From Gammaproteobacteria bacterium (GTDB taxonomy: Bacteria; Pseudomonadota; Gammaproteobacteria; Burkholderiales; Rhodocyclaceae), in contig JARFTZ010000014.1 of the NCBI GenBank assembly GCA_029289235.1, positions 1 to 51,368 on the forward strand: a stretch of DNA of 51,368 nt, in the 5' to 3' direction. A model generated the notes under the pieces. That model did no database searches. It saw nothing but the letters and a program-made list of their open reading frames with translations, and had not been told where the DNA came from. Within the stretch, counting starts at the first letter, position 1. Every line of letters begins with the position of its first letter. Both the position numbers and the translations under genes were made by a program. Positions 1 to 51,368 of the stretch are shown in pieces.

Positions 1-1157
1 ACCGGCTTGGTGGTGAAGAAGGGCTCGAAAACGCGCTTGAGGTTTTCCGGCCTGATGCCGCAGCCGGTGTCTTCGACTTCCACCCACACCTCACGCTCGT
101 CGAACCCGGTGCGCAGGGTGATCGTCCCGCGTTCCTCGATCGCGTGCGCGGCGTTGACCAGGAGGTTCATGAACACCTGGTTGATCTGAGCGGCGATGCA
201 TTCGATTTCGGGCAGGCCGGCGTACTCCTTTTTGACCTCGGCCTTGTACTTGATTTCGTTCCAGACGATGTTGAGCGTGCTTTCCAGCCCTTTTTCGAGA
301 TTGGCGTGATGCCATTCGGAGGCGTCGACACGGGAGAAGTCGCGCAGGTTTTCGACGATCGTCTTGACGCGCTGCACGCCGTCGAGCGATTCGTTGATGA
401 GGTCGAGGATGTCGTCGCGCAGAAAATCCAGGTCGGCGGCGATTTTGGCTTGCTGCAGCGAGGTCAGCAGGTCCGGCTGGCCGGTCAAGGCCTTTTCCAC
501 CTCCTCGTAGGCCGAGAGCACCGAGAGCATGTTCTCGACCTGGCCTTTCAGCGAGCCGAGGTTGGAGTTGACGAAGCCGATCGGGTTGTTGATCTCGTGC
601 GCGACCCCGGCGGCGAGCTGGCCGACCGACGCCATTTTTTCCGACTGCAGCAGCTGGCCCTGGGTGTCCTCGAGCTTCTTGATCAGTTCCTGTTGCGCGG
701 CTTTTTCCTGCTTGAGTTCGCCGATCAGCTCGTTCAGGCGCATCTGGTACATCGCCGTGTCGGTGTAATCCAGCAAGGTGACGCAGACATGTTGTACTTC
801 ACCGCCAGCGTCCTTTTGCGGCAGCAGGATGCAATTCTGGCGCATCGCGTCGATGCCGCCGGTGATCGGGCGGTTGTGGTTGAAGCGGAAGAGGAAGGGG
901 CGTTGCTCCCACGAGGTGAACGCGTAGTTCTTCAGGATGAACACGCTCTCGATCTTGCGGGCCAGCCATTTCTGCGGCAGTTCGGGAAAGCACTCGAACA
1001 GGTTGCGGCCGACGACGTCCGCTGCCGGACGCTGGCTGTGCATGGCCATGAAGCGATTCCACAGGACGATGCGGTAGTCGTGATCGATGACGAAGACACC
1101 CGCTTCGAGACGCTCGACGATGAACTCCAGCAATCCCCGGTCGATGTCTTCGGTCAT
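1..1157 (-). CDS. PAS-containing sensor histidine kinase, C-terminus cut by window edge
   Basis: Reading leftward from the ATG at 1157, the protein starts MTEDIDRGLLEF. It has a PAS-like domain at about residues 10-120, a short coiled coil, then a HisKA domain with the motif GVAHEINNP (phospho-accepting His near residue 186). The ATPase domain follows, with an N-box (NLLVNAAHAI) and a G1 box (DTGCGI), and the frame leaves the window at FFTTKP. No membrane segment is seen, so it is probably a cytoplasmic kinase of the NtrB-like HEINNP class. Its start lies immediately after the stop of the CheC-like gene, so the genes are probably co-transcribed. The signal it senses cannot be told from sequence. 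The open frame runs off the left edge without a stop. Confidence 0.88.
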   Translation of the reverse strand, partial: MTEDIDRGLLEFIVERLEAGVFVIDHDYRIVLWNRFMAMHSQRPAADVVGRNLFECFPELPQKWLARKIESVFILKNYAFTSWEQRPFLFRFNHNRPITGGIDAMRQNCILLPQKDAGGEVQHVCVTLLDYTDTAMYQMRLNELIGELKQEKAAQQELIKKLEDTQGQLLQSEKMASVGQLAAGVAHEINNPIGFVNSNLGSLKGQVENMLSVLSAYEEVEKALTGQPDLLTSLQQAKIAADLDFLRDDILDLINESLDGVQRVKTIVENLRDFSRVDASEWHHANLEKGLESTLNIVWNEIKYKAEVKKEYAGLPEIECIAAQINQVFMNLLVNAAHAIEERGTITLRTGFDEREVWVEVEDTGCGIRPENLKRVFEPFFTTKP

Positions 1158-1159
1158 GG

Positions 1160-1792
1160 TCAGAGCGTTTCGAGAAAGCGGTCCAGTTCTTTGCCCAGGC
1201 GGGCGATTTCACCGGCCGGCATCATGACGACGAGGTGGCAGGCGAACGATCGCTGCTCCAGGGTGAAGCAGACTTCGATGAAGAGCGCCCGGCTGTGCAG
1301 GATTTCATCCGCCGGGATCAGGTCGCGCGGCGAAATGTCGATGCCCATGATCGACGGGGCCGAGAAGCCGATATCGACGCCCAGTGTCGAGGCTACGCCG
1401 CCGAGGCAGGCGCCGACCAGGATGTTGGAGACGTCGAGCAGCAGCTCGAGTTCCTCGATCCGATCGGTGTCGTCGTAGCCCATCAGTTCGGCGAGTTCGC
1501 TCGGCGGCCCGCCGGAAAAGACGATGATGACTTCGCCGCGCAACTGCCCGTGGAACGCCTGCCGCACGGCGAGGATGTTCTTCTCGCCGACGAGTTGTTG
1601 CAGCACGGCGGGGATGTCCTGGCGCTCGACGTTGGCGATGCGGGGAATCGACAGGCGAACGAACTCGCCCCAGATCCTTGCGATGGACGAGCCGGCCTGA
1701 CCCATGCCGATGTTGGCGATCTCCTGCAGCGCGTCGCGCTGGTCGTCGGAGAGGGTGGTGTTGGTGCCGACGCTTTCGGTTTCTTCGCTCAT
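1160..1792 (-). CDS. CheC/CheX-type response-regulator phosphatase
   Basis: A 210-residue soluble protein of the CheC-FliY-CheX phosphatase family, which removes phosphate from CheY-like receivers. The first active-site helix is recognisable at about residues 20-35 (DALQEIANIGMG, with the E-x2-N signature). A second, weaker copy is seen near residue 118 (LLDVSNILVG), where the expected Glu is replaced by Asp. The start codon overlaps the stop of the upstream CheY-like gene by 4 bases (ATGA), indicating translational coupling with its likely substrate. A kinase gene follows directly. No flagellar or chemoreceptor genes are nearby, so it probably tunes a local phosphorelay rather than motility. 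The family is clear; the partner is inferred from position. Confidence 0.82.
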   Translation of the reverse strand: MSEETESVGTNTTLSDDQRDALQEIANIGMGQAGSSIARIWGEFVRLSIPRIANVERQDIPAVLQQLVGEKNILAVRQAFHGQLRGEVIIVFSGGPPSELAELMGYDDTDRIEELELLLDVSNILVGACLGGVASTLGVDIGFSAPSIMGIDISPRDLIPADEILHSRALFIEVCFTLEQRSFACHLVVMMPAGEIARLGKELDRFLETL

Positions 1793-2157
1793 ACGACGAT
1801 TCCATACTGTTTCAGCACGTCGCGCAGGCCTTCTGCGGTGATCGGCTTGCGGATGAAGGCGATCGCGCCCATGGCAAGCACCCGTTCCTGTGCCTTTTCC
1901 TGCACGTCCGCCGAAACGACGATCACCAGACAGTTCAGGTCTTCCTTGCGCAGCGTTTCGAGCACCTGGTAACCGTCCATGTCGGGCATGGTCAGGTCGA
2001 GGAACATCACGTCGACGCGACCGGCACGATAGGCGGCGAGCGCCTCTATGCCGTTGGCGGCCTGCGTGATCTCGATGTCCCAGTCCGGCGGCAGGGCCTT
2101 GATCAGCATTTTTCGGGCGATCGGTGAATCATCGACCACCAGGACGGATACCGGCAT
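1789..2157 (-). CDS. CheY-like single-domain response regulator
   Basis: A 122-residue stand-alone receiver. It shows the acidic pair in VLVVDDSPIARKM near the N-terminus, the phosphorylatable Asp in VMFLDLTMPDMDG, the conserved Ser/Thr position in VIVVSADV and the Lys in FIRKPI. There is no output domain. The start at 2157 is preferred because the receiver fold begins immediately after MPVSV; the frame stays open upstream only as read-through into another gene. It is coupled by a 4-base overlap to the CheC-like phosphatase downstream. It probably accepts phosphate from one or more of the neighbouring kinases, but the output is not known. Confidence 0.88.
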   Translation of the reverse strand: MPVSVLVVDDSPIARKMLIKALPPDWDIEITQAANGIEALAAYRAGRVDVMFLDLTMPDMDGYQVLETLRKEDLNCLVIVVSADVQEKAQERVLAMGAIAFIRKPITAEGLRDVLKQYGIVV

Positions 2158-2173
2158 TGCAATTTCTCCGTGG

Positions 2174-3002
2174 TTACCTGTCGTTTGTTTCCCGTGCTCG
2201 AACCTGCGTTTTGATTGCGCAAGCATAGCCGAGTTTTGCGTGTGTTGTCCCGGTGCGGCGCATCGGCAGGACCAGGCGGAAGCAGGTGCCACCCCCCGTT
2301 TCGCTTTCCATTTCGATGCGTCCGTCGTGGCTCTGGACGATGCCGTAGGAGAGCGCCAGACCGAGTCCGGCTCCCTGGCCCACGGGCCGCGTGGTGAAGA
2401 ACGGATCGAATATCCTTGCCCGGATGTCTTCCGCGATACCGCAGCCGTTGTCGCTGATTTCCACCCATACTGCATCGTCGCGCGCGCCGGTGCGGATGCA
2501 TGTTCGACAGGGTCTGGTTGAGTTCGGTGAGCTCGACAAGCCGGCACGAGAGTTCGGATTCCGCCGCCTTCCGGGCGCGAATATCGTCCTCCATCTGCCG
2601 GTTGGCGGCGATCAGTTCCCGGCGTAACCCGGCGACGCGGGCCATCGCCTTGAGCTTGGCGCGCAATACCGGTTCCGGCACGTTCTTCGGAATCAAGTCG
2701 TCGCCGCCGGCGTCGATGGAGGTGACGAAGTTCTCGGGCGTATCGACCGAGGTCAGGAAAACGATCGGCGTCCATGCCCATCGCTGCGATAACTCGACCT
2801 GGCGAATGCGGTTGGTTGCCTCGAAGCCGTTCATCACCGGCATCTCGATGTCCATCAGTACCAGATCCGGCGCTTCTGTCCGGAATTTTTCCACCGCGAT
2901 GGCGCCATTCTCGGCGACAATGACCTGGTGGCCGATCTCGCCGAGGCGCATGGCGAACACGGCAGCGGCGGAACGGGAATCGTCGACCAGCAGGATTTTC
3001 AT
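2174..3002 (-). pseudogene. Receiver-histidine kinase with internal deletion and frame change
   Basis: The gene starts at 3002 with an intact receiver domain (MKILLVDDSRSAAAV; Asp in LVLMDIEMPVMNG), then a coiled coil (ELTELNQTLSNM). Reading then fails near 2500. In another frame, from about 2500 down to 2174, the C-terminal half of a HATPase domain continues (EISDNGCGIAEDIRARIFDP, then GAGLGLALSYGIV). The HisKA domain with its phospho-His and the N-box, roughly 130-150 residues in relatives such as the intact receiver-kinase at 7783-9096, are missing at the junction. The gene therefore looks like a deletion derivative that changed frame. The receiver half could still be translated as a separate protein of about 170 residues. 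An assembly collapse between the similar kinases nearby is an alternative explanation. Confidence 0.75.
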
Positions 3003-3026
3003 CGTCGATACCTCCGTGTCAAAGAG

Positions 3027-5947
<2,921 letters not shown>

Positions 5948-5951
<4 letters not shown>

Positions 5952-7051
5952 TCCGGCTTGGCGTAGCTGCCCATGCGAATGACGCGGAAAAACACCCGTC
6001 GCCGGGTATCTCCGTTCTTGTCGAAAGCGATCTCCTGCTGCAGTCCCTGATACGGCCCGGCGCGGAGCGCAGCGTCCTTGAGGGTTTCGCCGCGCTTGCG
6101 CTGTTTGAGCGCGGTCAGCACGACGGTTGCCGCATCGTGCGCGGAGACCGAGCTGTACCCGGGCGGGCGCTGGAAGCGTTTGAAATAGGCTTCGGCGAAG
6201 TCGCGGTAGCGTCCCGACTGATCCTCGCGGTCGTAGTTCTGCACGATCAGCAGTCCTTCGACGAACTCGCCTCCAAGATCGATCAACTGCTCCGTTGCCG
6301 CCCACTCCGCCGCGCCGATCGGCAAGGCCGGGGCCTGTCTGCGCGCGGCCTGGGCAAAACGCGCCACGTCGAGCGCGCCGGAGATGAAGAACAGGCTGTC
6401 CGGTTTTGCGGCGAGCATCTCTCCGACAATTTTCGCAAAGTCGGTGTCGGCCGCCGATTCGTAGGGGACGGCGGCAGCGATGGTGGCTTTTTCGGCGGCG
6501 ATTGCCGTGCGGAACTCGTTCAGCCACGATTCGGTGAAGTTGCGGTTGCGCAGGTCGTAAGCCACGGCAATGTTGCGCTGGCCAAGACCGACCATCACCT
6601 TTGCGTACTCCTGGGCGTTGTCGCGCGTCGTGCGGTTGATGCGGAAGAGGTTGTCGTCCTTGCCGTAGAAGGCCATCGACGTGATCGTCGGGCTGATCTG
6701 GAAGATGCCTGCCTGGCCGGTGATCGGGACAATCACTTCGGCCATGCCACTGGTGAAAGGGCCGATCACCGCCTCGACCCTGGCGTCGACCAGCTCTTTC
6801 GCCGCTTTCTCCGCCGTTTCCGGGGTCTGCGCATCGTCCCGTGCGATCAGTTCGACCAAACGGCCGTCGACGCCGCCGCTCCGGTTGAACTGCTCGACGG
6901 CGAGGGTGGCGCCGTTGAGCCCTGATTGGCCGTTGTCGGAATTGCGGTCCGAGAGACCGCCGATGAAGCCGATCTTCAGCGGTTCCTGTTGTCCGCAGCC
7001 GAAGAGCAGGAGGGCGGACAGTGCAGCGAAAAAACACGGCATGCGTGTCAT
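5948..7051 (-). CDS. Periplasmic ligand-binding lipoprotein, branched-chain amino acid-binding (LivJ/Peripla_BP_6) type
   Basis: A 367-residue protein with a lipoprotein signal (MTRMPCFFAALSALLLFGC, lipobox ending at Cys19), so it should be anchored by lipid and act in the periplasm. The mature part has the type I periplasmic-binding fold of the LivJ/urea/amide family: LKIGFIGGLSD, GATLAVEQFNRSGGV and EAVIGPFTSGMAE. The start at 7051 is preferred over the long upstream open frame because of the signal peptide and the purine-rich site before it. No transporter permease or ATPase is adjacent. It is instead translationally coupled to the hybrid kinase, so a role as a sensory co-receptor is more likely than transport. 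The ligand is unknown. Confidence 0.85.
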
Positions 7052-7127
7052 GAGATTTCCTTTTCGAACTGGCTTCTGGACTCGGCCGATAACTCGTAAA
7101 ATTAGTACTGCACTTGATTTTAGCGTT

Positions 7128-7155
7128 AAAAACGATATATTTGAAAAAAACGATA
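7128..7155. promoter_or_regulatory. Direct repeats in AT-rich divergent promoter region
   Basis: Between the divergent lipoprotein and HTH-receiver genes lies a markedly AT-rich stretch (about 7095-7165). It contains two copies of AAAAACGATA, at 7128-7137 and 7146-7155, 18 bp start to start. The spacing and the adjacent HTH protein suggest an operator, possibly for that protein. This is inference; the repeats are seen directly. Confidence 0.4.
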
Positions 7156-7177
7156 AATATCTAATTACAGAACAGCC

Positions 7178-7768
7178 ATGGATGATCAATCGTGTTCGAC
7201 CCGGGAAGCCGCCGAGGCTCTGGGAATCTGCGTCCGTACTGCCCAGTTGTGGGTGGAACAGGGGCGCCTGCGGGCGTGGAAAACGCCGGGCGGGCATCGG
7301 CGCATCCTGCGCGAATCGGTCAACGCCGAGTTGCGTGCGCGTGAAAAGGAATGTGGTGGTGGCGCGCCGATCTTCGACGTCCTGGTTGTCGAGGACGAGC
7401 GCATCCAGCGGCAGATTCTCCAGGCCAAGGTCGCCGGCGTTTCCAAGGAAATCAGCGTGCGCACGGCCTACAACGGTGTCGAAGGGTTGATCAAGATCGG
7501 CGAGCGGCAGCCGCAAATCCTGATCACCGATCTGATGATGCCGGGCGTCGACGGATTCCACCTGCTGTCCACCCTGGCGTCCAGTCCGTTGGTCAGGCCG
7601 ATGCAGGTCATCGTGGTGACAGCGATGAGTGACGAGGAGATCCAGGAGAAGGGCGGCTTGCCGGAAGGCGTGGTGCTGTTTCACAAGCCGGTGCCGATTC
7701 CCGACCTGCTCGCCGTCGTGCGGGCCTATTTCAACGGCTGGAGCCTGCAACGCAAAACGCTGGGGTGA
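7178..7768 (+). CDS. MerR/excisionase-type HTH protein fused to a receiver domain
   Basis: A 196-residue protein with an unusual order: DNA-binding domain first, receiver second. Residues 5-55 form a MerR/excisionase-like winged HTH (STREAAEALGICVRTAQLW, then WKTPGGHRRI). Residues about 67-190 form a receiver with an acidic pocket (VLVVEDERIQ), phosphorylatable Asp near 117 (ILITDLMMPGVDG) and Lys near 169 (LFHKPVP). Most response regulators have the receiver at the N-terminus. It is divergent from the sensor lipoprotein/kinase operon and just upstream of a receiver-kinase, so it is the best candidate transcriptional output of this island. No clear Shine-Dalgarno sequence is seen before the ATG. 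Confidence 0.85.
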   Translation: MDDQSCSTREAAEALGICVRTAQLWVEQGRLRAWKTPGGHRRILRESVNAELRAREKECGGGAPIFDVLVVEDERIQRQILQAKVAGVSKEISVRTAYNGVEGLIKIGERQPQILITDLMMPGVDGFHLLSTLASSPLVRPMQVIVVTAMSDEEIQEKGGLPEGVVLFHKPVPIPDLLAVVRAYFNGWSLQRKTLG

Positions 7769-7782
7769 GAGGAGCATCCATC

Positions 7783-9096
7783 ATGGCAGGGGGAAAGGCG
7801 ACCATCCTGGTTGTCGATGACGAAGTTAACAACCGCAACGTCATGGTTGCCCAGCTGGCGAGCGAGGGCTACGAGCTGCTGACGGCGGCCAGTGGTGAGG
7901 AGGCTCTGGAGCTGATCGACCGGCACTTGCCCGATCTGATCCTCCTCGACGTGATGATGCCCGGGATCAGCGGTTTCGACGTGGCCGAGATTCTCAAGTC
8001 GGAGGAGCGCACGGCCGGTGTCCCGATCATCATGCTCACGGCGCTGGGTGACAGCGACTCGCGTCTGACGGCGTTGAACAACGGTGCCGAGGAATTCCTG
8101 ACCAAGCCCGTCGCGCGCGCCGAACTGCAGGCGCGCATCCACAACCTGCTGAAACTGAAGAAATGCCAGGACCGGCTCGCCGACCAGGTCGTCAGCCGGA
8201 CCAATGCGTTGGAAAGCGCCAACCAGCAGGTAAGCGAGTTGCGGGATCAGCTGCTGCATTCCGAGAAACTGGCGGCGATCGGCCAACTGGCGGCGGGGGT
8301 GGCGCACGAAATCAACAATCCCGTCGGTTTCGTGAATGCCAATCTGGGCACGCTGAAAGGCTACGTCAAGGACATCCTGCGCATGATGCGTGCCTACGAG
8401 TCGGCGTGCTGCGAATCGGCGCGCGATCCGCAGGTCGATGCCAGGCTGATGCAGTTGCGCACCGAGCTGGAATTGGACTACCTCTGTGATGACGCGCCGC
8501 TCCTTATCGAAGAGTCGCTTGAAGGACTCGCGCGCGTCTGCCGGATCGTCCAGGACCTCAAGTGCTTCGCCCACGTCGATCCGAACGAGCAGTGGGTGCT
8601 GGCTGACCTGCACGAATGCCTCGATTCGACGCTGAACATCGCCACCAACGAAATCAAGTACAAGGCCGTGGTCGTCAAGGAATACGGGGCGATTCCCGAG
8701 GTCGAATGCATTCCTTCGCAAATCAACCAGGTCTTCCTGAACATTCTGGTCAATGCCGCGCAGGCGATGCCGGAAAACGCGCAGGGAACCATCACCGTGC
8801 GCACCCGCCGGGAAGGCGAGACGGTCTGTATCGAGATCGCCGACACGGGCTGCGGGATCGAGCCATCGGCCTTGCCGCGGATCTTCGATCCCTTTTACAC
8901 GACAAAACCCGTGGGCAAAGGCACCGGGCTGGGATTGTCGCTCTCCTACGGGATCGTCCAGCGGCACGGCGGACGGATCGAGGTCGACAGCGAGTCTGGC
9001 AGGGGGACGACATTCCGCATTATGCTGCCCGCCGTGCGCCTGGATATCCGGAACGAAGCCGCTGCCGAGTCCGCTGTCGAGTCTTCTGCGGCGTGA
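7783..9096 (+). CDS. Receiver-histidine kinase fusion (REC-HisKA-HATPase), soluble
   Basis: A 437-residue cytoplasmic protein. It has an N-terminal receiver at about 5-125 (VVDDEVNNRN; Asp near 56 in LILLDVMMPGISG; Lys in FLTKPV), a coiled coil, HisKA with GVAHEINNP (His near 174), an N-box NILVNAAQAMPE near 320, and G boxes DTGCGI near 355 and GTGLGLS near 380. The start at 7783 is chosen because GAGAGGAG lies 8-13 bases upstream; an in-frame ATG at 7765 is less well placed. It follows the HTH-receiver gene by 14 bases and is probably in the same operon. Its domain order matches the broken gene at 2174-3002 and shows what that gene lost. Confidence 0.9.
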   Translation: MAGGKATILVVDDEVNNRNVMVAQLASEGYELLTAASGEEALELIDRHLPDLILLDVMMPGISGFDVAEILKSEERTAGVPIIMLTALGDSDSRLTALNNGAEEFLTKPVARAELQARIHNLLKLKKCQDRLADQVVSRTNALESANQQVSELRDQLLHSEKLAAIGQLAAGVAHEINNPVGFVNANLGTLKGYVKDILRMMRAYESACCESARDPQVDARLMQLRTELELDYLCDDAPLLIEESLEGLARVCRIVQDLKCFAHVDPNEQWVLADLHECLDSTLNIATNEIKYKAVVVKEYGAIPEVECIPSQINQVFLNILVNAAQAMPENAQGTITVRTRREGETVCIEIADTGCGIEPSALPRIFDPFYTTKPVGKGTGLGLSLSYGIVQRHGGRIEVDSESGRGTTFRIMLPAVRLDIRNEAAAESAVESSAA

Positions 9097-9172
9097 ACCG
9101 GTGGTATGGCGAGGTTCTGAACGACCTCATCGATCGCGGTAACCTCCTCACTGTCAGGAAAGATGCCGGAGC

Positions 9173-12100
9173 ATGAAGAAGCGAATTTCGATCCTGGTCT
9201 TCGTGCCGATCGTGGTCTTCGTGGCCTTTGCTGCCCTGTTGTGGGCGTTGCTCCACCACACGCTGATCCAGGATCGGGACGACATGTTCCGTCAGGTCAG
9301 TGCGCAGGCATCGCGGCTGGCGTCTCGACTGGCGAAAAAAGCGGAGGTCGATCTGGTTGAGCGCCCCGGCCCGCTCGAAGATGACCTGATGCTCAGCACC
9401 CGTCTGACAGGCGCCACCGCCGTCGTTCTCCTCGATCCGGCCGGACGCATCGTGCTCGCGCACGATAGCGGCTGGAAAGGCAGCCGCTTCGACGAACGCC
9501 TGACAACCATCAAGCCGGAGCGGTTCCGCGAAACAACATCGAAGCGTGCGGAGAGTCATTCCGGTGATGCCGGATCACCCTACGTCGATGTTCTTGTGCC
9601 GTTCACCTTCCCGTCGTCTCGCGCGGGGGCGCGGGAACAAGGCGCGGTGTTCGTGGCGATGGATTTCGGCGACGCGCTGGCAGCCTACCAGCACCGGCAT
9701 TTCGTCGATCAGCTGCCGCTGCTTGCCATTCTCCTGGCGTTCGCCGTTTCGCTGGCGCTCTGGGTGTTCGTCTCCCTGGTGCGCCCGTTGCGGCAGTTGA
9801 CCGACGCGAGCAAGCGTTTGCGCGAGGGCGGTGATTTCTCCTTCTCGGCCGGCGGTTTCGGCGAGGTTCGCGAGCTGGGCGAGGCGTTCTCGGCAACGGT
9901 CGCTCAACTCGACGAGCAGCGGCGCACGCTGCTGGCGAAAGAGGCCGACCTGCGCGAGCGCATGAAGGAGTTGTCGTGCCTGTACGACGTGTTCCGGATC
10001 ACCGAACGCGACGATATCGATACGGCGCAGATGTTCCGCCTGGTTGCCAAGCGCCTTCCCAAGGCAATGCGGTTCCCGGAGCGGTGTTCCGGCATCATCG
10101 AATGCGGCGACACCCATTATGGCCCGGCGCCGAACGGGGTTCAGCTTTGGGCGAGCTTCACGGGCATCGGCGGGCAGGCGGCCCGCGTCGGCGTGTGCTA
10201 TCCGCAGCTCCCCGGTGACGTCACCGGGGCACCGTTTCTGGCCGAGGAGATCGACCTCATCGACGCCATTGCCGTCCGGCTGACCGGGGTGATCGCGCAT
10301 CGGGAGGCGGTGGCGGCTGCGCAGGACAATCATGCGCTGATTCAGGCGCTCTTCAATCAGGCGCCGGATGCGATCGAGTTGGTGGATGCCCGGACGCTGC
10401 GCTTCGTCGAAGTGAACGAAACGAGTTGTCTCTTGCTCGGGTATTCGCGCGACGAACGCTTGCTCCAGTCCGTCATCGACATTCAGGCGGAGATGGATGC
10501 CGATCAGATTCATGCAGCGACGCGCGAGTTGATCGCGTCCGGCAGCATGGAGGTCGAGTCGTTTCATCGTCGCAAGGATGGCAGCGTGATTGATGTCCGC
10601 GTTCGTGTCCGGCCGGTGAGCCGCGGCGGCAAGGATTATCTCGTCGCGATCTGGCGTGATATCACGGCGGAAAAACAGGCGCAGTCCGAATTGCGCAAGC
10701 TGTCGCTGGCTGTCGAGCAGAGCCCGAACCCGGTGATCATTACCGATCTCGATTGCCGCATCGAGTACGTCAATGCGGCTTTCACCCGGGGGACCGGTTA
10801 TTCGCGTGAGAGCGTTCTCGGGCAGAACCCGCGTCTGCTCAAGTCGGGAAAAACGCCAAAGGCGACCTACGACGCGATGTGGCAAACGCTGCTGCGTGGC
10901 GAGCCCTGGAAAGGCGAGTTCATCAACCGGACGCGCGACGGCGAGGAGCAGATCGAATCGGCGATCATCGCGCCGCTGCGCCAGCACGACGGTCAGATCA
11001 CCCACTATGTCGCAGTGAAGGAGGACATCACCGCCCGCAAGCAGGACGAGGAGCAACTGCGCAAACTCTATCTGGCCGTCGAGCAAAGTCCGGAGAGCAT
11101 CGTCATTACCAATCTGGATGCCGAAATCGAATATGTGAATTCGACATTTCTGCGCAATACCGGCTACACGAAGGATGAGGTGATCGGGCAGAACCCGCGC
11201 GTTCTCCACTCTGGACGAACGCCGAAGGTGACCTTCGATGCGATGTGGTCCGCGCTGTCGCGCGGCGACGTCTGGTGTGGCGAATTGATCAACCGGCGCA
11301 AGGACGGCAGCGACTACGTGGAGTTCGCCACGATCGCTCCGGTTCGCCAGCCGGATGGCCGTATTACCCACTACCTGGCAATCAAGGAGGACATCACCGA
11401 AAAGAAACGCATGGCCGAAGAGCTCGAGCAGCACCGCATTCACCTCGAGCAATTGGTTGAACGCCGTACGGCGGAACTCGACGGAGCCCTGCAGGAGATG
11501 AGCGCGCTTTTCGAGGCGGCCAGCACCGGGATCGTCCTGTTGCGGGAGCGGACAATCGTTCAGTGCAATCGCCGCTTTGACGAGATGCTCGGCTATGCGC
11601 CGGGGGCGCAGTTGGGGCAGCCGACGCGAATCTGGTATTTCGACGAGGCAAGTTACGACGAGACCGGTTGCGAGATCTATCCGCGCATGCGGCGGGGCGA
11701 AATCGATGTTCGCGAAATGCACTTTCGGCGCAAGGACGGCGAGGGCGTCTGGTGTCGCGTGTCCAGCCGGGCGATCAACCCGGCTCGTCTCGACGACGGC
11801 CTGGTGGTGATCATCGACGATATTTCCGACGAACGCGAGGCGGCCGAAGTGCTGAAACAGTCCCTGGCGAGACAGCAGGCGATTTTTGACGCGGCCAGTG
11901 CCGGCATCATGCTGATTCGCAACAGGGTGATCGAGCATTGCAACCGCCGTCTCGAGGAACTGACAGGTTACATGCCCGGCGAACTCAACGGCCAGCCGAC
12001 CCGCTGCCTCTACGCCGACCCCGCCGACTGGGCGGCGGCAGGCCAGGCGATCTATTCCACGGTCAGTCGCAACGAGAGTTACATCAAGGAAATGCTTTGT

Positions 12101-14494
12101 CGGCGTCAGGACGGCAGCACCTTCTGGGTCAGGCTGTCGGCCCGCGCCATTGATGCCGACGATATGAGCAAGGGTGTTGTCGGAATGCTTGAGGACATCA
12201 CCGTCGAACGCGCAGCAATGGACGAAATTCGTCGCGCGCGGGCGCTGGCCGAGGCGGCGGCCCGGACGAAGTCGGAGTTCCTGGCCAACATGAGCCACGA
12301 GATCAGGACACCGATGAATGCGATTCTCGGCATGGCGCACCTGGCCATGAATACCGAGCTGTCGCCGCGCCAGCGCGACTATCTGGCCAAGATCCGGTTG
12401 TCCGGGCAGCACCTTCTGGGCGTCATCAACGACATCCTCGATCTTTCGAAGATCGAAGCCGGCAAGATGGGCGTGGAGCGTGTCGAGTTCGACCTGGCGC
12501 AGGTACTCGACAACGTCGTCGGGGTGATCGGTGGCCGGGCCGAGGATAAGGGGCTGGAGCTGATCGTCAGGGTTGATGAGAACGTTCCGCCGTATTTGCT
12601 GGGCGATCCGCTGCGCATCGGACAGGTGCTCATCAATTACGCCAACAACGCGGTGAAGTTCACCGAATCCGGCGAGGTCACCCTCGGCGTCAGCGTCGTC
12701 GAGGCGTCGGCGGAAGAGGTCGTGCTCCGCTTTTCTGTCAGCGACACCGGGATTGGCATCGACGAGGAGCAGTGCAGACGCTTGTTCGAGAGCTTCGAGC
12801 AAGGGGATGCGTCGACGACGCGGAAATACGGCGGGACCGGCCTCGGGCTGGCCATTTCCCGGCGGCTCGCCAGCTTGATGGGCGGCGAGGTCGGTGTGGA
12901 CAGCTCCCTCGGCCAAGGCTCCGTGTTCTGGCTTGTGCTGCCGTTGGGGCGGGGTACGAGGACGGTGAGCCGGCCGTTGCTTCCCCCGGATCTCCACGGC
13001 CGTCGCGTGCTGGTCGTCGATGACAATCAGCAGGCCCGGGAAGTGATCTGCGGAATGTTGCAATCGATGAGCTTTGTCGCCGTATCCGTTGCGTCGGGGC
13101 GTGACGCGGTCGCCGAGGTGCTGCGCGCGGCGGCGGTCGGCGTTCCCTATGACGTGGTTTGTCTCGACTGGAAGATGCCGGTCATGGATGGAATCGCAAC
13201 GGCGCAGGAGCTCAGGAAGGTGATGGCCGGGCGTCTTCCGCCGCTGATCATGATCACCTCGTACGGTCGCGATGAGGTATCGCCTGCGGCCGGTGAAGTC
13301 GGCATCGCCGAATTGCTGGTGAAGCCCGTGTCGCCGTCGCAGCTGTTCGATGCGCTGATGCGGACTCTCGGTGCGGTGCCGGGCGATAGCGCGACGACGC
13401 AGTTGCCCGAAATCGAATCCCCGCTACGGGGGACGGAGGCGTCCGCCGTTGCCGGTGCGCGTGCCTTGCTGGTCGAAGACAACGAGATCAATCAGGATGT
13501 CGCTTCGGAGTTGCTGGGTCAGTTCGGCTTGCAGGCGGACATCGCCGGGAATGGTCAAATCGCCCTGGAGATGCTCGAGGATGCGCGCGGTACGGCTTAC
13601 GACATCGTGTTCATGGACATGCAAATGCCGGTGATGGACGGCGTGACGGCAACACGCGCGATCCGGAAAATGCCCCGCTACGCAAACCTCCCCATCGTGG
13701 CGATGACCGCCAATGTCATGCCCGGCGACCGCGAGCGCTGCCTGCAGGCCGGGATGAACGACCACCTTCCCAAACCGATCGATCCGGAGGAACTGCTGCA
13801 AAAACTGCTGCGCTGGATTCCGTCGCGTCCGGCGACGGTTCGGGAACGGACGGACGAAACGCCGGTGTCGATGGCTGTTACGCCGGATGAGCGGATCATC
13901 GAACGGTGCGCCGGGATCGAGGGGCTTGATGCGACGGCCGGACTGCGCCTGTTCATGGGACGATCCGCAGCCTACCTGCATGCGTTGCGCAAGTTCGCGG
14001 TCAGCCATGGGCGCTTCAATGAGCGAATTGACGAAGCCCTGAAAGCTTCTGACCGGGAGCGCGTCGGGATGATCGCGCATGGGTTGCGCGGGGTGGCTGC
14101 GCAACTGGGCGCCCGCGAATTGAGCGGCTGTGCCGAGCAACTCGAGGCGTTGGCGAAAGCGCCCGCGGACAACTGGGAAGCCGCTGCGTCCGCCGTTCTG
14201 GCGGAACTTGCGCCGCGGCTTTCGACGCTGATCGAGGCGATCAACGCCCGCTTCCCCGCTCAGGAGAAGCGGGAAAGGGAAGCGGCCCGCCAGCCCGTCG
14301 ATCAGGCGGCGCTGACCGAAGTGCGCGCGACGCTACGCCGGCAACTGCAGAACGCCGATCCGATGAGCCATGAAACGCTCAAGCAACACGCCACGCTCCT
14401 CGGTGCGGCGTGGGGCGATGCGTATGAGGAACTGGTATCGCGCGTTGACGATTTCGATTTCGACGGCGCGCTGGGTCTGGAGAAACGCTTGTAG
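9173..14494 (+). CDS. Giant hybrid sensor kinase: TM sensor, HAMP, five PAS, HisKA, HATPase, two receivers, HPt
   Basis: A 1773-residue BarA/RpfC-like tripartite phosphorelay kinase. Order: TM1 about 6-28; periplasmic sensor; TM2 about 179-203; HAMP about 205-255; a GAF-like region about 265-380; PAS repeats about 390-497, 510-622, 630-742, 776-890 and 899-1013; HisKA with MSHEIRTPMNAILG (His near 1041); HATPase with NYANNAVKFTE, DTGIGI and GTGLGLA (about 1090-1260); receivers about 1276-1399 (LDWKMPVMDG) and 1427-1549 (MDMQMPVMDG); and HPt about 1576-1690 (MIAHGLRGVAAQLG, His near 1635). PAS2 and PAS3 are close to each other, as are PAS4 and PAS5, so two internal duplications are likely. The gene converges on the ketopantoate reductase-like gene with an 11-bp gap. 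No transcriptional output partner follows it. Confidence 0.93.
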   Translation: MKKRISILVFVPIVVFVAFAALLWALLHHTLIQDRDDMFRQVSAQASRLASRLAKKAEVDLVERPGPLEDDLMLSTRLTGATAVVLLDPAGRIVLAHDSGWKGSRFDERLTTIKPERFRETTSKRAESHSGDAGSPYVDVLVPFTFPSSRAGAREQGAVFVAMDFGDALAAYQHRHFVDQLPLLAILLAFAVSLALWVFVSLVRPLRQLTDASKRLREGGDFSFSAGGFGEVRELGEAFSATVAQLDEQRRTLLAKEADLRERMKELSCLYDVFRITERDDIDTAQMFRLVAKRLPKAMRFPERCSGIIECGDTHYGPAPNGVQLWASFTGIGGQAARVGVCYPQLPGDVTGAPFLAEEIDLIDAIAVRLTGVIAHREAVAAAQDNHALIQALFNQAPDAIELVDARTLRFVEVNETSCLLLGYSRDERLLQSVIDIQAEMDADQIHAATRELIASGSMEVESFHRRKDGSVIDVRVRVRPVSRGGKDYLVAIWRDITAEKQAQSELRKLSLAVEQSPNPVIITDLDCRIEYVNAAFTRGTGYSRESVLGQNPRLLKSGKTPKATYDAMWQTLLRGEPWKGEFINRTRDGEEQIESAIIAPLRQHDGQITHYVAVKEDITARKQDEEQLRKLYLAVEQSPESIVITNLDAEIEYVNSTFLRNTGYTKDEVIGQNPRVLHSGRTPKVTFDAMWSALSRGDVWCGELINRRKDGSDYVEFATIAPVRQPDGRITHYLAIKEDITEKKRMAEELEQHRIHLEQLVERRTAELDGALQEMSALFEAASTGIVLLRERTIVQCNRRFDEMLGYAPGAQLGQPTRIWYFDEASYDETGCEIYPRMRRGEIDVREMHFRRKDGEGVWCRVSSRAINPARLDDGLVVIIDDISDEREAAEVLKQSLARQQAIFDAASAGIMLIRNRVIEHCNRRLEELTGYMPGELNGQPTRCLYADPADWAAAGQAIYSTVSRNESYIKEMLCRRQDGSTFWVRLSARAIDADDMSKGVVGMLEDITVERAAMDEIRRARALAEAAARTKSEFLANMSHEIRTPMNAILGMAHLAMNTELSPRQRDYLAKIRLSGQHLLGVINDILDLSKIEAGKMGVERVEFDLAQVLDNVVGVIGGRAEDKGLELIVRVDENVPPYLLGDPLRIGQVLINYANNAVKFTESGEVTLGVSVVEASAEEVVLRFSVSDTGIGIDEEQCRRLFESFEQGDASTTRKYGGTGLGLAISRRLASLMGGEVGVDSSLGQGSVFWLVLPLGRGTRTVSRPLLPPDLHGRRVLVVDDNQQAREVICGMLQSMSFVAVSVASGRDAVAEVLRAAAVGVPYDVVCLDWKMPVMDGIATAQELRKVMAGRLPPLIMITSYGRDEVSPAAGEVGIAELLVKPVSPSQLFDALMRTLGAVPGDSATTQLPEIESPLRGTEASAVAGARALLVEDNEINQDVASELLGQFGLQADIAGNGQIALEMLEDARGTAYDIVFMDMQMPVMDGVTATRAIRKMPRYANLPIVAMTANVMPGDRERCLQAGMNDHLPKPIDPEELLQKLLRWIPSRPATVRERTDETPVSMAVTPDERIIERCAGIEGLDATAGLRLFMGRSAAYLHALRKFAVSHGRFNERIDEALKASDRERVGMIAHGLRGVAAQLGARELSGCAEQLEALAKAPADNWEAAASAVLAELAPRLSTLIEAINARFPAQEKREREAARQPVDQAALTEVRATLRRQLQNADPMSHETLKQHATLLGAAWGDAYEELVSRVDDFDFDGALGLEKRL

Positions 14495-14505
14495 CGCCCC
14501 GGCGG

Positions 14506-15447
14506 TCACGCGCCGTGACGCGGAACTGCCGGATAGTTCTGCTCGATGCAGCTGATCATGTTGAGCAGGAGTTCGTTGACCGGGGTCGCCACGCCGTGGC
14601 GTCGTCCTTGCTCGACGACTGCCCCGGCAAAAATCTCGATCTCTGTTTTGCGATGCGCCTCGACATCCTGGAGCATCGAGGTTTTCTTCTCCGGAGCGAG
14701 ACGGTCGATGATCGGGAATATCGCGTCGATATCCTCCTCGCTCAGCGCGATGCCGATTTTCTCCGCGATCTGGAGCACCTCCCGGCAGGCCATGCGTACA
14801 CACCGGCGCGCTTCGGCACTCTTCTGGAATCTCCCGTAGGGAGCCCCCATGATTGCCGAGGTGGGGTTCATCCCGACATTCAGCATGAATTTCCACCAAA
14901 GTGCGCGCAACATGTCGTCAGGAATGCGATAGGGAATTCCCGCGCGCTCGAACAACTCCCGGACCGCAGCCACCCGCGGCGAAATCGTGGTGTTGCGCGG
15001 CTCACCGAAGACGATCGTGCCCAGTGTCTGGTATTCGATGTCCGATCCTCGCCGTCCGGCGTCTGTTTCCACCACAAACGAATACAGCGGCTGCGCAATG
15101 CCCAGTTCGCGGCCGATCACCTCTTCGCTGTCGATTCCGTTCAGTAATGACAGGATGATCGTTTGCTCGCCGACGAAGGGGCGCACCTCCGTGATCGCCT
15201 GCTGCAGTTGATGCCATTTCACGCCAATCACGATCAGGTCCGCGACCGGTGCGGCGTCTCCGGGCGCCAGAAACGAGAGGGGAAGCCGGCAGCCGTTTAC
15301 GCTTATTCCCTGGTCGCGGTAACGCCGTATTCTTTCCGGATCGGCAATGACCTTCACGTTCTCCACGCCGGTCGCGTAGAAGCGGCTCGCGTACATGCCG
15401 CCGAGGGCGCCCAGTCCGCACAGATAGACATTTTGCAGAGGTTGCAT
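14506..15447 (-). CDS. 2-dehydropantoate 2-reductase (ketopantoate reductase) family protein
   Basis: A 313-residue NAD(P)H-dependent reductase. The N-terminal Rossmann motif is seen at about residues 9-18 (CGLGALGGMYA). The C-terminal ApbA/PanE domain contains LWWKFMLNVGMNPTSA, with the Lys that is catalytic in this family. True PanE reduces ketopantoate to pantoate in pantothenate synthesis. Many bacteria carry paralogues of unknown substrate, and no other pan genes are near, so the panE symbol is not assigned. The start at 15447 (MQPLQNVYLCG) places the Rossmann fold directly at the N-terminus; upstream open frame overlaps the tRNA and is not coding. Confidence 0.85.
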   Translation of the reverse strand: MQPLQNVYLCGLGALGGMYASRFYATGVENVKVIADPERIRRYRDQGISVNGCRLPLSFLAPGDAAPVADLIVIGVKWHQLQQAITEVRPFVGEQTIILSLLNGIDSEEVIGRELGIAQPLYSFVVETDAGRRGSDIEYQTLGTIVFGEPRNTTISPRVAAVRELFERAGIPYRIPDDMLRALWWKFMLNVGMNPTSAIMGAPYGRFQKSAEARRCVRMACREVLQIAEKIGIALSEEDIDAIFPIIDRLAPEKKTSMLQDVEAHRKTEIEIFAGAVVEQGRRHGVATPVNELLLNMISCIEQNYPAVPRHGA

Positions 15448-15535
15448 CTTTTTGATCCTTGCGGCAGGGCACCGCCTGGATTCCGAAACGACAGTCGGTG
15501 GTTTGCGGATAAGTATCGTAACTTGTTGATTTTGT

Positions 15536-15623
15536 TGGCGGAAGCGGTGAGATTCGAACTCACGAACGGTTGCCCGTTGCCGGTTTTCAAGACCGGTGCA
15601 ATCGACCACTCTGCCACGCTTCC
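15536..15623 (-). tRNA. tRNA-Ser (anticodon TGA)
   Basis: Read leftward from 15623, the sequence folds into a serine tRNA: acceptor arm GGAAGCG paired with CGCTTCC, anticodon stem CCGGT/ACCGG around loop CTTGAAA (anticodon TGA), a long variable arm, a T-loop with GTTCGAATC, and an encoded CCA end. The 88-nt length fits class II tRNAs. A possible -10 (TATGAT on the minus strand, 15662-15667) lies upstream. Confidence 0.95.
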
Positions 15624-15760
15624 GTAAGTGGCTGCTCTTGGGGGAGGCTGCCGAGGCGCGCATCATAGCACGTTACATCCTGTTACTTCCGTCCTTGCAA
15701 CTCATGGGTGGCTTCTGTAGTCTTACGCGCGCATCAGTCTTAACTTTGGAGGACTACTCA

Positions 15761-16453
15761 ATGCAACCGCAATTTCAAGTAACAGGTCAGGCGACTTACG
15801 AGCGTTCCGTTCAGCAGAACAGGGTGCTGCGCAACACCTATCTGTTGCTCGCCCTGTCCATGCTTCCGACGATTGCCGGCGCGATGCTCGGCGTGCGCAT
15901 GGGCTTCTCGTTTTTTGCCGGCAGCCCGATGGTGTCGTTCCTGCTCTTCCTGGGCATCGCGTTCGGCTTCATGTGGGGGATCGAGCGGACGAAGAACTCC
16001 GGGATGGGCGTCGTTCTCCTGCTCGGCTTCACCTTCTTCATGGGGCTCATGCTCTCGCGAATCCTGCAGGTCGCCCTGGGGTTCTCCAACGGCCCGGCGT
16101 TGATCACGACCGCCGCCGGCGGCACGGGCGCGATCTTCTTCGTGCTGGCAGGCATTGCGACGGTCACCAAGCGTGATTTCAGCTTCATGGGCAAGCTGCT
16201 CTTCATCGGGTTGGTGGTGATACTGCTGGCCGCGCTGGCCAACATCTTCTTCCAGATTCCGGCGCTGTCGCTCACCATTTCCGCGGTCGCGGTGCTGCTC
16301 TTCTCGGGGTACATCCTGTACGACGTGAGCCGGATCGTGAATGGCGGCGAGGATAACTACATCTCGGCGACCCTGGCCATCTATCTGGATGTGTACAACC
16401 TGTTCGTCCATCTGCTTCATTTGCTGATGGCGCTGACCGGCGAGCGGGAATAA
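15761..16453 (+). CDS. Bax inhibitor-1 / YccA family inner-membrane protein
   Basis: A 230-residue polytopic membrane protein of the BI-1 (TMBIM) family with about seven hydrophobic segments. Bacterial members such as YccA bind and modulate the FtsH protease; others leak calcium. The family ending is recognisable (ILYDVSRIVNGGEDNYISATLAIYLD in part, near residues 185-210), including the conserved Asp-rich C-terminal loop. The start at 15761 follows a strong GGAGGA site, so the open frame upstream is not used. A clear terminator follows at 16481, so the gene is probably monocistronic. Confidence 0.9.
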   Translation: MQPQFQVTGQATYERSVQQNRVLRNTYLLLALSMLPTIAGAMLGVRMGFSFFAGSPMVSFLLFLGIAFGFMWGIERTKNSGMGVVLLLGFTFFMGLMLSRILQVALGFSNGPALITTAAGGTGAIFFVLAGIATVTKRDFSFMGKLLFIGLVVILLAALANIFFQIPALSLTISAVAVLLFSGYILYDVSRIVNGGEDNYISATLAIYLDVYNLFVHLLHLLMALTGERE

Positions 16454-16480
16454 GCACCGCGAGTTCTTCCTGAATCTGGT

Positions 16481-16510
16481 GAGGGCAGCTTCGGCTGCCC
16501 TCTTGTTTTT
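16481..16510 (+). terminator. Rho-independent terminator after the BI-1 family gene
   Basis: A perfect stem GAGGGCAGC / GCTGCCCTC with a TTCG tetraloop is followed by TTGTTTTT. It lies 28 bases after the stop codon. Confidence 0.93.
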
Positions 16511-16702
16511 CGTGCCTGCCAATCATCGCGGTACGCGAATGCCGCATGGAGCAATCACCCGCGAGACGCTTGACGTGATGTGTGACAACGCATCCGTCAG
16601 CCCGAAGCGGACGTTCTGCTTGTTGCTCCCGGTAGTGTGGTTTGCGAGGGAAACGAACGTTGCGCGTGTAAACTCCGTGCTTTACTTCCTCGGCGTATCC
16701 CC

Positions 16703-17860
16703 ATGTCCCTGAACCCCGCCTCCCGTCTCGCCAATATCGCCCCGTTTCACGTGATGGAATTGCTGGCCCGCGCGCGCCAGTTGGAACAGGAGGGGCGGGA
16801 CATCATCCACATGGAAGTCGGCGAGCCGGACTTTCCGACCCCGGCGCCGATCATCGCCGCGGCGCAGGAGCACATCGCTTCCGGGCGGGTGTTCTACACG
16901 CCGGCGCTCGGCCTGCCCGAATTGCGCGCCGCGATCGCCGACTTCTACCGGACGCGCTATGGCGTCAGCGTTCCGGCGTCGCGCGTGGTCGTCACCGCCG
17001 GCGCGTCGGCGGCGTTGCTGCTGGCGCTGGCCTGTCTTGTCGAACCCGGGAGCGAGTGGCTGGTGACCGATCCGTGCTATCCGTGCAATCTCAACTTCAT
17101 CCGCTGCTTCGAGGGGATTCCCGTCGCCATCCCGGTCGATGCCGCGAGCAACTTCCAGCCGACGGTTGCCGATATCGACCGCTACTGGAGCGGGCGCACC
17201 GCCGGTGCCTTGTTCGCGTCACCGGCCAATCCTACCGGGACGGTGTTCGACGACGTGGTGCTCGCCGGCATCGCCAGTCGCGTCCGGGAGAAGGGCGGGC
17301 AACTGATCCTCGACGAGATCTACCACGGGCTGACCTACGAGCGCGACGTGCCGACGGCGCTGCAATACGGTGACGACATTTGCGTCGTGCAGAGCTTCTC
17401 CAAGTACTTCAACATGACCGGCTGGCGGCTCGGCTGGGCGATCGTGCCTGAGCGCTTCGTCCGTCAGGTCGAAGTGCTGGCGCAGAATCTCTACCTGTCG
17501 CCGCCGACCCCCGCCCAATACGCGGCGCTGGCGGCGTTCAAGCCGGAGACGCTGGAAATCCTCGAATCGCGTCGCGCAGAATTCAAGCGCCGCCGCGATT
17601 TTCTCGCCCCCGCGCTCGAATCGCTCGGTTTCCGCCTGACCGCCAAACCCGAGGGGGCGTTCTACATCTACGCCGACTGCAGCCAGCTGACCGACGACAG
17701 CGACGCCTTTGCCCGCCGCCTGCTGGAGACGGCCGGCGTGGCGGTGACGCCGGGTCTCGATTTCGGCAAGTGCGCGCCGAAGTCCCATCTGCGGTTCGCC
17801 TACACCACGGGCGTGGAGCGGCTGGCGGAAGCGGTCGAGCGGATTCGCCGCTTCCTGTAG
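16703..17860 (+). CDS. Class I/II pyridoxal-phosphate aminotransferase
   Basis: A 385-residue fold-type I aminotransferase of the aspartate aminotransferase superfamily. Seen: GEPDFPTP near residue 38, the PLP phosphate/ring-binding region TAGASAALLLAL near 98, SPANPTGTV near 173, and the PLP-linking Lys in SFSKYFNMTGWRLGW near 236. The start at 16703 (MSLNPASRLANI) aligns with the usual N-terminus; the frame is open further upstream without a good site. The substrate could be aspartate or an aromatic or branched amino acid and cannot be decided here. It stands alone, with about 190 non-coding bases on each side. Confidence 0.9.
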   Translation: MSLNPASRLANIAPFHVMELLARARQLEQEGRDIIHMEVGEPDFPTPAPIIAAAQEHIASGRVFYTPALGLPELRAAIADFYRTRYGVSVPASRVVVTAGASAALLLALACLVEPGSEWLVTDPCYPCNLNFIRCFEGIPVAIPVDAASNFQPTVADIDRYWSGRTAGALFASPANPTGTVFDDVVLAGIASRVREKGGQLILDEIYHGLTYERDVPTALQYGDDICVVQSFSKYFNMTGWRLGWAIVPERFVRQVEVLAQNLYLSPPTPAQYAALAAFKPETLEILESRRAEFKRRRDFLAPALESLGFRLTAKPEGAFYIYADCSQLTDDSDAFARRLLETAGVAVTPGLDFGKCAPKSHLRFAYTTGVERLAEAVERIRRFL

Positions 17861-17923
17861 GCAACGTTGAACGGTGTGCCAAGGCCCGGGTGTGCCGCCG
17901 GCGCTTTCTGCGCGCCCGGTGCT

Positions 17924-17951
17924 TTGTTGTGAAAATTGCGCACAACATAAT
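17924..17951 (+). promoter_or_regulatory. Possible sigma70 promoter upstream of citrate synthase
   Basis: A -35-like TTGTTG (17924-17929) and a -10-like CATAAT (17946-17951) are separated by 16 bp, about 100 bp before gltA. The match is moderate. The remaining gap up to 18048 is AT-rich with no hairpin seen. Confidence 0.35.
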
Positions 17952-18048
17952 GCGTGGCGCGCACAAGTAGAGAATTTTCTGGAATAATCGGTTTGCTTTC
18001 CGATTCCTCCTGTTTGTTAAATTTTTCTTTACTTATACGTTAAGCGCC

Positions 18049-19338
<1,290 letters not shown>

Positions 19339-19594
19339 ACGGTTGGCGTGAATCGATAACGCAACAACCTCCTGTCGGCGGCTCCGCTGGAGCCGCCGTG
19401 CCACGCAGGTCTCGTCGGCTTTTCTTACGGTTTTTTCACTCGCGGCGAAGCCGTTCTCTCTCCGCTTCTGTGCAACTTAAACCATGATTTGGCCGAAGTT
19501 TGGTCTTGTCTATCCGAAGTAGCGTTGCCTATCATCACTCCAAACAGGTGAAGTCAGCCGACGGACATTCGTGTTCGACCATAAGGAGGGGTAA

Positions 19595-20808
19595 GTGACG
19601 GTTCGCTGGGACGATCTTTCGCCCGCCGAGATCACGGTGCTGGAGACGGTTTTCTGGTCGTCCGGCATCTCGCGTTCGGAACTCGCCGAACAATCCGGTT
19701 TTTCGCGCAGCAAGGCCAACATGGCGACGGCGGCGCTGATCGAGCGCGGCATGCTCGACGAAACCGGGCCGCAGGTCTCCTCCGGTGGCCGTCGTCCCGA
19801 AACCCTGCTGCTCTCCGCCAGCATGGGTGTCCTCGCCGCCATCGACCTCGGCGCATCGAGCGTCGATGTCGCACTGGTGGCGCCGGACATGAGCGTCCTC
19901 GCCCACCACACCGAAGCCATCGAAATCGCCGCAGGTCCGGGCGTCGTTCTTTCTCGCGTCAAGGACATCCTGCGCGACCTGCGCAAGCGCTGCAACGTCC
20001 GCGCCGAAAAGGTGATCAGCATCGGTGTCGGCGTGCCCGGTCCGGTCGAGTTCGACAGCGGTCTGCTCGTCGCGCCGCCGATCATGCCCGGCTGGGAAGG
20101 CTTCTCGATCCGCGAATACCTGCGCGACGAGTACGCCTCGCCGGTCTTCATCGACAACGACGTGAACGTGATGGCGATGGGCGAGCTGTGGCGGCTGCAC
20201 CGCAAACTGCCCAACTTTTTGGTCGTCAAGGTCGGTACCGGCATCGGCTGCGGCATCGTCTGCAACCGCATGATCTATCGCGGCAGCAACGGCTCTGCCG
20301 GCGACGTCGGCCACATCTGCGTCGATCCCGCCGGCGAGCGCTGCCATTGCGGCAACCAGGGCTGCGTCGAGATCATGGCGGCAGGCCCGGCGATTGCGCG
20401 CCAGGGCACCGAGGCGGCGAAGGCCGGCAAGAGCCCGCAGCTGGCGCAGGTGCTGGCGACCAACGGCGTGATCACGCCAGAGGACGTCGGCCAGGCAAGC
20501 CGCGGCGGCGACGTCGCGGCGAACGCGATCATCAAGCTCTCCGGCAAGCTGATCGGCCAGATGCTGGCGACCGTCGTCAATTTCTTCAACCCGTCGCATA
20601 TCTTCATCGCCGGCGGCATCTCGCATATCGGGCCGATGTTCCTCGCGGCGATCCGCCAGAGCATCTACCAGCGTTCGCTGCCGCTGTCGACGCGCCACCT
20701 GGAAATCCTCTACGCGCCGCTTGGCGACCGTGCCGGCGTGATCGGCTGCGCGGCCATGGCCTTGCAGGAAACGATGCGCGTGCGTGGCGTGTTACCCGGG
20801 GGCCAGCC

Positions 20809-20812
<4 letters not shown>
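19595..20812 (+). CDS. ROK-family transcriptional regulator of the sugar operon
   Basis: A 405-residue ROK repressor/kinase-family protein. The N-terminal winged HTH covers about 1-70 (GISRSELAEQSGFSRSKANM), followed by a sugar-kinase-like fold with an ATP-binding-type motif (IDLGASSVDVALV), GVGVPGPVEF, FIDNDVNV and a ROK zinc motif near residue 250 (CHCGNQGCVE). The start is a GTG with a strong AAGGAGGGG site 5-6 bases upstream. Its stop overlaps the ABC ATPase start (ATGA), so it is the first gene of the transport operon and probably controls it in response to the imported sugar. XylR and NagC are better-known relatives; the inducer here is unknown. Confidence 0.9.
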
Positions 20813-22273
<1,461 letters not shown>

Positions 22274-22293
<20 letters not shown>

Positions 22294-23311
22294 CGCCACC
22301 ACCAGCACGCTGGCGAACTCTCCCGCAGCCAGCCTCGCGACGAGCCAGGGCAGCCGCCTGGCGCAACGCCTGCAGGACCTCGGGCCGCTGCTTGGCCTGA
22401 TCCTGCTGTGCATTGCCGGCTGGGTGCTGAACCCCGACTTTGCGACCGCCGCCAACGTGCTCAACGTGCTAACGCGCACGGCCTTCATCGGCATCATTGC
22501 CGTAGGCATGACCTTCGTGATCATTGCCGGCGGCATCGATCTGTCGGTCGGTTCAATGGCGGCGCTGATCGCCGGCGCGATGATCCTGCTGATGAACGCG
22601 ATCGGCACGGCAATCGAATCGGCGTATCTGGTCGTCACCCTCGGCATCGTCTTCGCGCTCCTGCTCGGCGCGCTGTTCGGGCTGGCGCACGGCCTGCTGA
22701 TCACCAAGGGGCGGATCGAGCCGTTCATCGTCACCCTTGGCACGCTCGGCATCTTCCGCGCCTACCTCACCTACTTCGCCAACGGCGGCGCGATTACGCT
22801 CGACAACGCCGTCTCCGACGTCTACAGCCCGGTCTATTACGGTAGCCTGCTCGGCCTGCCGATTCCGATCTGGGTCTTCCTGCTCACCGCGCTGATCGGC
22901 GGGCTGGTGCTCAACCGCACGCGCTACGGGCGCTACGTGCAGGCGATCGGCTCGAACGAGCAGGTCGCGCGCTACGCCGCGGTCGAAGTCGACCGCATCA
23001 AGATGCTTACCTATGTCGTGCTCGGCATCTGCGTCGGCATCGCCACCGTGCTTTACGTGCCGCGCCTGGGCTCCGCCTCGCCGACAACCGGCCTGTTGTG
23101 GGAGCTGGAAGCCATCGCCTCGGTGATCGTCGGCGGCACGGCCTTGAAGGGCGGCGAAGGCAGGATCTCCGGTACCGTGATCGGCGCCATCCTGCTCTCG
23201 GTCATCAGCAACATCCTCAATCTGACCAGCATCATCAGCGTGTATCTCAACGCCGCCGTGCAGGGCATCGTCATCATCATCGTCGCCTTCCTGCAACGCA
23301 GCCGGCGATAG
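22274..23311 (+). CDS. Sugar ABC transporter permease (RbsC type)
   Basis: A 345-residue inner-membrane permease of the CUT2 family with about 8-10 hydrophobic helices after a soluble N-terminal tail of about 35 residues. Family motifs include [13 protein letters not shown] near residue 90, [11 protein letters not shown] near 160 and [19 protein letters not shown] near 290. The ATG at 22274 overlaps the ATPase gene by 20 bases. A start slightly downstream cannot be excluded, but no better ribosome site is seen. Works with the ATPase at 20809 and the binding protein at 23404. Confidence 0.93.
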
Positions 23312-23403
23312 CAAGGATTTTCATCGCAGCAGGTTTTACCCACCGCAGTAACCAGCAGTCACCAGCAATTCCGATCAATCGGCAATACAAGGAGACATCC
23401 GCA

Positions 23404-24375
23404 ATGAAATCGATTATTCGCAAACTGACGCTGACCGCCGCCGCTCTGACCACCTTCGCCGCAGTGGGCATGGCGCCCGCCACCGCCGCCGAGAAAGTCG
23501 TGCTCGGCGTCGCCATCCCCGCCGCCACGCACGGCTTCACCGGCGGCATCGTGTTCTGGGCGAACCAGGCCAAGAAAGACCTTGAGAAAGCCAATCCGGA
23601 CCTGAAAGTCATCGTCAAGACAGCAGCCAACGCCGCCGAGCAGGCCAACCAGCTGCAGGACCTGATGGCTGTGAGCAAGATCAACGCGCTGGTCGTCTTC
23701 CCGTTCGAATCCGCCGCGCTGACCAAGCCGGTCGCCGAAGTGCATAACAAGGGCGTCTACGTCACCGTCGTCGACCGCGGCCTGACCGACACCAGCGCGC
23801 AGGATGCCTACGTCTCCGGCGACAACACCGCGTTCGGAAAAATTCCGGCCGAGTATCTTGCCAAGGCGATGGGCGGCAAGGGCAATCTCGTCGCCCTGCG
23901 CGGCATCGCGACGACGCTCGACAACGAGCGCTGGGAAGCCTTCACCGGCGTGATGAAGAATCATCCGGACATCAAGATCCTCGACGCCAAATACGCCAAC
24001 TGGAACCGCGACGACGCCTTCAAGGTGATGCAGGATTACCTGACCCGCTTCAAGCAGATCGACGCGGTGTGGGCGGCCGACGACGACATGGCCGTCGGCG
24101 TCCTGAAGGCCATCGACCAGTCGAAGCGCACCGACATCAAGATAGTCTTCGGCGGCGCCGGCGCCAAGGGCATGATCAAGACGCTGATGGACGGCAAGGA
24201 CCCGCGCATCGTCGCCAACGTTTCCTACTCGCCGAAGTTCATGTACGACTCGATCAAGCTCACGGCGGAAGCACGGCTGAAGGGCGAGAAGCTCCCGGCG
24301 ACCTACATTATCCCGTCGGAACTCATCACCAGGGAGAACGCGAGCAAGTTCTACTTCCCGGATTCGCCGTTCTAG
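23404..24375 (+). CDS. Periplasmic sugar-binding protein of the CUT2 ABC transporter (RbsB-like)
   Basis: A 323-residue secreted protein. The signal peptide covers about residues 1-28 (basic start MKSIIRK, hydrophobic core, then APATAAE with cleavage after ATA). The mature part has the Peripla_BP_4 fold: VVLGVAIPAATHGFTGG, MAVSKINALVVFP, VSGDNTAFG, and WAADDDMAVGVLKAID near the sugar site. An AAGGAG site precedes the ATG by about 9 bases. The 92-bp gap after the permease has no strong terminator, so it is probably in the same operon. The sugar is not identified; the downstream isomerase and dehydrogenase suggest a cyclitol, polyol or unusual glycoside. Confidence 0.93.
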   Translation: MKSIIRKLTLTAAALTTFAAVGMAPATAAEKVVLGVAIPAATHGFTGGIVFWANQAKKDLEKANPDLKVIVKTAANAAEQANQLQDLMAVSKINALVVFPFESAALTKPVAEVHNKGVYVTVVDRGLTDTSAQDAYVSGDNTAFGKIPAEYLAKAMGGKGNLVALRGIATTLDNERWEAFTGVMKNHPDIKILDAKYANWNRDDAFKVMQDYLTRFKQIDAVWAADDDMAVGVLKAIDQSKRTDIKIVFGGAGAKGMIKTLMDGKDPRIVANVSYSPKFMYDSIKLTAEARLKGEKLPATYIIPSELITRENASKFYFPDSPF

Positions 24376-24402
24376 GAAGAAGCCAATCAAGAAGGAAGCC
24401 AC

Positions 24403-24467
24403 GTCATTCCGGCGAAGGCCGGAATCCAGAGCGCACCACAAGACTCCAGGTTAAAACCGGGATGACG
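24403..24467. repeat. REP-like paired palindromic element, copy 1
   Basis: Two facing units: GTCATTCCGGCGAAGGCC and its continuation GGAATCCAG, then about 20 bases later CTCCAGG...CCGGGATGACGG in inverted orientation. The unit GTCATTCCGGCGAAGGCCGG recurs near 50380 and, with C for T changes, at 34462. It sits in the gap between the binding protein and isomerase genes. Confidence 0.8.
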
Positions 24468-24526
24468 GATGCCGATAGCTTGCTAGATTCATCGTTGCAG
24501 CGACCACACCTTGGCGTGAGGACACC

Positions 24527-25540
24527 ATGGCTCGACCAATCACACTCTTTACCGGCCAGTGGGCGGACCTGCCGCTCGCCGAACTTGCTCCGCTCGCCAG
24601 GTCGATGGGCTACGACGGGCTGGAACTTGCCTGCTGGGGAGACCATTTCGATATCCAGGCCGCCTTGGCCTCCGACAGCTACGTGCGAGAGAAACGCGCG
24701 CTGCTCGAAAAACATGGCCTGCAATGCTTCGCACTCGGCTGCCATCTGGTCGGCCAGGCGGTTTGCGACCTGATCGACGAACGTCACCAGAGCATCGTGC
24801 CGGCGCACGTCTGGGGCGACGGCGATCCGGAAGGCGTGCGCCGGCGTGCCGCGCAGGAGATGAAGGACTGCGCGCGCGCCGCCGCGAAGTTCGGCGTGAA
24901 AACCGTCACCGGCTTCACCGGCTCGGCGATCTGGCACTCGATCTACGCCTTCCCGCCGACCTCGCAAGCGTATTGGGACAAGGGTTTCGCCGACTTCGCC
25001 GCGCGCTGGACGCCGATCCTCGACGCGTTCGATGCCGTCGATGTCGACTTCGCGCTGGAGATCCACCCGACCGAGATCGCCTTCGATCTCGCCTCGATGC
25101 AGCGCGCGCTGGATGCCGTCCGGCAGCACAGGCGCTTCTGCGTCAATTTCGACCCGAGCCACCTGGGCTATCAGGGGGTCGATTACGTCAAGCTGTTGCG
25201 AACGCTCGGCGACCGCGTGCGCAACGTTCACATGAAGGACGCCTGGTGGGATCGCGGCGACGGCTCGGTCGGCGTCTTCGGCGGCCACGTCAGCTTCGGC
25301 GACGCGCGCCGCTACTGGGACTTCCGCAGCGTCGGGCGCGGCATGATCGATTTCGAGCAGATCATCGTCGCGCTGAACGACGTCGGCTATCGCGGCCCGC
25401 TCTCGGTCGAGTGGGAAGACGGCCGCATGGATCGCGTGCATGGCGCGACGGAAAGCGCGGCGTTCTGCCGGCGCGTCGACTTCAAGCCGTCGGGCGTCGC
25501 CTTCGACGCGGCGTTCGAAAAGAAACAGGGAGACTCGTGA
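24527..25540 (+). CDS. Sugar phosphate isomerase/epimerase (xylose isomerase-like TIM barrel)
   Basis: A 337-residue AP-endonuclease-2/xylose isomerase-like TIM barrel. Metal-ligand segments are visible: [13 protein letters not shown] (Glu, His) near residue 178, [11 protein letters not shown] (Asp, His) near 206, NVHMKDAWW (His) near 235 and [11 protein letters not shown] (Glu) near 292. Such enzymes isomerise or epimerise sugars and cyclitols, or act on 3-keto sugars, in the cytoplasm. It follows the ABC genes after a REP element and is coupled to the dehydrogenase gene (stop and start share one base). The substrate is unknown. Confidence 0.88.
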
Positions 25541-26688
25541 TGACAAAACTGCGCTATGCGATGGTCGGCGGCGGGCAGGGGGCGTTTATCGGCAGCGTTC
25601 ACCGCCGCGCCATGGCGCTTGATGGGCAGATGGAATTGGTGGCCGGCGCCTTGTCGTCGAGCCCTGACAAGGCGCTTGCCTCCGGGCGCGAACTCGGCCT
25701 CGCCGACGAGCGCAACCATTCCTCCTGGCAGGCGCTGCTCGACGACGAACTGCGCCGCCCGCCCAGCGAACGCATCGACTTCGTCAGCATCGTCACGCCC
25801 AATCACATGCACTATCCGGTGGCCAAGGCGTTTGCCGAGGCCGGCATCAACGTCGTCTGCGACAAGCCGCTGGTGCACACCTCGGAGCAAGCGCAGGACC
25901 TCATCGCCACGGCGGAAAAATCCGGCGTCGTCTTCGCCGTCACCTACAACTACACCGGCTACCCGCTGGTGCGGCAGGCGCGGCACATGGTCGCCAGCGG
26001 CCAGCTTGGCGAAATCCGCAAGGTGATCGTCGAATACAACCAGGGCTGGATGTCGACGCGGCTCGAAGGCACCGGCAACAAGCAGGCAGACTGGCGTACC
26101 GATCCGGCCCGGAGCGGCATCGCCGGCTGCATCGGCGACATCGGCTCGCATGCCGAGAATCTGGTGGCAACGATCACCGGGCTGGAAATCGAGTCGCTGT
26201 GCGCCGACCTGACCGCCTTTGTGCCTGGTCGCAAGCTCGACGACGATGGCAACATTCTGATGCGCTACACGAACGGCGCGCGCGGCGTGCTCATCTCATC
26301 GCAGATCGAGGTCGGCTGCGAGAATGACCTGCGCATCCGCGTTTTCGGGACCCAGGGATCTCTGGCCTGGCATCAGGAAAACCCCAACCGGCTGCTCTAC
26401 TCGACGCTCGACGCGCCGCCGCAAATTTTCACGCGCAATGGCCCGGGGCTTTGCAATGCGGCAGTCAAGGCCTCGCGCCTGCCCGCCGGACACCCGGAGG
26501 CCTTCTTCGAAGCCTTTGCCAATATCTACGTCGGCGCCGGGGAAGCGATTAGCGCACGCAAGGAAAATCGCGTTCTGGCACCGATTGAAGGTGATTTTCC
26601 GGGGCTGGTCGATGGCGCTCGTGGCGTGCGCTTCATCGAGAAAACGGTCGAGTCGGCGCGTTCAAGCATCAAGTGGGTTGCATTCTGA
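25540..26688 (+). CDS. Gfo/Idh/MocA family NAD(P)-dependent oxidoreductase
   Basis: A 382-residue dehydrogenase. The N-terminal Rossmann fold has [11 protein letters not shown] near residue 8. The family signature [10 protein letters not shown], with the catalytic-site Lys, is near 110. The C-terminal alpha/beta domain has GGCIGDIG-like [13 protein letters not shown] near 195, with a His in the substrate-site position. Relatives oxidise inositol, glucose derivatives or glycosides to keto forms. Its ATG overlaps the upstream stop by one base, so the isomerase and dehydrogenase probably act in sequence on the sugar imported by the ABC transporter. The exact substrate cannot be named from sequence. 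Confidence 0.9.
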
Positions 26689-26721
26689 GCGGCGGGATGC
26701 GCGTTGAGGAAGCACCGAAGG

Positions 26722-26988
26722 CTAACGGGTAAGCCGTTGCGCCAGAGCGCGCAACTCGGCCCGAGCATCGTTGTCCGCGATTCCGGTTTGCAGGCGCGCG
26801 TCCAGTTCCCGAAGAAACGATGGGGAGGCCCGTCCCGACGCGGCGATACGCAGGTCCGTTATCAGTGCGTCGATCACGTGCCAATCAGTCTCGGCGATCG
26901 AACTGTCCGTCAGCGACTTCATGCGCGCCCAGCCGTCAATGTCGCCGTTGAAGCGTTCGTAGATACGCAGTGATTCGAGCGTGAGCAT
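26722..26988 (-). CDS. Small uncharacterised protein
   Basis: An 88-residue, mostly helical, soluble protein (MLTLESLRIYERFNGDIDGW to ELRALAQRLTR) that I do not recognise. Composition and codon use match real genes in the area. The frame stays open upstream to 27195, but the extension is proline-rich and less protein-like, so the internal ATG at 26988 is preferred. It lies opposite and convergent to the sugar operon. No function is proposed. Confidence 0.6.
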   Translation of the reverse strand: MLTLESLRIYERFNGDIDGWARMKSLTDSSIAETDWHVIDALITDLRIAASGRASPSFLRELDARLQTGIADNDARAELRALAQRLTR

Positions 26989-27248
26989 GGGAGTGATGTC
27001 GTCGAGCGGTTGCTCCGCACTATAGCGAAAAGTACGCGGATGAGGCGGGTCGATGCCGCCGCCACGCTCCGGTTTCAGGCAAACGTCCTTCGCCGGCATC
27101 GCCCTGACGGGCAATCCGGCATCGGTCGCGTGGGTCTCCGCTGCACGAGAAAACACGGCGCCGGTTGTTCCGCTGATTCCCGGTTGCTCCGGCAACTGAT
27201 AGAGTGCACCGGTTTTTTCCTCAAACCTTTCTTTCTGGAGAATCGAGC

Positions 27249-28328
27249 ATGTTGCTGTCCCGCTTCAAGAGCATGACAACCGTTGCGGTCGTGGCGCTGT
27301 CCTGCCTGTCCGTCGCCCACGCCGCCGACCCGCTGAAGGCCGGTTTTGTCTACATCGGCCCGACCGGCGACCACGGCTGGACCTACTCCCACGACCAGGG
27401 CCGCAAGAAGATGGAAGCAGAGTCGGGCGGCAAGGTTACGACCAGCTTCGTCGAGAACGTCCCGGAAACGGCCGATGCCGAGCGTGTCTTCCGCGACATG
27501 GCGCAGAAGGGGCACAAGGTCATCTTCGGTACCTCGTTCGGCTACATGAACCAGATGGTCAAGGTCGCCAAGGCCTTCCCGAACACCACCTTCATGCACG
27601 CCACCGGCTACAAGACGGCCAAGAACCTGGGCGTCTACGACGTGCGTACCTATGAAGGCTCGTACATGCTCGGCGTTGTCGCCGGCAAGATGAGCAAGAA
27701 CAACAAGATCGGCTACGTCGGGTCGATCCCGATTCCCGAGGTGATCCGCAACATCAACGCTTTCACCATCGGCGCGCGCAGCGTCAACCCGAACATCACC
27801 ACCAAGGTCATCTGGGTCAACTCCTGGTTCGATCCGGGCAAGGAACGCGAAGCCGCGCTCGCCCACATCGCCCAGGGCGCCGACGTGCTGATGCAGAACA
27901 CCGACTCGCCGGCCGTGGTGCAGACCGCGCAGGAAAAGGGTGTGCTCGCCTTCGGCTGGGATTCGGACATGAGCAAGTTCGGCGGCAAGGCGCACCTAGC
28001 CGCGTCGATCCTGAACTGGGACGTGATCTACAAGAAAGTGGTGGCTGACGTGCAAGCCGGCACCTGGAAGTCAGGGGATATCTGGTGGGGCGTCAAGGAA
28101 GGCGCGGTCGACATCGACAACTTCGGTGCCGATGTTCCCGCCGACGTGAAGAAACTGGCCGAAGAGCGCCGTGACGCGATCAAGGCCGGCAAGCTGCATC
28201 CCTTCACCGGCCCGCTCAAGGACCAGTCGGGCAAGGAGCTTCTGGCAGCCGGCAAGTCCTACTCCGACGCCGAGCTGAAGAAGATGAACTTCTACGTCGA
28301 GGGCGTCGAAGGTTCGATTCCCAAGTAA
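27249..28328 (+). CDS. BMP-family ABC transporter substrate-binding protein (PnrA/Med type)
   Basis: A 359-residue secreted protein with a signal peptide at about 1-25 (MLLSRFKSM, hydrophobic core, SVAHAADP). The mature part is the BMP fold: AGFVYIGPTGDHGWTYSHDQG, VIFGTSFGYMNQM, YEGSYMLGVVAGKMSK, and QNTDSPAVVQTAQEKG near the ligand site. Characterised members bind purine nucleosides or related bases for an ABC importer. No permease or ATPase is adjacent in this window, so the rest of the transporter must be elsewhere. It is followed by a terminator and then a xanthine phosphoribosyltransferase, which fits purine salvage. GGAG precedes the ATG at 27249 by about 9 bases. Confidence 0.92.
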   Translation: MLLSRFKSMTTVAVVALSCLSVAHAADPLKAGFVYIGPTGDHGWTYSHDQGRKKMEAESGGKVTTSFVENVPETADAERVFRDMAQKGHKVIFGTSFGYMNQMVKVAKAFPNTTFMHATGYKTAKNLGVYDVRTYEGSYMLGVVAGKMSKNNKIGYVGSIPIPEVIRNINAFTIGARSVNPNITTKVIWVNSWFDPGKEREAALAHIAQGADVLMQNTDSPAVVQTAQEKGVLAFGWDSDMSKFGGKAHLAASILNWDVIYKKVVADVQAGTWKSGDIWWGVKEGAVDIDNFGADVPADVKKLAEERRDAIKAGKLHPFTGPLKDQSGKELLAAGKSYSDAELKKMNFYVEGVEGSIPK

Positions 28329-28345
28329 TCCGATTCAATCGCGAG

Positions 28346-28374
28346 CGCGGCCTGCGGGCCGCGTTCTGCTTTTG
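28346..28374 (+). terminator. Rho-independent terminator after the BMP-family gene
   Basis: A stem CGCGGCC / GGCCGCG with a TGCG loop, followed by TTCTGCTTTT. Confidence 0.85.
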
Positions 28375-28392
28375 GGGTTGTCGCGCCGCGTC

Positions 28393-28398
28393 TATAAT
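28393..28398 (+). promoter_or_regulatory. -10 box upstream of the xanthine phosphoribosyltransferase gene
   Basis: A perfect TATAAT lies 34 bases before the ATG. No good -35 is seen at the usual distance. Confidence 0.55.
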
Positions 28399-28431
28399 GC
28401 GCGCCTCCCGTTCTCTCTATAGGAATTCGCC

Positions 28432-28944
28432 ATGGAATCCTCATTCATCAGTCCGTATCGCGACGATATCGTGATCTCGTGGCCCGAGTTGCATCGGGAT
28501 ACGCGCGTTCTCTGTCATGCGCTGATGGACAAGGGGCCGTTCAAGGGCATCATCGCCATCGCTCGCGGCGGGTTGATTCCGGCTGCGCTGGTGGCGCGCG
28601 AGCTGGAAATCCGCCTGCTCGATACGGTCTGTGCCTCCAGTTACGAAGAAGCGGCTGAGAACAGCGAAGGGGCGCAGATCATGCGCTCCGAGGTGAAGAT
28701 CCTGAAGGGGGTCGAGCACGACGGCGAGGGCTATCTGCTGATCGACGACCTCGTCGATACCGGCAACACCGCCCGCGTGATCCGCAAGCTGCTGCCCAAG
28801 GCCTATTTCGCCACACTCTACGCCAAGCCGATGGGGCGCGAGATTGTCGACCTCTGCGTCAAGGAATTCAGCCAGGACAAGTGGATCTACTTCCCGTGGG
28901 ACATCGACTACAAGTTCGTCCCGCCACTGAAGAAGAACAGATAG
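28432..28944 (+). CDS. gpt: Xanthine phosphoribosyltransferase
   Basis: A 170-residue type I phosphoribosyltransferase of the enterobacterial Gpt class, which converts xanthine or guanine plus PRPP to XMP/GMP in purine salvage. The PRPP loop is LLIDDLVDTGNTARV near residue 103. The substrate-end signature DKWIYFPWD near 143 is the one that separates Gpt from hypoxanthine enzymes, and the N-terminal ISWPELHRDTRVL also fits the family. It sits between a nucleoside-type binding protein and a sulfite exporter-like gene, with its own -10 box. Confidence 0.92.
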   Translation: MESSFISPYRDDIVISWPELHRDTRVLCHALMDKGPFKGIIAIARGGLIPAALVARELEIRLLDTVCASSYEEAAENSEGAQIMRSEVKILKGVEHDGEGYLLIDDLVDTGNTARVIRKLLPKAYFATLYAKPMGREIVDLCVKEFSQDKWIYFPWDIDYKFVPPLKKNR

Positions 28945-28969
28945 CCTCAACCTCCTGCCGGTACTCCCG

Positions 28970-29785
28970 ATGCCCGACTCGGCAACACTGCTGTCCTACG
29001 CGCCACAGGCGCTGATTCTCGTTGCGGCGGTCGCAGCCGGCTTTGTCAATGCCATCGCCGGCGGTGGCACCTTCTTCACCTATCCGGCGTTCATCCTTGG
29101 CGGCGTGCCGCCGGCGCTGGCCAGCGCGTCGAACAACGTCGGCCTGTGGCTCGGCAACGGCATGGCGGCGCTGGCCTACCGGCGCGAACTGTACGCGATG
29201 CGCCGGCATCTCCTTTTCCTCTCGGTGGTGACCGTGATCGGCAGCGGACTCGGGGCAAGCATGATCCTGTGGGTCGGCAACGCCGGCTTCTCCCGCCTGC
29301 TGCCGCCGCTGGTGCTGTTCGCGACGCTGCTGTTCACCTACGCCGAGCGGGTGCGCGAATGGGTGGTGCGCAAGGCCGAGCAGTCGCATGCGGGCGAGCC
29401 GCGTCCCGGCGGTTCGTTGCGTGCTGCCCTGGGGCTGGGTGTGGTGACCGTGTATGGCGGATTCTTCGGTGGCGGCGTCAACCTGATGGTGATGGCTTCC
29501 CTGAGCCTGATGGGCTACAAGAACGTCCAGTACAGCAACGCGATCAAGAACTTCCTGGCAGTGATGATCATCGCCAGCGTTTTCGTCGTCTTCCTCATCC
29601 AGGGCGGCATCGCCTGGCCACAGACGATCGTCTGCGCCTTCGGCGCGATCACCGGCGGCTTCATCGGCGGCAGCGTCGCCAAGCGGATGCCGGTCGCCTG
29701 GCTGCGCGGCGTGGTGATCGCCGTCGGCGTGGTGCTTACCGTCGCCTATACCTGGCTGTACTGGATCAAGCCGTTCCTGGCATGA
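28970..29785 (+). CDS. TauE/SafE family membrane permease
   Basis: A 271-residue polytopic inner-membrane protein with about eight hydrophobic segments. The family's repeated motif is seen in both halves: GFVNAIAGGGTFFTYPAFILGG near residue 20 and YGGFFGGGVNLMVMASLSLMG near 163. Members export sulfite, sulfoacetate or other organosulfonates, or move uncharged sulfur species; no sulfur metabolism genes are nearby to point to a substrate. It starts 25 bases after gpt and may share its transcript. A strong hairpin terminator follows. Confidence 0.9.
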   Translation: MPDSATLLSYAPQALILVAAVAAGFVNAIAGGGTFFTYPAFILGGVPPALASASNNVGLWLGNGMAALAYRRELYAMRRHLLFLSVVTVIGSGLGASMILWVGNAGFSRLLPPLVLFATLLFTYAERVREWVVRKAEQSHAGEPRPGGSLRAALGLGVVTVYGGFFGGGVNLMVMASLSLMGYKNVQYSNAIKNFLAVMIIASVFVVFLIQGGIAWPQTIVCAFGAITGGFIGGSVAKRMPVAWLRGVVIAVGVVLTVAYTWLYWIKPFLA

Positions 29786-29835
29786 ATTCCGGCCAGTTCG
29801 TCGCCCCTGCGGACGCTGTCCGGCATTTGGGGGAA

Positions 29836-29871
29836 TGAGCGTCCCGGCAAGGACGGGACGCTCATTGGTTT
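29836..29871 (+). terminator. Hairpin terminator between convergent genes
   Basis: A perfect 11-bp stem TGAGCGTCCCG / CGGGACGCTCA with a 7-nt loop, followed by TTGGTTT. It may serve both the rightward TauE gene and the leftward methyltransferase gene. Confidence 0.8.
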
Positions 29872-29878
29872 CAGCTCA

Positions 29879-30625
29879 CTATCGTCCCATCAGTGCGAAT
29901 ACTCCCCAACCCACGTATTCACGTGTGCAAGAGGCGTAGCGTTCGGGCTCCGACGTCAGTTGGGCGCGAACTTCTCCGGCCAACTCGTCGTCGGGATTCG
30001 CGTCGAGCCATTTACGCATCGTGAGCCATTTGGCCGCCTCGTATCGATCCCAGCCATCCTGATCCGCCAGAACCATTTCAACAACGTCGTAGCCCATGTG
30101 GCCGAAAGACGCGAGGAGTTTTGGCAGACTCAGAAAGTCCGATACTGTGTTGGCGAGGCATCCCTTGGCCACCTCCTCTGTCGGCGGTAGCTGCCTCCAG
30201 AAAGGCTCGCCGATGAGGATGATTCCTCCGGAGAGCAGACTCTGTTCCAGCAAGCCTATCGTGCCGGCGACGCCTCCGCCGATCCACGTGGCACCGACAC
30301 AGGCCGCAACGCCAACCTTTTTGTCAGAGATATAGCCGGCGGCATCACCATGGACGAATCTGAGTTGTTGAGCGACGCCAAGTTCTACGGCACGGCATTG
30401 CGCTTGCTCGGTGAACAACCGGCTCATGTCGACGCCGGTGCCGGTGATTCCGTGATCACGTGCCCAGGTGCACAGCATCTCCCCCGAACCGCTGCCGAGG
30501 TCGAGGACGCTGGTTCCGGGCTTCATGCGCAAAGCCGCGCCAAGAACGGCGAACTTCTCTGGCGTGAATGGGTTGTGGATACGGTGAGCACTTTCGCTGA
30601 TGTTGAATATTCGCGGAATATCCAT
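29879..30625 (-). CDS. Class I SAM-dependent methyltransferase
   Basis: A 248-residue Rossmann-fold methyltransferase. Motif I is VLDLGSGSGEML near residue 41, followed by an acidic motif II (GTGVDMS) and VHGDAAGY near 92. A post-motif region GGIILIGEPFW near 133 is typical of small-molecule methyltransferases. The substrate is unknown. It starts 41 bases after the stop of a YjhX-like toxin homologue on the same strand, so the two probably form one transcript. The local GC content is lower than in the neighbouring operons, which hints at acquisition. Confidence 0.88.
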   Translation of the reverse strand: MDIPRIFNISESAHRIHNPFTPEKFAVLGAALRMKPGTSVLDLGSGSGEMLCTWARDHGITGTGVDMSRLFTEQAQCRAVELGVAQQLRFVHGDAAGYISDKKVGVAACVGATWIGGGVAGTIGLLEQSLLSGGIILIGEPFWRQLPPTEEVAKGCLANTVSDFLSLPKLLASFGHMGYDVVEMVLADQDGWDRYEAAKWLTMRKWLDANPDDELAGEVRAQLTSEPERYASCTREYVGWGVFALMGR

Positions 30626-30665
30626 TGCAGGGACTCCTTTCAGATGTGAACGGATTGCGGGTGAT

Positions 30666-30923
30666 CTATTGGTTGTCGAGTTGCGAGCGAACTGCGCGCA
30701 GGCCGGCCTTGTTTATCAGGTAGGGCAGACCATTCCTCGAGCAAATGAGGCGCTTGCTTCGTAGCTTCCTGAAGACGTTGAGCGAGCAGTCTGTTAACAG
30801 GAAACCATCGCGAGTGAAACAATCGACAGATGAAATGTGACCCGTCTCGTCGCGACTGTGTACGATGCGGCCACCCTTGGCGAGAACATGCAGTGTCCTC
30901 TGCTCAGGCTTTGAAATGTTCAT
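30666..30923 (-). CDS. YjhX-family protein (UPF0386), toxin homologue
   Basis: An 85-residue protein very close in layout to E. coli Yjh[21 protein letters not shown], a middle [17 protein letters not shown] and an ending AVRSQLDNQ. YjhX is the toxin of the YjhX-YjhQ pair, in which YjhQ is a GNAT acetyltransferase; the toxin mechanism is poorly known. Here no acetyltransferase is adjacent; a methyltransferase follows instead. The start at 30923 is chosen from the family N-terminus, although the frame is open to 31010. The Shine-Dalgarno is weak. Confidence 0.85.
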
Positions 30924-31242
30924 GTTGGAAGTTCTTTTGCAATCAGAATGCACAAATGGCGACAGCCCTATAGGGGCGTCGCCGTTCTTTTGCATATCGA
31001 TAACTGACACTCCGAAAATCGGGGTGAGTTATCTGATTGCTACAATCTCCAACATATCCAAAAAGCTCCTGCTATCGATAATTTGGCGGCATTGCACCGG
31101 CCAAGTGCGCGATTCTAGTCTAAAGACGACTATTCGTGGCTTGTTCGCGCAAGCAGACCGATTGATTGGCAGATGAAGGCTTCACTTTGACTCCTGGAGC
31201 CTGGGGTTTGCCGGAATGACGAATATTCAATAAGTGCCACAT
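30924..31242. other. AT-rich intergenic stretch with a terminator-like hairpin
   Basis: No credible gene is seen. At 30958-30992 an imperfect hairpin (GGCGAC...GTCGCC arms around a CCCTATAGGG core) is followed by GTTCTTTT, which would act as a terminator for rightward transcription. Near 31190-31222 there is a degenerate single REP-like unit ending in GCCGGAATGACG. Confidence 0.5.
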
Positions 31243-32031
31243 CTATCGCTGCTTGTCGCCCTCATCGACCGTCAAATCGTCCATCCCCAGACGCCCGATG
31301 AACGGCAGGCGCAGGCCGGGGCTGTTGAAGTCGATGCCGAAATTCAGGCCGAGGATGTTGGCCTCGATACCTTCCTGCAAGCCGATGCTCATTCCCAGCA
31401 GTCCGAACAAGGAAAGCTGCACGCCGCTTCCCGTCGGTGACAAGCCCACGGGCTGGCTGATCGGCCGGTAGTCCTTGCCGATGGCGTTGGCCGGCAGGTC
31501 GAGCTTCAGCGCCGGCACCTCGCGCCCGATGTGGGCGAGGAAGGTGTTGCTGTTCGGTCCCGGATAGCTGCGGTAGGTGTCGGCAAAGGGATAGCTGCGG
31601 ATCGCCGCCTCGATCGCGCTGATCATCGCTTCGGCGGTCTCGCCGCGATGGTCGACCCGCAAGGTCGGCGTCGCGCCGTACCACAGGCCGTCAGGTACCG
31701 CGTAGTTGCGCTGGACGACGTTCGGACGGCGCCAGCCGATCACGTCGTAACGCGTGTAGGCGGTTTCGCCGCGGCGCTTGAAAATGATCCACGGATGCTC
31801 GGCAAACAGCCCTCGCCAGCCGACGGTCGCCGCGGAATACACCTGGACGATGGCGGTGTCGGCGTTTGTGCCCGGGTCGGGGGCGATTCCCGCCGAATGG
31901 CGCGGCGCCGTGCGCCAGCTACGGCTGCCCGGATCGCGGTCACCCAGCGAGGCGTCGGCGACGCTGAGGCCGAAGGAGAGGGTGAGCAGCAGGGCGAGGG
32001 TGCGTGCGATGTTCTTTGCCGGCTTGTTCAT
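31243..32031 (-). CDS. DUF3750 domain-containing secreted protein
   Basis: A 262-residue protein with a signal peptide (MNKPAKNIARTLALLLTLSF, cleavage near VADAS). The DUF3750 core follows: IVQVYSAATVGWRGLFAEHPW near residue 63, RYDVIGWRRP near 95 and GPNSNTFLAHIGREVP near 160. The Asn/His in the last motif recalls cysteine-peptidase/acyltransferase-like permuted folds, but no function is established for the family. It is common in betaproteobacteria. It precedes the SpmAB fusion gene's 3' end by 110 bp and reads leftward like it. Confidence 0.85.
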   Translation of the reverse strand: MNKPAKNIARTLALLLTLSFGLSVADASLGDRDPGSRSWRTAPRHSAGIAPDPGTNADTAIVQVYSAATVGWRGLFAEHPWIIFKRRGETAYTRYDVIGWRRPNVVQRNYAVPDGLWYGATPTLRVDHRGETAEAMISAIEAAIRSYPFADTYRSYPGPNSNTFLAHIGREVPALKLDLPANAIGKDYRPISQPVGLSPTGSGVQLSLFGLLGMSIGLQEGIEANILGLNFGIDFNSPGLRLPFIGRLGMDDLTVDEGDKQR

Positions 32032-32141
32032 GATTGTGGTATCTGGTTCCGTTGTTCGCTCATGACGACTGCGATGCCTCGCCGGCAGGCAAGTTCAATC
32101 GGCTGCTTCGGAGAGTGTTGGAAAATGTTTCAGTCATCGCC

Positions 32142-33386
32142 TCAATGGTAGAACCAGTACGCGATGGCAATCGCCCCGACAAGCCCGACCGCGTCGGCGA
32201 TCAGGCCGCAGGCCAGCGCGTAGCGGGTCTTGCTGATATTCACGCTGCCGAAGTACACCGCCAGAACGTACAGCGTCGTCTCGGTTGATCCCTGGATGAT
32301 CGCCGCCAGCTTGCCCTGGAAGGAGTCGACGCCGTAGGTCGTCATTACGTCGACCATCAGCCCTCGCGCGCCGCTGCCGCTCAAGGTCTTCATCAGGCCG
32401 ACGGGCAGGGCCGGGACGAAATCGGCGTTCATCCCGAGCGCCACGACGGCCACCCGGATCGCCTCGATCACGTAGGCCATGCAGCCGGTCGAGCGGAAGA
32501 CCGAGATCGCCACCAGCATGGCGATCAGGTAGGGGATGATCTGCACGGCGACGCCGAAGCCTTCCTTGGCGCCCTCGACGAAGGCCTCGTAGGCGTTGAT
32601 CCGCCGCCAGGCGGCGACGGCGATGAACAGCACGACGATCGACACGATCAGGCCGCTGCCGAGCAGGGAAATCATCTGCGTCATCTGCTCCGGCGGCAAG
32701 TTGCCGAGCCAGGCGTAGAGTCCGCCCATCAGCGCGAGAAACGCGGCGAAGAATCCGATTACCGCACGGTTGAGCAGATTGACGCGCTGCCAGAGGGCGA
32801 CGGCGATCAGGCCGGCGCTGAACGAGATGAAGGTGCCGAGCAGCGTCGGCAGGAAGATGTCCGCCGCGTTGAAGCCGGCCAGCCCCTGTTTGACGGCGAG
32901 ACTTTGGCGGATGGCGATCACCGAGGTCGGGATCAGCGTGATGCCGGCGGTGTTGAGCACCAGGAACATGATCATCGGGTTCGATGCGGTGTCCGGCTTG
33001 GGATTGATGTCCTGCAGCTCGCGCATGGCCTTGAGGCCCAGCGGCGTCGCTGCGTTGTCCAACCCGAGCAGGTTGGCGGAAAAATTCATCACGATGCTGC
33101 CGCCCGCCGGATGGCCCGGTGGAATGTCCGGGAAGATGCGGCGGAAAAACGGTCCCAGCGCGCGTCCGAACAACTGGATGAGGCCGCCGCGTTCGCCGAT
33201 CTTCATGAGTCCCAGCCACAGGCTCATGACGCCGGTGAGTCCGAGCGAGATTTCGAAACCGGTCTTGGCTGTGTCGAACAGGCTAGTGAGAACCCGCGAG
33301 AAAATGTCTGCGTCGCCTTGCAGCGCCTGGAGCAGGGCAGCGACGAAGCCGACGAGGAAGAAACCAGTCCAGATGAGGTTGAGCAC
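32142..33386 (-). CDS. Fused spore maturation-like / nucleoside-recognition membrane protein (SpmA-SpmB fusion)
   Basis: A 414-residue polytopic membrane protein that joins two gate/nucleoside-recognition domains. The first half (about 1-200) resembles SpmA (MSLWLGLMKIGERGGLIQLF, IVMNFSANLLGLDNAATPLG) and the second (about 235-410) resembles SpmB (YEAFVEGAKEGFGVAVQIIPYL in part, STETTLYVLAVYFGSV). In non-sporulating bacteria such fusions are probably small-molecule transporters. The separate SpmA and SpmB of spore formers are fused here, as is usual in proteobacteria. Confidence 0.88.
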   Translation of the reverse strand: MLNLIWTGFFLVGFVAALLQALQGDADIFSRVLTSLFDTAKTGFEISLGLTGVMSLWLGLMKIGERGGLIQLFGRALGPFFRRIFPDIPPGHPAGGSIVMNFSANLLGLDNAATPLGLKAMRELQDINPKPDTASNPMIMFLVLNTAGITLIPTSVIAIRQSLAVKQGLAGFNAADIFLPTLLGTFISFSAGLIAVALWQRVNLLNRAVIGFFAAFLALMGGLYAWLGNLPPEQMTQMISLLGSGLIVSIVVLFIAVAAWRRINAYEAFVEGAKEGFGVAVQIIPYLIAMLVAISVFRSTGCMAYVIEAIRVAVVALGMNADFVPALPVGLMKTLSGSGARGLMVDVMTTYGVDSFQGKLAAIIQGSTETTLYVLAVYFGSVNISKTRYALACGLIADAVGLVGAIAIAYWFYH

Positions 33387-33451
33387 GGCGCGGCGCCTGA
33401 TGGTGAGCGACGGCCGACAGTCTAGCGGGGGGCGCCGGGGTTGTCATCGCT

Positions 33452-33490
33452 GACAGAAAGAAACGCGGCCGCCGTAATTCCTGGCGGCCG
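33452..33490 (-). terminator. Rho-independent terminator after the SDR gene
   Basis: On the minus strand the stem CGGCCGCC / GGCGGCCG (33483-33490 and 33466-33473) is followed by GCGTTTCTTTCT. It lies about 45 bases after the SDR stop codon. Confidence 0.8.
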
Positions 33491-33533
33491 TGTGCTTACA
33501 GCGCCGGTTGCAGGCGCTGGATGTGGCGAATAA

Positions 33534-34301
33534 TCAAACGCAAGCGGTCATGCCGCCGTCGACGTAGAGAATCTGGCCGTTGACGAAGCTCGACGCATCG
33601 GAAGCCAGGAAGATGGCCGCGCCATTGAGTTCTTCGACCTGCCCCCAGCGGCCGGCCGGCGTGCGCTTGCAGAGCCAGTCGGAAAACTCCTGGTTCTCGA
33701 CGAGCGCCTTGTTCATCTCGGTGGCGAAATAGCCGGGTGCCAGCCCGTTGGCCTGGATACCGTATTTGGCCCAGTCGGCGCACATGCCCTTGGTCAGGTT
33801 GGCAACGGCCCCCTTGGACGCGGTGTAGGGCGCAATCGTCGGACGGCCGAGCTGGCTCTGCACCGAGCAGATGTTGATGATCTTGCCCCGCCGGCGCGGA
33901 ATCATGTGGCGGGCAACAGCCTGCGAGACGTAGAAGACGCTGCTGACGTTGTTGGCCAGAATCGCCTCCCAGTTTTCGACGGGGAAGTCTTCAAGCGGCG
34001 CACGGCGCTGGATGCCGGCGTTGTTGATCAGGATGTCGATGGCGCCACTTTCCCTCTCGATGCGGTCCACGGCTTCAATGACGCTGTTTTGCTGCGTGAC
34101 GTCGAACGCGGCGCCTTCGGCGGAGAATCCATCGGCGCGCATTTTCTCGGCCGCAGCGGCTACACGTTGTGGATCCCGGCCGTTGAGAACGATGGTGGCG
34201 CCCGAACGGGCCAGGCCGTAGGCCAGGGCAAGTCCGATGCCCTGTGTCGAACCGGTGATCAAGGCGCGGCGGCCATTCAGCTGGAAAATTCCTTCTTGCA
34301 T
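33534..34301 (-). CDS. SDR-family dehydrogenase, gluconate 5-dehydrogenase (IdnO)-like
   Basis: A 255-residue classical short-chain dehydrogenase/reductase. Cofactor motif TGSTQGIGLALA near residue 16; NNAGIQRRAPLEDFP near 89, a sequence characteristic of gluconate 5-dehydrogenases; catalytic Ser in ICSVQSQLGRP near 142 and YTASKGAV (Tyr, Lys) near 156. IdnO interconverts 5-ketogluconate and gluconate with NAD(P)H. The start at 34301 has AGGT upstream and fits the family; the open frame beyond it runs into the AT-rich promoter region. A LysR regulator is divergent from it and may control it. Confidence 0.85.
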   Translation of the reverse strand: MQEGIFQLNGRRALITGSTQGIGLALAYGLARSGATIVLNGRDPQRVAAAAEKMRADGFSAEGAAFDVTQQNSVIEAVDRIERESGAIDILINNAGIQRRAPLEDFPVENWEAILANNVSSVFYVSQAVARHMIPRRRGKIINICSVQSQLGRPTIAPYTASKGAVANLTKGMCADWAKYGIQANGLAPGYFATEMNKALVENQEFSDWLCKRTPAGRWGQVEELNGAAIFLASDASSFVNGQILYVDGGMTACV

Positions 34302-34461
34302 TTCGGTAACCTGATAAAAAGTAATGATCGACAAAAGTCGCGTGAAGCGTTTATATATCTGTAGGTGTGGGCCGATCCAATACAAATTGGTGATTTTGTT
34401 ATCAAAAATATTGATAGATTGATTGCGCCCTTATTGATTCGGCAAGGCAACGTTTCAATTC

Positions 34462-34536
34462 GTCACCCCGGCGAAGGCCGGGGTCCAGTCGGCGGTTGCT
34501 CTCCGATACTGGATACCGGCTTCCGCCGGTATGACG
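34462..34536. repeat. REP-like paired palindromic element, copy 2
   Basis: GTCACCCCGGCGAAGGCC...GGGGTCCAG is followed about 20 bases later by the inverted partner CTGGATACCGG...CCGGTATGACGG. Same design as the elements near 24403 and 50380. It lies in the divergent region between the SDR and LysR genes, directly upstream of the LysR start. Confidence 0.8.
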
Positions 34537-34587
34537 GAATCCTTGTGCTTCATCGTGCCGAAGCAATGGCTGCGTGAGGGAAAAAGC

Positions 34588-35493
34588 ATGGAGCTTCGCT
34601 TGTTGCGGTCTTTTGTCGTCCTTGCCGAGGAACTGCATTTTGGGCGGGCCGCGGAACGTCTGTGCATCGTCCAGCCGGCGTTGAGCATGCAGCTCCGGAC
34701 CCTTGAGAACGAGCTGGGCGTGGTGCTTTTCGACCGCGATCGCCACCGCGTCGAACTCAGTTCTGCGGGGCGCGTTTTCCTGCCCGAGGCGCAGGCCACG
34801 CTGGATCAGGCGCGACGCGCGGTGCAGCGAGTCAGAGCTGCCGAAGCGGGGGAGATCGGGGTGCTCCGGCTGGGTTTTGTTTCGTCGGTGCTTCCGGCCT
34901 ATCTGCCTCGCCTGATTCGTGCGCTGCGCGCACGCCACCCCGGCATCGAGCTCGAATTGAAGGACATGCCGACGCCGGACCAGCTGGGCGCGCTCAAGGC
35001 GAACCTGATCGACTTTGGTTTCGTCAGGCTGCCTGTGGATGACAAGCGCGTCACGACGCGAACCGTGCTGGAAGAGCCGTTCATCGTGGTGCTGCCCGCC
35101 GGCCACGCGCTTTGTGCGCTGTCCGAAATAACCCCGGGCGAGCTTGCTGCGCACCCGGCATTCTGTCTCGCTCGCCGCTTTGCCCCGGGGTTTTACGATG
35201 AATTCATGTCGGCAATGCGCTTTTGCGGCGCACCGTTGACGATCATTCAGGAGCTTGGGGAATACACGACGATGTCGGCGCTGGTCGCCGCCGGCATGGG
35301 GCTCGGGGTGGTTCCGCAGCTGGCCATGGCGGCCAAGCCCGAGAACGTGGAGATCCGTCCGCTTCTGCTGCCCGAAAGCCTCTCACGCGTTGGTGCTGCC
35401 TGGACGGATCTGGATACGCCAATAAAACGGGTATTTTCAAGATTCCTTGGGCGAACCGAAGCGGATTTGGTCGCGGACGAAAAGGCTGGTTGA
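34588..35493 (+). CDS. LysR-family transcriptional regulator
   Basis: A 301-residue LysR regulator. N-terminal winged HTH about 1-60 (LRSFVVLAEELHFGRAAERL, then LSMQLRTLENELGVVLF), linker helix to about 85, and an effector-binding domain about 90-295 of the BenM/CbbR-like fold (GVLRLGFVSSVLPAYLP). The start at 34588 follows GAGGG by 7 bases. It is divergent from the gluconate 5-dehydrogenase-like gene, the usual arrangement for a LysR regulator and its target. The effector is unknown. Confidence 0.92.
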   Translation: MELRLLRSFVVLAEELHFGRAAERLCIVQPALSMQLRTLENELGVVLFDRDRHRVELSSAGRVFLPEAQATLDQARRAVQRVRAAEAGEIGVLRLGFVSSVLPAYLPRLIRALRARHPGIELELKDMPTPDQLGALKANLIDFGFVRLPVDDKRVTTRTVLEEPFIVVLPAGHALCALSEITPGELAAHPAFCLARRFAPGFYDEFMSAMRFCGAPLTIIQELGEYTTMSALVAAGMGLGVVPQLAMAAKPENVEIRPLLLPESLSRVGAAWTDLDTPIKRVFSRFLGRTEADLVADEKAG

Positions 35494-35511
35494 AGTCGAA
35501 GGCAGGTTCGA

Positions 35512-36381
35512 CTATCGACCCACTCCCGTACCGGCATCCGGCAGGTGGTTGCGTTGCCGGAACGCTTCCGGAGTGCAGCCGCGTTGCGCGGCGAACTGTC
35601 GGAAGAAGTAGCCGAGGTTGTTGAAACCGCTCTCGCTGGCGATGCGGTGGATCGGATAATCCGTCGAAATCAGCAGGTGGCAGGCGTGGCCGATGCGCAG
35701 CTGGATCAGCACGTCGGTGACGCTCGTCCCGAGGCGCTCGCGAAACAGGCGCTTCAGGGTCGAGGGACTGGTGGCGGCGGCATCGGCGACCTGCTCGAGA
35801 CTGATCGCGCCCTGGTAGTGCCGGTACAGGCAGGACAGCGCGGCGTCGACGCGGCGATCGGTTCCTGCGGGTGACGTTTGGCCGATCCCGAGATGGCGTG
35901 CCTCGTCGGCGGGCAGGGCGTCGAGGATCTGCAGTAGCGCGGCGAGCCTACCCAGACCGCGCGCGGTCTCCAGCAGTTCGAACGCCGGCACCAGACGCTC
36001 GGCAAGGTTGCCCGTGAACACCGCGCCCTGACGGATGCCCGAGAGCCAGCGGTTCAGCGCCAGAAGCTCCGGCAGTCCTTCATCGGCCAGCGCTTGCAGC
36101 CATTCGAGCGTGAAGAAGACGACCTGGATGCGCGTCCGGCTGCAGTCGGCATCGTCGTTGCTGTGCCAGGTGTGCGCGCAATTCGGAGCGACCAGGGCGA
36201 GATCGAGTTCGCCGAACGCCTGCACGTCGTTGCCGACGAACCGGGTTCCGCACGAATTGCGGGTGAGCGTGAGCTCGAATTCCGGGTGGTAGTGCCACAG
36301 GAACGGGCAACTGATGCCATCGTGACTGAGATAGTGCCAGTTGTGGCCGAGCGAGCGGTCAACGATTTCGCGGATCAGCAT
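35512..36381 (-). CDS. AraC-family transcriptional regulator with cupin sensor domain
   Basis: A 289-residue regulator. The N-terminal cupin-like sensor covers about 15-120 (HYHPEFELTLTRNSCGTRFVG in part; APNCAHTWHSND). The C-terminal double HTH covers about 185-285 (ISLEQVADAAATSPSTLKRLF, and YPIHRIASESGFNNLGYFFRQF). This layout is that of sugar-responsive AraC regulators. It converges with the LysR gene (18-bp gap) and is divergent from the SemiSWEET gene, which could be a target. The ligand is unknown. Confidence 0.92.
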   Translation of the reverse strand: MLIREIVDRSLGHNWHYLSHDGISCPFLWHYHPEFELTLTRNSCGTRFVGNDVQAFGELDLALVAPNCAHTWHSNDDADCSRTRIQVVFFTLEWLQALADEGLPELLALNRWLSGIRQGAVFTGNLAERLVPAFELLETARGLGRLAALLQILDALPADEARHLGIGQTSPAGTDRRVDAALSCLYRHYQGAISLEQVADAAATSPSTLKRLFRERLGTSVTDVLIQLRIGHACHLLISTDYPIHRIASESGFNNLGYFFRQFAAQRGCTPEAFRQRNHLPDAGTGVGR

Positions 36382-36565
36382 GGCGCCAACAATATCGATC
36401 GGACGAAGGGTGGAGACACGGTTTCATGCAGTATAGGCCGGAAAATCCACTTCGGGCTGGTCCAAAAGAGTATGAAGATGCGCTGCAAGGCCAATCCGGA
36501 TGCGCGGCAGAACCCTAGAGTGACAGTGCTTGCCTTGTTCAACCTCTTGTCTCTTCGGTGCTGAG

Positions 36566-36856
36566 ATGAATGATTTGCTGGGTTTTGTTGCGGGGGTGTG
36601 TACGACCGTTTCTTTTCTGCCGCAGGTGATACAGGTCTGGCGGACGCGTTCCGTGGACGACATTTCGCTCGGAATGTACTCCACCTTTGTGTTCGGCGTC
36701 GGTCTGTGGCTGATCTACGGAATCGTGACCGTGCAGATCGCACTGATCGTGACCAACACCATCACGCTGGCGTTGGCCGGGTCGGTTCTGGCGATGAAGC
36801 TCCGCTATGGCAGGCGGCATGCCCGCGCCGAAAACAAGCGGAATTTCTACTGCTAA
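36566..36856 (+). CDS. SemiSWEET sugar transporter (MtN3/PQ-loop family)
   Basis: A 96-residue inner-membrane protein with three predicted transmembrane helices (about 3-22, 36-57, 62-82). The PQ motif is in SFLPQVIQVWRTRSV near residue 18, and SVDDISLGMYSTF follows. SemiSWEETs dimerise to form a passive sugar carrier. The start at 36566 is chosen because the first helix begins immediately after MNDLLGF. The neighbouring AraC regulator with a cupin domain may respond to the same sugar. Confidence 0.88.
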   Translation: MNDLLGFVAGVCTTVSFLPQVIQVWRTRSVDDISLGMYSTFVFGVGLWLIYGIVTVQIALIVTNTITLALAGSVLAMKLRYGRRHARAENKRNFYC

Positions 36857-36967
36857 TATGAAATCAGAATCCACGGTATGAGACGGATGAAAATGAGTTC
36901 ATTGGCTCCGTAGGCGCTCTCCCGGGGTTCGCTGCAATTCCTCAACGAAAAGGAAGGAGTTGATGCC

Positions 36968-37633
36968 ATGTCAGTCATCACGATTTCACGCGAATTCGGC
37001 AGCGGCGGCGATCTGCTGGCTCAGAGCGTTGCCCGCACGTTGGGCTATCACCTGGTAGACAAGGCCTTCGTTGGTGCCGTGCTGTGCGAGTATGGCGTCG
37101 CCGAATTCGATGTCGAGTACGAGAAGCAACCGGGGTTCTGGGAGAGTTTTGACGTCGAGCGGGCGGCGCGGCGCGACATCATGGTGCGTATGCTCAACAA
37201 GGTTATCCGTGCTGCGGCGCGCCACGGCAATGTCGTTATCCTTGGGCGCAGCGGCTACGCCATCCTGGCCGGCCTTGCGGACGTGTTGCACGTGCGCCTG
37301 CATGCGCCGGTCGCCGACCGGATCGAGACGGTCCGCATCGAGCAGAATCTCTCGTCGGAGGATGCCGCCGCGCAGGTCAAGGAAAAAGACCGGATTCGCA
37401 CCGCCTTCATCGAATCGTTCTACCACGTGCCGTGGAATGCCCTGCACGGCTTCGATATCGCCATCAACACCACGCGCGTTCCGGTCGAGGTGGCGACCCG
37501 CTGGGTGATCGAGGCAGCCGGATTGCGCGTCCCGAGCCCCGGCGACAAGCCGACGACCAAGCAGTTGGAAATCGACGTGGTGATGGCGCAGGCGGTGGCA
37601 GAGAGGCTGAAGTGCGATTCTGAACATGTCTGA
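36968..37633 (+). CDS. Cytidylate kinase-like family protein
   Basis: A 221-residue protein of the cytidylate kinase-like (AAK-like P-loop) family. The N-terminus is ITISREFGSGGDLLAQSVAR, where the nucleotide loop is G-S-G-G rather than a full Walker A. ILGRSGYAILAGLADVLHVRLHAP near residue 93 and EKDRIRTAFIESFYHVPWN near 138 match the lid and core. Members are widespread in proteobacteria, and their substrate is not settled. An AAGGAAGGAG site lies 8-17 bases before the ATG. It is the last complete gene before the CRISPR array's distal end. Confidence 0.85.
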   Translation: MSVITISREFGSGGDLLAQSVARTLGYHLVDKAFVGAVLCEYGVAEFDVEYEKQPGFWESFDVERAARRDIMVRMLNKVIRAAARHGNVVILGRSGYAILAGLADVLHVRLHAPVADRIETVRIEQNLSSEDAAAQVKEKDRIRTAFIESFYHVPWNALHGFDIAINTTRVPVEVATRWVIEAAGLRVPSPGDKPTTKQLEIDVVMAQAVAERLKCDSEHV

Positions 37634-37660
37634 GGCGGGCCAGAGAACGCATGAACGGGA

Positions 37661-37764
37661 TCAAGGGCCGGGCGTCTTCCAGACAACGTTGAACTGGCCG
37701 TCGGACTTCAGGCCGGTGTTGCCGAGATCTTTGTAGAACTGCACGTTCGAGTCGCCGCAGACTC
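37661..37764 (-). pseudogene. 3' remnant of an unidentified gene at the distal end of the CRISPR array
   Basis: On the minus strand an open frame reads CGDSNVQFYKDLGNTGLKSD and ends ...VVWKTPGP at a TGA (37661-37663). It begins abruptly where the degenerate terminal CRISPR repeat starts (37762). The sequence is protein-like in this frame only. It looks like the last third of a gene cut off by the array or by a rearrangement. I cannot assign the family. Confidence 0.5.
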
Positions 37765-39003
37765 CCCGTTGCCGGGGAGCGATGCGTGATCGATACCACG
37801 GGGCCGATTATCGACAAGCTGTTTCAATCCACGCTCCCTGTTGCCGGGGAGCGATGCGCGCGTCCTTTAGTGCGTTCGAGTTCAACAACAGTTTCAATCC
37901 ACGCTCCCCGTTGCCGGGGAGCGATGCGTCTGAGCGAGTCATTCAACCTTTGCCTAACGAAGTTTCAATCCACGCTCCCCGTTGCCGGGGAGCGATGCAA
38001 GCCGGAGACCGGCGCCCGTGTGTCGATAGTCGGTTTCAATCCACGCTCCCCGTTGCCGGGGAGCGATGCTCGATCGCGCGCAACACTATGCGTACTAGAT
38101 CAGGATGTTTCAATCCACGCTCCCCGTTGCCGGGGAGCGATGCCCTTTTCAGATTGGTCGACTCAGCGAAAAGACAATGTTTCAATCCACGCTCCCCGTT
38201 GCCGGGGAGCGATGCAGCAAGACGGCGTACAAGGAGCAAGTGCTACCCGGTTTCAATCCACGCTCCCCGTTGCCGGGGAGCGATGCCCGAAGACGCCTTG
38301 ATGACCGACTTGATCTTCGAGTTTCAATCCACGCTCCCCGTTGCCGGGGAGCGATGCGTTGCAATGTGCCCGGTGCCGTGACACTCTTCAAGGTTTCAAT
38401 CCACGCTCCCCGTTGCCGGGGAGCGATGCACTGGCGCTTGAACTGGAACGCCTGCTGCTGGACACGTTTCAATCCACGCTCCCCGTTGCCGGGGAGCGAT
38501 GCACCTCCGAGGGGATTAAAATCAGGCCATTCATCGGTTTCAATCCACGCTCCCCGTTGCCGGGGAGCGATGCCCGCGCCGCTGGCCGTAGCACAGCAAA
38601 CCGTCGAAGTTTCAATCCACGCTCCCCGTTGCCGGGGAGCGATGCCGCCTGTCGCGGGCGTGATGAACTTCCGCTGCAAGTTTCAATCCACGCTCCCCGT
38701 TGCCGGGGAGCGATGCCAGAAGTTCCTAGAGTCGATGGACAAATAATAACAGTTTCAATCCACGCTCCCCGTTGCCGGGGAGCGATGCTGCCAGTTGGCG
38801 TCGTCGTTGTCGCCGGGCAGCAGTTTCAATCCACGCTCCCCGTTGCCGGGGAGCGATGCTTCCGACCGTCTGCAATCGACTTGAAGTTGATGCAGTTTCA
38901 ATCCACGCTCCCCGTTGCCGGGGAGCGATGCACAAAATCGACCAGCGGAACAGTCGCGCCGCACCTGTTTCAATCCACGCTCCCCGTTGCCGGGGAGCGA
39001 TGC
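37762..39003 (-). CRISPR. Type I-C CRISPR array: 17 complete repeats plus one degenerate distal repeat, 17 spacers
   Basis: Repeats are 37 bp. On the plus strand each begins GTTTCAATCCACG, continues with a palindromic core CTCCCC...GGGGAG and ends CGATGC; starts are at 37821, 37891, 37962, 38033, 38107, 38179, 38250, 38321, 38393, 38466, 38537, 38609, 38680, 38752, 38823, 38895 and 38967. Spacers are 33-37 bp. The crRNA-sense strand is the minus strand, because type I-C handles end in TGGATTGAAAC, so transcription runs leftward from the leader at 39004-39185. This agrees with decay at the left end: the repeat at 37821 has one base change (T in the core), and the last unit (37762-37785) has lost its GTTTCAATCCACG half. 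All other repeats are identical, so the array has probably been active recently. No spacer source was identified. Confidence 0.98.
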
Positions 39004-39185
39004 TCATCTCTTGTAAGTCGAGATAGCGTAAAGACAATTCGAGCGTGTTGCGCGAACCCCGTCCTTACGGAGCAGTCCGCATCTTACGCGAACCGAAGCC
39101 GGGGAGGTAAATGCAATATAATCAGTTGCTTGCAATTTGCGCGAACCTCCCGGGAAAACTCTGGGTACTCGTGGTTCGCGCATCT
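39004..39185 (-). promoter_or_regulatory. CRISPR leader with repeated TTRCGCGAACC motifs
   Basis: The region between cas2 and the first repeat. On the plus strand it contains three direct copies of TTRCGCGAACC (39048-39058, 39084-39094, 39137-39147) and an inverted GGTTCGCG core (39173-39180). A minus-strand -10-like TATATT lies at 39115-39120, about 110 bp before the first repeat, and could start pre-crRNA transcription. The motif copies may be sites for the integration complex, a host factor or a regulator; that is inference. Confidence 0.7.
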
Positions 39186-39476
39186 TCATAGCACCAGCGG
39201 CGCGTCGAAATCGGTAGCCCGGAAACAACCGTGTTCACGCACTTCGTAGCCGCGCAGTTCGGCAATGCGGTAGAAGCGCAGGTTGTCTTCCTTGGGGTCT
39301 ATTTCGGTGGTCAGGTCGCGTTCGAGCGATTCGAATTGTGCTCTGTCGATCTGGCACTCGAAAACCGATTTCTGTACTCGTTGTCCGACACCTTCGCAGA
39401 GCTTGGCGACGCGACGCAGACGGCGACGTCCGGCACGGGTTTCGGTGTTGACGTCGTAGCAGACGATGACCAGCAT
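39186..39476 (-). CDS. cas2: CRISPR-associated endonuclease Cas2
   Basis: A 96-residue Cas2 with the typical first strand [20 protein letters not shown], including the conserved Asp8, and a middle [15 protein letters not shown]. It forms the Cas1-Cas2 integrase that inserts new spacers next to the leader. It overlaps the end of cas1 by a few bases (ATGA) and is the last cas gene before the leader, the standard type I-C position. Confidence 0.96.
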
Positions 39477-40504
39477 CAGCGCACCAGATAAGGGAGGTAT
39501 TCGTCGGTATCGCCGCGCAGGGTTCGGGCGAGCAGGCGCGCCTGGACGTGTGGCAATAGCCCGAAGGGCAGGCTTTCGGCCAGCAGCGGGTGAGATGTGG
39601 CTTCCTGCTTGCGCTCCTGGTAGGCGACCAGCACTGTCTTGCGGGCGTCGCCTTCAAGCACTACCGCGCCGCCTTCTCGCTCGACAAAATCGTCGCCATC
39701 GAGTTGGTCGCGATTGATCAGCGATAACGCCAGTCGGTCGGCAAAAAAACGGAACTCCTCCATCAGGTCGAGTGCGAGGGCTGCACGCCCCGGGCGGACG
39801 GCATGCAGGAAACCGATTTGCGGATCGAGCCCGGCGGCTTCGATGGCAGAACGGCAGTCGTTCATCAGAAGTGAGTACAAGAAGGAGAGCAAGGCATTGA
39901 CCCTGTCACGTGGCGGTCGCCGAGTGCGCCCGTCCATGCGGAATGCTTCTCGGGCCGACGGGCGAACGAGATGGTTGAGCGCGGCGAAATATTGGCGGGC
40001 TGCTTCGCCCTCGATGCCGCGCAGGGTGTCGAGATCGCTCGCTGTCGGCAGGGCGCGCAAGGCAGCGGCAAGGTCGTCGGCACCGCGCGTGAGGATGGCG
40101 GCGTCTTCCTCGACCTTGCTTTCCCGTGCGCCGCGCAACAGCACCTGGCGACAGTTGCGCACCTTGCCGGCGATGCAATTGCGAGCCAGCTTGAGGGCGA
40201 AACCCGCATCGTCAACCGAACGGTGCTGCGCCTGCCGCAGCAGAACGTTCCCCGACACTGCGCCTTCGAGCCTTGCCTTGAAGCGTCCATTGGTGTCGAG
40301 CAGGACCAGCGTCACGCCAACGTCCGCCAGGCGATGCATCAGCGGGAGCGAGACCGAAACCTGCCCGAAACAGACCACAGCGCCGAGGTGATGCAGCGGT
40401 ACACGCAGCCTGGTCTCGCGCTCGATTTCCAGACGCACTGTGTTGTTGTCGAGATGGACGTAGCTCTCCGGCGTCGTTACGTACAGGGTGTTGAGCAACT
40501 GCAT
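39476..40504 (-). CDS. cas1: CRISPR-associated endonuclease Cas1 (type I-C)
   Basis: A 342-residue Cas1c. The N-terminal beta domain starts [20 protein letters not shown]. The C-terminal helical domain carries the metal ligands: Glu in AIEAAGLDP near 221, His in [13 protein letters not shown] near 232 and Asp in [10 protein letters not shown] near 244. The start at 40504 matches the family; the open frame continues upstream to 40996 only because that frame is free of stops opposite cas4. It overlaps cas2 and follows the cas4 remnant by one base. Confidence 0.96.
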
Positions 40505-40505
40505 G

Positions 40506-41144
40506 TCAGTCCTTCGGTTCGAACAGATGCGCCAGTGCTGCTTGGCGCCCCGATTGGTCATGTACCGCGTCCGGTTGGCAGAGGTCGCGCAGCGAGCACG
40601 CGCGGCAGTGTTCGTCAGCCAGCGGCGGTGGTGTAATGCCAGCTGCCAGCAGGTTGCGCACCTCGGCGATGGCACGCATGGCTTTTTCCCGCAAACCGGA
40701 ATCGACTGCAACGATTCGCCGCCTCTTTTAACTGGCGTAGTACAGGGCGCCTTCCGGCACGGGCGTGCCGAACATTTCTTCCAGGCAGAGGGCCTGTGCC
40801 GCCAGTTGCACATCGTCGCAGGCGGCAATGTCGGCCCGCTTGTTCCGGGAGCCGTGTTTGTACTCCACCGGGTAAGGCGTGCCGTCGGGCAGGAACTCGA
40901 CCACATCGGCCTTGCCGACCAGCCCGAGCGTATCGCTGAACAGCGGCAAGGCCCGCTCGATGCGCAGCCCGTCGCGCACTTCAAAGCCTGGATCATCCAC
41001 CCGCTTGTGCAAGGCCTGGCCGCGTTGAGTGAAAAGATTGTCCTCGAATACCTGCTCGATGTGGATCAGGGCGCACTGGCGCGGGCAGTAGCACCAGTGC
41101 TGGAGGGCAGAAAGGGGGATGGGGTCAAGGGGTTCGTCGCTCAT
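40506..41144 (-). pseudogene. cas4: cas4 interrupted by an in-frame TAA stop
   Basis: Cas4 is a RecB-like nuclease with an iron-sulfur cluster that trims prespacers and helps PAM selection. From the ATG at 41144 (MSDEPLDPIPLSALQHWCYC) the RecB-like core is intact: GKADVVEFLPDG with Asp, YPVEYKHG with Glu and Lys, and QLAAQALCLEEMFG. Translation stops after GALYYAS at a TAA (40728-40730). Without a frame change, the same frame continues KRRRIVAVDSGLREKAM and then EHCRACSLRDLCQP, the cluster of three cysteines, to a normal stop at 40506. So one nonsense codon, possibly CAA to TAA, splits a gene of about 212 codons. The truncated product keeps the first Cys but loses the other three. Confidence 0.88.
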
Positions 41145-41215
41145 CGCGCCCCCCACCAATGGCTTTGGCAACTTCCTTGCGGTAGCATTGCCCAAGAATC
41201 GAAGGAGGCCTCACC

Positions 41216-41458
41216 ATGATCAACTCTCCCCTTGAAGACATTGAAGCCGCCGCGCTGCAACTGGCGAGCGGCGACCGCGCCAAACTGGCCGAGCGCCTGC
41301 TGATCAGCCTGGAAGAAGACGACGAAATTCTCACCGCCTGGGTTGAAGAAGCCGAACGCCGGGGCGAGGCCCATGAGCGGGGAGAAATGGAGGCCATCGA
41401 TTTCGATGAGGCGATTGCCCAGGCGCGGGCACGGATCACCAATCGCCGGGTGGCATGA
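41216..41458 (+). CDS. Antitoxin of a RelB/ParD-like addiction module (Unstab_antitox family)
   Basis: An 80-residue acidic protein of the addiction module antitoxin family (MINSPLEDIEAAALQLASGD, RAKLAERLLISLEEDDE, WVEEAERRGEAHERGE). This family, PF09720-like, pairs with ParE/RelE toxins. A strong GGAGG lies 9 bases before the ATG. It overlaps the toxin gene by 4 bases. It is transcribed against the cas operon, between cas7 and cas4, where type I-C loci normally have no gene. Confidence 0.88.
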   Translation: MINSPLEDIEAAALQLASGDRAKLAERLLISLEEDDEILTAWVEEAERRGEAHERGEMEAIDFDEAIAQARARITNRRVA

Positions 41459-41748
41459 AAGCGATATTCCTCAAGGCGGCCCAGGCCGAGTTGAACACCG
41501 CTATCGATTACTACACCGACCACGCCAGCGAACGAGTTGCCGAAGCTTTCTTGCAGGATGTACTGCACACACGCCAGCGGCTGATCGAACTCCCGGAAAT
41601 CGGCAAGCCTGTCTCGAAGCGCCTGCGTGCCCTGGCTCTTAAGCATTTTCCCTATTTCCTGATTTACCGTTTTTCCGGCGACACCATCAGCATCCATGCC
41701 GTCGCCCACCAGCGCCGCCGCCCCGGGTATTGGGGCGGGCGGCGCTGA
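41455..41748 (+). CDS. ParE/RelE-family toxin
   Basis: A 97-residue basic protein of the ParE/RelE superfamily: FLKAAQAELNTAIDYYTDHA near the start, IGKPVSKRLRALAL near residue 50 and PYFLIYRFSGDTISIHAVAHQRR near 66. The ending with His and Arg before GYW is typical of ParE-like toxins, which poison gyrase or cleave mRNA; which one applies cannot be told here. Its stop is only 6 bases from the cas7 stop, so it converges head-on with cas7. Confidence 0.88.
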   Translation: MKAIFLKAAQAELNTAIDYYTDHASERVAEAFLQDVLHTRQRLIELPEIGKPVSKRLRALALKHFPYFLIYRFSGDTISIHAVAHQRRRPGYWGGRR

Positions 41749-41754
41749 CAACGC

Positions 41755-42636
41755 CTACACCCGCTTGATCAGCGTCACGCCGCTAGGCAAGTTCGCTTCG
41801 TCGATACTCACCTCGTAGTCCGCAAAGCTGCGCGCCACCTCCACATCAGCCTTGCGCGCCACCTTGATTCGGTCAAACAACGCGTGGGCGTGGGCGTTGC
41901 CCAATTCCGAATCGTGCTTGAAGACGTACAGCCCCCGCGTCGCCATTTCGCCGCGAGCAGCGGAGCGGTCGTGCTCGAACATGTGTTCGAGGGCCTGCCA
42001 GAGCAGATCGAGGTCATCCTCGCCAAAGCCGGTCTGCTTGGCGAGGAAGGACGACACAAAGCCGTGCGCGACATAAACGCCGTAAGGCACGGTGTGCTTG
42101 CGGCCCATGGTGCGGTTGTCGCCTTGCTGCTTCTCGGCTTCGGCTTCCGTCGCCACCGCCATGCGGGTGATCGAATGTTCCTGGGCAATGACCGGATCGA
42201 CCGAGCGGGCAAAGGTCAGTTGCACCGGACCGCGCACCTGGCCGCAGTTAACGCCGGTCGACATCACCGCGCCGAAGGTGCGCACGTCGAAGAAGTTGGC
42301 GCACATCCACTGCCGCGCCTTGTCGACCTTGTCGCCGCTGCCCTTGCGCTTCTTGTCGCCCTTCAGTTCTTCCTCGGCACCGATGGCAACATAGGCCTTC
42401 TCGTGCGTCTGATTGAGAACAGCCTTTTCCTTCACGTAGATGTCGAAGGGCGGCGTTTCGCCTTTCACCAGTCCGACGAAATTGCGCACCTTGCGCTTGA
42501 GCGACACATCGGTCACCAGCCCGTGGCCGGATTCGGCGTCGAGGCGAGGCAGGTTGCCAGCATCGGGGTCGCCATTGGGGTTGCCATCGCGCACATCGAA
42601 AACGAGAACGAAGTCATAGCGGTTGTTCAGGCTCAT
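41755..42636 (-). CDS. cas7: Cas7c (Csd2), Cascade backbone subunit
   Basis: A 293-residue Cas7 of the Csd2 family, the backbone protein that coats the crRNA spacer. Typical features: [20 protein letters not shown] at the N-terminus, [16 protein letters not shown] near 42, [20 protein letters not shown] near 127 and [15 protein letters not shown] near 185. Its start overlaps the cas8c stop by 4 bases. Downstream, where cas4 should follow directly, an inverted toxin-antitoxin pair intervenes. Confidence 0.96.
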
Positions 42637-44381
42637 TTGGAGTCTCCCTGGGTGGATTCGTCGGATTGGGTGGATTTGTTGAAGAAATCTTGGCGCTGGT
42701 GGTAGTAGCCGAGGCTGAAACGCCCTTGGTCGGGCAGGCTCAGGTGTCTGGGGAAATCAGCGATGCCGCCGAGGATTTCGCTCAGCAGGCGCTCGAAATT
42801 CACCGCCCGGCCGCGATTGGTCAGCTTGGCCAGATGGTGATTCTTCAAGCGCAGCAGCGTGGTGAAAACCGCTACCGGCGTACTGGACGCCGCGCCGTAG
42901 TAGCGTTCTCGGATGGTGGCGTTGAGGCCAGGGTTGGCTTCTTCCTGGATCTTTTCCAAGACCGCGAAAAGACGCCCCAGGCGATAAGCCGCATTGGAAT
43001 TGGCTAGGTCAAGCATGTCGGAAAACTCCTGGATAAAAGAGGAATCGGGGGAGCGGCGGGAACGGTTGAGGCAGGCCTTGATCGCCACCGCGCGCAGGTA
43101 AGTGACGTTTTGCTCAGCGCGGCAGCGTTGTACCGCCGCGTTGAGCCAGGTGGCCGGAAAGGGGCTGCCAGAGAGAATCGCCCGCATGATGTCGCCGCCG
43201 AGATTGGGTGGGATGTTGTCAGCCTTGCCCTGCTGGGCGCAGGCCGCCAGCAGCCGGAACAGGCTGGGGTATTCTGGGTCCTTGCCGCTGCGCACCATCT
43301 TGAGGTCGGCGAACCACTGCCGGATGCGCTGGGCGACTTCATGCAAAGGCGCGGCGTACCAGAAGCGAACCGAAATCCGTGCCGCATTCGGTGCCAGACC
43401 GAGGACGTAAAAACGGTTTTCGCCACGCCCACCGTCGAACTGACCGGATTGAACGGCGCTCAGGACACCGCGCACCAGTTCGATACGGGCATCCGGATCG
43501 TCCTGCTGTTCGCCGAAAACCGCAGCAAAGACCGACTCGGCCTCGGCGTCTTCCTTCTGCGCCCAGAACACCGTCGACGCATCGCCTACCTGAAAACGCT
43601 GCCGCGAATTGCGGTCGAGCAGATGATTCAGGGCAGTGGTGTAGGCGAAGGCGGCAAAGGGGCTGACTGGAGCGTTATCGCCTTGCTCCTTGTTGAAAGA
43701 GGCGAAGGCGTCGAGGTTGAAGGAAACCAAGGTTGCACCGGAACTCTGCGCCCCCCAGACACCCTTGATGACCGTGTGCAGGCGCTCCGTCGCGGCTGGC
43801 TCGCCGGTCACCAGGCAGATGGCCGTCGCGGCGCTCGCATCTTCATCGCCACGGCAGGCGGACACGACGGCGGGCCGCTGGCAGATCAGGTCGCCGTCGT
43901 TGTGCAGACGAAAAGTCATGACCGGATTGCCTTCGAGGATTTCCGGCCAGCAGGCGTCGTTACTCAACTGTGTCGGGCCACCGCTGGTGTAGAAAAGCTC
44001 CAGCGCCTGAATGCCCGCATCCTGCCGCGCCGATTCCGGCAACTCGGCTATGCGCTGACGGAAGGCCGCATGCTGCTCGGCTACCCGCTCCGGCTTGCCA
44101 CGCGTATCGACACCCAGCACGTACTCGGCGGTATCCCACAGCAGATTGGCCGCTACGCCGGACGAACGCTTGACGCCCTTGGGCACCAGATAACGCCGCG
44201 CCACCTTCTTCTTGCCCTCGATCTGCCGGGTGTCGACGATGCCCAAGGGCCTGCCTTCAACGGTCAACTCGATAATGAAGGGAATTTCCTTGTCTTCCAG
44301 GCCATAGGCCGGCAAGCGCCGAGTTGAATCGGGATCAAGGGCCTTGCGCTGGTAGTAGTCGTAAAGGGCCTGAAGGATCAT
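42633..44381 (-). CDS. cas8c: Cas8c (Csd1), Cascade large subunit
   Basis: A 582-residue Csd1 protein, the signature gene of type I-C, which recognises the PAM. An internal start within this gene usually also yields the small subunit Cas11c in type I-C. The N-terminus [19 protein letters not shown] and the segments [19 protein letters not shown] in part near 75 and [20 protein letters not shown] near 155 match the family. Both ends overlap neighbouring genes by 4 bases (cas5c upstream, cas7 downstream), so the effector genes are tightly coupled. Confidence 0.96.
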
Positions 44382-45031
44382 CCCATCACCTGCGCTTTCG
44401 TCAGGTCGATCACCCCGTGCTGCATGTCGGCGCGGAAAAATTGCGGTTTTGGGTCGTTGACCGCAGTAAAGTCCATGTCGAACAGCATCCAGCCGAGATC
44501 GCGGGTTTCGTCGATGGCCGGCATCTCGTCACCGGGCTGATCGACCAGCCGGAAACGGGCTGCGAATTCCCGGCAGCCGAGGTAGGGCTGGTTGACGCAT
44601 TGCCCCTTTTCCGCCCGCCGCTGGAACAGCTCGCGGTACTTGGCCGGGTTGCTGCGGGCGTCGTCGCCCACCGGCACCAGCTCGGCATGGATGCGATAGG
44701 CCACATCGCGCAGGAACAGGCCGGCGCGCTGTTGGCGGTCTTCCTCCACGTACAGGGCGAGGTTGCCCTTGCCGGCACCCATCGCCGTTTGCGCATTGCG
44801 CACCGACGCCTTGGACGCCACCTCGTTGCGCCGCACGCTGATCCAGCGGATCGGCTTGAGCACTTCAATGCACTTCACGTCCCAGCGGATCGCCGGCTTC
44901 CACAAAATGGCCTCGAACACCGAGCGCGCAGCGGAAGGCGTCATCACGTCGTAGGACACCCGCTCAACCTTCATTTCCGGGCGCGTAAAGCAGGCGAAAT
45001 CGCCTGAGACTTCAAGGCAAAACCTTTCCAA
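44378..45031 (-). CDS. cas5: Cas5c (Csd5), crRNA-processing Cascade subunit
   Basis: A 217-residue Cas5c. In type I-C it replaces Cas6 as the pre-crRNA endonuclease and keeps the 11-nt handle. Features: LEVSGDFACFTRPEMKVERV with the ferredoxin-like first strand, YDVMTPSAARSVFEAILWKP near 27, and IRWISVRRNEV near 62. No cas6 is present in the locus, as expected. It begins 16 bases after the stop of the 52-residue membrane ORF, so the two are probably on one transcript whose promoter lies near 45241-45270. Confidence 0.95.
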   Translation of the reverse strand: MERFCLEVSGDFACFTRPEMKVERVSYDVMTPSAARSVFEAILWKPAIRWDVKCIEVLKPIRWISVRRNEVASKASVRNAQTAMGAGKGNLALYVEEDRQQRAGLFLRDVAYRIHAELVPVGDDARSNPAKYRELFQRRAEKGQCVNQPYLGCREFAARFRLVDQPGDEMPAIDETRDLGWMLFDMDFTAVNDPKPQFFRADMQHGVIDLTKAQVMG

Positions 45032-45047
45032 GATTTTCTCCTTGTCA

Positions 45048-45206
45048 CTAAAAAAATCTCGACAGCAACTCCATCATCAACGTCGAGCGAAAAAATAAGC
45101 CACCGACAATGACTGTTAGAACCAGCAGCCACGCCGCGTAATAGCGGTGAGATGGCTGATCTTTCATCAACCGCAACTCCTGCAGCAATCCAATTAGGTT
45201 GTTCAT
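45048..45206 (-). CDS. Small single-pass membrane protein between cas3 and cas5c
   Basis: A 52-residue ORF (MNNLIGLLQELRLMKDQPSH, then RYYAAWLLVLTVIVGGLFFR, ending LLSRFF). It has an amphipathic N-terminal helix and one clear hydrophobic segment at about 23-40. The ATG at 45206 is preferred to the one at 45242, which overlaps the predicted -10. AGGA lies 9 bases upstream, inside a strong hairpin. The size, hydrophobicity and position under a promoter targeted by a crRNA-like RNA resemble either a small cas-associated membrane protein or a toxin controlled by that RNA. I do not recognise a family. It could also be a non-functional leader ORF. Confidence 0.5.
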   Translation of the reverse strand: MNNLIGLLQELRLMKDQPSHRYYAAWLLVLTVIVGGLFFRSTLMMELLSRFF

Positions 45207-45239
45207 TTGCACCGTTCCTGGCCAGGTAACGGTGCAAAT
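45205..45239 (-). promoter_or_regulatory. Strong dyad overlapping the start codon of the 52-residue ORF
   Basis: Arms ATTTGCACCGTT (45205-45216) and AACGGTGCAAAT (45228-45239) are perfectly complementary, and the centre CCTGGCCAGG is itself a palindrome. In the leftward mRNA it would fold with the AGGA ribosome site inside the structure and the ATG at its base. It could be an mRNA hairpin limiting translation or an operator. Confidence 0.75.
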
Positions 45240-45240
45240 C

Positions 45241-45260
45241 ATAATATATTTCTTAGAGGG
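45241..45260 (-). promoter_or_regulatory. Leftward -10 region of the cas5c operon with PAM-flanked seed target
   Basis: On the minus strand TATTAT (45246-45241), within TATATTATGAT, is a likely -10; the -35 is weak. On the plus strand TTC (45250-45252), the canonical type I-C PAM, is directly followed by TTAGAGGG (45253-45260). This matches the pseudo-spacer start TTAGAAGG at positions 1-5, 7 and 8; position 6 is normally not read in type I targeting. Binding here would cover the promoter. Confidence 0.6.
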
Positions 45261-45291
45261 TTAGTTAGAGTACTTTTATTTCTGGCTAATC

Positions 45292-45300
45292 TGATACTAT
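45292..45300 (+). promoter_or_regulatory. Extended -10 promoter of the crRNA-like RNA
   Basis: TGATACTAT fits the extended -10 pattern TG-N-TANNNT. Transcription would start near 45306, flush with the repeat-like hairpin that begins at 45308. No good -35 is seen. Confidence 0.55.
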
Positions 45301-45305
45301 CTTTC

Positions 45306-45385
45306 ATCGTCGTAATAGCGACGTGGATTGAAACTTAGAAGGGTTTGTTAGTAACAATGTGGGCCGGGCTTGTCCCGGCCCTTTT
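45306..45385 (+). ncRNA. Candidate crRNA-like regulatory RNA (CreR/CreA-like) antisense to the cas operon
   Basis: A single repeat-like unit, absent from the array, lies here. Stem CGTCG / CGACG (45308-45312, 45319-45323) with a 6-nt loop is followed by TGGATTGAAAC (45324-45334). The genuine repeat in crRNA sense has an 8-bp stem CGCTCCCC / GGGGAGCG, also with a 6-nt loop, and exactly the same 11-nt handle. The stem sequence has diverged but its geometry is kept. A pseudo-spacer of 26 nt (45335-45360) runs into a perfect terminator. An extended -10 lies 5-6 bases upstream of the expected start. Known CreR and CreA RNAs of other subtypes have this form and guide Cascade to a promoter by a short seed. 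The RNA and its role are inferred; no transcript is seen from sequence alone. Confidence 0.72.
45361..45385 (+). terminator. Rho-independent terminator of the crRNA-like RNA
   Basis: A perfect 8-bp stem GGGCCGGG / CCCGGCCC with a 5-nt loop CTTGT, followed by TTTT. The T-run is on the rightward side only, so it does not serve cas3, which reads leftward into it; this supports a rightward transcript. Confidence 0.88.
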
Positions 45386-45410
45386 ACTGTCATTGTCTGA
45401 ATAGGTAGTC

Positions 45411-47891
45411 TCATTGGACGAGACTCCCGGGATCACCCGGCACACCATCAACATTGATCCCCAGCACCTTGTCGTAAAGCACGTCGTTATCTGCCGACTG
45501 CACGTACAAGCCGGGGAAGTCGCCGCCCAAGGGTTCGATGTCGCCTTGCTTGAGCAGGCGCTGCAGGTCGTTGTTGTAGATGGTCACGCCGTAGCGTTGC
45601 AGCTTGCGCAGGAGCCAGCGGTCCGGGCCGTTCTTCTTGAGGGTGTTCAGCCACATGCCGATGCGGTCGTCTTCCGGGTCACGCCGGTAGCGGACGAAGA
45701 CCGTGGCGCCGTCCTGTTCGTCGATCAGCCGGAAGCGCTCGGCGGCAGTGCGGAACATGACTTGAAATTCAGGGCCGCGACTACGCAACAAATCCCGAAT
45801 GTTTTTCGCGTCCAAGGACGAATCCCGATATAGCGCACTGAAATACTCGCCAAAACGCTCTACTCCCATTGGATTTGAGCCTGCTTGCAGCGCCTTCCAT
45901 AAATGCTGCGTCTTCTGCTTAGCCATACGCAGCAGACCAGGCGGTGGTTCTTGCGGCGGCACAAAGACATAGACCTCACCTCTTTCCAGCCGCCCTTCGC
46001 GGTTACAGCGCCCAGCGGCCTGGGCGATGGAATCGAGTCCGGCCAGTGCCCGGTAAACCACGGGAAAATCGATGTCGACGCCAGCTTCCACCAACTGCGT
46101 GCTGACCACCCGGATCGGTTGGGTGACCTCTCCCGTGCTCAAGGCCTGCCGCCGTTCGGCCAGCGCGGCCTTGATGGCCTGGATGGTGTCGCTGCGATGC
46201 TCGGCGCACATCAGGCCGGACAGGTGCCAGAGCCCTTCGGAACTTTCCGTCTTGAGTTGCCGGTAGAGATCGCGGGCATCGGCGCGGCGGCCGACGATGG
46301 CGAGTACGGCCTCATGGCGGGCGATTTCCGGCGCAAGATCGTCCCAGGTTCGCGTCGCGTTCAGATCGGCAGGGAGATGCACCCGCACTCGCTCCAGATC
46401 GGCGTAAAGGCCGGGCAAGTCGTCGACGATCTCGCGCACTTCACCCGCCTTGAAGCCGCGCAAGGCCTTGGCTTGATCGAAGCCGGTCCGGCTTTCCAGC
46501 GTCGGCTGGGTAGCGGTGCACAACACCAGCGTAACGCCGTAATCCTTGACCAGCAGGCGCAGCACATCGACCACCGGCTGCAGGTAAGCAACCGGCAGCA
46601 ATTGCGCTTCGTCGAGAACGATGACGCTACCGATCAGGTTGTGCAGTTTGCGGCAGCGTGAGGTGCGGTTGGCGAACAAGCTTTCCAGCAACTGCACGTT
46701 GGTGGTGACGACCAGCGGCGCGTCCCAGTTCTCGCACGCGAGCCGCGAGCGGGCGGTTTCCCGGGTCTCGTCGACTTCGACGTTGCTGTGGTGCTCGATG
46801 ACGTTCTCGTCGCCGAAAATTCCCCGGAAAATACCGGCCGTCTGCTCGATGATGCTGGTGTAGGGAATGGCATAGATGATCCGGCGTTTGAGCTTCACCG
46901 TTCGCTGATCGTTTTTTTCTTGAAGTACCGCGTGGCGTAGCGCGAAAGCCAGACTGGACAAGGTCTTGCCGCCACCGGTCGGCACCGTCAGGCTGAACAC
47001 ACCAGGCGGCAGTTCCGCCTTGGCGATACAGACGCGCAGAACTTCGGCGCGCTTGCGGTTGACCTTGCTATCGGCCTCGCCGCGCGCGGCAACGTCGCGG
47101 GCCATTCTGGCGAGACGTTCGGAAAGCGACTGCTCCAGTACATCGAGACCGGGAAAGCCCTGCCGTACTTCGCTTTTTCCCGGCGACATGAAGGCTTCGG
47201 TATCGAGGAAATCGGCATCCACCACGCAGGAAAAGAGCATGCGCACCCAAAGCGCAAAGCGTCCGGGAATGGGATCATCCTTGTCGTCGTCGCGGTAGCG
47301 GAACAGATCCGCCATATCGGGCAAGGAACCGGCCGGTTTCAGGAGATGTTCGGGAATGGTCGCGGCGCAGGCCGTCGCCAGCTCCCTTTGGGCGTCTTCG
47401 GAGGCAAAGCGGTTATGCAGGCTCTTGTTCTCGCCCGCCCAATCCGACAGCCCGGCATGATGGCCGGCGATCAGGTAGGAGAGTACGCGGGCGACGACCG
47501 GCCCCGTGCGTTTATCCACTTCTTCGAGATAGCGCTGCGCCCATAGGGCGCCGGCCGCCGAATGTGTCTTGTCCGCTCCGGCAACGCGCCCCTCGATATG
47601 CGCATCCGGGTCGCCGCATTGGCGGATATAGCGCTGGAAGCCTTCGCGGAATTTGCCAAGGTCGTGCCACAAACCGGCAAGTGCCGCCCAGGGAGCCGCG
47701 CCGAATGCTTCCGCAAACATCGCGGCGAGTCGGGAAACCTCGGCCAGATGATCGTCCAGATCGTGGCAGACCAAACGGCCCCCATCATTTCTGAGATGCG
47801 CAACCCGTTCTTCTTCCCTGTCGCTGTCCACATTCATCCGGGATGTCAGTGCGGCAGGATCGACCGACAAGACTTCCTTTTCCGTGCTCAC
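45411..47891 (-). CDS. cas3: Cas3 helicase-nuclease (type I-C)
   Basis: An 826-residue Cas3. An N-terminal HD nuclease covers about 30-260 (LAGLWHDLGKFREGF near 75; YLIAGHHAGLSDW near 140). SF2 helicase motifs follow: PTGGGKTLSSLAFALRHA near 308, VLDEAQLLPVAYLQP near 427 (a DEAQ box, common in I-C Cas3), LCTATQPTLE near 460 and QAAGRCNREGR near 635. It unwinds and degrades DNA marked by Cascade. The start is a GTG at 47891 with GGAGA about 7 bases upstream. It is separated from cas5c by an atypical 380-bp gap that contains the small ORF and the crRNA-like gene, so cas3 and the Cascade genes may be controlled separately. Confidence 0.96.
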   Translation of the reverse strand: MSTEKEVLSVDPAALTSRMNVDSDREEERVAHLRNDGGRLVCHDLDDHLAEVSRLAAMFAEAFGAAPWAALAGLWHDLGKFREGFQRYIRQCGDPDAHIEGRVAGADKTHSAAGALWAQRYLEEVDKRTGPVVARVLSYLIAGHHAGLSDWAGENKSLHNRFASEDAQRELATACAATIPEHLLKPAGSLPDMADLFRYRDDDKDDPIPGRFALWVRMLFSCVVDADFLDTEAFMSPGKSEVRQGFPGLDVLEQSLSERLARMARDVAARGEADSKVNRKRAEVLRVCIAKAELPPGVFSLTVPTGGGKTLSSLAFALRHAVLQEKNDQRTVKLKRRIIYAIPYTSIIEQTAGIFRGIFGDENVIEHHSNVEVDETRETARSRLACENWDAPLVVTTNVQLLESLFANRTSRCRKLHNLIGSVIVLDEAQLLPVAYLQPVVDVLRLLVKDYGVTLVLCTATQPTLESRTGFDQAKALRGFKAGEVREIVDDLPGLYADLERVRVHLPADLNATRTWDDLAPEIARHEAVLAIVGRRADARDLYRQLKTESSEGLWHLSGLMCAEHRSDTIQAIKAALAERRQALSTGEVTQPIRVVSTQLVEAGVDIDFPVVYRALAGLDSIAQAAGRCNREGRLERGEVYVFVPPQEPPPGLLRMAKQKTQHLWKALQAGSNPMGVERFGEYFSALYRDSSLDAKNIRDLLRSRGPEFQVMFRTAAERFRLIDEQDGATVFVRYRRDPEDDRIGMWLNTLKKNGPDRWLLRKLQRYGVTIYNNDLQRLLKQGDIEPLGGDFPGLYVQSADNDVLYDKVLGINVDGVPGDPGSLVQ

Positions 47892-47954
47892 AGCTATCTC
47901 CAGTTCATCGATTTCACGCCCATCCTATCCAATCCCAGTCTCATAACCTGCGAC

Positions 47955-48920
47955 TCACGAATAATTTTTCATCGCTGCCGCCAGTGCTTCCCTTACCCGT
48001 TGCCTGAGGTCGGCGGGCTCGACGACTTCGCAATCGGGGCCGTATTTCAGGATGTCCATGATCAGTTCCGGGTCGGCGCTGTAGGGCAGGCGCAGCTGGT
48101 AACGGCCGTCGGGCAACCAGCAGCTTTCCTGCCGGGGATGCCAGCGCTCGCTGGCGACCCAGCGGGCGCGGTGGGTGGAGAAGCGCAGGGTGGCCCAATG
48201 CACTTCACTGCCGGCGAAGATGCCGTAACCGGTGGTCAGTTGGCGGTCGAGTTCGGCGTCGTCGATTTCACTCGCCGGCTTGGCGAGGGGCTTTGCGCTG
48301 GCGATACGCTCGATCGCGAAGCTGCGCAGGGCGCGGCGCGTGTGGCACCAGGCATCGAGATACCAGTTGTCACGGTAGTGGACGAGGCGCTGCGGGGAAA
48401 CTTCGCGAATGGAGTCTTCCGCCGTGGTGCGGGCGTGGTAGTGGATTTTCAGCCGCTGGCGGGTGAGTAGCGCATCAGCGATGGTTTCGAATCCGGCCAC
48501 GGTGCAGGCACGGGGCGCGGCGGCGAGGATGCGGATGCGCCGGGCAATTTCCTCGGCGGAGTGGCTGCCCGTGCCGAGCATGCCGAGCAGACGCTGGCGC
48601 AGGGGCTGCAGGTGGTCGCGCAGGAGTCCGCCGGCATCGATGTTCTCCAGCAGTTGCTGCATGCTCAGCAGGGCGTGGATTTCGGTGGCGGTCAGCCAGA
48701 GGCCGGGTAACTCGGCTAGATCCTGGTGTTCAAGGAGACGCCATTCGCCAGTATTCCGATCGTACTCAAGCGGTACGCCGAGACGGTCGCGCAAGAAGGC
48801 GATGTCGCGGAATACGGTTGCTCTTGAGACCTCGAACCGCGTCATCAACTCCTGGAGGCGCAGCCTGCGCGTCGCTCCGAGGATGGCGCGGATCTTGTGG
48901 TATCGCTCGGTTCTGGCCAT
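47955..48920 (-). CDS. WYL-domain transcriptional regulator upstream of cas3
   Basis: A 321-residue HTH-WYL protein. An N-terminal DeoR-like winged HTH covers about 1-60 (RLRLQELMTRFEVSRATVFR, DIAFLRDRLGVPLEYDR), and the WYL domain covers about 140-210 (VHYRDNWYLDAWCHTRRALR). A C-terminal WCX-like domain follows. WYL proteins sense small molecules or nucleic acid ligands and often control phage-defence loci. The start at 48920 has GGGAG 6 bases upstream. It lies 63 bp before cas3 on the same strand, so it probably regulates the cas genes and may be co-transcribed with cas3. Confidence 0.9.
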   Translation of the reverse strand: MARTERYHKIRAILGATRRLRLQELMTRFEVSRATVFRDIAFLRDRLGVPLEYDRNTGEWRLLEHQDLAELPGLWLTATEIHALLSMQQLLENIDAGGLLRDHLQPLRQRLLGMLGTGSHSAEEIARRIRILAAAPRACTVAGFETIADALLTRQRLKIHYHARTTAEDSIREVSPQRLVHYRDNWYLDAWCHTRRALRSFAIERIASAKPLAKPASEIDDAELDRQLTTGYGIFAGSEVHWATLRFSTHRARWVASERWHPRQESCWLPDGRYQLRLPYSADPELIMDILKYGPDCEVVEPADLRQRVREALAAAMKNYS

Positions 48921-48975
48921 TTGTATCTCCCTGTTGTTCCATGTCACATCGTCCGGTTCGGGAGATACATCGCCG

Positions 48976-50337
48976 TCAATGGCGACTGTTGATCAACTCC
49001 CGCGCCAGCCTGTTGTGCTGTTCGATCAGCGCCGGCAACTCGACCGGAAGCAGTTGTCCATCGCCAACGATTCGTTTGCCGTTGATGACCGAATGGCGCA
49101 CGTTTTGCGGCGTGCAGAACACCAGCGAGGCGACCGGGTCGTGCACTGCGGCACCGGCAAGATCGAGACCGTTGGTGGTGAAGGCGACGATGTCGCCGCT
49201 CATCCCCGGCGCGAGTGCGCCGATGTCGTCGCGGTTGAGCACCCTGGCGCCGCCGAGGGTGGCGAGTTCGAGCGCCTGGCGGGCGCTCATCGCGGCGGGG
49301 CCGAAGCCGACACGGGCGAGCAGCATTGCCTGGCGGGTTTCGCCGAGCAGGTGGCCGGCGTCGTTCGAGGCGCTGCCGTCGACGCCGAGGCCGACCGGCA
49401 CGCCGGCCTCGCGCATCGCCGGAATCGGCGCGATGCCGGAGGCGAGGCGCATGTTAGAGCAGGGGCAGTGCGCCACGCCGGTGCCGGTGCGGGCGAACAG
49501 GTCGATGCCCGGCGTGTCGAGCTTGACGCAGTGCGCGTGCCAGACGTCGTGGCCGACCCAGCCGAGCGATTCGGCGTATTCGGCCGGCGTCATGCCGAAC
49601 TTCTCGCGGCTGTAGGCGACGTCGTTGTCGTTCTCGGCGAGGTGGGTATGCAGCGAGACCTTGTACTGGCGGGCGAGTTCGGCCGCTTCGCGCATCAGGT
49701 CGCGGCTGACCGAGAACGGCGAGCAGGGGGCGACGACGATGCGCTGCATGGCGTGCCGCTTTGGATCGTGCCAGGTCTCGATGAGGCGCCGGGTGTCCTT
49801 CAGGATGGTCCTTTCGTCCTCCACCAGCCGGTCGGGCGGCAGACCGCCCTGGCTTTCGCCGACGCTCATGCTGCCGCGCGCGGCGTGGAAGCGCATGCCG
49901 ATCGTCGCCGCGGCCTCGATCGAATCGTCGAGCCGCGCGCCGTTCGGGTAGAGGTAGAGGTGGTCGCTGGACGTCGTGCAGCCGGAGAGGATCAGCTCGG
50001 CCATCGCCGTCAGTGTCGACACGCGGATCATCTCCGGCGTGATGCCGGCCCAAATCGGGTACAGTCGCCGCAGCCAGGCGAACAGCTCGGCGTCCTGCGC
50101 GCCGGGGATCGCCCGCGTCAGGCTCTGGTACATGTGGTGGTGCGTGTTGACGAGGCCGGGCAGGGCGACGCAGCCGGCGAGCGACACGACCTCGTCGGCC
50201 GTTGTCGGGAGTTCCGGTGTCGGTCCGACCGCCTCGATGACGCCATCGCGGATGAACACGCCGCCACCGGGAATTTCGCGCCGTTCGGCGTCCATGGTAA
50301 CGAGGACGTCGGCGTCCTTGAGCAGCAGGGTGGTCAT
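48976..50337 (-). CDS. 8-oxoguanine deaminase-like amidohydrolase
   Basis: A 453-residue metal-dependent amidohydrolase of the cytosine deaminase/TrzN-AtzB-like group. Motifs: PGLVNTHHHMYQSLTRAIPG near residue 58 (two metal His), SLHTHLAENDNDV near 228 (His, Glu), HAHCVKLD near 268 and GLGVDGSASND near 318 (Asp). The segment GCTTSSDHLYLYPNG near 113 is typical of annotated 8-oxoguanine deaminases, which release urate from the oxidised base. The start at 50337 (MTTLLLKDADVLVTMD) gives the standard N-terminal beta domain. The nearby gpt and nucleoside-binding protein add to a purine theme, although they are about 20 kb away. Confidence 0.88.
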   Translation of the reverse strand: MTTLLLKDADVLVTMDAERREIPGGGVFIRDGVIEAVGPTPELPTTADEVVSLAGCVALPGLVNTHHHMYQSLTRAIPGAQDAELFAWLRRLYPIWAGITPEMIRVSTLTAMAELILSGCTTSSDHLYLYPNGARLDDSIEAAATIGMRFHAARGSMSVGESQGGLPPDRLVEDERTILKDTRRLIETWHDPKRHAMQRIVVAPCSPFSVSRDLMREAAELARQYKVSLHTHLAENDNDVAYSREKFGMTPAEYAESLGWVGHDVWHAHCVKLDTPGIDLFARTGTGVAHCPCSNMRLASGIAPIPAMREAGVPVGLGVDGSASNDAGHLLGETRQAMLLARVGFGPAAMSARQALELATLGGARVLNRDDIGALAPGMSGDIVAFTTNGLDLAGAAVHDPVASLVFCTPQNVRHSVINGKRIVGDGQLLPVELPALIEQHNRLARELINSRH

Positions 50338-50379
50338 CGCTTGAAACCTTTTAGGGAAGAGCTGATTTACTGAGGATTC

Positions 50380-50448
50380 GTCATTCCGGCGAGGGCCGGA
50401 ATCCATAAAATTCGACGAACTGGACCCCGGCCTTCGCCGGGGTGACGA
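50380..50448. repeat. REP-like paired palindromic element, copy 3
   Basis: GTCATTCCGGCGAGGGCC...GGAATCCA is followed after about 15 bases by the inverted partner CTGGACCCCGG...CCGGGGTGACG. Same design as the elements at 24403 and 34462. It lies between the carbonic anhydrase-like gene and the amidohydrolase gene. Confidence 0.82.
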
Positions 50449-50464
50449 TTATTTCAGCGTTTCC

Positions 50465-50986
50465 TTAGAGTGGCCGCAGTTCCTGCTGGTAACGCTGCCA
50501 GTTCTCGATGTAGTGCTGGTTGCCGCGGGCGATCTTCTCCAGTTCCTCGTCGGTCAGCTGGCGGACGATGCGTCCGGGCGCGCCGACGACCAGCGAGCGT
50601 TCGGGGATGACCTTGCCTTCGGGAATCAGCGCGTTGGCGCCGATCAGGCAGTGCTTGCCGATCACCGAGCGGTTGAGCAGGGTGGCGCCCATGCCGATCA
50701 GGCAGCCGTCGCCGACGACGCAACCGTGCAGGATGACCCGGTGACCGATGGTGACGTCGCGGCCGATGACCAGTTGCAGGCCCGGGTCGGTGTGCAGCAC
50801 CGAGCCGTCCTGGATGTTGGTGTTCTCTCCGACGTGGAGCAGGTCGGTGTCGCCGCGCAGCGTGCAGTTCCACCAGATGGAGACGTTACGCTCGATAGTG
50901 ACCTGACCGATGACCGCCGCGTTCGGGGCGATCCAGCTTTGCGGATGAACGTTTGGCGTATGGGCGCCGAGGGCATAGACGGGCAT
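50465..50986 (-). CDS. Gamma-carbonic anhydrase-like protein (left-handed beta-helix hexapeptide family)
   Basis: A 173-residue left-handed parallel beta-helix protein of the YrdA/PaaY/CaiE group. Hexapeptide turns run through residues 15-140 (WIAPNAAVIGQVTIERNVSI in part; LVIGRDVTIGHRVILHGCVV). Three metal-ligand histidines typical of gamma-carbonic anhydrases are visible (VLHTD near 66, IGHRVILHG near 82-87). Most relatives show low or untested anhydrase activity. The start at 50986 has AGGA 8 bases upstream. The REP element separates it from the amidohydrolase gene. Confidence 0.9.
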   Translation of the reverse strand: MPVYALGAHTPNVHPQSWIAPNAAVIGQVTIERNVSIWWNCTLRGDTDLLHVGENTNIQDGSVLHTDPGLQLVIGRDVTIGHRVILHGCVVGDGCLIGMGATLLNRSVIGKHCLIGANALIPEGKVIPERSLVVGAPGRIVRQLTDEELEKIARGNQHYIENWQRYQQELRPL

Positions 50987-51278
50987 GGGAGATCCTGACT
51001 CCGGAAAAGCGGAAAAAAAGAAAAGCCGCAATTAAACCACTTCCGGCGCCAGGCGGGCAGGTGGAAATCCACAACTGCCCACGCGGCCGACATTTCCCCA
51101 ACACGCTACGTAACCATGCCGATTACGGGGTTATTGCGGACGTTCGTCGCGGGGCGGGCGTTCGGAGTTGTGTGCGTCAAGTTGTGCAAAAAGGTGGATG
51201 GGTATTCGGTTGATCCTTTTGCGCTGTCGGTGACGCGGAGGGCGTAGCCCGGAGCGGCGCCGACAGCGCGCGGCCACT

Positions 51279-51368
51279 TCAGGCGGCCAGTCTCAACAAC
51301 TCCTTTTTCTGTTCCGTGAGGAACGTCATGTTCAGATAGCGGTTGTCCTCGAGCCAGGTTTCGTGCGT
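51279..51368 (-). CDS. 3' end of an unidentified gene at the right window edge
   Basis: A minus-strand frame enters from the right edge as THETWLEDNRYLNM, continues TFLTEQKKELLRLAA and stops at 51279-51281. Only 29 residues are visible, and I do not recognise the family. The roughly 290 bp between it and the carbonic anhydrase-like gene show no clear gene or structure. Confidence 0.5.
   Translation of the reverse strand, partial: THETWLEDNRYLNMTFLTEQKKELLRLAA

Follow-up and report, generated by a model that had tools for sequence, protein, structure and literature searches.

A crRNA-like RNA gene paired with a putative membrane-peptide toxin gene at the cas3-cas5 junction of type I-C CRISPR-Cas loci

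The 379-nt gap between cas3 and cas5 of a type I-C CRISPR-Cas locus contains, on the strand opposite to these two genes, a small crRNA-like RNA gene. We propose that its product is likely a CreA-like antitoxin that would guide the I-C Cascade to a neighbouring promoter and silence a membrane-peptide toxin, in the manner of the CreTA and CrePA systems; transcription, processing, binding, repression and toxicity are all inferred in this proposal. The window (the whole 51,368-nt stretch of DNA that was analysed) carries the locus on its minus strand with the gene order cas3-cas5c-cas8c-cas7c-cas4-cas1-cas2 and a CRISPR array, which satisfies the criterion for membership of type I-C (Table 1). Two other features of the locus deserve mention. 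The cas4 gene has an in-frame stop after about 155 codons, at about position 40728, and Cas4-like sequence continues in the same frame; this may reflect real decay or a sequencing error. Between cas7 and cas4, on the opposite strand (41216-41748, plus strand), lie a ParE-type toxin gene (PF05016) and an antitoxin gene (PF09720), a pair that we read as a second, conventional addiction module inside the cas operon.

The RNA gene (45306-45388, plus strand) consists of a diverged repeat hairpin, an 11-nt handle identical to that of the array, a spacer-like stretch and a terminator. The handle, TGGATTGAAAC, is the same 11 nt found in 17 array copies and has a single plus-strand copy within the window, while the element stem (CGTCG at 45308-45312 and CGACG at 45319-45323, enclosing a 6-nt loop) differs from the array stem, CGCTCCCC..GGGGAGCG. 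The terminator-like hairpin (45361-45381) starts 26 nt past the handle; a terminator scan of 601 nt found two such sites versus a mean of 0.5 in shuffles, and the fold of a 90-nt stretch has a z of -3.6, with 1 of 200 shuffles equally good. An initial annotation had claimed a hairpin with a 6-nt loop joined to the exact array handle on the strand opposite to the cas genes, a stem unlike that of the array and so a diverged repeat, and a terminator 26 nt after the handle. All of this held. The extended -10 that it claimed, TGATACTAT, is also present, but a sigma-70 scan of the 601 nt found no -35/-10 pair on either strand, and therefore both of our promoter claims, for the RNA gene and for the divergent promoter described below, rest on -10-like sequences. 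A search of Rfam gave no match above the gathering score, the CRISPR-DR9 family remaining sub-threshold at 16.8 bits versus a gathering score of 45. A degenerate repeat outside the array but within the cas locus is one criterion of CreTA and CrePA, and it is met here between cas3 and cas5.

Table 1. Features of the module and its locus in the window
Feature	Position	Strand	Basis or remark
CRISPR array, 18 repeat units	37762..39010	-	crRNA sense on minus strand
cas5c	44378..45031	-	PADLOC Cas5c, E 1.5e-69	
cas3	45411..47891	-	PADLOC Cas3c, E 1.9e-207
52-aa peptide gene, family 1, putative toxin	45048..45206	-	short helix at the N-terminus, then a turn and a single long hydrophobic helix
Inverted repeat TTGCACCGTT...AACGGTGCAA, directly ahead of peptide ATG	45207..45237	-	read from sequence
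-10-like sequence TATATT / TATTAT of divergent promoter, adjoins PAM	45241..45248	-	-10 test
TTC PAM	45250..45252	+	sequence, target scan
Guide target	45253..45268	+	15/15 scored positions match if target lacks base 6; position 12 mismatched
Extended -10 of crRNA-like RNA gene, TGATACTAT	45292..45300	+	read from sequence; consensus scan gave no -35 partner
Diverged repeat hairpin CGTCG-TAATAG-CGACG, expected Cas5c recognition stem	45308..45323	+	sequence, fold; stem unlike array stem
11-nt handle TGGATTGAAAC, same as array handle	45324..45334	+	sequence comparison
Spacer-like guide, 26 nt long, adjoining terminator stem	45335..45360	+	seed matches target at 45253
Intrinsic terminator, in place of second repeat	45361..45388	+	terminator scan; fold

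The start of the spacer recurs once in the window, 82 nt upstream and immediately after TTC, the PAM of a type I-C system (PMC8406640). This PAM and target (45250-45268) lie on a promoter-like region that reads the opposite way, into a gene for a 52-aa peptide with one transmembrane (TM) segment. The initial annotation had missed both the target and the peptide gene, and therefore no choice between CreR and CreA was possible there. Read as a target without base 6, the site matches the guide at positions 1-5, 7-11 and 13-17 and differs at position 12. This gapped reading was devised after viewing the sequence; the same is true of the pattern TTCTTAGANGG, which has one occurrence in the window versus 0.01 expected. 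On the gapped score no other of the 1,791 TTC sites of the window exceeds 9/15, and none of 9,034 in other loci exceeds 11. The missing base may be real, or it may be an assembly error. Without the gap the match is weak, at 8 of 10 seed positions, a score reached in 15 of 2,140 cross-locus comparisons. In a wider second-target search covering 13 loci, the site before cas5 was the single best in 11; the ungapped score of the window ties with two sites outside the cas locus, and L036 has no such site. The PAM-free score of the window, 9/12, is not above background; the case for the window rests on the PAM, the gapped match and the relatives. The inverted repeat ahead of the peptide gene could be a leader hairpin hiding the ribosome site, or else an operator bound by a regulator; both possibilities are inferred from sequence alone.

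Whole genomes of the order and class, together with named contigs, were the source of the relatives, which were fetched with Cas5c as the anchor; one locus was added via a peptide search. The 52-aa peptide searched alone in 40 genomes, the window's own included, had found just the window, and Cas5c was therefore needed as the anchor. Removal of eight duplicates from 137 loci with upstream sequence left 129. These are not a fair sample of type I-C, as the contig scan kept the best 80 of at least 582 relatives and the rest came from genome draws, and the proportion carrying the element should therefore not be taken as a frequency. Within 700 nt of cas5, 29 handle matches were found, spread over 28 of the 129 loci; two of them (one in L151 and an antisense one in L146), without hairpin and PAM, were dropped by hand as chance, leaving 27 elements in 27 loci. 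Each has a spacer of its own, the seeds of L146 and L148 being alike and the others different. Among the eight element-bearing loci with an array in view, the element handle equals that of its own array in four (the window, L102, L106 of Methyloversatilis thermotolerans, and L131) and is one to two bases off in L036, L041, L061 and L084. L146 also has a degenerate handle, GTAGAAAC. The initial annotation had suggested checking whether stems change while the handle stays fixed: a perfect stem of at least 5 bp stands beside the handle in 19 of 27 elements, versus 18% of random positions, and the stem sequences differ, while 7 of 27 have no stem of even 4 bp. The constancy of the handle is partly by construction, since the elements were found by it.

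A copy of the element's own seed lies nearby in 25 of the 27 cases, preceded by TTC in 23, by TTT in L111 and by GTT in L114; in L021 and L036 the element is present and a PAM-free scan found no convincing target nearby. That scan took in all 29 handle matches in the 28 loci; with both dropped matches counted, a target is seen in 25 of 29, and the best home site still carries TTC in 23 of 29. When TTC was required, in the first set, 16 of 20 elements reached at least 9/10 at home, versus 2 of 2,140 cross-locus comparisons. Guide and target thus change together from locus to locus. A profile of 18 guide-target pairs (L036, later judged to be without a target, is among them) matches at positions 1-4 in 18/18, at position 6 in 6/18, at position 12 in 2/18 and at each of positions 13 and 14 in 14/18; site choice had not drawn on positions 6 and 12-14. 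The geometry of type I Cascade leaves one base free every sixth position, and the mismatches at positions 6 and 12 therefore favour pairing inside Cascade over antisense RNA or chance. The targets also tend to overlap a putative promoter: 17 of 19 targets have a -10-like hexamer of at least 4/6 no more than 15 nt downstream of the PAM, versus 18% of positions, and 11 of 19 have one of at least 5/6, versus 3%. This test covered 19 of the 25 targets, leaving out L018, L102, L111, L139, L142 and L143, where the TTC or TTT is on the cas5-sense strand. A guide with a partial, PAM-flanked match to the promoter of a neighbouring gene is a further criterion of CreTA and CrePA and is met, the promoter itself being inferred from the -10-like sequence. 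That the RNA guides Cascade to this target is very likely, although inferred from sequence alone. Comparison with relatives likewise supports the CreA/CreR-type RNA claimed by the initial annotation; its transcription is inferred, without transcript data.

Two alternative readings of the element are all but excluded by these observations. It could be left over from a decayed array or be a stray repeat, the similarity nearby being due to chance; the single repeat with its diverged stem and the lack of a target in L021 and L036 would suit this. Against it stand the cross-locus seed control, the mismatches at positions 6 and 12, the promoter overlap and the recurrence at one site over many Cas5c clades, and the initial annotation's view that this is not a stray repeat held, disfavoured as that reading is by the co-changing targets. 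The element could also be an RNA anti-CRISPR of the Racr kind, that is, a solitary repeat tying up Cas proteins: Racrs are solitary repeat mimics of phages (PMC10651486), and ours is a solitary repeat unit with a handle. However, a seed copy of its own lies nearby in 25 of 27 loci, the element sits in cas loci between cas3 and cas5, and tblastn of one family-1 peptide (the peptide only, not the RNA) found no match in plasmid or phage records. We dropped this reading because the element sits in a cas locus with its own co-changing target, and the criterion of a phage-borne repeat without a dedicated target is not met.

Peptides of one of three families accompany the element in 19 of the 27 loci that bear it. 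Family 1, present in the window and 14 relatives, is encoded beyond the -10 of the target; its members have 38-58 aa (70 aa in L142) and share the consensus M-D-W-x-G-x-L-R-E-L-R-L-L-x-x-Q-L-P-x-x-R-F, followed by a hydrophobic helix. AlphaFold models the window peptide as helices at 2-16 and 20-51, with a mean pLDDT of 83 and a pTM of 0.44. The ratio pN/pS is 0.12 for L005/L008, where silent sites are near saturation, and 0.07 for L072/L134; it spans 0.07-0.31 over five family-1 pairs and is near 0.6 in families 2 and 3. These proportions are uncorrected and untested, and several pairs have reached saturation at silent sites. The low values in two close family-1 pairs indicate that the peptide matters as a protein, which speaks against a purely RNA-based toxin; an effect of the RNA is not excluded. 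Across the 129 loci, 15 have both the family-1 peptide and the element, 12 the element only, one the peptide only and 101 neither. The peptide profile was built from ten seeds, all from loci already known to hold the RNA, and run over 136 loci, so that its unbiased results are the absence from loci without the RNA and the matches in L139, L142, L134 and L114. In the sole peptide-only locus, L052, a sister of L048, RNA and target were not found and the start reads GTG. We consider it likely that the 52-aa peptide is toxic. This is an inference: there are no expression or toxicity data, and conservation and co-occurrence with the RNA are circumstantial only.

Families 2 (L019/L020) and 3 (L146/L148) are also one-TM peptides, and neither profile nor phmmer comparison found similarity to family 1 or between the two. 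Both are arranged in tandem, in the order target-peptide-repeat-spacer-hairpin-cas5, with the peptide overlapping the repeat or the repeat closely following; the family-3 module of L146 and L148 fits within 350 nt before cas5. No peptide of the three families was found in eight of the 27 loci (L017, L018, L021, L036, L084, L102, L111 and L143). The guide targets of L018 and L143 are on the cas5-sense strand, close to other small ORFs that may represent further cargo types; L018 has a hydrophobic one that resembles a lipoprotein. None of 11 peptides scored better than E 0.09 in Pfam or NCBIfam, PADLOC has no family for the window peptide, and the peptide profile, run at E <= 1e-4 in 398 genomes drawn from the phylum, found only the window. 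Weak peptide matches in L115-L118 and L125-L128, short or inside larger frames, were set aside. The exception kept is an orphan in genome G190 (L124 / L129), a family-1-like peptide gene and weak homologue (E 1.9e-6) that adjoins a 233-aa gene without a Pfam match; in the surrounding 17 kb, tblastn with five Cas proteins of the window detected no relatives.

At a single site, the cas3-cas5 junction, the module has the look of an insert that is gained and lost. The median gap between these genes is 331 nt with the element (25 loci, minimum 149) versus 16 nt without it (97 loci); in the latter it is 75 nt or less in 83 and 149 nt or more in 10. The end of cas3 was taken as that of the nearest upstream sense frame of at least 150 aa, and the statistic omits four loci with short upstream sequence and three without a measurable gap, one without and two with the element. 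Close relatives of the window, L032 for example, show similar flanks and a 43-nt gap. On the Cas5c tree of 128 proteins the element is scattered, requiring 22 changes for 27 carriers, a figure without a shuffle control.

The main rival to the toxin-antitoxin reading is a CreR-type autoregulator, in which the RNA would guide Cascade to an internal promoter of the cas5-cas8-cas7 operon and Cascade would thereby keep its own level down; the peptide would be a harmless or accessory first gene of that operon. In its favour, the target promoter of the window reads toward cas5 with the peptide gene in between, peptide and cas5 being close and codirectional; no terminator was found between them in the window, and repression could therefore also lower cas5. 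Moreover, L017, L084, L102 and L111 have RNA and target without a known peptide, and three of these (L017, L084 and L102) place the target 44-141 nt ahead of cas5, the position expected for CreR. Against it, and most tellingly, L139 and L142 carry a mirror image of the entire module: the RNA gene is oriented toward cas5, and the gene for the family-1 peptide lies on the opposite strand, pointing away from cas5, with the target on the peptide side. The PAM of L142 is beside the peptide ATG, with 11 nt from protospacer start to ATG according to printed coordinates, and in L139 the ATG is about 10 nt beyond the PAM as read from the sequence. A guide that goes with the peptide rather than with cas5 fits an addiction module. 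The short gaps in element-less loci imply that a promoter at this position is generally unnecessary for cas5, whose transcription normally comes from upstream; the family-1 peptide occurs in only 1 of 102 element-less loci; and in L019/L020 and L146/L148 the RNA gene and a hairpin (identified by eye, without a T run) separate peptide and cas5. We therefore regard CreR as an unlikely explanation of the module in general, one that some relatives may nonetheless use. In L102 and L111 the RNA element is on the cas5 strand, the target is just before it and no TM peptide was found; CreR-type autoregulation in type I-C is a possibility for these two.

Among described systems, the CreTA of Acinetobacter type I-F (PMC10097628) likewise occupies the gap between cas3 and the first effector gene, about 400 bp long versus a continuous operon in relatives, with creA divergent from a small ORF and a guide that partly matches a PAM-flanked site before it. 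It differs in being a type I-F system with Csy4, two repeats, a 33-bp mini-ORF and a toxic RNA, whereas the present module belongs to type I-C without Cas6 and has one repeat with a terminator and a one-TM peptide. The haloarchaeal type I-B CreTA (PMC8501985) shares the crRNA-like antitoxin RNA and, in the creA of H. hispanica, the single repeat, the other being replaced by a terminator; its 11-bp seed beside the PAM (PMC10097628) is a further likeness. Unlike our module it is archaeal and Cas6-processed, and its RNA toxin sequesters a rare tRNA. In CrePA (reviewed in PMC12737573) a CreA-type RNA and Cascade repress a protein toxin gene, but CreP acts on cell division and usually contains a KilA-N domain. 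This domain, typical of CrePA and not strictly defining (PMC12737573), is absent here: the peptides are single-TM and have no Pfam or NCBIfam match above chance. CreR (PMC12737573; PMC13131331) shares a crRNA-like RNA guiding the Cas effector to a promoter inside the cas locus, but its targets are cas promoters, and as a rule no toxin gene is linked to it (PMC12737573). It has been described for I-B, I-E and V-A, type I-C not being among the subtypes named (PMC12737573; PMC13131331); L017, L102 and L111 fit it better. The divergent layout of guide and small ORF (I-F CreTA), the one-repeat creA with a terminator and protein toxins under CreA (CrePA) are thus already known; within the literature searched, the subtype I-C, the membrane peptides and the breadth are new. 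We found no report of such I-C modules in the open-access literature searched, PMC13131331 included, but the original CreTA, CreR and CrePA reports were outside the scope, so that an earlier mention in supplements is possible.

For the toxin-antitoxin module we suggest the following mechanism. A short RNA would be transcribed by RNA polymerase, starting near 45306 and ending at the terminator. Cas6 is missing from type I-C; Cas5c would cut at the base of the hairpin, leaving the 11-nt handle, and the RNA would enter the I-C Cascade like a crRNA. Cascade would then find TTC and the short, interrupted seed match on the promoter of the peptide gene and block it, the match being presumably too short to provoke cleavage by Cas3. 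Loss or mutation of Cascade, or its inhibition by an anti-CRISPR protein, would open the promoter, the peptide would be made and the membrane would probably be harmed; the cell would thereby depend on keeping its CRISPR system, as with an addiction module.

A bolder reading, towards which we lean with reservations, is that type I-C loci hold widespread, come-and-go CRISPR-repressed toxin-antitoxin modules at the cas3-cas5 junction. Their toxins would be small membrane peptides from three or more families without mutual similarity, and the modules would damage the membrane on sensing that I-C Cascade is lost or inhibited. Family 1 would be divergent, in either orientation to cas5, and families 2 and 3 tandem.

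If the proposal is true, Cascade-guided repression of companion genes extends to type I-C, a common subtype without Cas6. The analysis also yields a working, purely sequence-based search recipe: an isolated handle, its own seed copy beside TTC and a -10 next to the PAM. The interrupted seed, with positions 6 and 12 free over many guide-target pairs, amounts to a natural experiment on the shortest match for repression by I-C Cascade without cutting. Small membrane-active toxins are mostly known as members of type I pairs, alongside an antisense RNA; should the peptides prove toxic, such toxins come under CRISPR control, and bacteria with type I-C systems would gain a built-in alarm against anti-CRISPR proteins.
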